From positions 1-30,672 of IMG/VR virus record IMGVR_UViG_3300005549_000023: 30,672 nucleotides of DNA. The stretch is one strand, 5' to 3'. Position numbers and translations under genes: made by a program. The notes beneath the pieces are model-generated. The model saw only the letters and a list, made by a program, of their open reading frames with translations. It was not told the origin of the DNA and did not search any database. Positions within the stretch are counted from its first letter, which is position 1. Every line of letters starts with the position of its first letter. Shown piece by piece: positions 1 through 30,672 of the stretch. Origin of the DNA: a virus.

Positions 1-127
1 CACGGGGAGGCGACATTAAGTAGCAGCGTCTCAGGGTAAACAGGAGCCACACTGTCGGGGAGAGATAGTTCGTTCTTAGTTAGGCTCTGAGACGCTGCGC
101 CCACTTTACCTTTAACCCGATACCTAC
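1..127. other. non-coding left edge with long inverted repeat
   Basis: I see no convincing gene in this stretch. It holds a perfect 12-bp inverted repeat, GCAGCGTCTCAG at 23-34 and its complement at 87-98. G-U and G-C pairs can extend the stem inward to about 15 pairs, leaving a loop of roughly 46 bases. No T-tract follows the right arm, so a simple intrinsic terminator is unlikely. It could be an RNA structure in the leader of the first gene or a DNA site. Confidence 0.6.
23..98. repeat. 12-bp perfect inverted repeat
   Basis: The arms are 23-34 and 87-98, identical as reverse complements over 12 bases and separated by 52 bases. As RNA it makes a long hairpin ending about 30 bases before the first ATG at 128. 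Its role is unknown. Confidence 0.75.
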
Positions 128-295
128 ATGAAATTTACCGAAGCAGTTATAGTCGCCATCATCAGTAACGCTACCACGATCCTTGTGGTGGTACTCAGTC
201 GAATCTGGAGCCATCTGGAACATCGGCAGACAGAACAGACCGTGACAGACACGAATGAGAAGGTAACGGGGCTGGTGAACGGAAAGATCTTGTAA
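128..295 (+). CDS. small single-pass membrane protein, holin-like
   Basis: This is a 55-residue protein. Residues about 6-25 form one hydrophobic helix (AVIVAIISNATTILVVVLSR), followed by a short polar tail ending GLVNGKIL. A small one-helix protein heading a cassette of membrane and coiled-coil proteins fits a holin or accessory lysis membrane protein, but nothing in the sequence proves it. No clear Shine-Dalgarno precedes the ATG. The next gene begins 16 bases after the stop, so the two are probably co-transcribed. Confidence 0.55.
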   Translation: MKFTEAVIVAIISNATTILVVVLSRIWSHLEHRQTEQTVTDTNEKVTGLVNGKIL

Positions 296-310
296 CAGGA
301 GACATCGTGC

Positions 311-904
311 TTGGCAGAAGGGAGCAAACAAAGGATCGGGTTAGGGGTAGACGCCTATGGCGGGGCTGTGATCGACCCCACGAAGAACGTGCTGGATCTC
401 ACCGCTGCTGCCAACAAGAGACAGGATGATCTTCGCAACGCACATGACCTGCTTATTGCAGCGGAAATCAGACGACTGGAAGAATCCGTCAAGCGCGTTG
501 AGCAGGTGTCAGAATTAAGAGCTGAGCACGCCCGTGAGATTGGCCTTATCCACCAAAGCCATGATCGAGAGATTCACAAGATGGAGCAGGATAAACTAGC
601 CGCTTTCCGTGCCAGTGACGAGATGGCTAGAATCACGGAAGCCAACCGGAGTCTTGCGGCGATTCAGGTGGTTGAGCGAACGCTGAACTCGACAGCCACG
701 GCCTTGGCTAGTCAGAACGCGGAGAACAACGTCGAGGTAAACAGGCGATTAGCGGCACTTGAAAAGTCTAGCTACGAAGGCGCTGGCAAAGGTACGGGAG
801 CAAAGAACATTGTCACGTACGCAATTGTGGCTGTAGGATTGCTGGTATCGCTGATAACCATCGGCTCAGTGGTAGTAGGGATAGCCTTTGCAATCAAACG
901 TTGA
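311..904 (+). CDS. coiled-coil protein with C-terminal membrane anchor
   Basis: The protein has 197 residues and starts at TTG, with AGGAG about 9 bases upstream. The N-terminus carries VDAYGGAVIDPTKNVLDL and an RQDDLR motif; from memory, similar motifs occur in small membrane-associated proteins of other uncultured tailed phages, but I cannot check this. Residues about 40-150 are charged and heptad-like, suggesting a long coiled coil. Residues about 167-195 form one strong transmembrane helix (IVTYAIVAVGLLVSLITIG) with a basic end, so it would be a tail-anchored protein. A lysis or membrane-organising role is an inference from its neighbours. Its stop overlaps the next start (TTGA). Confidence 0.7.
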   Translation: MAEGSKQRIGLGVDAYGGAVIDPTKNVLDLTAAANKRQDDLRNAHDLLIAAEIRRLEESVKRVEQVSELRAEHAREIGLIHQSHDREIHKMEQDKLAAFRASDEMARITEANRSLAAIQVVERTLNSTATALASQNAENNVEVNRRLAALEKSSYEGAGKGTGAKNIVTYAIVAVGLLVSLITIGSVVVGIAFAIKR

Positions 905-1140
905 AGTCAGTTCCCCTCTTACCTGAAAGGCGGTATGCTTTGATTTCAATTCAAGAGCTAGAACGTATTAAGGAAGTGCGCCAAGAGCATCCAATGTATC
1001 AACGCTACATGTGCTGTGGGCGAACCATTGGCACGCGACATGCCCAGACATGTCCACAGACTCCCGACGCAAATGGGCCGGGCATCGGTCAGGTTGATAT
1101 TCAGTACCCAGCTTTTACATGTCACGCGAAGCAACAATAG
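901..1140 (+). CDS. small Cys-containing hypothetical protein
   Basis: This 79-residue protein starts at a TTG that overlaps the stop of the upstream gene, so translation is probably coupled. The middle part holds MCCGRTIGTRHAQTC, a C-C-x(7)-H-x(2)-C cluster that might bind a metal. I do not recognise a family. The TTG start and lack of a Shine-Dalgarno leave some doubt, but the packing and codon use fit a gene. Confidence 0.5.
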   Translation: MKSVPLLPERRYALISIQELERIKEVRQEHPMYQRYMCCGRTIGTRHAQTCPQTPDANGPGIGQVDIQYPAFTCHAKQQ

Positions 1141-1166
1141 ATCTAGATCATCGGAGGTTAAGAACA

Positions 1167-1316
1167 ATGGAAGACAAGCGAAAAGGTAAAGACAAAGAGG
1201 AAGAGAAGCCGCCAGCACGGCCCGCGCCGAGTCAGCCAGCACCGAAGCCAAGCCCGCAAGACCAACCAGCGCCAACTGATCCAGGCGTTCCTGAAAACCC
1301 CGGCAAAAAGCCCTAA
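1167..1316 (+). CDS. short Lys/Glu then Pro-rich disordered protein
   Basis: This 49-residue protein begins with a highly charged stretch (EDKRKGKDKEEEKPP) and continues as Pro/Ala/Gln-rich sequence to the end, so it is almost certainly disordered. The ATG at 1167 is chosen because GGAGG lies about 10 bases upstream; the same frame is open back to 1119 but without a ribosome site. It sits between the Cys-containing protein and the 1320 gene, with three bases to the next ATG. Function unknown. Confidence 0.55.
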   Translation: MEDKRKGKDKEEEKPPARPAPSQPAPKPSPQDQPAPTDPGVPENPGKKP

Positions 1317-1319
1317 CAA

Positions 1320-1832
1320 ATGGAAGTACGCGATCTATTTCTGGTGACGCAGCGCAAAGCCTTTGAGGACGTAGAGCCGATCTGGTGGCTACGCTGGCTG
1401 TTGCGTCGCTACTTTAAGTGGCGAGGATTTGCTTGCCGCAGCCACATCTGCAACAACGAAGACGGACGACACGGTAATGGCAAGACGATTCAGTGCCCAA
1501 AGTGCGCTGCTCCTGTCATCATTCTCTGTGACGGTAAGTGCTATGCGTCTATCGAGTACCGAGGGGCGGTTGATGATGAAGCGGTGGCCCGATGGGCATC
1601 AAACTGCAAAGGCGGTTCCTTTACTCCAATCCCCTTCAATGTTGTCCTACCAGAAGAGACAGTAACGTATAAACAGGGGGATGTACCACAGTCAGAGGCC
1701 TCTCCGTGGTATCGGCGCGGGGTGATGCTGCCCTTTATAGCAATTGAGCGTTCGCAGTTTGAAAAACTAGATGCTAAAACGCAACAAGTCCTGGATTGCG
1801 CCGAGGGAAAGCGTGAAGCTAAGGCCGTATGA
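1320..1832 (+). CDS. hypothetical protein with zinc-finger-like cysteines
   Basis: The product has 170 residues. The N-terminus is Trp/Arg-rich (WWLRWLLRRYFKWR), which may be an amphipathic or membrane-associating helix. Residues about 39-80 hold Cys and His in the order CxxHxC, then CPKC and CDGKC, suggesting one or two metal-binding knuckles. The C-terminal half has no recognised motif. The start follows the upstream stop by three bases with no obvious Shine-Dalgarno, so reinitiation is likely. Function unknown. Confidence 0.6.
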   Translation: MEVRDLFLVTQRKAFEDVEPIWWLRWLLRRYFKWRGFACRSHICNNEDGRHGNGKTIQCPKCAAPVIILCDGKCYASIEYRGAVDDEAVARWASNCKGGSFTPIPFNVVLPEETVTYKQGDVPQSEASPWYRRGVMLPFIAIERSQFEKLDAKTQQVLDCAEGKREAKAV

Positions 1833-1835
1833 TCT

Positions 1836-2300
1836 ATGCAGGAATCCCCCATCGTCCTACCCCACTGGATACAAACAGCCTTCGGGTGGGTAGCATCAGG
1901 CGTTGCTGGCGGTCTTATCGTCCGACTCTACACTATTTGGCTAAATCGCAAGAAGCCTGCCGCAGAAGTTCACCTAACACAAGCCAGCGCGGCTGAAATC
2001 ACGGTCAAAGCAGGTTCTAATGCGTCTGATGCCGTGATGCGCATGATGGATCGGCTGACCGTAGCCCAATCTGAAATTGATCGGCTGCGGCAGGAGCGCG
2101 ATCGTTGGCAGGACGAATACGACAAAACATTCACTGAACGTGACGAACTGCTGCGTCGCAATGGAATGCTACAAGAGGAAGTAAAAGGTTACGAGAATCA
2201 GATTAAAACCATGAGGGCCACCCTGACATTTGAGCAAAAGAATTACGACAATTCGCAAGATGTGAAACCCGAAGATTACACATTGCCACCTAAAGACTGA
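1836..2300 (+). CDS. N-anchored coiled-coil membrane protein, spanin-like topology
   Basis: The protein has 154 residues. Residues about 9-30 form an N-terminal membrane anchor (IQTAFGWVASGVAGGLIV) followed by WLNRKK, which predicts the C-terminal part on the opposite side from an N-in start. Residues about 70-130 are a strong coiled coil (RLRQERDRWQDEYDKTF and similar heptads). N-anchor plus coiled coil is the layout of inner-membrane spanins (Rz) and of several phage structural proteins. I infer a possible lysis role only from this layout and from the holin-like gene 1.5 kb upstream. It is the last gene before a gene-poor region. Confidence 0.6.
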   Translation: MQESPIVLPHWIQTAFGWVASGVAGGLIVRLYTIWLNRKKPAAEVHLTQASAAEITVKAGSNASDAVMRMMDRLTVAQSEIDRLRQERDRWQDEYDKTFTERDELLRRNGMLQEEVKGYENQIKTMRATLTFEQKNYDNSQDVKPEDYTLPPKD

Positions 2301-2342
2301 CAGTCCCAATGACGGTTGACAAATCCGGCCAAAAAGCGCAGA

Positions 2343-2371
2343 TTGCTTTACGCGCGATGGGGTGCTAAACT
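2343..2371 (+). promoter_or_regulatory. sigma70-like promoter with extended -10
   Basis: TTGCTT at 2343-2348 and TAAACT at 2366-2371 are separated by 17 bases, and TG lies one base before the -10. Transcription would start near 2378 and run through the hairpins and the small ORF at 2480. A second TTGACA at 2316 lacks a good -10. Confidence 0.45.
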
Positions 2372-2479
2372 GCTGACACCTTAAGCGCGCCGCCCACTTG
2401 CATTTTAGGGCCGTGATGCTGCGAACGTCACGACTCTTTTGGTCTGGAGCCTGAGTTGCTCCAATTTGGAAGGGGCAGC

Positions 2480-2545
2480 ATGAAAGGCGATACTAACGCA
2501 AGGTTAACAGAGCTACCCACAAGCGACGCGGAATTCGTAGGCTGA
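2480..2545 (+). CDS. possible 21-residue leader peptide
   Basis: ATG at 2480 is preceded by GGAAGGGG about 4-5 bases away, a good ribosome site, and the frame runs to TGA at 2543. The peptide starts MKGDTNARLTELPTSD and has no recognisable motif. A 6-bp hairpin (TGGAGC/GCTCCA, 2445-2463) ends just before the ribosome site. It may be a leader peptide or chance; length alone cannot decide. Confidence 0.3.
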   Translation: MKGDTNARLTELPTSDAEFVG

Positions 2546-2581
2546 ACACCATTTCCACGTTGCTCCTTTCTTTTTCAAATG

Positions 2582-2624
2582 TCGGCCCTTGATGTTGATT
2601 CCATCTTGGGCCGATTGGCTTTTG
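2582..2624 (+). terminator. weak terminator-like hairpin
   Basis: TCGGCCC at 2582-2588 pairs with GGGCCGA at 2608-2614 across a 19-base loop, followed by TTGGCTTTT. The large loop and interrupted T-tract make termination uncertain. Its position before the 2649 promoter fits separating two transcripts. Confidence 0.3.
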
Positions 2625-2648
2625 AATAAGTGCCGGGTAACAATTCTT

Positions 2649-2677
2649 TAGACAGAACTGAAACAAAGTAATACAAT
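2649..2677 (+). promoter_or_regulatory. strong promoter for a leaderless start at 2686
   Basis: TAGACA at 2649-2654 and TACAAT at 2672-2677 are separated by exactly 17 bases; each differs from the sigma70 consensus by one base. Transcription would begin about 2684, two bases before the ATG at 2686, so the mRNA would be leaderless or nearly so. No Shine-Dalgarno precedes that ATG, which agrees. Confidence 0.6.
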
Positions 2678-2685
2678 CCGCTCCC

Positions 2686-4599
2686 ATGACCTTACAAGAG
2701 CAAATCGAGCTCATCATCGGCCCACAATCTGCTAATGGAGATTGGTTTGATACAACGCTACTAAGTAAGGCGAGACAGCATGGGGAAGCGTGTCCGGCGA
2801 TTGCGCCACAAAAGCCCGAGTCTCCGGTTCAGCCACTCGAAAAGGACTTCGCTACCATTGATGCTTATCGCACGGCGCTGAAAGCATGGACAGAAGTTCC
2901 CGTCATTGCTGCGTGGATAGCCGCGCTCGACGCTTATATTTTGCTCAACTACTACGATTTACCGTCGAGTGAATACACCGCACATGCGCGCAGCGGAGAA
3001 CCTGCGTTTCTCACGCTGGGGGATAAGTGTGCCGATGCGTGGTGGACACATCCAACGTGGATAGGCGAGGGACGGATTAGACTATGGCTTCCTAGACCGC
3101 AAGGGAATGAGGAGGCATCGCCACCACCACGCCATGCGGGGATTGCAGGGTTAATACGTCGCGCAGAGAAGCGCCCCGAGATGTGGGACTGGCTCAACGA
3201 CTATGTTTCGTACTTCTTTCATATCTACATCGGGCGCCGATTGACCGAGCCGCTCTACGATGTGCGTGAAGGTGCATTTACACTGAGGTATGCAGCGTGG
3301 CTGTCGCAGCTTCTACCCGACAGTTTTCCAACACAGGCGGGAGGCCGAACGGACGGAGCTCAACTCCGCGCAGCCTACCTGAAAGCCGTTGAATCAGCCG
3401 CAGTTGATTACTTCGGGCGTAATCAGCGCGCAGATGGAGCTTACGTTTGGAATGATAACTGGCCCGATGACGACGGCACGCTCCAAGGCGTTATGCAGCC
3501 GTTCATTGTCGGTCTGCTGCTCCAGTCACTCTGCGTCGTTCATAGGGTAACGACCAACCCCGCTGTCAAGGAGAATGTTAAGAACCAGATCTGCAACGGC
3601 TGTCGCCATCTCTACAGTAATGGACCTTACATCAAGGACCAGATAGAACAGAACTCCGGCAAGCGCATCCGTGGCTTCCACTACTTCTATCATGGAGGCA
3701 ACACGGTAAATCCGACGAAGTACGAGCAGGGTGATATTCGCTTCCCTTGGACCGCAACAGAAGCATGGTGGTTGCCGAGTACGCGCCAGGCGATCTCCAC
3801 AATCCTCGGTCCATTCGGATATGCATACAAAATCTCAGGCGATGAATTCTTCAAATCCGCAGGCAATGAGATGTACGACGCTGCCTACTTAGGCACTGAT
3901 GGCGTACGTGCAATGATGGACGACACGGCAAAGAACTTCAATCAGCATGTCATGGGATCATCTAGTTACAAGGCATGGGTTGGAGGCGTAGTGAGTCCTC
4001 CACCAGCGCCGCCCGCGCCTGCCCCCACCCCTACTCCTGAGCCCAGCCCAGACGGAACTAAGGCAACAACGATCGTTGATTCAAGTCGTGCGACATGGAC
4101 GATAGGCTCAGCAAGACAGACCTTGCGCAACGGAGTACAGGTAGGTGGTGGCGAAGGATCGATTTACAAATACCTCTCACAAGTTGTTTATGTCTCTGGT
4201 ACTGATGGATTTTGGTACAAGTGGCTGGGTAGCGCATGGGAGAGACAGACGCAGACTGAGCCGGGAACGATGCCAAGCCCCACACCGACACCGAGTCCCA
4301 CGCCGATTCCTACTCCAATACCTACGCCTACACCTTGCACAATGATGGTCAGTTCTCCGACAATTCCCGCATGGGGTACTGGAAAACTCATTGTTACGCT
4401 CACAGGGTTGACTGGGCCAGGTGAGGTCAAAGTCACTTCTAATTCAGGACAAATCACTGTCACGCCAAACTCTAAACCTGTAAGCCCAGATACGACAAGT
4501 GTGATTGCGGAATTTCAGTTGCAGGCGAAGAAGAAATCAGGGACGGTGACGGTGAGCGGGCCGTGTGGGACACAAACAGTCACTATCCCTGTACGATGA
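2686..4599 (+). CDS. 637-residue multidomain protein with Pro/Thr linkers
   Basis: Residues 1-435 form a Trp- and Tyr-rich, mostly helical domain. Motifs such as YVWNDNWPDDDGTLQG and FHYFYHGGN near 255-350 recall the helical-toroid folds of polysaccharide lyases and hydrolases, but I cannot name a family or a catalytic residue. A Pro/Ala linker (about 438-458) leads to a roughly 70-residue domain with WTIGSARQTLRNG, VYVSGTDGFWYKW and WERQ, resembling a Trp-rich module seen in bacterial secreted proteins. A second linker of PTPTPSPTP type (about 530-550) leads to a C-terminal beta-rich, Ig-like domain of 87 residues. No signal peptide is visible. It may be a virion-associated or released glycan-active protein; that is inference. 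It has its own promoter and ends four bases from the convergent vWA gene. Confidence 0.75.
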   Translation: MTLQEQIELIIGPQSANGDWFDTTLLSKARQHGEACPAIAPQKPESPVQPLEKDFATIDAYRTALKAWTEVPVIAAWIAALDAYILLNYYDLPSSEYTAHARSGEPAFLTLGDKCADAWWTHPTWIGEGRIRLWLPRPQGNEEASPPPRHAGIAGLIRRAEKRPEMWDWLNDYVSYFFHIYIGRRLTEPLYDVREGAFTLRYAAWLSQLLPDSFPTQAGGRTDGAQLRAAYLKAVESAAVDYFGRNQRADGAYVWNDNWPDDDGTLQGVMQPFIVGLLLQSLCVVHRVTTNPAVKENVKNQICNGCRHLYSNGPYIKDQIEQNSGKRIRGFHYFYHGGNTVNPTKYEQGDIRFPWTATEAWWLPSTRQAISTILGPFGYAYKISGDEFFKSAGNEMYDAAYLGTDGVRAMMDDTAKNFNQHVMGSSSYKAWVGGVVSPPPAPPAPAPTPTPEPSPDGTKATTIVDSSRATWTIGSARQTLRNGVQVGGGEGSIYKYLSQVVYVSGTDGFWYKWLGSAWERQTQTEPGTMPSPTPTPSPTPIPTPIPTPTPCTMMVSSPTIPAWGTGKLIVTLTGLTGPGEVKVTSNSGQITVTPNSKPVSPDTTSVIAEFQLQAKKKSGTVTVSGPCGTQTVTIPVR

Positions 4600-4602
4600 T
4601 CT

Positions 4603-5265
4603 TTACTTCGGTAACTTTGGCTTACCTGATGGCTTCATCATTCGTGCTCGCTGACCGTGGGAGAAATGCAAACTCTGCGCCCGCGCAGTTTTTCGATAAT
4701 TACCTACATTCGAAGACGCTACCGCAAAGGCATCAGCGGTTGCTGCGCCTACGTAGTTCGCCGCTGCTGCTGACGCTATTCCGATCTGACCCGCCTCGTC
4801 AAAGGCATCTTGATTAGCACCCAAGTAGACAAACTGCCAGTTGTACTTGTTGGTTTGTTGCTCAATCAACTGCTTGACATCGGCCTTCGAGTGCTCAGTA
4901 CTGGAGTTCTCCTGTCCGTCGGTGATGATCACAAACACCACCTTGTCAGGGCGGTTCATCTCGGGGATTGCTGCCAGCGCTCGCCCCGCGCTGTGAATGG
5001 TTTGGCCCAAAGCATCGAGCAATGGGGTTCCGCCACGCGGCTGATAGGTGCTGTCGGTCAAGTCTGGCACTTCCTTAATCGGCTTGGACTCATGGACAAC
5101 ATCAATTCCTCCGGTATCAAACTGCACCAACGTCAATAACGCATTGTCGCCAGCCTTCTTCTGCTCACCAATGAATTGATTGAACCCGCCAATTGTGTCC
5201 TCTTTAACCGATTGCATAGAACCCGAACGATCTAACAGAACGGTGATATAAGTCTCGTCCTTCAT
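4603..5265 (-). CDS. von Willebrand factor A domain protein
   Basis: The protein has 220 residues, almost all of it a vWA fold. The metal-ion-dependent adhesion site is complete: D12-R-S14-G-S16 (DRSGSM), T80 in RGGTPLLDALG, and D116 in ITDGQEN. This predicts Mg-dependent protein binding rather than catalysis. The last 25 residues are basic. It has no signal peptide or membrane helix, so it should act in the cytoplasm. Similar stand-alone short vWA proteins occur in phages and bacteria with no settled role. Its start overlaps the stop of the HTH gene by four bases (ATGA), so the two are one operon, the only one on this strand. Confidence 0.85.
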   Translation of the reverse strand: MKDETYITVLLDRSGSMQSVKEDTIGGFNQFIGEQKKAGDNALLTLVQFDTGGIDVVHESKPIKEVPDLTDSTYQPRGGTPLLDALGQTIHSAGRALAAIPEMNRPDKVVFVIITDGQENSSTEHSKADVKQLIEQQTNKYNWQFVYLGANQDAFDEAGQIGIASAAAANYVGAATADAFAVASSNVGNYRKTARAQSLHFSHGQRARMMKPSGKPKLPK

Positions 5266-5474
5266 TTCTGCTCCTTGTCTTTAACGTAGTTAGTCACAGC
5301 CCGTAGACCGTAACGGTTGAGTACCTTCGGCCCCGGCGCACGCCGACGCTTTAATACGTCACCTAAATACTGCTCGGAGATGTCCATCTTTGCGGCCGCT
5401 GCTTTCTGTGACCCTTCGGCCTTTACATCGTCCTCAATCTTCGCAAGCAGTTGGTCTATTGTCAGGTGTCTCAT
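5262..5474 (-). CDS. small helix-turn-helix DNA-binding regulator
   Basis: The protein has 70 residues. GSQKAAAAKMDISEQYLGDV followed by LKRRRAPGPKVLNRYG is a typical Xre/Cro-type helix-turn-helix: Gln-Lys in helix 2, the recognition helix ISEQYLGDVL, then a basic RR-x-PGPK segment. The start at 5474 is chosen because it gives a complete domain; the same frame is open to 5765 but that extension has no domain character. A promoter lies 9 bases upstream, which makes the transcript nearly leaderless, as is known for some phage repressors such as lambda cI. It may repress its own promoter and the divergent one at 5527-5555. Confidence 0.8.
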   Translation of the reverse strand: MRHLTIDQLLAKIEDDVKAEGSQKAAAAKMDISEQYLGDVLKRRRAPGPKVLNRYGLRAVTNYVKDKEQK

Positions 5475-5483
5475 ACGCGGATA

Positions 5484-5512
5484 AGCGTACCACGAACACA
5501 AAAAGCAGGCAA
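5484..5512 (-). promoter_or_regulatory. reverse promoter for the HTH-vWA operon
   Basis: Read on the minus strand, TTGCCT (5512-5507) and TACGCT (5489-5484) are 17 bases apart, and the ATG at 5474 begins 9 bases after the -10. Transcription would start within a few bases of the start codon. Confidence 0.45.
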
Positions 5513-5526
5513 CCATAAAGAAAACC

Positions 5527-5555
5527 GTGACTGTGCTGTGAAGTTTGGTTAAACT
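5527..5555 (+). promoter_or_regulatory. divergent forward promoter before the candidate RNA
   Basis: GTGACT at 5527-5532 and TAAACT at 5550-5555 are 17 bases apart; the -10 is identical to that of the 2343 promoter. Transcription would start about 5561-5563, at the foot of the GGCTGG/CCAGCC hairpin (5560-5584). The promoter lies back to back with the HTH promoter, so the HTH protein could control both. Confidence 0.4.
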
Positions 5556-5559
5556 ACGA

Positions 5560-5890
5560 GGCTGGAAACATGGGCAAGCCAGCCAAAGGGAAACTATGTA
5601 GAGTTTGTGAAGTTCTAAGTTTGATCTTTGATTGCGGTGGCGCTCTGACGGAAGCGCTCGGAAAATAGGGATAGTGGAAGAGGCTATGGGAGACCTGCTT
5701 AGGTCGTTGATACCAGAGCGCATGACGATGGAAAAGAATACTGCGCCTGTCCTCGTTAGGACCACTTGGGCTAGCCTAGGTCATCGTTGGCCGAAAGAAG
5801 CGATAAAAGCACAGGTCGCGGAACGACGGTGGGACTGTTCCCTGTTACTGAAGTCCCAAACGTGGTTTGAATCCACGACGCAATCAACCA
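5560..5890 (+). ncRNA. candidate structured RNA with tRNA-like closing domain
   Basis: This stretch has little coding character but many exact complementary pairs. Ends: TTGATTGCG (5628-5636) pairs over 9 bases with CGCAATCAA (5879-5887), followed directly by CCA (5888-5890). Next to the 5' strand is GCGCT-CTGACGGA-AGCGC (5640-5657), D-arm-like with GG in the loop. Before the 3' strand is CGTGG-TTTGAAT-CCACG (5861-5877), a 5-bp stem with a 7-base loop like a T-arm, though the usual loop C is U. Between them lie tetraloop hairpins at 5692-5705 and 5749-5762, and two possible pseudoknots: 5718-5722/5742-5746 with 5725-5730/5782-5787, and 5811-5815/5841-5845 with 5830-5836/5852-5858. A 5' hairpin sits at 5560-5584. 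The topology recalls tmRNA, but I find no tag peptide frame. It lies just before the terminase genes. It could instead be a packaging RNA or an unknown class. Confidence 0.5.
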
Positions 5891-5909
5891 ATGAAAGGAG
5901 GTGGTACCC

Positions 5910-6002
5910 ATGCTTGGTGGCGATTCGAACTTCGATCCTAACTACCAGCGCAAGAAATCGCGGGGGACGCATCCGCTGAAACACGCAAGGATTCACCTAT
6001 GA
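5910..6002 (+). CDS. 30-residue basic peptide with very strong ribosome site
   Basis: The frame is too short for most gene callers but has AGGAGGT (5896-5902) seven bases before the ATG, one of the best ribosome sites in the window. The product is MLGGDSNFDPNYQRKKSRGT followed by a His/Arg-rich end, net basic, with no recognised family. Its stop overlaps another ATG at 5999 (13 codons, ending 6040). It lies between the candidate RNA and the terminase small subunit gene. Confidence 0.45.
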   Translation: MLGGDSNFDPNYQRKKSRGTHPLKHARIHL

Positions 6003-6045
6003 GTGCAGCTATTATTCAACGCCCTAAATCAGACTTGTGAGTTGA

Positions 6046-6064
6046 CGGTTATTACTCGGTTATT
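6046..6064. repeat. CGGTTATT direct repeat, 11-bp period
   Basis: CGGTTATT occurs at 6046-6053 and again at 6057-6064, placing the copies one helical turn apart on the same DNA face, directly before the ATG at 6068. That spacing suits a protein-binding site, for example for the terminase small subunit or a regulator. A TTGACG at 6042-6047 overlaps the first copy. Confidence 0.4.
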
Positions 6065-6067
6065 GAT

Positions 6068-6460
6068 ATGCCTAGAAAGGACATAGCAAAAGATGGTGAG
6101 CGGACCCGGTTTAGTAGTGAGAATCAGCCTAAAAATCGAGGTGTCAAGGATGGACCGAATCGCGCAAGCGTTCTAAAGAAGTGGCTTTTTGCTGAGATGG
6201 AGATCACCAATCCCATCACTAACCAAAAGGAAAAGGGCAATGCTTACAACGAGGTGATACTCGCGCTAATAAGCAAGGCGCGGCAAGGTGACATTCAGGC
6301 AATCAAGGAAATTCAAGACACGCTGCACGGCAAGCTGACTGATAAGGTTCAGATAGATGTCAACCAACTTGACGCCGATATTGAGCGGGAACTGGCGCTC
6401 TTTGGAACCGGAAGCGAAGGAACTGCTTCTGGTGAAACTGAAAGCGAAACGGTTAACTAA
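6068..6460 (+). CDS. terS: putative terminase small subunit (DUF5681-like N-terminus)
   Basis: The protein has 130 residues. The N-terminal segment FSSENQPKNRGVKDGPNRAS resembles the DUF5681-type motif seen in phage proteins encoded next to large terminases. A central helical part (NEVILALISKARQGDIQAIKEI) could be the DNA-binding or oligomerising helices. The C-terminus is acidic, as is common for parts that contact the large subunit. Position directly before a clear terminase ATPase is the main argument: it would recognise the packaging site and hand the DNA to TerL. The ATG has no Shine-Dalgarno. It overlaps the next gene. Confidence 0.65.
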   Translation: MPRKDIAKDGERTRFSSENQPKNRGVKDGPNRASVLKKWLFAEMEITNPITNQKEKGNAYNEVILALISKARQGDIQAIKEIQDTLHGKLTDKVQIDVNQLDADIERELALFGTGSEGTASGETESETVN

Positions 6461-7760
6461 GACCAACCAAGTCTCCCTCCGCAAAGACGCCGAATTAAAA
6501 ATATACCTTTCCGATAAGTTTGGAATTCAGATCCCCGATGTCCAAGTCTGCCCTAACCACACAACACCATTTAGAGCGTTTGCTGATGCTTATTTCGCTC
6601 GCTATGGAGTAACGGTCTGGCAGGCATCTCGAGGCTTCGGCGGTAAATCCTTTCTGCTCGCACTTCTGGGTCACTGTGAAGCATCTGTTCTTTCTGCCGA
6701 TGTAACACTTCTAGGCGGTTCCGGGGAACAATCAACCCGCGTCTTGGAGTACCTACAGAAATTCGCCGGCGACGAGGAAAACACACAGAGAAGAACAGTT
6801 TATTCCAGTGGTGGCCGTGTCACCGCTCTAATGGCTTCGTCTAAGTCTGCTCGCGGTCCGCATCCGCAGAGAATGCGGCTAGACGAAGTAGATGAAATGG
6901 AATTAAAAGTGTTTGACGCCGCGATGGGACAGCCTATGGAGGGGCGCGGCATTGCGAAGCAGACGGTGATGTCCTCGACTCATCACTACGCGGATGGCAC
7001 ATTTACGGAGGTAAAACGCCGCGCTGCGGAGAATGGATGGCCGATTTATGAGTGGTGTTTTCGAGAGAGTTCAGCTCCTCCCGATGGCTGGTTATCACTG
7101 GCAGAGATAGAATCGAAGCGCGGCGAAGTGACCGCCTCAATGTGGGCGGCAGAGTATGAACTTCAAGAACCGTCACCCGAAGGACGAGCGATTCTTCCCG
7201 AAAAAGTCAGTCTCTGTTTCAGGAAGGAACTTGGCGAATTTCCTGGCGAAGCTGGTGCTGGTCGCGAGATTATTATCGAAGATCGCGTGAAGGGCGCAGT
7301 CTATGCTCACGGTTGCGACTGGGCCAAGGAGAAGGACTGGACGATCATCGACACCTGGCGTATCGACTGCCGGCCGATGAAGCGCGTTGCGTGGGTTCGA
7401 CTAGGCCGTATGGCGTGGCCGACGATGATCCGCCATTTCAATCAGCGCGTGCAGTGGTACAAAGGCAACGCCTGCCACGATAAAACCGGAATTGGTAACG
7501 TGTGTGACGATTACCTAACCGTCGAAGCGGAAGGTGTTCTCTTGGTGGGTCAAGAGCGAGCAGACGTGTTCACTAACTACATTGCAGCAATAGAGAATGC
7601 AGCGGTTGTAAGCCCGTACATCCGCTACTGTGAGGCCGAACACCGCTATTGTACGAACGATGATCTGCGCGGCTCTGGCCATCCTCCGGATTCAGTAGTT
7701 GCGGGCGCAATGACTTACCGAGCGGCAATGAAGAAACTTGGACGACTGCTTAGTTGGTGA
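6432..7760 (+). CDS. terL: terminase large subunit (packaging ATPase-nuclease)
   Basis: The product drives DNA into the procapsid and cuts it. From the GTG at 6432 it has 442 residues. The ATPase domain shows Walker A S66-RGFGGK-S73 and Walker B MRLDE with D151-E152. The nuclease domain shows three acidic residues in RNase H-like order: D296 (HGCDWAKEKDW), D350 (CHDKTGIGN) and D420 (PPDSVVAGAM). The GTG is chosen because GAAGGA lies about 10 bases upstream and the overlap with terS is only 29 bases. An ATG at 6357 in the same frame would add 25 residues and overlap terS by 104 bases. Length and motifs are complete, so packaging should be functional. Confidence 0.93.
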   Translation: MKLKAKRLTKTNQVSLRKDAELKIYLSDKFGIQIPDVQVCPNHTTPFRAFADAYFARYGVTVWQASRGFGGKSFLLALLGHCEASVLSADVTLLGGSGEQSTRVLEYLQKFAGDEENTQRRTVYSSGGRVTALMASSKSARGPHPQRMRLDEVDEMELKVFDAAMGQPMEGRGIAKQTVMSSTHHYADGTFTEVKRRAAENGWPIYEWCFRESSAPPDGWLSLAEIESKRGEVTASMWAAEYELQEPSPEGRAILPEKVSLCFRKELGEFPGEAGAGREIIIEDRVKGAVYAHGCDWAKEKDWTIIDTWRIDCRPMKRVAWVRLGRMAWPTMIRHFNQRVQWYKGNACHDKTGIGNVCDDYLTVEAEGVLLVGQERADVFTNYIAAIENAAVVSPYIRYCEAEHRYCTNDDLRGSGHPPDSVVAGAMTYRAAMKKLGRLLSW

Positions 7761-7782
7761 GTTATCGGCAAGCCCAAATGTA

Positions 7783-7811
7783 TTGCACTAGCACACACCG
7801 CGTGTTACACT
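7783..7811 (+). promoter_or_regulatory. promoter with overlapping palindromic operator
   Basis: TTGCAC at 7783-7788 and TACACT at 7806-7811 are 17 bases apart, and the ATG at 7818 begins six bases after the -10, so the mRNA would be leaderless. Two small palindromes flank or overlap the -10: ACAC-CGC-GTGT (7795-7805) and ACAC-T-GTGT (7807-7815). An outer pair CACACA/TGTGTG spans 7792-7816. This is the arrangement expected for autoregulation by the ribbon-helix-helix protein encoded next. Confidence 0.6.
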
Positions 7812-7817
7812 GTGTGT

Positions 7818-8183
7818 ATGGCTGAGACGCGCACGCGCACAATCCGCGTAGATGATGAAGTATGGGCGGCAATTCAGGCTTTGCCAGGGCGCACTCAGAA
7901 CGAAGCCATGCGGCAATTGCTGATTGAAGGTGGGTCAAGTATCGAGAACAAGATCGATGAACTGCGCGAACTAATCCTAACCTTGCCGAGTGGCGTTGTT
8001 AAGTCTCAGATTAGCGGGGAATTCAAAGCCGAAGACTCCCGCCCAAAGAACGCCTATTGTAAGCACTGCGGGAGCCGGTTTGCAGGGCATCGCTTCGCTA
8101 CTATTTGCTCAGACTGCAAGGCATCAGGCCACACGTTAACCCCTGCTGAATGTCCGGTATGTAACGAAGCGAGAGGACTGTGA
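7818..8183 (+). CDS. ribbon-helix-helix protein with C-terminal zinc ribbon
   Basis: The protein has 121 residues from the ATG at 7818 (GTG at 7812 is an alternative). Residues about 4-40 fit a ribbon-helix-helix DNA-binding domain: strand TRTIRVDDEVW, then helices ending NEAMRQLLIEGG. A helical linker (about 42-70) follows. The C-terminal 50 residues hold CKHC, CSDC and CPVC pairs plus His, a double zinc-ribbon or knuckle. Ribbon-helix-helix proteins bind short palindromes as dimers, and tandem palindromes cover this gene's promoter, so autorepression is likely. A regulator between terminase and portal is not the usual place. The stop overlaps the next GTG start. Confidence 0.75.
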   Translation: MAETRTRTIRVDDEVWAAIQALPGRTQNEAMRQLLIEGGSSIENKIDELRELILTLPSGVVKSQISGEFKAEDSRPKNAYCKHCGSRFAGHRFATICSDCKASGHTLTPAECPVCNEARGL

Positions 8184-8374
8184 GGCTGATATTAGCTTTC
8201 GGAACGATCTTTTGCTCTGTGATGGCGTCCGCGTCACTTATAGCTATTACTCTCGCTACGTATGGGCTGAATCAGAACATCAACAAGTGGTTCGCCGCCG
8301 TTAGACTCTTAGTACACTCGGCAGTGGCGGTGCTTTGCCTTTGGATACTAACAAGACAGTCAAAGAACAACTAA
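8180..8374 (+). CDS. small two-helix membrane protein
   Basis: This 64-residue protein starts at a GTG overlapping the previous stop (GTGA). Two hydrophobic helices are visible: about residues 3-29 (ILAFGTIFCSVMASASLIAI) and about 40-58 (AVRLLVHSAVAVLCLWIL). The end is short and basic. I do not recognise a family; holin-like size and topology are noted but the location in the head operon does not favour that. Confidence 0.6.
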   Translation: MRLILAFGTIFCSVMASASLIAITLATYGLNQNINKWFAAVRLLVHSAVAVLCLWILTRQSKNN

Positions 8375-8439
8375 TGGACGGATTCTTCTTTCAGTGGTCA
8401 GAACCGAAAACGCTATGTGGTAAGATGCGCCTGTTATGA
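8374..8439 (+). CDS. possible 21-residue ORF coupling into portal
   Basis: An ATG sharing its A with the previous TAA opens 21 codons (starts MDGFFFQWSEPKTLCGKM) and ends in a TGA that overlaps the portal ATG. The two exact overlaps suggest translational coupling, bridging 61 bases that would otherwise be non-coding. The peptide has no known motif. The alternative is that the portal start at 8436 uses the TAAGAT -10-like element at 8421-8426. Confidence 0.3.
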   Translation: MDGFFFQWSEPKTLCGKMRLL

Positions 8440-9881
8440 CCCCTGAATCGTCCACTGATAGCCACCCTTACAACAACGGTGATCAACCCCAGCCCGTCTA
8501 CACTCCGAATACCTCCATCTCTACCGCCGACATTAACTGGGCACTAAAGGAGTTCGCTGCGCGTCGGGAAGACTATGTACTCGCTCGCGATTACTACAAA
8601 GGCAAACATCGATTAGCCTTTGCAAGTGAGAAACTTAGTTCAGCCTTCGGACGACTATTCAAAGCATTTGCTGACAACTTGATGCCGACTGTTGCGGAGA
8701 CGGTGAAGGACAGGTTAAAGCTCGACGGATTCACCGTACCGAGTGCGCAACCAGCCGCAGACGAACTCTGGCGTCGTAATCGGCTCAAAGTCCGCGCTAA
8801 CCAAGTCCATCTTGATGCGCTTATCGAAGGTGATGCTTATCTCATTGTCTGGCCGGATGTTGAGGGAGTCCCGGTCTTTCACCCGAATCGAGCTACCGCA
8901 ATAGTAATCGACTACGATGATGAGCAGCCGGGTTACATTGTCAAAGCGGCAAAGGGCTGGAAGGACAACGATGATCGCTACCGTCTGACGCTCTACTATC
9001 GTGACCGGATTGAGAAGTACGTCACTCGTAGCAAGATCCACGACACGATGCCAGACAGGGCAGGGGCATTCGAGCGGCTGAATGTTGCCGGTGAACTCTG
9101 GCCGCTGGATAATCCTTATGACAAGGTTCCAGTATTTCATTTTAACAATCGTGGCTCAGTTGGCGGTCTTGGTATTAGTGAGTTGACCGAAGCCATGCCG
9201 GTGCAGGATGCGCTTAACAAGTCGATTGCAGACATGTTGGTGGCAAGCGAGTTCTATGGCGTGCCGCAGCGTTGGGCTACGGGATTGGAAGAGATGACAG
9301 TTGCCGAAGCACGCAAGCGATATGCACTCGTAGGGGGTGGTGTGTGGGGCTCGCCCAGTAACGAAGTGAAGTTTGGAGAATTCGCCGCTGGGGACATCAG
9401 TAAGTACATTGAGATTAGCGAAACTTTCCGCAAAGAGATCGCCCGAGTCTCCCGGACGCCGCTGCATTTCTTCTCTATCGAAGGAACGTGGCCGTCAGGC
9501 GAGTCGCAAAAAACTTCCGAAGCGCCATTAATGGCAAAAGTAAACGACAAGACTGAATCTTGGGGCATGGTCTGGTCTGATGCGATGAGGTTCGCACTAC
9601 AAATCAGTGACGCAGGCGACACTGAGCCTGAGCCAAAATGGCTGAACACTGAGACACGCGATGCTAATGCTGAGGTTGAACGTGTTGCTACGAAGCATCG
9701 TGACTTAAAGATCCCACTAGAGGAGTGCTGGCGAGAATTAGGATACGATGAGGAGAAAATTGCGAAGATGATGAAGTTGATGGAAAAGGAGCAGGAAGCG
9801 GCAATTGAGCAACAGCGCGAGCAGTTCGCTTTACGCTCAGCAGCCAAGAAGGTGAATGGAGATAGCGAGGTCTTACAATGA
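8436..9881 (+). CDS. portal protein (SPP1 gp6-like)
   Basis: The product forms the dodecameric ring at one capsid vertex through which DNA passes. The protein has 481 residues, usual for portals. It fits the SPP1 gp6-like family: an N-terminal helical part (YKGKHRLAFASEKL), the wing region with DALIEGDAYLIVWPD and PVFHFNNRGSVGGLGISELT, a central PVQDALNKSIADMLVASEF segment typical of the stem, and a charged C-terminal clip/crown region (EEKIAKMMKLMEKEQEAAIE). Position after the large terminase supports it. There is no Shine-Dalgarno; initiation is either by coupling with the small upstream frame or from a near-leaderless transcript. Its stop overlaps the next ATG. Confidence 0.92.
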   Translation: MTPESSTDSHPYNNGDQPQPVYTPNTSISTADINWALKEFAARREDYVLARDYYKGKHRLAFASEKLSSAFGRLFKAFADNLMPTVAETVKDRLKLDGFTVPSAQPAADELWRRNRLKVRANQVHLDALIEGDAYLIVWPDVEGVPVFHPNRATAIVIDYDDEQPGYIVKAAKGWKDNDDRYRLTLYYRDRIEKYVTRSKIHDTMPDRAGAFERLNVAGELWPLDNPYDKVPVFHFNNRGSVGGLGISELTEAMPVQDALNKSIADMLVASEFYGVPQRWATGLEEMTVAEARKRYALVGGGVWGSPSNEVKFGEFAAGDISKYIEISETFRKEIARVSRTPLHFFSIEGTWPSGESQKTSEAPLMAKVNDKTESWGMVWSDAMRFALQISDAGDTEPEPKWLNTETRDANAEVERVATKHRDLKIPLEECWRELGYDEEKIAKMMKLMEKEQEAAIEQQREQFALRSAAKKVNGDSEVLQ

Positions 9882-10132
9882 CGTACCTATTCATCGGCGG
9901 GCATGCGGACGGCAAGTGGATTGCCGTACCGGACAACAACAGCGAGATCCGCATTCCGTATCAGACTGGCGGCGGCGGTTATGATAATGACACCTACCAT
10001 CCGCGACGATTAGCGGGAGGTGACGGCGGGCTGTTTACCCTGTATGTCCTAGAGGGAATCTCTGGCACAGATGCGATGAGTTGGTTAATTCATGGTTATC
10101 GCCGTGGCCCGCAGAAAGCGATAAACGCATGA
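9878..10132 (+). CDS. small hypothetical protein, Gly-rich
   Basis: This 84-residue protein starts at an ATG overlapping the portal stop. It begins MTYLFIGGHADGKWIAVPD, a short beta-rich pattern resembling many small phage proteins of unknown role, and is rich in Gly and Tyr in the middle (QTGGGGYDNDTYHPRR). No membrane helix or metal site is visible. Overlaps at both ends place it in the portal operon. Confidence 0.65.
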   Translation: MTYLFIGGHADGKWIAVPDNNSEIRIPYQTGGGGYDNDTYHPRRLAGGDGGLFTLYVLEGISGTDAMSWLIHGYRRGPQKAINA

Positions 10133-10317
10133 ACAGCAACCTCCGCTATCGCGTCGTCGCGGTCGGCGACAAGTACCACTGGCTGGATCGAAAGACGAAT
10201 CAAGCGCTTAACTATAAGAACGGCGATGAAGCGCAGTTCGACGATCTTGATGCGGCGATCGCGGCATTCATCGATGGGAAGTTGACGGTGGAGAAGAATG
10301 AGGAACTAACGCAATGA
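10129..10317 (+). CDS. small hypothetical protein
   Basis: This 62-residue soluble protein starts MNSNLRYRVVAVGDKYHWLD and ends acidic. The ATG at 10129 overlaps the previous TGA (ATGA), which decides this start over an in-frame upstream ATG at 10081. I recognise no family. Its stop overlaps the next ATG. Confidence 0.6.
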   Translation: MNSNLRYRVVAVGDKYHWLDRKTNQALNYKNGDEAQFDDLDAAIAAFIDGKLTVEKNEELTQ

Positions 10318-10463
10318 TTACCACAGTGCTCTCAGTAGCGGCTTTAGTCTGCTTTATCGTAGCTCTCATTGACCGTCCTCCTATGACTGCGACCCGTTGT
10401 GTGGCGCTTGGGTTGGCGTTGCTGACATTGGCGCAGTTATTGGGAGGAGTGGCGCAAAGATGA
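10314..10463 (+). CDS. 49-residue two-helix membrane protein
   Basis: The gene overlaps its neighbours by four bases at both ends and has GAGGA nine bases before its ATG. Two hydrophobic helices are predicted: residues about 2-19 (ITTVLSVAALVCFIVALI) and about 31-46 (VALGLALLTLAQLLGG), joined by a short DRPP turn. Function unknown. It is the membrane member of a run of tiny genes after the portal. Confidence 0.6.
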   Translation: MITTVLSVAALVCFIVALIDRPPMTATRCVALGLALLTLAQLLGGVAQR

Positions 10464-10714
10464 ACAGGCGTAGTTTGCTAAAACTTTTGCCAGTTGCCGC
10501 TATCGGTGGTCTATGCGCCAAGCAGCCTAAGATGGAAACGGCAACAGTGATCGAATCATCGCGTGGGACACGAATGCTGATTCACCGTGAGTCGTGGGGC
10601 AGTGAGAGAGCAATGGATAAGCGAATAGTTGCCGCCGAAGTGGATATTACTCTGGACGACATTGGTACTCGTGATCAGTGGCAGGCAGCGCTGTATGGGA
10701 AAGGCGGGCAATGA
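10460..10714 (+). CDS. small protein with Tat/lipoprotein-like N-terminus
   Basis: The protein has 84 residues from the ATG overlapping the previous stop. It opens MNRRSLLKLLPVAAIGGLCA: a twin-arginine followed by a hydrophobic stretch and a Cys in a plausible lipobox (GGLC). If real, the mature protein would be a roughly 65-residue lipoprotein outside the inner membrane. The remainder (IESSRGTRMLIHRESWGSER) has no recognised motif. Secreted proteins are unusual inside a head gene operon. A similar start occurs in the gene at 16381. The in-frame GTG at 10397 is rejected because ATGA coupling and this signal both point to 10460. Confidence 0.6.
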   Translation: MNRRSLLKLLPVAAIGGLCAKQPKMETATVIESSRGTRMLIHRESWGSERAMDKRIVAAEVDITLDDIGTRDQWQAALYGKGGQ

Positions 10715-10989
10715 ACTACGGCGACGCAATTGCGTGGTGTGTGAAAAACTCCGCCGTCTTCCGCTTCGTCGAGCGGACTGAACGGCAAGACTTCGTAGCA
10801 CTCAATGAACGGATTCCCGGCACGCTCTCGCTGGAGTTAGCCCACACCGTCGACGGTCAAACTTACGTGGTCCACGTGCCGCTTGATTCTACTACTGAAC
10901 CATCGAAGGCGATTGCGAGAGCGTTGATTGCCGGAGTACAGCACTTTGCGGAGCGAAGAAGTGCTATGATTACCAGAGCGTTGAATTAG
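10711..10989 (+). CDS. small hypothetical protein
   Basis: This 92-residue protein starts at the ATG overlapping the upstream TGA. Sequence such as AIARALIAGVQHFAERRSAM at the C-terminus suggests a helix; the middle (GTLSLELAHTVDGQTYVVHV) suggests a beta hairpin. No signal, membrane helix or metal ligand is visible, and I recognise no family. Confidence 0.6.
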   Translation: MNYGDAIAWCVKNSAVFRFVERTERQDFVALNERIPGTLSLELAHTVDGQTYVVHVPLDSTTEPSKAIARALIAGVQHFAERRSAMITRALN

Positions 10990-11012
10990 TCAGATAATGC
11001 AGGAGAACGCAA

Positions 11013-11330
11013 ATGAAGATGTTTATCCAAAAAATAGCTGATTCTTTAGGCGGGACCATTAAGAGCGGAAGCATTCTCCCGGACGGTTCAGGCTTTGCTG
11101 TAATAAGCATTCCCCGACGCCCGTTGTTCCACCGGCTGAAACATAAACTGTTTGATTGCCCAACATTTTACCGATTTAGGCACACATTCATTTGTCCTTT
11201 GTGCGGCGCGGGATTTCGCTGCTATTGGGATGGACACGATTCTGATTGCGGAGCCGGGATCAATCTCTGTTCCGTCTGTGCTAACCGCCACGCTGGTCAT
11301 ACTAACGGTCAGTGTAGGACCCAGAGGTAA
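11013..11330 (+). CDS. Cys-rich zinc-ribbon-like protein
   Basis: This 105-residue protein has AGGAG eight bases before its ATG. The N-terminal half (SLGGTIKSGSILPDGSGFAV) looks like a small beta fold. The C-terminal half contains CPLCGAGFRCYWDGHDSDC and CSVC-x2-RH, a pattern able to hold two metal ions. The next gene begins immediately after its stop. Function unknown; nucleic acid or protein binding is the usual role of such modules. Confidence 0.65.
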   Translation: MKMFIQKIADSLGGTIKSGSILPDGSGFAVISIPRRPLFHRLKHKLFDCPTFYRFRHTFICPLCGAGFRCYWDGHDSDCGAGINLCSVCANRHAGHTNGQCRTQR

Positions 11331-11549
11331 ATGAAAGAACTCAACCGCTGCGACTTTGACGAACCGTTGCGACTCTCGGATGCATTGCTGATCAAACGTC
11401 CCTGTCGCTGCGAACGCTGCTACTGTACTGATGAGCGACTACTGAATTCCCCTCTCTGTAATTATTGTTTTCTAATGAACCACGACTACCCGCAGGATTT
11501 ACCTGCTGGTCCACCGACTCCGCGAGAACTGTACCTATGCGCGAATTGA
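11331..11549 (+). CDS. Cys-rich small protein, first of a pair sharing an N-terminus
   Basis: This 72-residue protein starts directly after the previous stop. It begins MKELNRCDFDEPLRLSDALL and then has CRCERCYC and CNYC pairs, a likely zinc site. The first nine residues match the next gene (MRELNRYDF), suggesting a duplicated leader segment attached to different bodies. Its stop lies 13 bases inside the next gene. Confidence 0.6.
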   Translation: MKELNRCDFDEPLRLSDALLIKRPCRCERCYCTDERLLNSPLCNYCFLMNHDYPQDLPAGPPTPRELYLCAN

Positions 11550-12127
11550 ATCGCTACGATTTCAGCAACGACCGCTCGTTCATCACGTACCTGCTTTCAG
11601 AAGCGGACACGAGACGGATGCGAATACCAGACCGCGATGTGATTGGCTTGCGTCGTCGTGTGATTAGTCCAACTGACAGCGAGCAACCTGAAGGACCGAT
11701 GTATGTCATGCGTCCCGACGAAGCCCTTATCCTTGCTCGCCTGCTCATCGATGCGGTCTGGCAGGTGACGGAGGGATATACGATAGGTGAGCCAAAGCTC
11801 GACACGGAAGCTAAGCCGCCCACCTACTCGGTCTTCAAGAAGCATGGCCGGAACCTGGGCTGCCGGCATCACTGGATGCGACGCGATGACAACTCAATGC
11901 TCTGCCCAAAGTGCGACACTGTTTCGCTACCACCGCCGAGTATGAACAACGGAGCCACGACTTACGCGGAAGGAGAGTTGAACATCGGTGGCATTCCAAT
12001 TGTCTCTGATTCAACGGTTCCGAAAGATGAGATTCACTTGCGGCAGAACGGAAAGACAGAAGCGGTACTCAAGGTGTCCGACAATGGAGTATGCCGCGAA
12101 GTCTGGCGCAGTTCAAACACCCGATGA
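11537..12127 (+). CDS. hypothetical protein with zinc-site, second of the pair
   Basis: The protein has 196 residues. It starts MRELNRYDFSNDRSFITYLL, paralogous at its N-terminus to the upstream gene; this decides the ATG at 11537 over the in-frame upstream ATG at 11465. A helical segment (MRPDEALILARLLIDAVWQV) follows. Near residues 110-130 is CRHHWMRRDDNSMLCPKC, a Cys/His metal site. The C-terminal part (KTEAVLKVSDNGVCREVWRS) is beta-like. Role unknown. Its stop overlaps the next ATG. Confidence 0.65.
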   Translation: MRELNRYDFSNDRSFITYLLSEADTRRMRIPDRDVIGLRRRVISPTDSEQPEGPMYVMRPDEALILARLLIDAVWQVTEGYTIGEPKLDTEAKPPTYSVFKKHGRNLGCRHHWMRRDDNSMLCPKCDTVSLPPPSMNNGATTYAEGELNIGGIPIVSDSTVPKDEIHLRQNGKTEAVLKVSDNGVCREVWRSSNTR

Positions 12128-12345
12128 CTACCCCTATCCTTTGCGATGATCAGCACTGCTCACTCCCAGTTGCTCGTGTCGTCAATGACGTGCTTGTAAT
12201 CGAATCCCGTCATCACGGTAAGGTCCACCGCAATACGATTTCCTTACAGCGTCTATTAAACTTGTTGACACTTCCGCAATCTTCGGCAATACTTCGCAAC
12301 GATGGCGTGCTGGAACAGGACAGAGTAAGACCGACGCCGCCCTGA
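12124..12345 (+). CDS. small conserved-type phage protein
   Basis: This 73-residue protein begins at an ATG overlapping the upstream stop. MTTPILCDDQHCSLPVARVV followed by LVIESRHHGKVHRN resembles a class of short phage proteins with a C-x4-C pair and an exposed strand containing RHHG. That resemblance is from memory and no function is known. It is the last gene before the intrinsic terminator at 12373. Confidence 0.6.
   Translation: MTTPILCDDQHCSLPVARVVNDVLVIESRHHGKVHRNTISLQRLLNLLTLPQSSAILRNDGVLEQDRVRPTPP
12265..12293 (+). promoter_or_regulatory. promoter inside the 12124 gene
   Basis: A perfect TTGACA at 12265-12270 is followed after 17 bases by AATACT at 12288-12293. Transcription would start about 12300 and reach the terminator at 12373-12422, giving either an RNA of about 120 bases or, by readthrough, the scaffold-capsid mRNA. 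Confidence 0.45.
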
Positions 12346-12372
12346 GTTGACATTCTTCAAGTGCTTCTTGGT

Positions 12373-12422
12373 AAGCCCGCGCTGAGTGAGTCACATGTAC
12401 TCCACTTGACGCGGGCTTTTTT
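12373..12422 (+). terminator. intrinsic (rho-independent) terminator
   Basis: AAGCCCGCG at 12373-12381 pairs perfectly with CGCGGGCTT at 12410-12418. The upper stem can extend through AGTGAGT against ACTCCACT with one bulge, and the hairpin runs into TTTTTTC. It separates the portal-side operon from the scaffold and capsid genes. Confidence 0.85.
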
Positions 12423-12448
12423 CTATTTTTGACAACTGAGGTTAGTGA

Positions 12449-13054
12449 ATGGCAGACGACACACCTCCACAGTCGCCACCACCTGACGGTCAGGGCAAAC
12501 AACCGGAAGGCGACAAACCAGAGGGCAAAGGGGATCAGGCTCCTCCAAAAGTTCCTGAGTCGAAACAAGCGCCACAACCGAAAGTTGACGATGAACCTGA
12601 CGACGACAAACAGTTCTCGCAGGAACAAGTCAACAAGATTGTGCAGAAGCGCATTGACAAGGCGGTTCGACGTGAGCTGATCAAGCGCGGCATCGACCCT
12701 GACGATAAGGACACAGGGAAAGACGCCAAGCCAACCGTTGAAACCGTCACTAAGGAACGCGACGACCTGGCGCAGCGACTACGCACGCTCGAAGCTCGTG
12801 ACCAACTTGAGACGTTCATTGCCGACAAACGGAACAATTTACAGGTGCGAAACATCCGGGGATTGTTCAAGTACATCAAAGACGACCTCGAATTTGACGA
12901 TGAGGGCAATGTAACGAACTTCAAGGATGTGCTCACGCAGGCCAAGAGTGAAGCAGGCGAGTTTTTCGGTGCGAATCATGGTTCAGCAGATGGAGGCCGG
13001 GGCAACAACCAGCCCGCCAACGTCGACATGAACACGATTATTCGCGGACGCTGA
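12449..13054 (+). CDS. capsid scaffolding protein
   Basis: This 201-residue, highly charged protein lies immediately before the capsid gene, where scaffolds normally sit. Residues 1-50 are Pro/Asp/Lys-rich and disordered. FSQEQVNKIVQKRIDKAVRR near 55-75 is the motif typical of phage scaffold or GP20-type minor structural proteins, followed by helical sequence (ERDDLAQRLRTLEARDQLET) likely to form a coiled coil. The C-terminus is Gly/Asn-rich then basic (IIRGR), where scaffolds often touch capsid subunits. It should direct procapsid assembly and leave before or during packaging. GAGG lies eight bases before the ATG. No protease gene is evident nearby. Confidence 0.8.
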   Translation: MADDTPPQSPPPDGQGKQPEGDKPEGKGDQAPPKVPESKQAPQPKVDDEPDDDKQFSQEQVNKIVQKRIDKAVRRELIKRGIDPDDKDTGKDAKPTVETVTKERDDLAQRLRTLEARDQLETFIADKRNNLQVRNIRGLFKYIKDDLEFDDEGNVTNFKDVLTQAKSEAGEFFGANHGSADGGRGNNQPANVDMNTIIRGR

Positions 13055-13095
13055 CAGTCGAGTCGCTAGTCGAATCCCAAGTGGAGGAGCATTAG

Positions 13096-14037
13096 ATGCC
13101 CTACGACTCAATTATCTCGCGCACCGATGTAGCTGCGCTAATCCCTGAAAATGTCAGCAACGAGATGCTGACGAATCTCGCCTATCAATCCGCCGCGCTC
13201 GAGCTCAGCCGCCGCACGACAATCTCTACATCGCAGACTCGCATGCCGGTACTTGCTGCGCTGCCGACTGCCTACTTCGTCAACGGCGACACCGGACTGA
13301 AGCAGACCACTGAAGCAGCGTGGGCCAACAAGTTCCTGAACGTTGAAGAGATCGCGGCCATCGTACCTATCCCTGAGAACGTGCTGGATGATGCGACCTA
13401 TGACATCTGGGGCAACGTGCGGCCTTTGCTTGAACAAGCAGCCGGACGTGCGCTTGATGCAGCGGTGTTCTTCGGTGTGAACAAGCCCGCGAGTTGGCCG
13501 GATGACATTGCTACCGCCGCCGCAGCCGCAGGCAACACAGTTGACCGAGGCACGAACCTGGCCGCTACAGGTGGGCTGGCAGGTGACATCAGCGACGTGA
13601 TGGCGACAGTGGAGGCGGACGGCTTCTCAGTGACCGGCGTCGTCACTCAGCGCTCCTACCTCGGCAGGTTCAGGCAGGTCCGTAGCACGCAAGGCGAGCG
13701 ACTGCTGGACGTGGACCTTAACGGCAAGTTAGTGGAAGGCGCACCCTACCGGATTTCAATGGACGGACTATGGCCTACCGGCAGCAACTCCGCTGAACTG
13801 TTCGCCGGCGACTTCTCAAACTCCATCATTGGCGTCCGTAAAGACTTCACTTACAAGCGATTGAGTGAGGCGGTTATCCAGGACAACACTGGCGCAATCG
13901 TCTACAACCTCGCACAACAGGATATGATTGCTATTCGGCTGACGTTCCGAGTGGCGTGGCAGGTCTCAAACGTAATAAATTATGCGCAACCAGTTGAAGC
14001 ATCTAGGTATCCATTCGCCATACTGGTTACGCCGTAA
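13096..14037 (+). CDS. major capsid protein, HK97 fold
   Basis: The 313-residue product builds the icosahedral shell. Features typical of the HK97-type family are seen: RRTTISTSQTRMPVLAALPT in the N-arm/E-loop region, ETTEAAWANKFLNVEEIAAIVP-like sequence (TEAAWANKFLNVEEIAAIVP), then IPENVLDDATYDIWGNVRPL, the A-domain stretch GFSVTGVVTQRSYLGRFRQV and the C-terminal FRVAWQVSNVINYAQPVEAS. There is no long N-terminal delta domain, so the separate upstream scaffold would serve instead. GGAGGAG precedes the ATG. It is the best identified structural gene besides the terminase and portal. Confidence 0.93.
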   Translation: MPYDSIISRTDVAALIPENVSNEMLTNLAYQSAALELSRRTTISTSQTRMPVLAALPTAYFVNGDTGLKQTTEAAWANKFLNVEEIAAIVPIPENVLDDATYDIWGNVRPLLEQAAGRALDAAVFFGVNKPASWPDDIATAAAAAGNTVDRGTNLAATGGLAGDISDVMATVEADGFSVTGVVTQRSYLGRFRQVRSTQGERLLDVDLNGKLVEGAPYRISMDGLWPTGSNSAELFAGDFSNSIIGVRKDFTYKRLSEAVIQDNTGAIVYNLAQQDMIAIRLTFRVAWQVSNVINYAQPVEASRYPFAILVTP

Positions 14038-14115
14038 ATGGACCATGTCGCAATTACAGTTAGGCGCGGTAGCGCGGATGTTACCGCCAGCGGTTACTTT
14101 CACGGAGGTTTAGCA

Positions 14116-14523
14116 ATGGCTAAAGAACAAACAAGCGCAAAGGCTGATGAGTACAAGGGCACCGGTGGCGATGCGCTCAGTAATCGTCCAGTCGAAGAAG
14201 GCGGGCTGAAGAAGGGCGGCGAGTTGGGCGGCAAACAAGTACAGGAAAAGATGGACGAGGAGCAGGAGAAGGGCTATCGGGGCTTCGTTCCTGATCCGAC
14301 GCCAAACGAAAACTACACTGTTGCAGGCGTAACCAGCGGAGCACCGACGCCGGAGAATAATCCACAAGCAGCAGCTGAAGCGGGCTCAACGAAGTTTGCG
14401 CAGGTGGGTGCTGAGCCGGCTAAACCCGCTGAGAAAGTAACGCTGAAGAATGCCGAGGGTCGCGAGATTCGCGTCTCTCCTAAACTTCAATCGCAGTATC
14501 CGGATTACAAGGAAGGTAAATAA
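14116..14523 (+). CDS. charged Gly/Lys/Glu-rich hypothetical protein
   Basis: This 135-residue protein is low in hydrophobic residues and probably disordered for much of its length (GGLKKGGELGGKQVQEKMDE). The C-terminus (VTLKNAEGREIRVSPKLQSQ) looks folded. The ATG at 14116 is chosen because GGAGG lies seven bases upstream; the frame is open back to an ATG at 14038 that abuts the capsid stop but has no ribosome site. Between capsid and decoration genes it is likely a minor head protein; this is inference. Confidence 0.65.
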   Translation: MAKEQTSAKADEYKGTGGDALSNRPVEEGGLKKGGELGGKQVQEKMDEEQEKGYRGFVPDPTPNENYTVAGVTSGAPTPENNPQAAAEAGSTKFAQVGAEPAKPAEKVTLKNAEGREIRVSPKLQSQYPDYKEGK

Positions 14524-14525
14524 CG

Positions 14526-14792
14526 ATGCCAGCTGTCAAGATGGTGCCGATCCACGATGAAGAGGGAAATGTGGTTGACAGACGCTTCGAGGCCAGCAAC
14601 TCATTTGCCGCAGCCGCCGCAAAAAACCGTATGCCTATGTTTCGCGCCGACGGCAAACCAGTCAACGTCAATCGTAAGCTCCAGGCACGAGGCCACTACG
14701 ACGATCGGCATGGATTTATCACACCAGAGCAGCATCGTCTAGCGAATGCTCGGCCTACCGCTGCCGTTAAGCGAGAGGAGAACGGAAAATGA
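14526..14792 (+). CDS. small hypothetical head-region protein
   Basis: This 88-residue basic protein begins MPAVKMVPIHDEEGNVVDRR two bases after the previous stop. It has an Ala-rich helix (FAAAAAKNRM) and no metal or membrane features. It overlaps the next gene by four bases, so it is translated with the decoration-like protein. Confidence 0.6.
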   Translation: MPAVKMVPIHDEEGNVVDRRFEASNSFAAAAAKNRMPMFRADGKPVNVNRKLQARGHYDDRHGFITPEQHRLANARPTAAVKREENGK

Positions 14793-15196
14793 GCAGTAAA
14801 GCGCCGTTTGTCCACACGCTGGAAGAGAATGCGCCTGCTGTCGGAGCCGCCGCTGACAAAGATACCGTCATTGGCCGAGCGCCGTTCGCAGGTACAATCA
14901 CGGCAGTCACTTATACTCCCGACGCGCAACTCAACGGAGCCAACACTGAGTCCCGCACCTTGAGCGTTATTAACAAGGGCACCGATGGTAACGGAACGAC
15001 ATCGGTGGCGACGAAAGCATTTACCTCTGGCGTCAATGCTAACGATTTTGACGAAACGGCGCTGACGTTGAGCGGCACGCCTGCGAATCTCGTTGTGGCT
15101 GATGGTGACATACTGGCGCTCAATTCGCTTCATGTAGGCACGACCGGACTGGCCGATCCCGGCGGCAAAATAAGAGTAACGATTAGTCGAAGTTAA
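14789..15196 (+). CDS. putative capsid decoration / head protein
   Basis: This 135-residue protein is rich in Ala, Thr, Gly and Asn and predicts mainly beta strands (GTITAVTYTPDAQLNGANTE, TRTLSVINKG-like, ALTLSGTPANLVVADGDILA). That composition, and a place just after the capsid gene, fit a head decoration or stabilising protein with a beta-sandwich fold. A hydrophobic membrane segment is absent. ATGA and TAATG overlaps join it to both neighbours. Confidence 0.6.
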   Translation: MSSKAPFVHTLEENAPAVGAAADKDTVIGRAPFAGTITAVTYTPDAQLNGANTESRTLSVINKGTDGNGTTSVATKAFTSGVNANDFDETALTLSGTPANLVVADGDILALNSLHVGTTGLADPGGKIRVTISRS

Positions 15197-15390
15197 TGAG
15201 AGCGCCGACCGAAGAAGAACAACGTGCTGAAGATTATCGTCGCAGTGCGGTTAAGCGTAAACGAGCAATGGCGGAACGAAGACGCAAGTTACGAGGCAAT
15301 AGTGGAGTACGAGCACAGTTAGCACGTAACTGGAAGCCGCTGCTTGCAGATGAATGTGGAGATACCAGCTATCCTGAGAACCGGAAATGA
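15196..15390 (+). CDS. small Arg/Lys-rich protein
   Basis: This 64-residue, strongly basic protein (RRSAVKRKRAMAERRRKLRG) starts at an ATG sharing a base with the previous stop. The charge suggests nucleic acid binding or an assembly role, but no family is recognised. Its stop overlaps the next ATG. Confidence 0.55.
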   Translation: MRAPTEEEQRAEDYRRSAVKRKRAMAERRRKLRGNSGVRAQLARNWKPLLADECGDTSYPENRK

Positions 15391-15656
15391 GCACTGAAGA
15401 CAAAACACCGCAGGAAAAGTTCGATGCCGACTTCGAAGAGTGGGCGGGAACGAACTTTATCCCCGAAGACGCACGTCTAGCGTTAAAGGCTATTGCGCAT
15501 CGCTGGTATTTCTTTGGGCGAGCACACGCAACGACAGCAAACGCAAAGATGTTAGAGCACTTTGCTCAGGAATTACGTGGAACCGTAATGGGGGCCGATA
15601 ACGCGCAGTACGACCTAATAGGTAATACTATACCGAGCGAGGGGCGTGTCTCGTAG
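15387..15656 (+). CDS. small helical hypothetical protein
   Basis: This 89-residue protein is mostly helical (DARLALKAIAHRWYFFGRAH) and acidic at the N-terminus. It lies between the decoration and connector genes, overlapping the upstream gene by ATGA and ending one base before the next ATG. Function unknown. Confidence 0.6.
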   Translation: MSTEDKTPQEKFDADFEEWAGTNFIPEDARLALKAIAHRWYFFGRAHATTANAKMLEHFAQELRGTVMGADNAQYDLIGNTIPSEGRVS

Positions 15657-16022
15657 ATGCCGCTGACATACACAGACCCGGCTTCAACCTATAGCGATGC
15701 GGTATTCACCGCACTGGAAAAGGAACGCATCCGCGACATCCTGCAACTGGATGCGCTCTCAACGCTTGATACTCCTATCAGCGAACTGACTGCGGACCAA
15801 CGTCGTGCTACCCGCTACGACATAGACCTTTGGATAAACGATGTCGGGGAAGGGACAGTCGCGGTGAAGGGAGCAAGTGACGGTGTGGACTTTTCGACGA
15901 CGCGAGATCGAAATGCAATTCGCAGTCGGATGGCCCTGCGGCTGGGATTCAGCGTACCCTCGACTGGCGGATTATTCCGTATCCCGGTGGTAAGTGGTTA
16001 CGGCTGTTACGATGATTACTAA
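15657..16022 (+). CDS. probable head-tail connector (adaptor position)
   Basis: This 121-residue protein starts right after the previous stop. It has helical N-terminal sequence (SDAVFTALEKERIRDILQLD) and a C-terminal beta-like tail ending GYGCYDDY. Position two genes after the decoration protein, and before three other small head-tail genes, is where the portal adaptor is normally encoded. No motif settles this, so it is context-based. Its stop overlaps the next ATG. Confidence 0.55.
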   Translation: MPLTYTDPASTYSDAVFTALEKERIRDILQLDALSTLDTPISELTADQRRATRYDIDLWINDVGEGTVAVKGASDGVDFSTTRDRNAIRSRMALRLGFSVPSTGGLFRIPVVSGYGCYDDY

Positions 16023-16384
16023 TGGCGTTCGGAGTCAATGTCGCAAAGGGGCGATCAAAAGGCCATGACGTACGGCGGAAGCTGTACCTTGGTAAAGACG
16101 CAACACTGATTCTCGTCAAAGGCAGTCGCGGCGAACAGAAGTTGGCGGAATTGACAACCGGATGGAACTTGGACTTGCGTGAACGGATTGAGCCAGTCAC
16201 TGGCGCCCACTACTACCCGCTCTACATCGACGACCCGAGCGGTGAACGCTTGCAGGTGCTGAGAGAGATGGTGGCAGTGAGGTTCAATGGAAACTATTAC
16301 AAACCAATCGCCAAGCCAAACTTTCAGAGTGCGATTCCGAGCTATATGTTTAAGGTACAGGATATGGGGCCGCAGCTAATATGA
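16022..16384 (+). CDS. probable head completion / stopper protein
   Basis: This 120-residue protein predicts mostly beta strands (DATLILVKGSRGEQKLAEL, GAHYYPLYIDDPSGERLQVL). Stopper proteins that seal the filled head are small beta-barrels encoded in this position after the adaptor. The assignment rests on size, predicted fold and order only. It overlaps genes on both sides by one to four bases. Confidence 0.5.
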   Translation: MAFGVNVAKGRSKGHDVRRKLYLGKDATLILVKGSRGEQKLAELTTGWNLDLRERIEPVTGAHYYPLYIDDPSGERLQVLREMVAVRFNGNYYKPIAKPNFQSAIPSYMFKVQDMGPQLI

Positions 16385-16704
16385 ACAGACGTAGGTTTAC
16401 AGGGTTGATGATTGCTGTAGCAGTAACTGCTACCACTGTAAAACTCTGCGACGAACTGACACCGAAGCCAATCGCGCGACTGATTAACCACGATGATTGT
16501 ATGTGGTACAGAGACTGGCGTAGCGGGATGCGGTTTACGGCTAAAGCTGGTCAGTATGACAGTTATGAGATGTTTGAACGTTGCGAAGGTGGTCAGGCTT
16601 TGGTTTACCGAGAACCTCCGACGTGCCCGGACTACACTGGCCGTGATTGGTTGCGAGAGGTAGTTCAGGGTCATGTTGATGCGGGAAATGCGGAGTGGCT
16701 ATGA
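16381..16704 (+). CDS. protein with Tat-like signal sequence
   Basis: This 107-residue protein opens MNRRRFTGLMIAVAVTATTV, a good match to a twin-arginine signal: RRRF-x-G-L-M, a hydrophobic core, then polar sequence. Four Cys follow (LCDEL, DDCMWY, ERCEGG, PTCPDY), which could form disulfides outside the cytoplasm. The DNA start resembles that of the 10460 gene. It interrupts the head-tail connector genes, so it may be an accessory gene inserted there. Its ATG and stop overlap the neighbours. Confidence 0.65.
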   Translation: MNRRRFTGLMIAVAVTATTVKLCDELTPKPIARLINHDDCMWYRDWRSGMRFTAKAGQYDSYEMFERCEGGQALVYREPPTCPDYTGRDWLREVVQGHVDAGNAEWL

Positions 16705-17138
16705 GCACCCCACTCGCACGAGTTGAATACGGCAGAATCTTTGACAACTACGAACGGGAAGTGCGCCGTCTGCGTGACGAAGCGCTGCGTGAATCCGGCA
16801 AGGTCATGCGTCGCGAGCAGGAAGCGTCGATGCGGCTGCGCTGGTATCGCACAGGCGCGTCGGTCGAATCACTCAGCGAGAAGACGACAGCAGACGAAGA
16901 ATCAGCCACCTACTCGCTTACTGTCGGCACTTTCTACAGCATCTTCGGCGAGTATGGCACTGGTAGGCGAGGGGCAGAGACAGGTCAACCACCGCCGCCG
17001 TTCTACCGTTATGGTAGCAAACCGGGAATGGCCGCACGAAGATTTAGCAGGCTAGCAATTGAGGTTGCGCTACCGCAGATTCGAGACGTCCACTTGCTGA
17101 ATGCACGACAGTTTGCGGCGGCGGTGACGAAGGGGTGA
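16701..17138 (+). CDS. HK97 gp10-like / tail completion protein
   Basis: The protein has 145 residues. An N-terminal helical region (NYEREVRRLRDEALRESGKV) is followed by SLTVGTFYSIFGEYGTGRRG, a pattern typical of HK97 gp10-like proteins in which a Tyr- and Gly-rich loop precedes PPFYRYG. Proteins of this family act at the head-tail joint or in tail completion. The ATG at 16701 overlaps the previous stop, preferred over an in-frame GTG at 16695. Confidence 0.65.
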   Translation: MSTPLARVEYGRIFDNYEREVRRLRDEALRESGKVMRREQEASMRLRWYRTGASVESLSEKTTADEESATYSLTVGTFYSIFGEYGTGRRGAETGQPPPPFYRYGSKPGMAARRFSRLAIEVALPQIRDVHLLNARQFAAAVTKG

Positions 17139-17141
17139 GCG

Positions 17142-17246
17142 ATGGATATTGACGGATGGCTAACGCTTTACACGATTGGCGGAATTCTAGCGTTCTTTGC
17201 AGTTCTGGCTATCGGGTTACGAATGAGAGGTGGATGGAGATCGTGA
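17142..17246 (+). CDS. 34-residue single-helix membrane peptide
   Basis: AAGGGG lies about seven bases before the ATG. The peptide has one hydrophobic helix (YTIGGILAFFAVLAIGL, residues about 10-26) and a basic end (RMRGGWRS), predicting N-out, C-in insertion. It is too short for most gene callers, but the ribosome site and packing support it. Role unknown. Confidence 0.5.
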   Translation: MDIDGWLTLYTIGGILAFFAVLAIGLRMRGGWRS

Positions 17247-17247
17247 A

Positions 17248-17829
17248 ATGCCGCCACCGACGCCGAACGAAATCAGGACGCAAATCAAAGCGTTACTGAC
17301 TCCTGTAATCGCCACTTCAGCAACGAAGAAGGCCAAGATCATTGAATACCTAGCATGGGCGTTCCGTGAAGGCGGCGGGGAAGACCCGAGCAACTTGCGA
17401 AGCGAGCTCGATCCGGTGCCGCTACTCGAAGGAAGCGGGGTGATTGATCGCATCAATTGCTTAATGATTAGCGAGCGTGGTTTTGGGCAGTCGATGGGAG
17501 TGAGAGACTCGACGCGCACTGAGATGTCGCCGCGTGGGAAGAACATCATTACGCGACGATTCGGGATGGCGTACTTCTACCAATTTGGCGAAGCAAGTGA
17601 ACTGACGTTCTCTGACAATGTTGAGCTGATACGCACGACGCTCAACGACAACCAGACGCTGGGCTTTCCAATAGTCACAGCGGACCACCGCGACGGACCC
17701 GGGAAGTTCATTGACGGCCACGGCGGTTTACAGGTGCCCGACATGCCATTGGAGCCATTTGGTGTGTTGGCTCATGTGATGATTGCGAACCTGGAAGTAA
17801 GGGTAATAGAACCAATGACAAGGAATTAA
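17248..17829 (+). CDS. hypothetical neck/tail terminator-region protein
   Basis: This 193-residue protein lies between the gp10-like and tail tube genes, where a tail terminator is expected. Helices near the start (IRTQIKALLTPVIATSATKK) and strands later (GMAYFYQFGEASELTFSDNV, IANLEVRVIEP) fit an alpha/beta terminator-like fold, but no diagnostic motif is seen and it is longer than most. ATG 17248 has GGAG eight bases upstream; an in-frame GTG at 17230 lacks one. Confidence 0.6.
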   Translation: MPPPTPNEIRTQIKALLTPVIATSATKKAKIIEYLAWAFREGGGEDPSNLRSELDPVPLLEGSGVIDRINCLMISERGFGQSMGVRDSTRTEMSPRGKNIITRRFGMAYFYQFGEASELTFSDNVELIRTTLNDNQTLGFPIVTADHRDGPGKFIDGHGGLQVPDMPLEPFGVLAHVMIANLEVRVIEPMTRN

Positions 17830-17831
17830 TA

Positions 17832-18455
17832 ATGAAACTTTCCGATGCTATAAGGTTTGGCCGCACATTAAGGCCTGAGTCACATCAGGAGGGTTGGCCC
17901 TTCGTGCGTGTAGTCAACGGCGACAGCACAGATCTTTACAGTGACGTGTGGGGCGCGGCGGTTGAGGCGGTGCATTCCATCATCACGCATCGCTCATGGA
18001 CTGAGGATTCGTATCAGTCGGACATGGCGTATTTCGTCGAAGTTCAGCGCCAGCACTTCGACAACTATTTCCGTACCCCGGCCAATTGTCCCGGCGCAGC
18101 ATCTCGTCAAGCGCTGGGGCAACATGCTCCCCGAAAGACCAAGGGGGATACCTACCCTATTGTCTATGAGGAGCGGACAAGTATTGGCCCTGTGACTACT
18201 GACTGCCACTTAATCCTGAACCTTGCCGAGTTCATTGAGCATGGCTTTTACATTCACAACTGGTCCAGTGAAGAGTGCGCGCAGGCCGCTGAATACTACG
18301 AGCAGGGAAACCAGATCCTGGTCGCGCAAACCTTCGATCACTATCAGGATGAAGCAGTGCGTCGTTCCGTCTCGCAGAAACTGACCGCCGCCGCATGGCA
18401 ACGGGAACTACAACGCCGCAATCGTCAAACAGGCAATCGAGTCTACGTTCATTAA
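17832..18455 (+). CDS. hypothetical protein, possible tail assembly role
   Basis: This 207-residue soluble protein has AAGGA about eight bases before its ATG. It is rich in aromatic residues and His (HFDNYFRTPANCPGAAS, HGFYIHNWSSEECAQAAEYY). No known domain is recognised. It sits directly before the major tail protein and could be a minor tail or assembly factor. Confidence 0.6.
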   Translation: MKLSDAIRFGRTLRPESHQEGWPFVRVVNGDSTDLYSDVWGAAVEAVHSIITHRSWTEDSYQSDMAYFVEVQRQHFDNYFRTPANCPGAASRQALGQHAPRKTKGDTYPIVYEERTSIGPVTTDCHLILNLAEFIEHGFYIHNWSSEECAQAAEYYEQGNQILVAQTFDHYQDEAVRRSVSQKLTAAAWQRELQRRNRQTGNRVYVH

Positions 18456-18470
18456 GGAGGCTATTAGCCA

Positions 18471-19226
18471 ATGCCTTTAACTTCGCTCCAAGGCCCGGTG
18501 TTCACTGCCGACAGAGACGGCTCCGGCAACCCGATTAACTACGCGTGGGCAGGCAATTCCCCTGACTCGAGTGTTGGGCTGTCCACTGAGACACTCACGC
18601 ACAAAGAGTCATATACCGGACTGCGCACTACCGATGCACGCATCATTACGGAAACGTCAGCCACTATCTCCATCACCGTAGACGACTTCAAGGAGTCCAA
18701 CTTTGCGATGGCGGCGTACGGTGTGGCAGCAGCGATTAGTGGCGGCGCGGTGACTGGTGAAGCGGTACTTAGCACGGTGCCGGTGGTAGGCGAGCGCTAT
18801 GCTCTAAAGGCCACTGGACGCGTCAGCGCGTTGGTGCTGAAAGGCAATGCGATAACAATCTCCAGCTCCTTGTACACCGTCGATGCCAGTGGCGTGATTG
18901 TGTTTAGCGATGTGACGGGAATCGCTGCGCCGATTACTGCTGACTACACGAACGCGGCTAGTCGCCAGGTAGGAGTGTTCAAGACCGCTCCGCCTGAGAA
19001 GCATGTCCGCGTGGATGGCTACAACACCGCACGTACAGTGTCGGGTGACTTTGAACGGCTAGTACTGGATGCCTTCAAGACGCGCCTCGACCCGCTAGAG
19101 ACGCTGAACCTGATCCACGACGAGTTCGGCACGATGGTCATTAACGGCTCGGTGCTGGTGGATACGACCAAGGCGCAGGCGAGTGCCACGGGCCAGTTTA
19201 TGCGGCTGATTTACTTCGACGCTTAA
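18471..19226 (+). CDS. major tail tube protein
   Basis: This 251-residue product should polymerise into the tail tube. It is beta-rich with Thr/Ser/Ala composition typical of tube subunits (TDARIITETSATISITVDDF, VSALVLKGNAITISSSLYTV, GVIVFSDVTGIAAPITADYT). Order supports it: it follows the connector genes and precedes the G/G-T chaperones and tape measure. A strong AAGGAGG lies about ten bases upstream, consistent with high expression. No Ig-like extra domain is seen at the C-terminus. Confidence 0.8.
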   Translation: MPLTSLQGPVFTADRDGSGNPINYAWAGNSPDSSVGLSTETLTHKESYTGLRTTDARIITETSATISITVDDFKESNFAMAAYGVAAAISGGAVTGEAVLSTVPVVGERYALKATGRVSALVLKGNAITISSSLYTVDASGVIVFSDVTGIAAPITADYTNAASRQVGVFKTAPPEKHVRVDGYNTARTVSGDFERLVLDAFKTRLDPLETLNLIHDEFGTMVINGSVLVDTTKAQASATGQFMRLIYFDA

Positions 19227-19245
19227 GACACAGGGAGGGCAACTG

Positions 19246-19569
19246 ATGCCGACGAGATTTGAGCAACGCGACAAGGATGGGAATTTAACCGAAACGTACA
19301 TCATCAGCGATGAGAAACAGAAGGTCGATCCAGAAGTCCTCCTGCGTGCGTGGTCTTCGGAAAAGGGAAAACCGCGTTCAGTACCAGAGGGATACGAGCA
19401 CATCGGCACCGTCGATGGCGATCCCGACGCCTTGCGCACCGAAGGCTCCACTCACTATTACGCCAAATCCGGCAGTTATGAGAAGGAAAAGCCGTCGAAG
19501 TTAAGCGGGCTGCGTGCGGTGGTAGCCGAGGCTGAAGTACGCAAGGAAGCTGAGGTTGTACCGAAATGA
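19246..19569 (+). CDS. hypothetical tail-region protein
   Basis: This 107-residue charged protein has GGAGGG upstream of its ATG. It is Lys/Glu-rich, especially at the C-terminus (VAEAEVRKEAEVVPK), with a short beta-like centre (EGYEHIGTVDGDPDALRTEG). Its stop overlaps the start of the tail assembly chaperone, so it is co-translated with it. No family recognised. Confidence 0.6.
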   Translation: MPTRFEQRDKDGNLTETYIISDEKQKVDPEVLLRAWSSEKGKPRSVPEGYEHIGTVDGDPDALRTEGSTHYYAKSGSYEKEKPSKLSGLRAVVAEAEVRKEAEVVPK

Positions 19570-20096
19570 CGCCAGAGACTTTTACCGAGACTGCCGGGAC
19601 TCACTATAGCGAGCAATCTACGCCACCATCACCTGCTCGCCCTACCGACGCGGAAGAAATTGTCAATCACCCTGCCATCGTCAAAGCTTTTGGACGCGAG
19701 TATGCCATTAAGCGCTTCAGCATGGCGCAGGTGTTTCGCTCGGTCGAACACGTTGCTCCGTTCAGCTACGTGCTGAAACAAATTCTCACGCTGCCCCGTG
19801 ACGCACAGAACCGCGTTATCATCACTGACCAGCAGAAGACGGAATTCGCTATCACCGCGCTCTCCATCAGCGGACCGTCCGCTCTCGGACTAATCTCCGT
19901 CGCCACCAACGAACCTATTGAGTGGCTGGAGATGGATGACAAGAATCCCCTCGACGGCCTGCGCGTACTTGCTGCCGTACTGGAGAAGAACCTCGATTTT
20001 TTTACCCCCGAGAACATCGACGAAGTGACCCGCATGGTCGGCGGGTTGACACGCGCAGTAGTCGCGTTCTCTGGCAACACTTCGACGACCTCGTAG
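19566..20096 (+). CDS. tail assembly chaperone G
   Basis: This 176-residue protein lies before the tape measure gene, where the lambda G/GT-type chaperones are found. It is helical in the central part (QKTEFAITALSISGPSALGL, NPLDGLRVLAAVLEKNLDFF) as in this class. Its frame contains a seven-T run at 19997-20003 read as GAT TTT TTT ACC, a slippery site allowing a -1 shift into a downstream frame. Most ribosomes should stop at 20094-20096 and yield this form, which binds the tape measure during tail assembly. Confidence 0.75.
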   Translation: MTPETFTETAGTHYSEQSTPPSPARPTDAEEIVNHPAIVKAFGREYAIKRFSMAQVFRSVEHVAPFSYVLKQILTLPRDAQNRVIITDQQKTEFAITALSISGPSALGLISVATNEPIEWLEMDDKNPLDGLRVLAAVLEKNLDFFTPENIDEVTRMVGGLTRAVVAFSGNTSTTS

Positions 20097-20500
20097 CCAA
20101 CGGTCACGACTACAACACAGTTCTTCTTGTCTACACTCTCGCGCACTTAAACAAATTCTTACGCGAAGGTGACGCACGGCGACGACGACAGTTTATTGAG
20201 TCAGTCCACGCCTTCCGCATCAGTCAGTACGATCTCAAACACTTCCGTGAGTCCGTCCGTCGTCTTGAACAGCAAGACCGCCAGATCCGCCGACAGGAGG
20301 CACGACTTGACGGACGACGCTGGCAGGAGTCGATTAGCGATGTCGAGGCAGAAGCACTGGATTCACAGCGACAGGAGTATTTATCCGATTGGAGCGAGAG
20401 TGAGCGTGAGCGATTCAAGCAGCAGCAGTCGCAGATGTGGAGTTTGATTCCGCCCGAGCACAGGTTGAAAGCGGAGAGGTTTGCGAGAGGGCTGGTGTGA
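19566..20500 (+). CDS. tail assembly chaperone G-T, -1 frameshift product
   Basis: The -1 frame is open from 19940 to TGA at 20498-20500, has no usable start codon before its far end and looks coding after about 20070 (WQHFDDLVANGHDYN, then a charged helical tail QQDRQIRRQEARLDGRRW). Slipping at T TTT TTT (19997-20003) would join residues 1-146 of G to 165 residues of T, about 311 in all. A nearby hairpin CCCGC/GCGGG (20029-20045) could help, although it lies farther downstream than usual. Because the run is homopolymeric, slippage during transcription is also possible. A different slip point nearer the G stop cannot be excluded, since sequence between 20003 and 20070 looks more natural in the G frame. 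Confidence 0.65.
19997..20003 (+). promoter_or_regulatory. slippery heptamer for -1 frameshifting
   Basis: The seven-T run is placed exactly as X XXY YYZ in the chaperone G frame: T TTT TTT followed by ACC. Re-pairing one base back keeps both Phe codons. It is the longest T run in this gene and the only perfect heptamer I find in the overlap of the two frames. Confidence 0.6.
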
Positions 20501-20515
20501 TAGAATTGGTGGGCC

Positions 20516-20758
20516 ATGTTCCCTCTTGACGCAACCACCGTCCTTGAGATCCAACGTGAGCGGCAGAAGTGGACGGAGAGGCCGTGCGCTACCGGGTTTT
20601 ATTGGTTGAGGGGGTGGGGTGACGCACTGCTTGACGTAGAAATGGTTTTGGTATCCGATGACTGTCTCTGGTTTACTCCGTGGGGATCAGACAGCGACTA
20701 CGAAATAACGGAGACTACTGGCATGTGGTCCGGCCCGTTGGTGCCGCCATCATGCTAA
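20516..20758 (+). CDS. small hypothetical protein
   Basis: This 80-residue, Trp-rich protein (TGFYWLRGWGDALLDVEMVL, LWFTPWGSDSDYEI) lies between the chaperones and the zinc protein. No Shine-Dalgarno is visible; a TAGAAT element ends nine bases before the ATG, similar to the leaderless arrangements elsewhere in the window. Small proteins of the form CYWYR-x-G-W-x-V-x(n)-W are common in phages and have no known role. Its stop overlaps the next gene. Confidence 0.6.
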   Translation: MFPLDATTVLEIQRERQKWTERPCATGFYWLRGWGDALLDVEMVLVSDDCLWFTPWGSDSDYEITETTGMWSGPLVPPSC

Positions 20759-20931
20759 TCGATGTCCGCTGCCAGCACTGCCAACATCTCCTCTGTCGCG
20801 TCTCCCGTGACTTCTACGGCATTGTCGAGGTGAAGTGCGACAAGTGCAAGCGACTCCAAAAAGTGTCGCTCAGCTTCATCCTGCGACAAATTCCCCCGCC
20901 TGATGTAAAACCTGCTACAATCCCCCGCTAG
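20752..20931 (+). CDS. Com-like zinc-ribbon protein
   Basis: This 59-residue protein begins MLIDVRCQHCQHLLCRVSRD and continues EVKCDKCKRLQKVSL. Two CxxC pairs 20 or so residues apart, framed by these short strands, match the Mu Com zinc-ribbon type. Com of phage Mu activates translation of mom by binding its mRNA. Many Com-like proteins in other phages have no adjacent mom, and none is seen here. The ATG at 20752 overlaps the previous gene's end by seven bases. Confidence 0.65.
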   Translation: MLIDVRCQHCQHLLCRVSRDFYGIVEVKCDKCKRLQKVSLSFILRQIPPPDVKPATIPR

Positions 20932-20996
20932 AGCGCCCGCAGAATCCGCCTTTCATCTCAGAGCGCCAAACGGAATCAACCCCGTGAGGCGCATCC

Positions 20997-23900
20997 TTGG
21001 CAGTCGATACCACACGCTTAATCATCGATATTGAGAGTCGGCTCCGCAATCTGGAGAAGACGCTCAAAGGTCTGGCTGCGATCCGTAAGTCGTTGCAGTC
21101 GGTAGCAAATGTCAGCCAGCAGGTAGCCGGAGTCAACCGAGCATCAGCGGCAACTGATCGACTAAGCCAGCAGCAGCGACGAGCAGCAATCACCGCGCAG
21201 CGCCTCGCCAACCAAGAACAAGCCGTCAACCTTCGTGCTATCGAGTTAGCTAATCGCATGGAACGAGCGCGGCAGGCAACGCAACGGCTAACGCAGTCCC
21301 AGCAGCGACTTGATGCGGCAGCCTCCGCCACCACTGCACGGCTGGGTCAACAAGCCGACGCGCACGTTAAAGCATTCCGTGCTATTGAAGCCGCGTCGCG
21401 CCGTACCACTCAAAACATTATTAGTGTCGGTAATTCACTGCGAGAACTCGGGCAGGGACTGGTATCGCTTGGTGGAACGCTGAGCGTGGCTATTACCGCG
21501 CCTCTGGTGGCAGCAGGAGCGGCAAGTGTCGATGCGGCAGTGCGTCTGGACTCGCTGAAACGTGGACTGACGGCGATAGTTGGCTCTGCGGACGAAGCCG
21601 CACGTCAGCTACAACGATTGACGCAGATCGCGAAACTTCCTGGCATCGGGTTCGAGGAAGCGATTCAGGGCAGCATTCGGCTACAAGCTGTTGGATTCAG
21701 TGCTGCCGAAGCAGAGAAGTCGCTGAGAGAGTTTGCAAATGCCGTCGCACTTACCGGCGGCGGGCGGGAAGAACTAACGCGCGTCACTGTGCAACTCGGC
21801 CAACTCGCAGCCAAAGGAAAAGTGCTGTCGCAGGATCTCCGTCCCATCATCGAAGCCGCTCCAGCCGTTGGCCGTGCTCTCCTGCAAGCCTTCGGTACTG
21901 TCAATCCGGAAGACATCCGCGACCTTGGCCTCAGCAGCCAGCAGTTCCTCGGCATTCTCACCGATGAACTCACCCGCCTGCCCCGTGCTGCTGCCGGAGC
22001 AAAGAACAGCTTTGAGAATTTCAAGGATGAGGTGTTTCGCGCAGCGGCGGCGGTTGGCGAAGCCCTGCTGCCCGGCTTAGTGCGATTGGCAGAAGTTGTT
22101 GGTCCTATCATCACCCGATTAGCCGATACCTTCACACGCCTACCGCGTCCAGTGCAACTTGTTGGGATCGGGCTGGCGGCGTTGGCGGCGGCGCTTGGGC
22201 CCGTGCTGTTTGTCGTCGGGCACCTAACGATCGGTGTTGGACGCTTATTGGTGGGGTTCGTTCAATTGAACGCTGCGGGCATCCTGCCGACGATAGTCAG
22301 TTTACGAGGGTTGACTGCCGCATCTCTCACAGCAGCAGCCGCCCAGCGCACACTCGGTGTCTCATCACTAGCTCTCGGTGGAGCCATTGGCGGCATCGCA
22401 GCCATTCTCGCCACTATCGCTGCCGCCTATGTCACCTACAACGCTTTTCAAAAGGACGCCACTACGCTCAGCAAGGAAAGGGCTGAGCAACTGACTGCGG
22501 AAATCGATGCTCTGGAGAAGCAGGCAAAGTTTCTCAATGGCTTACAGTCCGGTGTCGAACGTACTGCCGATGAACAGCAACGCCTCTCCGATACTTACGA
22601 CAAGCTGAACACGGCTGCGCAGATTCGCGTGGCGGGAATCACCGACGAGGCAAAGCGACTAATTGCTCTGCGTGCTGAGTTGGAAAAGGTGATTCAGCTT
22701 CGAGGGCAGGAACGCGACCAGCAGGCCGCGTCAGTCGCAGCCCAGGTTGCTAACAGCGCGGCCCAGATTGCCGCTAACGACGCAGGGCGACAGTCCATCA
22801 CGGCAAATATCGCAGCCAACAACGAACTGGTTGAAACACTGCAACGTGAAGGACGGATCACTGACGATACTCGGCGCCGACTAGAGCAACTAGGACACAG
22901 CACTTCGGTTGACGTGGTGAAGGCTGTTGAGAATCTGCAACAGCAGTCCGCGCGTCTGGTTCAACGCCAACGGGAGCTAGGCGAGAACACACAGGAGGTT
23001 CGTGGTCAACTAAACGACTACCTCGGCACTCTGCGAACGCTAGATCCTCAGCACCAACTCACCGCTCGCCAGCTACTCACCCTTGCCAAGAATCTCGGTC
23101 TATTCCGTGGCGACATCGAGCAAACCGTTCCGATACTGGAGAAATACATCCAGACCGTTGAGGCAGCAGCGGCTGCGCAGGAATCTCTGATACGCCCATT
23201 GAGCGGCGTGGCGCAGAGTCTGCTCAAGTCAGGTGAAGCAGCCGAAAAAGCGGCCAAGGCACGACGCGCGTTAATTGAGGCAGCGGCCACACAAGCGAAA
23301 GAGATCAGTGTCGATTTTGAGGGAGCGCTGCGCGACATCAAGCGCACGGTTGACGCAGTTCCAGAACTACGGCAAGCACTTGATCGCGAGAAGGAATTAA
23401 CCGGCAAGTCGTTGGAGGAATTGTTGCGTGAAGCACTGGAGAGCGCGTTTAAGGGACGCGCTAAAGATAAGTCCGGCACAGCGCTGCGTAATGCTCAGGA
23501 ACAGTTGGCTCAGGCTCTGGCTGATGTCGCTCAAGCCTCTGCCGAGGAGCTTGGTCAAATCGAGCAATTAAAGAATGAGGCTCTGCTACAGGAAAACGAG
23601 AATGCATTCAAGCTGCAACTCGTCGCCTATCGCCAGTACCTGAACGAACGGGCGCGACTGACGAGCGCTAATTTACAACTCGAAATCAACGCACAGCGAG
23701 CGTTGATCACTCAGGCTGAACAGGAACAGCAACGATTCCGAGAACGTGCAGCGACCCCCGGTTTACCTGCCGCCGAACGCACCAAAGCAGGAGGCGGAGC
23801 AGCGGCAGCGGAGGAACGGATTATCAAGGCACGCACTAAGGTTCTGGAACTGCAACAGAAGCAGCGCGACTTGAACATTGAGTTAGATCAACTACTACGT

Positions 23901-25706
23901 GAGTCAGCGAAGGAACAACTCAACGACGTCCGCAAACTGGAGATTGAGTTTGGCGAGTTACAGGGACGAATTGAAGATGCGCTGAATGCGACTACGGATG
24001 AGAAGTTTCGCGAGTCATTACAAGCGCTTTCTCTTGCACAGGACGATCTCAATAAACGGCTGCTAATCTTCGGCAAGCTGCTGAGCGCTGACGAGCGCCA
24101 GGCACTTGAGACTGCCCGCGCACAGAACCAACGCCAGATTGACGCCATTGAGAACATCAAGGCGCAGGAGGATGCTCTGGCAGCACTGGCAGCAGCTAGT
24201 GAATTAGTGCGCCGTGCGAAGGAGCGACAGGCACAGCTCGAAGCCGATCTCACCTTCCAGACGGAGTTTCGTGGCCTGACTGAAGAGGCGGCGATTAAGC
24301 GTCGATTGGCAGGTGAAGAGAAACTAAATGACTCGCTGACGATCGCGCATGAGACGATCCGTCAGATTGTCGCCGCATTGCAAGCTCGAGGAGTGGAACC
24401 TCCTCGCGCATTGATAGAGTTTCTACAACAACTCCGTACTGAGGTGCAGGGGTTAGGTGAACTCTCTTTCAGCGAACAGTTCCGACTGGCGCAGAAAGAG
24501 TTCGACCGCATAAATGATGAGCGGTTGCAAAAGATTGCCGACATCGAACGCGCAGTACGCAACCGAGACATTGCTGAGGCTGAAGGGTTGCTGCTCATTC
24601 GGCGCATTAACGGTGAATATGTCGGTGATTTGGAGCGGCAACTGGAACTCCTTAAAGAGATCGCCGCCGCATCTGGCGACGTTACGTTACAACGCCAAGC
24701 GGCTGATGCTGCTGAGGTTGCGAAAGACGCTGCCGACGAACTTGCCCGCCTCACTGTGCAAATCCGATCTACCTCTATTGATGCGCTTCACGATGGTTTT
24801 ACTAACTTCTTTGTCGATCTAACAGATCGTAGTCAATCCGCGCTTGACGACTTGCTCAATTTGGTTGATAGCGTGCGGCAACGTGTGTTGAGCGTTATCG
24901 CTGAGAACCTGAGCGACGAGTTGATTAAATCCATCTTCGGCATCGGGGATGGCACCGCTGGCGATGGCATTATCGCCGCAGTTAAACGACTATTCGGATT
25001 CGGCGGCGGTGCGACCGCCACCATTGCGGGAGAAGCTGCTGCACACACCGCTGAATCCTCCGCACATGCCGCTGAAACCGCTGCAATCACCACCGCTAGT
25101 GCCGCACTTACTACCGCTGGGGCAACTGCCGGAACGACTATTACCGTAGCAGCAACCGCCTTCGCCTCCACTGTCACCGCCGCCGCCGCCGCATTCGCGT
25201 CGATTGTCACCGCCGCAGCGGGCACGCAAGCCGCAGGTGGGCTGGGTGAAATACTCGGTGGTGGCGCTGAAACAGGTCTCTATCCGGCTGTGCCCGGCGG
25301 CGTCTACCGCTTCGTTGAGGGCGGCTACCCAGAAGCAGTGCTAACCACTGACCCGCAACACGCAGTGCGTCAAGTGGGTATCCTGCGCGAGTTTCTTGCT
25401 CGCACAAAGGGACTTGGCGGGCGAGTTCCCGGTTTCGATGTTGGGGCGATGGTTTCACGTGAAACAAGTCAGGCGAATCTGCTCAACGCAATTCACCGTG
25501 CAGCCCCGATGTCGTTACCACTTGCAGACGCAGCCCCTACAGGCGCAAGCGCGGGTTCTTTCACCTTCCGCCAAATCCTTGTTGACGATCAGCGCGACAT
25601 TAGCAATTGGTACAGCAGTGCCGAGGGAGATCGCGTGCAAGTGCAGTGGCTGGCGCGGAACCGTCCGACAGTGCGGAAGCTATTGGGGATAAGGGAGGGA
25701 AACTGA
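20997..25706 (+). CDS. tape measure protein
   Basis: The 1569-residue product sets tail length and may help DNA delivery. At about 0.15 nm per residue, a known rule, the tail would be near 235 nm. It starts at TTG with GAGG eight bases upstream. Residues 1-150 are coiled coil. The conserved tape measure module lies at about 155-290 (AAVRLDSLKRGLTAIVGSAD, SQDLRPIIEAAPAVGRALLQ). Hydrophobic segments near 385-420 (LVGIGLAALAAALGPVLFVV) and 435-480 may insert into membrane. Long Gln/Arg/Glu helices fill about 485-1290. Residues about 1339-1420 are almost only Ala, Thr, Gly and Ser. No lytic domain is evident. It is the largest gene in the window. Confidence 0.95.
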   Translation: MAVDTTRLIIDIESRLRNLEKTLKGLAAIRKSLQSVANVSQQVAGVNRASAATDRLSQQQRRAAITAQRLANQEQAVNLRAIELANRMERARQATQRLTQSQQRLDAAASATTARLGQQADAHVKAFRAIEAASRRTTQNIISVGNSLRELGQGLVSLGGTLSVAITAPLVAAGAASVDAAVRLDSLKRGLTAIVGSADEAARQLQRLTQIAKLPGIGFEEAIQGSIRLQAVGFSAAEAEKSLREFANAVALTGGGREELTRVTVQLGQLAAKGKVLSQDLRPIIEAAPAVGRALLQAFGTVNPEDIRDLGLSSQQFLGILTDELTRLPRAAAGAKNSFENFKDEVFRAAAAVGEALLPGLVRLAEVVGPIITRLADTFTRLPRPVQLVGIGLAALAAALGPVLFVVGHLTIGVGRLLVGFVQLNAAGILPTIVSLRGLTAASLTAAAAQRTLGVSSLALGGAIGGIAAILATIAAAYVTYNAFQKDATTLSKERAEQLTAEIDALEKQAKFLNGLQSGVERTADEQQRLSDTYDKLNTAAQIRVAGITDEAKRLIALRAELEKVIQLRGQERDQQAASVAAQVANSAAQIAANDAGRQSITANIAANNELVETLQREGRITDDTRRRLEQLGHSTSVDVVKAVENLQQQSARLVQRQRELGENTQEVRGQLNDYLGTLRTLDPQHQLTARQLLTLAKNLGLFRGDIEQTVPILEKYIQTVEAAAAAQESLIRPLSGVAQSLLKSGEAAEKAAKARRALIEAAATQAKEISVDFEGALRDIKRTVDAVPELRQALDREKELTGKSLEELLREALESAFKGRAKDKSGTALRNAQEQLAQALADVAQASAEELGQIEQLKNEALLQENENAFKLQLVAYRQYLNERARLTSANLQLEINAQRALITQAEQEQQRFRERAATPGLPAAERTKAGGGAAAAEERIIKARTKVLELQQKQRDLNIELDQLLRESAKEQLNDVRKLEIEFGELQGRIEDALNATTDEKFRESLQALSLAQDDLNKRLLIFGKLLSADERQALETARAQNQRQIDAIENIKAQEDALAALAAASELVRRAKERQAQLEADLTFQTEFRGLTEEAAIKRRLAGEEKLNDSLTIAHETIRQIVAALQARGVEPPRALIEFLQQLRTEVQGLGELSFSEQFRLAQKEFDRINDERLQKIADIERAVRNRDIAEAEGLLLIRRINGEYVGDLERQLELLKEIAAASGDVTLQRQAADAAEVAKDAADELARLTVQIRSTSIDALHDGFTNFFVDLTDRSQSALDDLLNLVDSVRQRVLSVIAENLSDELIKSIFGIGDGTAGDGIIAAVKRLFGFGGGATATIAGEAAAHTAESSAHAAETAAITTASAALTTAGATAGTTITVAATAFASTVTAAAAAFASIVTAAAGTQAAGGLGEILGGGAETGLYPAVPGGVYRFVEGGYPEAVLTTDPQHAVRQVGILREFLARTKGLGGRVPGFDVGAMVSRETSQANLLNAIHRAAPMSLPLADAAPTGASAGSFTFRQILVDDQRDISNWYSSAEGDRVQVQWLARNRPTVRKLLGIREGN

Positions 25707-25709
25707 CAG

Positions 25710-26123
25710 ATGCCTGGTTACTGCGGATTCACAATGGCAGATGAAATCCTGAACTTCTTCTATCGTGGCACCGCCATCACAATCGGCTCAAGTCTCTGGA
25801 TTCGCTTTCTCGTCTCTCCATCGTCACGCTCAGGTGGTGGCACTGAGACGAACTACGGCGGCTATGCGCGTTACGAGATAGTGCGTGGTACGGCACTGTT
25901 TGGTTCCGCTCCGTCGCAGGGGCAGTTAACTAATACGGTGAAGATCATTCTGCCTGCTGCCACAACTCTCGGCAATGGCGACTTGAATTCGTTTGACATT
26001 GTGAACACCGCATCAGGCGCATTCACCAAACTTTACAACGGCGGGCCAATCCTGACACCCAAAGCGATTGTTGTCGGCAAGAGTCCTGAGTTCGGAATCG
26101 GGAAGTTAATTATGACGTTCTAG
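25710..26123 (+). CDS. tail protein, tail-tip or fibre-associated
   Basis: This 137-residue protein follows the tape measure by three bases. Sequence such as SLWIRFLVSPSSRSGGGTET and NYGGYARYEIVRGT matches the short phage tail family in which a strand is followed by a Gly-rich loop and GYAR. Later strands (GQLTNTVKIILPAATTLGNG, LTPKAIVVGKSPEFG) suggest a small beta structure. GGAGG lies about 12 bases before the ATG at 25710; an in-frame ATG at 25734 is possible and begins at the conserved-looking part. Position suggests a distal tail component. Confidence 0.6.
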   Translation: MPGYCGFTMADEILNFFYRGTAITIGSSLWIRFLVSPSSRSGGGTETNYGGYARYEIVRGTALFGSAPSQGQLTNTVKIILPAATTLGNGDLNSFDIVNTASGAFTKLYNGGPILTPKAIVVGKSPEFGIGKLIMTF

Positions 26124-26127
26124 TCCT

Positions 26128-26946
26128 ATGCCTGTTATTGTCCCATCTGCAACTAATTTCCTCTATCGCGTGTCGTATGCGTCAAACACGGAGCGCTTCA
26201 CCAATGTTGCGGAAGACCAGACTTTCGACGGCGAAAGCTATCGCCACATCTCCATCACTCACACGCCGCCAAAATACAGCGCCGATCCACAGGAAGCCGA
26301 AGTCGTGCTCACTATCTATGAGCGCAACGCCATCAGCGATCTATTCACGCTTGGACCGCCACCATTCCAAATCATCCTTGACATTTGGGAATATGATCGG
26401 GTTGCCGACACCGTTGCGCCTCATTACCACGGCTGGATAGTCCGGCCTGCGTTCAACCTGCATGATTCTACTGTCGCTTTTCGTTGCAAGTCCGTCTGGC
26501 ACTTCTTCGAGCGCGAATCGTTCACCGATTCCCTCTCTACGCTCAGTCGCTACAACATCTACGATCCGCGTGCTGGAGTGGACATTGAGACGCTACGTAC
26601 TGGAATCACTATTGACAATCTCAACGACCAGCGCGACGTGCTCACTGTTAGCGGCATCACGCAACTTGACACTTACTTTCGTGGCGGCATCATCATCGCC
26701 CCTGACCGCGACATGCGGACGATTATTGAACACGTCACTGAAAGTGGATTGAAGAAACTCTACCTGAGCGCCGCCTTCCCGCTGTTCACTCTCGACATCG
26801 GCTTTACCGCCGACATCTACCCTGGCGACGACCTGCTCTATGACACTTGGGCCAACAAATTTCAGTCGCAGACAAACTTCGGCGAGAAGCACGGCGGCTG
26901 GCCGTTTATGCCGAATGTCGATCCAGCAGTGAGAGGAGTGATCTAG
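26128..26946 (+). CDS. distal tail hub protein, phage BR0599 / DUF2163-like
   Basis: This 272-residue protein resembles the DUF2163/BR0599 family, encoded after the tape measure in many siphoviruses and gene transfer agents. Diagnostic parts are WEYDRVADTVAPHYHGWI in the middle and, near the C-terminus, PGDDLLYDTWANKFQSQTNF followed by GGWPFMPN. Family members usually read GCD and a second Cys in that C-terminal motif; both are absent here (GDD, TW). From memory, the family's gene transfer agent member carries a metal cluster in the hub; this protein would not bind it the same way. The stop shares a base with the next start. Confidence 0.7.
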   Translation: MPVIVPSATNFLYRVSYASNTERFTNVAEDQTFDGESYRHISITHTPPKYSADPQEAEVVLTIYERNAISDLFTLGPPPFQIILDIWEYDRVADTVAPHYHGWIVRPAFNLHDSTVAFRCKSVWHFFERESFTDSLSTLSRYNIYDPRAGVDIETLRTGITIDNLNDQRDVLTVSGITQLDTYFRGGIIIAPDRDMRTIIEHVTESGLKKLYLSAAFPLFTLDIGFTADIYPGDDLLYDTWANKFQSQTNFGEKHGGWPFMPNVDPAVRGVI

Positions 26947-28895
26947 TGTTTTGGCAAATAGCACTCCTCGCTGGGCAGATGTGGCTGGGTGAAATCACTC
27001 GACAGCGACCTAAGAAAATCAGCTTCGAGGAATTTCAGAAGAACAACGCACCGAGCGAAGTGCGTCCAGTCCCATATGTAGCAGGAACAGTGGAGATCAT
27101 CCCCTCGCGCATCTGGTACGGAGATTTTAGTCAGCGCGCAGTCGAGCGCGACTCTCACTGGTCTGATTATCTTTGGGCGGGAGGGTTGGCATTCCTACTC
27201 GACACGATAACCGTCGCCTATCGTTATTACTGCGGGGAAATGTTTGCGTTGTGCTTTGGGCCCGATGTTCACATTGAGAGAGTAACCATCGGCGAACGGC
27301 TGATGTATCAGGCTGCGCTAGGAACTGACAACGCGGGCGGCGGATTCCTTATTGACGACCCTCAAGCATGGGGCGGAGATCAGCCACCGGGTGAAGGCGG
27401 TATCTATACGTGGTGTGACATCACGCGAGGGAATTACACTGACCCGACAAATGTCTACATCGAATCACTATTAACCACGCCGCCAAACAAGACGCCGAGT
27501 TTGCGCGGAGTGAGCTGTCTTATCTCCCGCGCTCGGCAGCGGGCTGAATCCCCATCGGGTTTCCCTGAATCTGGCTACTTCGCCGCAGGCGGCATCGGCT
27601 TCATCCCACGCTTCCGTGAGTGGAAAGTCATTGTCCGACGTCAACCTAACAACCTCGCCACTGCCTACAGCAAGATGGGTCGCAAAGCAAACCCGATGGA
27701 GGTCTGGTACGAACATGCTACGTCGCTGGAATACGGAGCAAGATGTCCAGTGGATGAACTTAACCTCAACTCGCTACGATCCTGCGCGCAGACGTTGTAC
27801 GAAGAATCGAATGGCGACTTTACCTCGGGCTGGTCAGGTAAGATTGAGAACCCAACCTCGCCATTGGAGGTGTGCAAAAACATCCTGCAACAGATTGATG
27901 CAGTGCCGGAACCTTCTCCGTCGCTGGGTCTGACTATCCGGCTGATTCGCCGCGATTACTCATTTGCCACATTACCCATACTGAATCAAGCGAACATCAC
28001 CCTTGTCGAGCGCTACGATCCCGGTACTTACGAGGACACGGTGAATCGAATTGATGTGCCGTTTAACGACATCGACAACAACTCCATTGAACGCAAAGGC
28101 GTGTACATAGACGCAGCGAATCAGACAATTCAAGGCGGGCGCATCGTACCGCAGACACAAGGATACATCGGCGTTGGCGACTATCCGACTGCGAATATGC
28201 TTGCGACACGAGATGGTCGCGCACTGGCAATTCCTCGCCCTCCGCTGGTCTGCACTGTACAGCCATCCATTGGTCGCACGCGCTACGTTGGCGAGCCAGT
28301 CAAATTCGAGTGGTCACAGCCTTCCTTTAGCAAAGTCATGCGCATCACAGCGCTAACCCCACCTGGTCCAACGGGAGTTGATTACACGCTGGAGATGGTT
28401 GAGGACCAGTTTGCGACGGGCGCGCGGGTGAGTGGTGAGCCGATTGGCACTGGACATACCGATCCCGGCGTTGGGCTGGACACGGCACCGCCATCTGTGA
28501 CATGGGATACCGTTGAGAACCCGCCTGATGGATTAGCACAAATCGTCCTGCAACAGACCGACGAGTCGCTTATCAGCTATATCGACGGACGCTTTATCTT
28601 CGGCAGTTATGCACCTGGTGGGCAATTTGCGCGATTGTACGTCACTGAGCCGGGTGGAACGCAGACGCTCGCACCTCCGCAGTACCTGCCTGACGATAGT
28701 AATAAGGGATCATTTCAGTGGCCTGCGTTGACGACTGGCACGTACGAGTTCTGCCTGCAAACCTACTCGCTACATTTTGCCACAAACGAGGCGCTTGTGT
28801 GCGCGGAGATTGAGGTAACAGTACCGAATGTTCGCCTGCTTGAGGACGGCTCAACTCGGCTGCTTGAAGATGGGGCGGTGAGAATCTTGGAGTAA
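26946..28895 (+). CDS. tail tip / baseplate hub protein
   Basis: The protein has 649 residues from a GTG that overlaps the previous TAG and has GAGGAG seven bases upstream; the same frame is open back to 26847 but without a ribosome site. Early sequence MFWQIALLAGQMWLGEITRQ then PVPYVAGTVEIIPSRIWYGD is the pattern of tip proteins that follow DUF2163-like genes. The centre contains beta-rich tail sequence (PTSPLEVCKNILQQIDAVPE), and a possible fibronectin-like part follows (LAQIVLQQTDESL). The C-terminus ends in near-repeats RLLEDGST, RLLEDGAV, RILE. It likely organises the hub and anchors the fibres. Confidence 0.75.
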   Translation: MFWQIALLAGQMWLGEITRQRPKKISFEEFQKNNAPSEVRPVPYVAGTVEIIPSRIWYGDFSQRAVERDSHWSDYLWAGGLAFLLDTITVAYRYYCGEMFALCFGPDVHIERVTIGERLMYQAALGTDNAGGGFLIDDPQAWGGDQPPGEGGIYTWCDITRGNYTDPTNVYIESLLTTPPNKTPSLRGVSCLISRARQRAESPSGFPESGYFAAGGIGFIPRFREWKVIVRRQPNNLATAYSKMGRKANPMEVWYEHATSLEYGARCPVDELNLNSLRSCAQTLYEESNGDFTSGWSGKIENPTSPLEVCKNILQQIDAVPEPSPSLGLTIRLIRRDYSFATLPILNQANITLVERYDPGTYEDTVNRIDVPFNDIDNNSIERKGVYIDAANQTIQGGRIVPQTQGYIGVGDYPTANMLATRDGRALAIPRPPLVCTVQPSIGRTRYVGEPVKFEWSQPSFSKVMRITALTPPGPTGVDYTLEMVEDQFATGARVSGEPIGTGHTDPGVGLDTAPPSVTWDTVENPPDGLAQIVLQQTDESLISYIDGRFIFGSYAPGGQFARLYVTEPGGTQTLAPPQYLPDDSNKGSFQWPALTTGTYEFCLQTYSLHFATNEALVCAEIEVTVPNVRLLEDGSTRLLEDGAVRILE

Positions 28896-28899
28896 ATGT

Positions 28900-29571
28900 A
28901 TGGGAAGCAAAATATCACAACTAACCGAAGTAACCGAGCCGTCGAGCGGTAATGATCAGCTTGAGATAATCATCAATTCCGAGACGGCGCCGCTGAATCG
29001 CCGCATTAAGTTTCTTAACTTGCTTAAGCGCATCTTTCTCGGTGATGGCACGCAACTGACTATCACTACCATTGCCGACGGTGAATTTCTCAAACGGAGC
29101 GGGACGAACATCACCAGTGGAGTGCCGAGTGGTTCAACTGACGCGGAGGCGGTGCAGGACATTGTCGGCGCGATGATTGTGGATTCAGCCACCATCGATG
29201 CAACGTACAACGACGGTGCTGGTACTGAATCGCTCTCGGTTGTTGATGCCAGCATCGACGCGGCGAAACTTGCCGCCGCCTCCGTGAATGCGCAAACTGG
29301 CACAAGTTATACGCTGGTTGCGGGTGATAATAACAAAGTCGTTACTCTCAGTAACGCAGCGGCCATTACGCTCACTGTGCCGTCAGGTCTGGGTGCGGGA
29401 TTCAGTTGCCTGCTGGTCCAACTCGGCGCGGGACAGGTAACACTGTCGCCGTCGTCAACTACCATCAATAATCGGCAGTCGCATACCAAGATTGCCGGAC
29501 AGTACGGGGTCGTCTCTCTCTCTGCCTATGTCGCCAACACCTTTGTCCTCGGAGGTGATACAGCAGCATGA
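28900..29571 (+). CDS. tail fibre protein
   Basis: This 223-residue protein begins MGSKISQLTEVTEPSSGNDQ, a start widely shared by phage fibre proteins that attach to the tail tip. Asn/Thr/Ser/Ala-rich strands follow (GTNITSGVPSGSTDAEAVQD; TVPSGLGAGFSCLLVQLGAG), typical of trimeric fibre shafts. GGAG lies seven bases before the ATG. It should contribute to host recognition. Its end overlaps the next start. Confidence 0.75.
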   Translation: MGSKISQLTEVTEPSSGNDQLEIIINSETAPLNRRIKFLNLLKRIFLGDGTQLTITTIADGEFLKRSGTNITSGVPSGSTDAEAVQDIVGAMIVDSATIDATYNDGAGTESLSVVDASIDAAKLAAASVNAQTGTSYTLVAGDNNKVVTLSNAAAITLTVPSGLGAGFSCLLVQLGAGQVTLSPSSTTINNRQSHTKIAGQYGVVSLSAYVANTFVLGGDTAA

Positions 29572-30332
29572 GTGTTGCGCTCCCCTCGTTTCACGGGTTT
29601 ATTAAGCCTGCCACTATCGGCGGAGGCGGTGGTTTCGATCCCGGCAGTTTCCTCGCGGGGTTAGTCTGGTACGCGGATGCCGATAACGTTGGTGGGGCTG
29701 ATAACGATCCCGTCGTAGACCTACCTAATGCCTCCGGACTAGATGCGAACATAAACTACGGCCAAAACACTGGAGCGCGTCAGCCGACTCTTAAAACCGC
29801 TCTATATAATGGTCATAACGCAGTTCGGTTCGGTGCGAATAAGTGCCTCGTTCCAGATCCTACAGCCGCCGCCTTCGGTTCGGCTAATACGTTGATATGT
29901 ATTTGCACGCCAAGCTCTGCGGCTGATTACATTCTTAAAGGATCTGCTGCTGAGGGGCGTCCCGCGTTCATATCCGGGTTCAATCCAGGCTCAGGCGTGA
30001 AAGCGTTTGAATACTGGAATCGCGCAGGAGGTGTCGGGGAGCGAGAAACGTTCGCCGCTTCAACATCGGGACTGCATATCCTAACTCTTTGCAGAACAGA
30101 CGACACAGGCAACAACATCGGCTACTTCGATGAGACTGAAGTTATTAACGTTGCGGTCGATACTAATCGAGATTGGCTTACGGCGGGGGTGGCGATCATT
30201 GGAGCCTTTACCGAAGGAAGTAGCGCCTATGACGGAGACTTGGTTGCCGGGATGCTGTTTAATCAGAACCACGCAGGAACATCCGGCTTGGCTGATCTAC
30301 TCGCGGCTGCGGTAGCGTGGTGGGGAATCTAA
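29568..30332 (+). CDS. putative receptor-binding fibre with lectin-like domain
   Basis: This 254-residue protein has GGAGGTGAT nine bases before its ATG. After a Gly-rich start (FIKPATIGGGGGFDPG), the body from about residue 30 shows LVWYADADNVGG, LYNGHNAVRFG, ILTLCRTDDTGNNIGYFD and DGDLVAGMLFNQ, a pattern of concanavalin/LamG-like jelly-roll folds. Such domains bind glycans, which suits a receptor-binding protein at the tail tip. Which sugar cannot be told. Confidence 0.65.
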   Translation: MSVALPSFHGFIKPATIGGGGGFDPGSFLAGLVWYADADNVGGADNDPVVDLPNASGLDANINYGQNTGARQPTLKTALYNGHNAVRFGANKCLVPDPTAAAFGSANTLICICTPSSAADYILKGSAAEGRPAFISGFNPGSGVKAFEYWNRAGGVGERETFAASTSGLHILTLCRTDDTGNNIGYFDETEVINVAVDTNRDWLTAGVAIIGAFTEGSSAYDGDLVAGMLFNQNHAGTSGLADLLAAAVAWWGI

Positions 30333-30333
30333 A

Positions 30334-30672
30334 GTGGGCTACGTCGAAGTCGTACAATCCAAATCCCCTATCGGTTTTGCCTACCTTAACGAACTATCCG
30401 GCGACGTAATAGTGAACTACGGGACTGATCTGGCGCAGGGTACTTACTACCCAGACGCGGTGAAAGGGCAGCCCTCGCCGATTGAATCAGACGCATCGTC
30501 ACGCTCAGTTGGCAGTCGCGTCGGCACTCTGCCCGTGCCTGCTCCAGTTAACGGACTGTCGTTCGGCGGCTGGGGTTATTACTCGCCGACACTGACCGCA
30601 GCCGTTATCTGTCGCAACGGACAGGTGGGAGTAGCGAACTCTAATATGATTGTTATCGACTCCAGCGGGCTG
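30334..30672 (+). CDS. fibre or tail protein, truncated by window end
   Basis: A GTG at 30334, with GGTGGGG about eight bases upstream, opens a frame that is still open at the last base, giving 113 residues (MGYVEVVQSKSPIGFAYLNE, then VIVNYGTDLAQGTYYPDA). The sequence is beta-rich. It directly follows the lectin-like gene and is probably another fibre or tip component. The C-terminus lies outside the window, so no domain can be assigned. Confidence 0.6.
   Translation, partial: MGYVEVVQSKSPIGFAYLNELSGDVIVNYGTDLAQGTYYPDAVKGQPSPIESDASSRSVGSRVGTLPVPAPVNGLSFGGWGYYSPTLTAAVICRNGQVGVANSNMIVIDSSGL

Follow-up and report, generated by a model that had tools for sequence, protein, structure and literature searches.

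To our knowledge, few phage noncoding RNAs have been recognised outside tRNAs, tmRNAs and cis-regulatory kinds, and we know of no function for the large phage RNAs GOLLD and ROOL. The packaging RNA of phi29 is a further phage RNA that serves for comparison. GOLLD and ROOL are large structured RNAs of phages and prophages; GOLLD consists of conserved and variable parts, and its members often exceed 800 nt (PMC12286853). In tmRNA, helix 1 has 7 bp, of which the second is always G-C and the third always G-U, and a run of 10-13 unpaired nucleotides precedes helix 2a (PMC1168896). YrlA is a noncoding Y RNA of 90-150 nt with D-, T- and acceptor-like arms, whose ends form the Rsr-binding stem and whose tRNA-like module is a separate domain (PMC8394870).

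We analysed a stretch of 30,672 nucleotides, the window, which is positions 1 to 30,672 of the IMG/VR virus record IMGVR_UViG_3300005549_000023. The phage encodes an SPP1-like portal, an HK97-type capsid, a tape measure protein and a weak match to the terminase large subunit. Just upstream of its terminase genes lies an element of this soil phage that we read as a probable RNA gene, small and exchangeable, rather than a component of the adjoining DNA-packaging machinery.

The candidate noncoding RNA gene occupies positions 5628-5890 of the plus strand, 263 nt from its closing helix to CCA, and has a homologue with matching end blocks in the contig of another, mostly unrelated phage. Its 5' strand, TTGATTGCG (5628-5636), is the perfect complement of its 3' strand, CGCAATCAA (5879-5887); together they make a 9-bp closing, acceptor-like helix, immediately followed by CCA at 5888-5890, as an earlier note on this DNA had described. 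The D-arm-like hairpin reported there is found at 5640-5657, with a 5-bp stem (GCGCU/AGCGC) and the loop CUGACGGA, and so is the T-arm-like hairpin at 5861-5877 (CGUGG-UUUGAAU-CCACG), with a 5-bp stem and the loop UUUGAAU. To these our analysis adds a hairpin absent from that list, at 5830-5858, with a 7-bp stem (UGGGACU/AGUCCCA), a 15-nt loop and a variable-arm-like position. The remainder, from 5664 to 5824, is a variable middle that does not align with the longer middle of the homologue. Two tetraloop hairpins that had been listed, 5692-5705 and 5749-5762, are present in this middle but are not conserved. The sequence GTTTGAATCCACG has a possible resemblance, over 13 nt with one mismatch, to the ends of type I-C CRISPR repeats; we judge the likeness a coincidence.

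The second copy was retrieved by a scan for the T-arm pattern. It lies in IMGVR_UViG_3300035691_000003 (G034, 74,840 bp), on the minus strand, between 44431 and 44052. Identity between the two copies is 97% in the 5' block (window 5625-5663) and 91% in the 3' block (window 5825-5893); similarity begins 3 nt 5' of the closing helix and ends about 3 nt past CCA. The homologue retains the two ends and the four terminal helices: the closing helix, the T-arm-like hairpin and the stem of the 7-bp hairpin are identical, the D-arm-like hairpin is preserved with one G to A change in its loop at 5651, and CCA is in place. The lengths differ, 263 nt in the window versus 374 nt in the homologue from closing helix to CCA, and about 160 nt versus about 270 nt in the middle. 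The two middles give no alignment: their local score is 14.0, and shuffled sequences average 13.6. Each phage carries one element per genome.

Within the element, the blocks differ by six substitutions, one at 5651 in the D-like loop and five (5839, 5842, 5843, 5844 and 5845) in the loop of the 7-bp hairpin. None of the 52 paired positions, among 102 block positions, is substituted, and all six changes (6/6) fall in loops. This pattern has p ~0.01 if the changes are independent and ~0.2 if the five clustered ones count as a single event; it is consistent with RNA structure rather than decisive. Compensatory base-pair changes cannot be counted, as the comparison has two sequences in which all four helices are identical. 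When the window is compared with the 20.6 kb surrounding the homologue, a single gene (window 294-902) aligns besides the element, at 72.5% identity, so the ends of the element are far more constrained than coding DNA common to both phages.

As a separate observation, that gene (window 311-904; L104 9986-10573) encodes a protein of 195-197 aa with no PHROG match, common to at least 21 phage contigs, both element carriers among them.

Relatives beyond this pair did not appear in any collection searched. Patterns for the T-arm, the hairpin, the 5' block and the acceptor found one homologue only in IMG/VR, the other matches being without a closing helix; the 3' pattern had no match in 84,980 species genomes, and a distant blastn search of GenBank phages and plasmids returned no homologue. 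A 69-nt covariance model of the 3' domain, run on 50 whole related phage records and on other loci, recovered only the copy in G034, its remaining matches being weak, T-arm-only or marginal. Rfam searches of the window and the homologue, at the gathering score and at E 10, gave nothing credible. ARAGORN finds no tRNA or tmRNA in the window, and one unrelated tRNA-Leu among the relatives. TerL searches of species genomes and GenBank phages identified no host, and in the literature on phage tRNA-like noncoding RNAs we found no match to the element.

We also described the 3' end as a 5-bp stem capped by a T-like loop, a spacer of 0-2 nt, an 8-bp helix whose partner lies ~100-600 nt upstream, and CCA. 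In 1.07 Mb of phage loci, both strands, this descriptor matches the window element and its homologue only, and it matches in 0 of 200 shuffles of the window. The combination of T-arm, closing helix and CCA is well above chance. A looser descriptor gave one extra match, in L105, inside a 214-aa reading frame; it was taken as chance.

A mere chance set of complements is thus excluded by the homologue and the descriptor test. The other form of this alternative, a small protein gene, has in its favour a 115-aa open frame (5632-5979) that overlaps the element. The frame has no Pfam match, and its equivalent in the homologue is broken by stops, one shortly past the D-like hairpin and another within the 3' block; no other reading frame is common to both copies across the element. 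The test of amino-acid conservation proposed for 5686-5979 went against a protein. Taken together, a protein gene or a chance arrangement is a highly improbable explanation.

Folding energies point to the ends. The whole RNA is not unusual (z of -0.79 in the window and -1.5 in the homologue) and the middle alone is ordinary (z of +0.8); the two conserved ends with a linker are unusually stable (z of -2.9). A specific fold of the middle is not claimed; its MFE and centroid structures differ. The two pseudoknots that had been suggested were not confirmed: the best loop-to-upstream stem in the window lies at the 10% chance level, and 73% of shuffles do as well in the joint test on two sequences. 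A pairing of 5665-5672 with the 5837-5851 loop, which seemed to covary by eye, was dropped on the same joint test (73%). Of the structured RNA with a tRNA-like closing domain that had been proposed, the conserved ends, the four helices and the lack of a common reading frame stand, and the pseudoknots are not supported.

A promoter had been placed with its end at 5555; a consensus scan detects 0 there, with 1.1 expected by chance. At the homologue, a TATAAT read by eye ends 4 nt 5' of the closing helix, without a matching -35 box, and terminator-like hairpins lie 3' of the element, the strongest about 200 nt past CCA. The TATAAT and the downstream hairpins fit a separate RNA gene.

The genomic setting bears directly on a role in packaging. 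An RNA or a pac/cos site used by the adjacent terminase would suit the position in the window, just upstream of the terminase genes. The sister phage L020, whose TerL is 99% identical, lacks the element: three ORFs stand in its place, between break points that correspond to window 5614 and 5999. In G034, the element sits between the end of the late cassette, whose last gene ends at 43832, and a minus-strand early cluster, at a junction of convergent late and early genes and on the strand opposite to the terminase. The only terminase large subunit recognised there (8233-10281; PHROG 38) matches a different PHROG family from that of the window and is about 34 kb away. Since its places and orientations differ and L020 does without it, we regard the element as optional cargo that is not tied to a terminase. 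The packaging RNA proposed earlier, or a pac reading, is largely refuted by L020 and G034, and we hold it to be very improbable.

A structured 5' leader, acting in cis on the small ORF 5910-6002 or on the terminase operon behind it, would make use of the strong ribosome site that follows the element directly; this site, noted before, is seen near 5894-5901, and a similar AAAGGAGG also occurs after CCA in the homologue, about 25 nt farther along. There, the element is directed away from the late genes, no plausible ORF starts at the ribosome-site-like motif, and a convergent gene and terminator-like hairpins lie downstream. A cis-regulatory leader is accordingly a rather improbable reading, and a role as terminase leader is unlikely.

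Several other features of these genomes were recorded. Window 5573-5617 is an orphan C-terminal end (..SQPKGNYVEFVKF, stop) of a protein that is intact in L020 (ORF 921-2666), and the related gene of the window ends differently, at 4599. Between this gene end and the orphan lies a minus-strand cassette of VWA and HTH genes (4603-5475); its VWA-domain protein (4603-5265, minus strand; PHROG 7371, E 1.8e-54) adjoins the short HTH protein and is encoded on the opposite strand within the late-gene region. A 36-bp stretch, 97% identical between window 5999-6040 and L020 3648-3695, holds a mini-ORF of 13-15 residues (MSAAIIQRPKSDL..) just before terS, which a loose pattern does not find in other relatives. 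G034 carries an auxiliary metabolic gene for phosphoadenosine phosphosulfate reductase (73599-74384; L165 11099-11884), and a 1918-aa open reading frame immediately before its terminase large subunit (L162 2480-8236).

The main rival to an RNA gene is a DNA element. It could be a site for replication or for protein binding, or else a small unit that moves or recombines, in which 9-bp terminal inverted repeats and conserved subterminal sites enclose variable cargo. In its favour, the conserved ends, with their perfect 9-bp inverted repeats, flank unrelated middles in the two phages, where location and orientation differ, and L020 lacks the element. A mobile unit would sit less easily with its single copy per genome and its scarcity (0 in 84,980 species genomes by the 3' pattern, one other in IMG/VR). 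The subterminal sequences are not mirror images, being a D-like hairpin on one side and a T-like hairpin on the other; the conserved CCA is external to the repeats; neither site shows a target duplication by eye; and a TATAAT adjoins one copy. We consider a DNA element unlikely, though it deserves real weight.

From these comparisons of sequence, it is reasonably probable that the element is an RNA gene at all, and we lean slightly towards a separate noncoding RNA gene of the phage, with a tRNA-like cap and an exchangeable middle. Left-to-right transcription would produce an RNA of about 263 nt, whose 5' and 3' ends would pair over 9 bp, the closing helix stacking on the T-arm-like hairpin. 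Closing helix, T-like arm, D-like arm and long hairpin may together build a closed, tRNA-elbow-like cap that ends in CCA, the presumed mature 3' end. Such a cap could stabilise the RNA, enable its processing by host tRNA-handling enzymes or bind a host tRNA-binding protein, and the middle would serve as a variable effector that might, for instance, pair with a target or bind a protein.

The T-loop, UUUGAAU, differs from the UUCRANY consensus at position 56 only, with U in place of C; the near match favours an elbow, and the U itself counts against the tRNA-like reading. The G to A change in the D-loop at 5651 could turn a G-U into an A-U tertiary pair with this U, and would speak in favour of an elbow, as a single observation that depends on the loop numbering. 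The closing helix and the T-stem amount to 14-15 layers. The tRNA stack has 12, and this difference makes standard recognition by EF-Tu or a synthetase doubtful. The cap may indeed act as a tRNA mimic, but we would sooner doubt it.

More tentative still is an undescribed class of phage RNA, in which a tRNA-elbow-like CCA cap closes an exchangeable effector domain and travels as a small cargo gene from one phage to another, unrelated one, its ends made by host tRNA-maturation factors and its variable module regulatory or directed against the host. The new class envisaged in the earlier note stays possible and rests on two sequences; in this fuller form we rate it as somewhat unlikely. In phages whose terminases differ, the cap keeps 91-97% identity and the middle cannot be aligned, which implies that the ends are under strong selection as a reusable handle. 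Should the element be an RNA, it would add a new natural scaffold on which variable RNA domains are presented, and would hint at the ways in which phages make use of host tRNA processing.

Set against the described systems, the element resembles the phi29 packaging RNA in being a candidate RNA near packaging genes in the window; it differs in being unlinked to the terminase of G034 and missing from a sister phage with the same TerL. The likeness to tmRNA (ssrA, RF00023) lies in these features: paired ends, a tRNA-like domain with a T-arm and CCA, and a large internal domain at the position of the anticodon arm. A divergent or decayed tmRNA would share this architecture of a tRNA-like closing domain around a large insert. 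The helix TTGATTGCG/CGCAATCAA, however, has 9 bp and zero G-U pairs, hence no G-U third pair; the D-like region is a 5-bp stem, the stretch of 10-13 unpaired nucleotides ahead of helix 2a is not found, and no helix 2 joins the ends. No tag frame is common to the two sequences, none ends in the usual -LAA, and neither Rfam nor ARAGORN returns a match. Ordinary tmRNA had already been thought unlikely, a view that these results bear out, and we find a divergent or decayed one extremely improbable. As for tRNA itself, the T-like arm and CCA are present, the helix is of 9 bp and not 7, no anticodon stem is found and ARAGORN is negative.

The element shares with YrlA a probable noncoding nature and the D-, T- and acceptor-like arms; it differs in its 263 nt and in that its tRNA-like part itself closes the ends. 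Rfam gives no match to this family, and a VWA domain is all that is recognised in the neighbouring protein, which gives no TROVE (Ro60-type) match. With GOLLD, it shares a phage-borne union of conserved and variable parts; it stands apart from GOLLD and ROOL, whose Rfam covariance models do not match it, by its 263-374 nt, its closed tRNA-like cap and the lack of an adjacent tRNA. By the tests made, the element is not a member of the tmRNA, YrlA or GOLLD/ROOL families; it is at most tRNA-capped-RNA-like.
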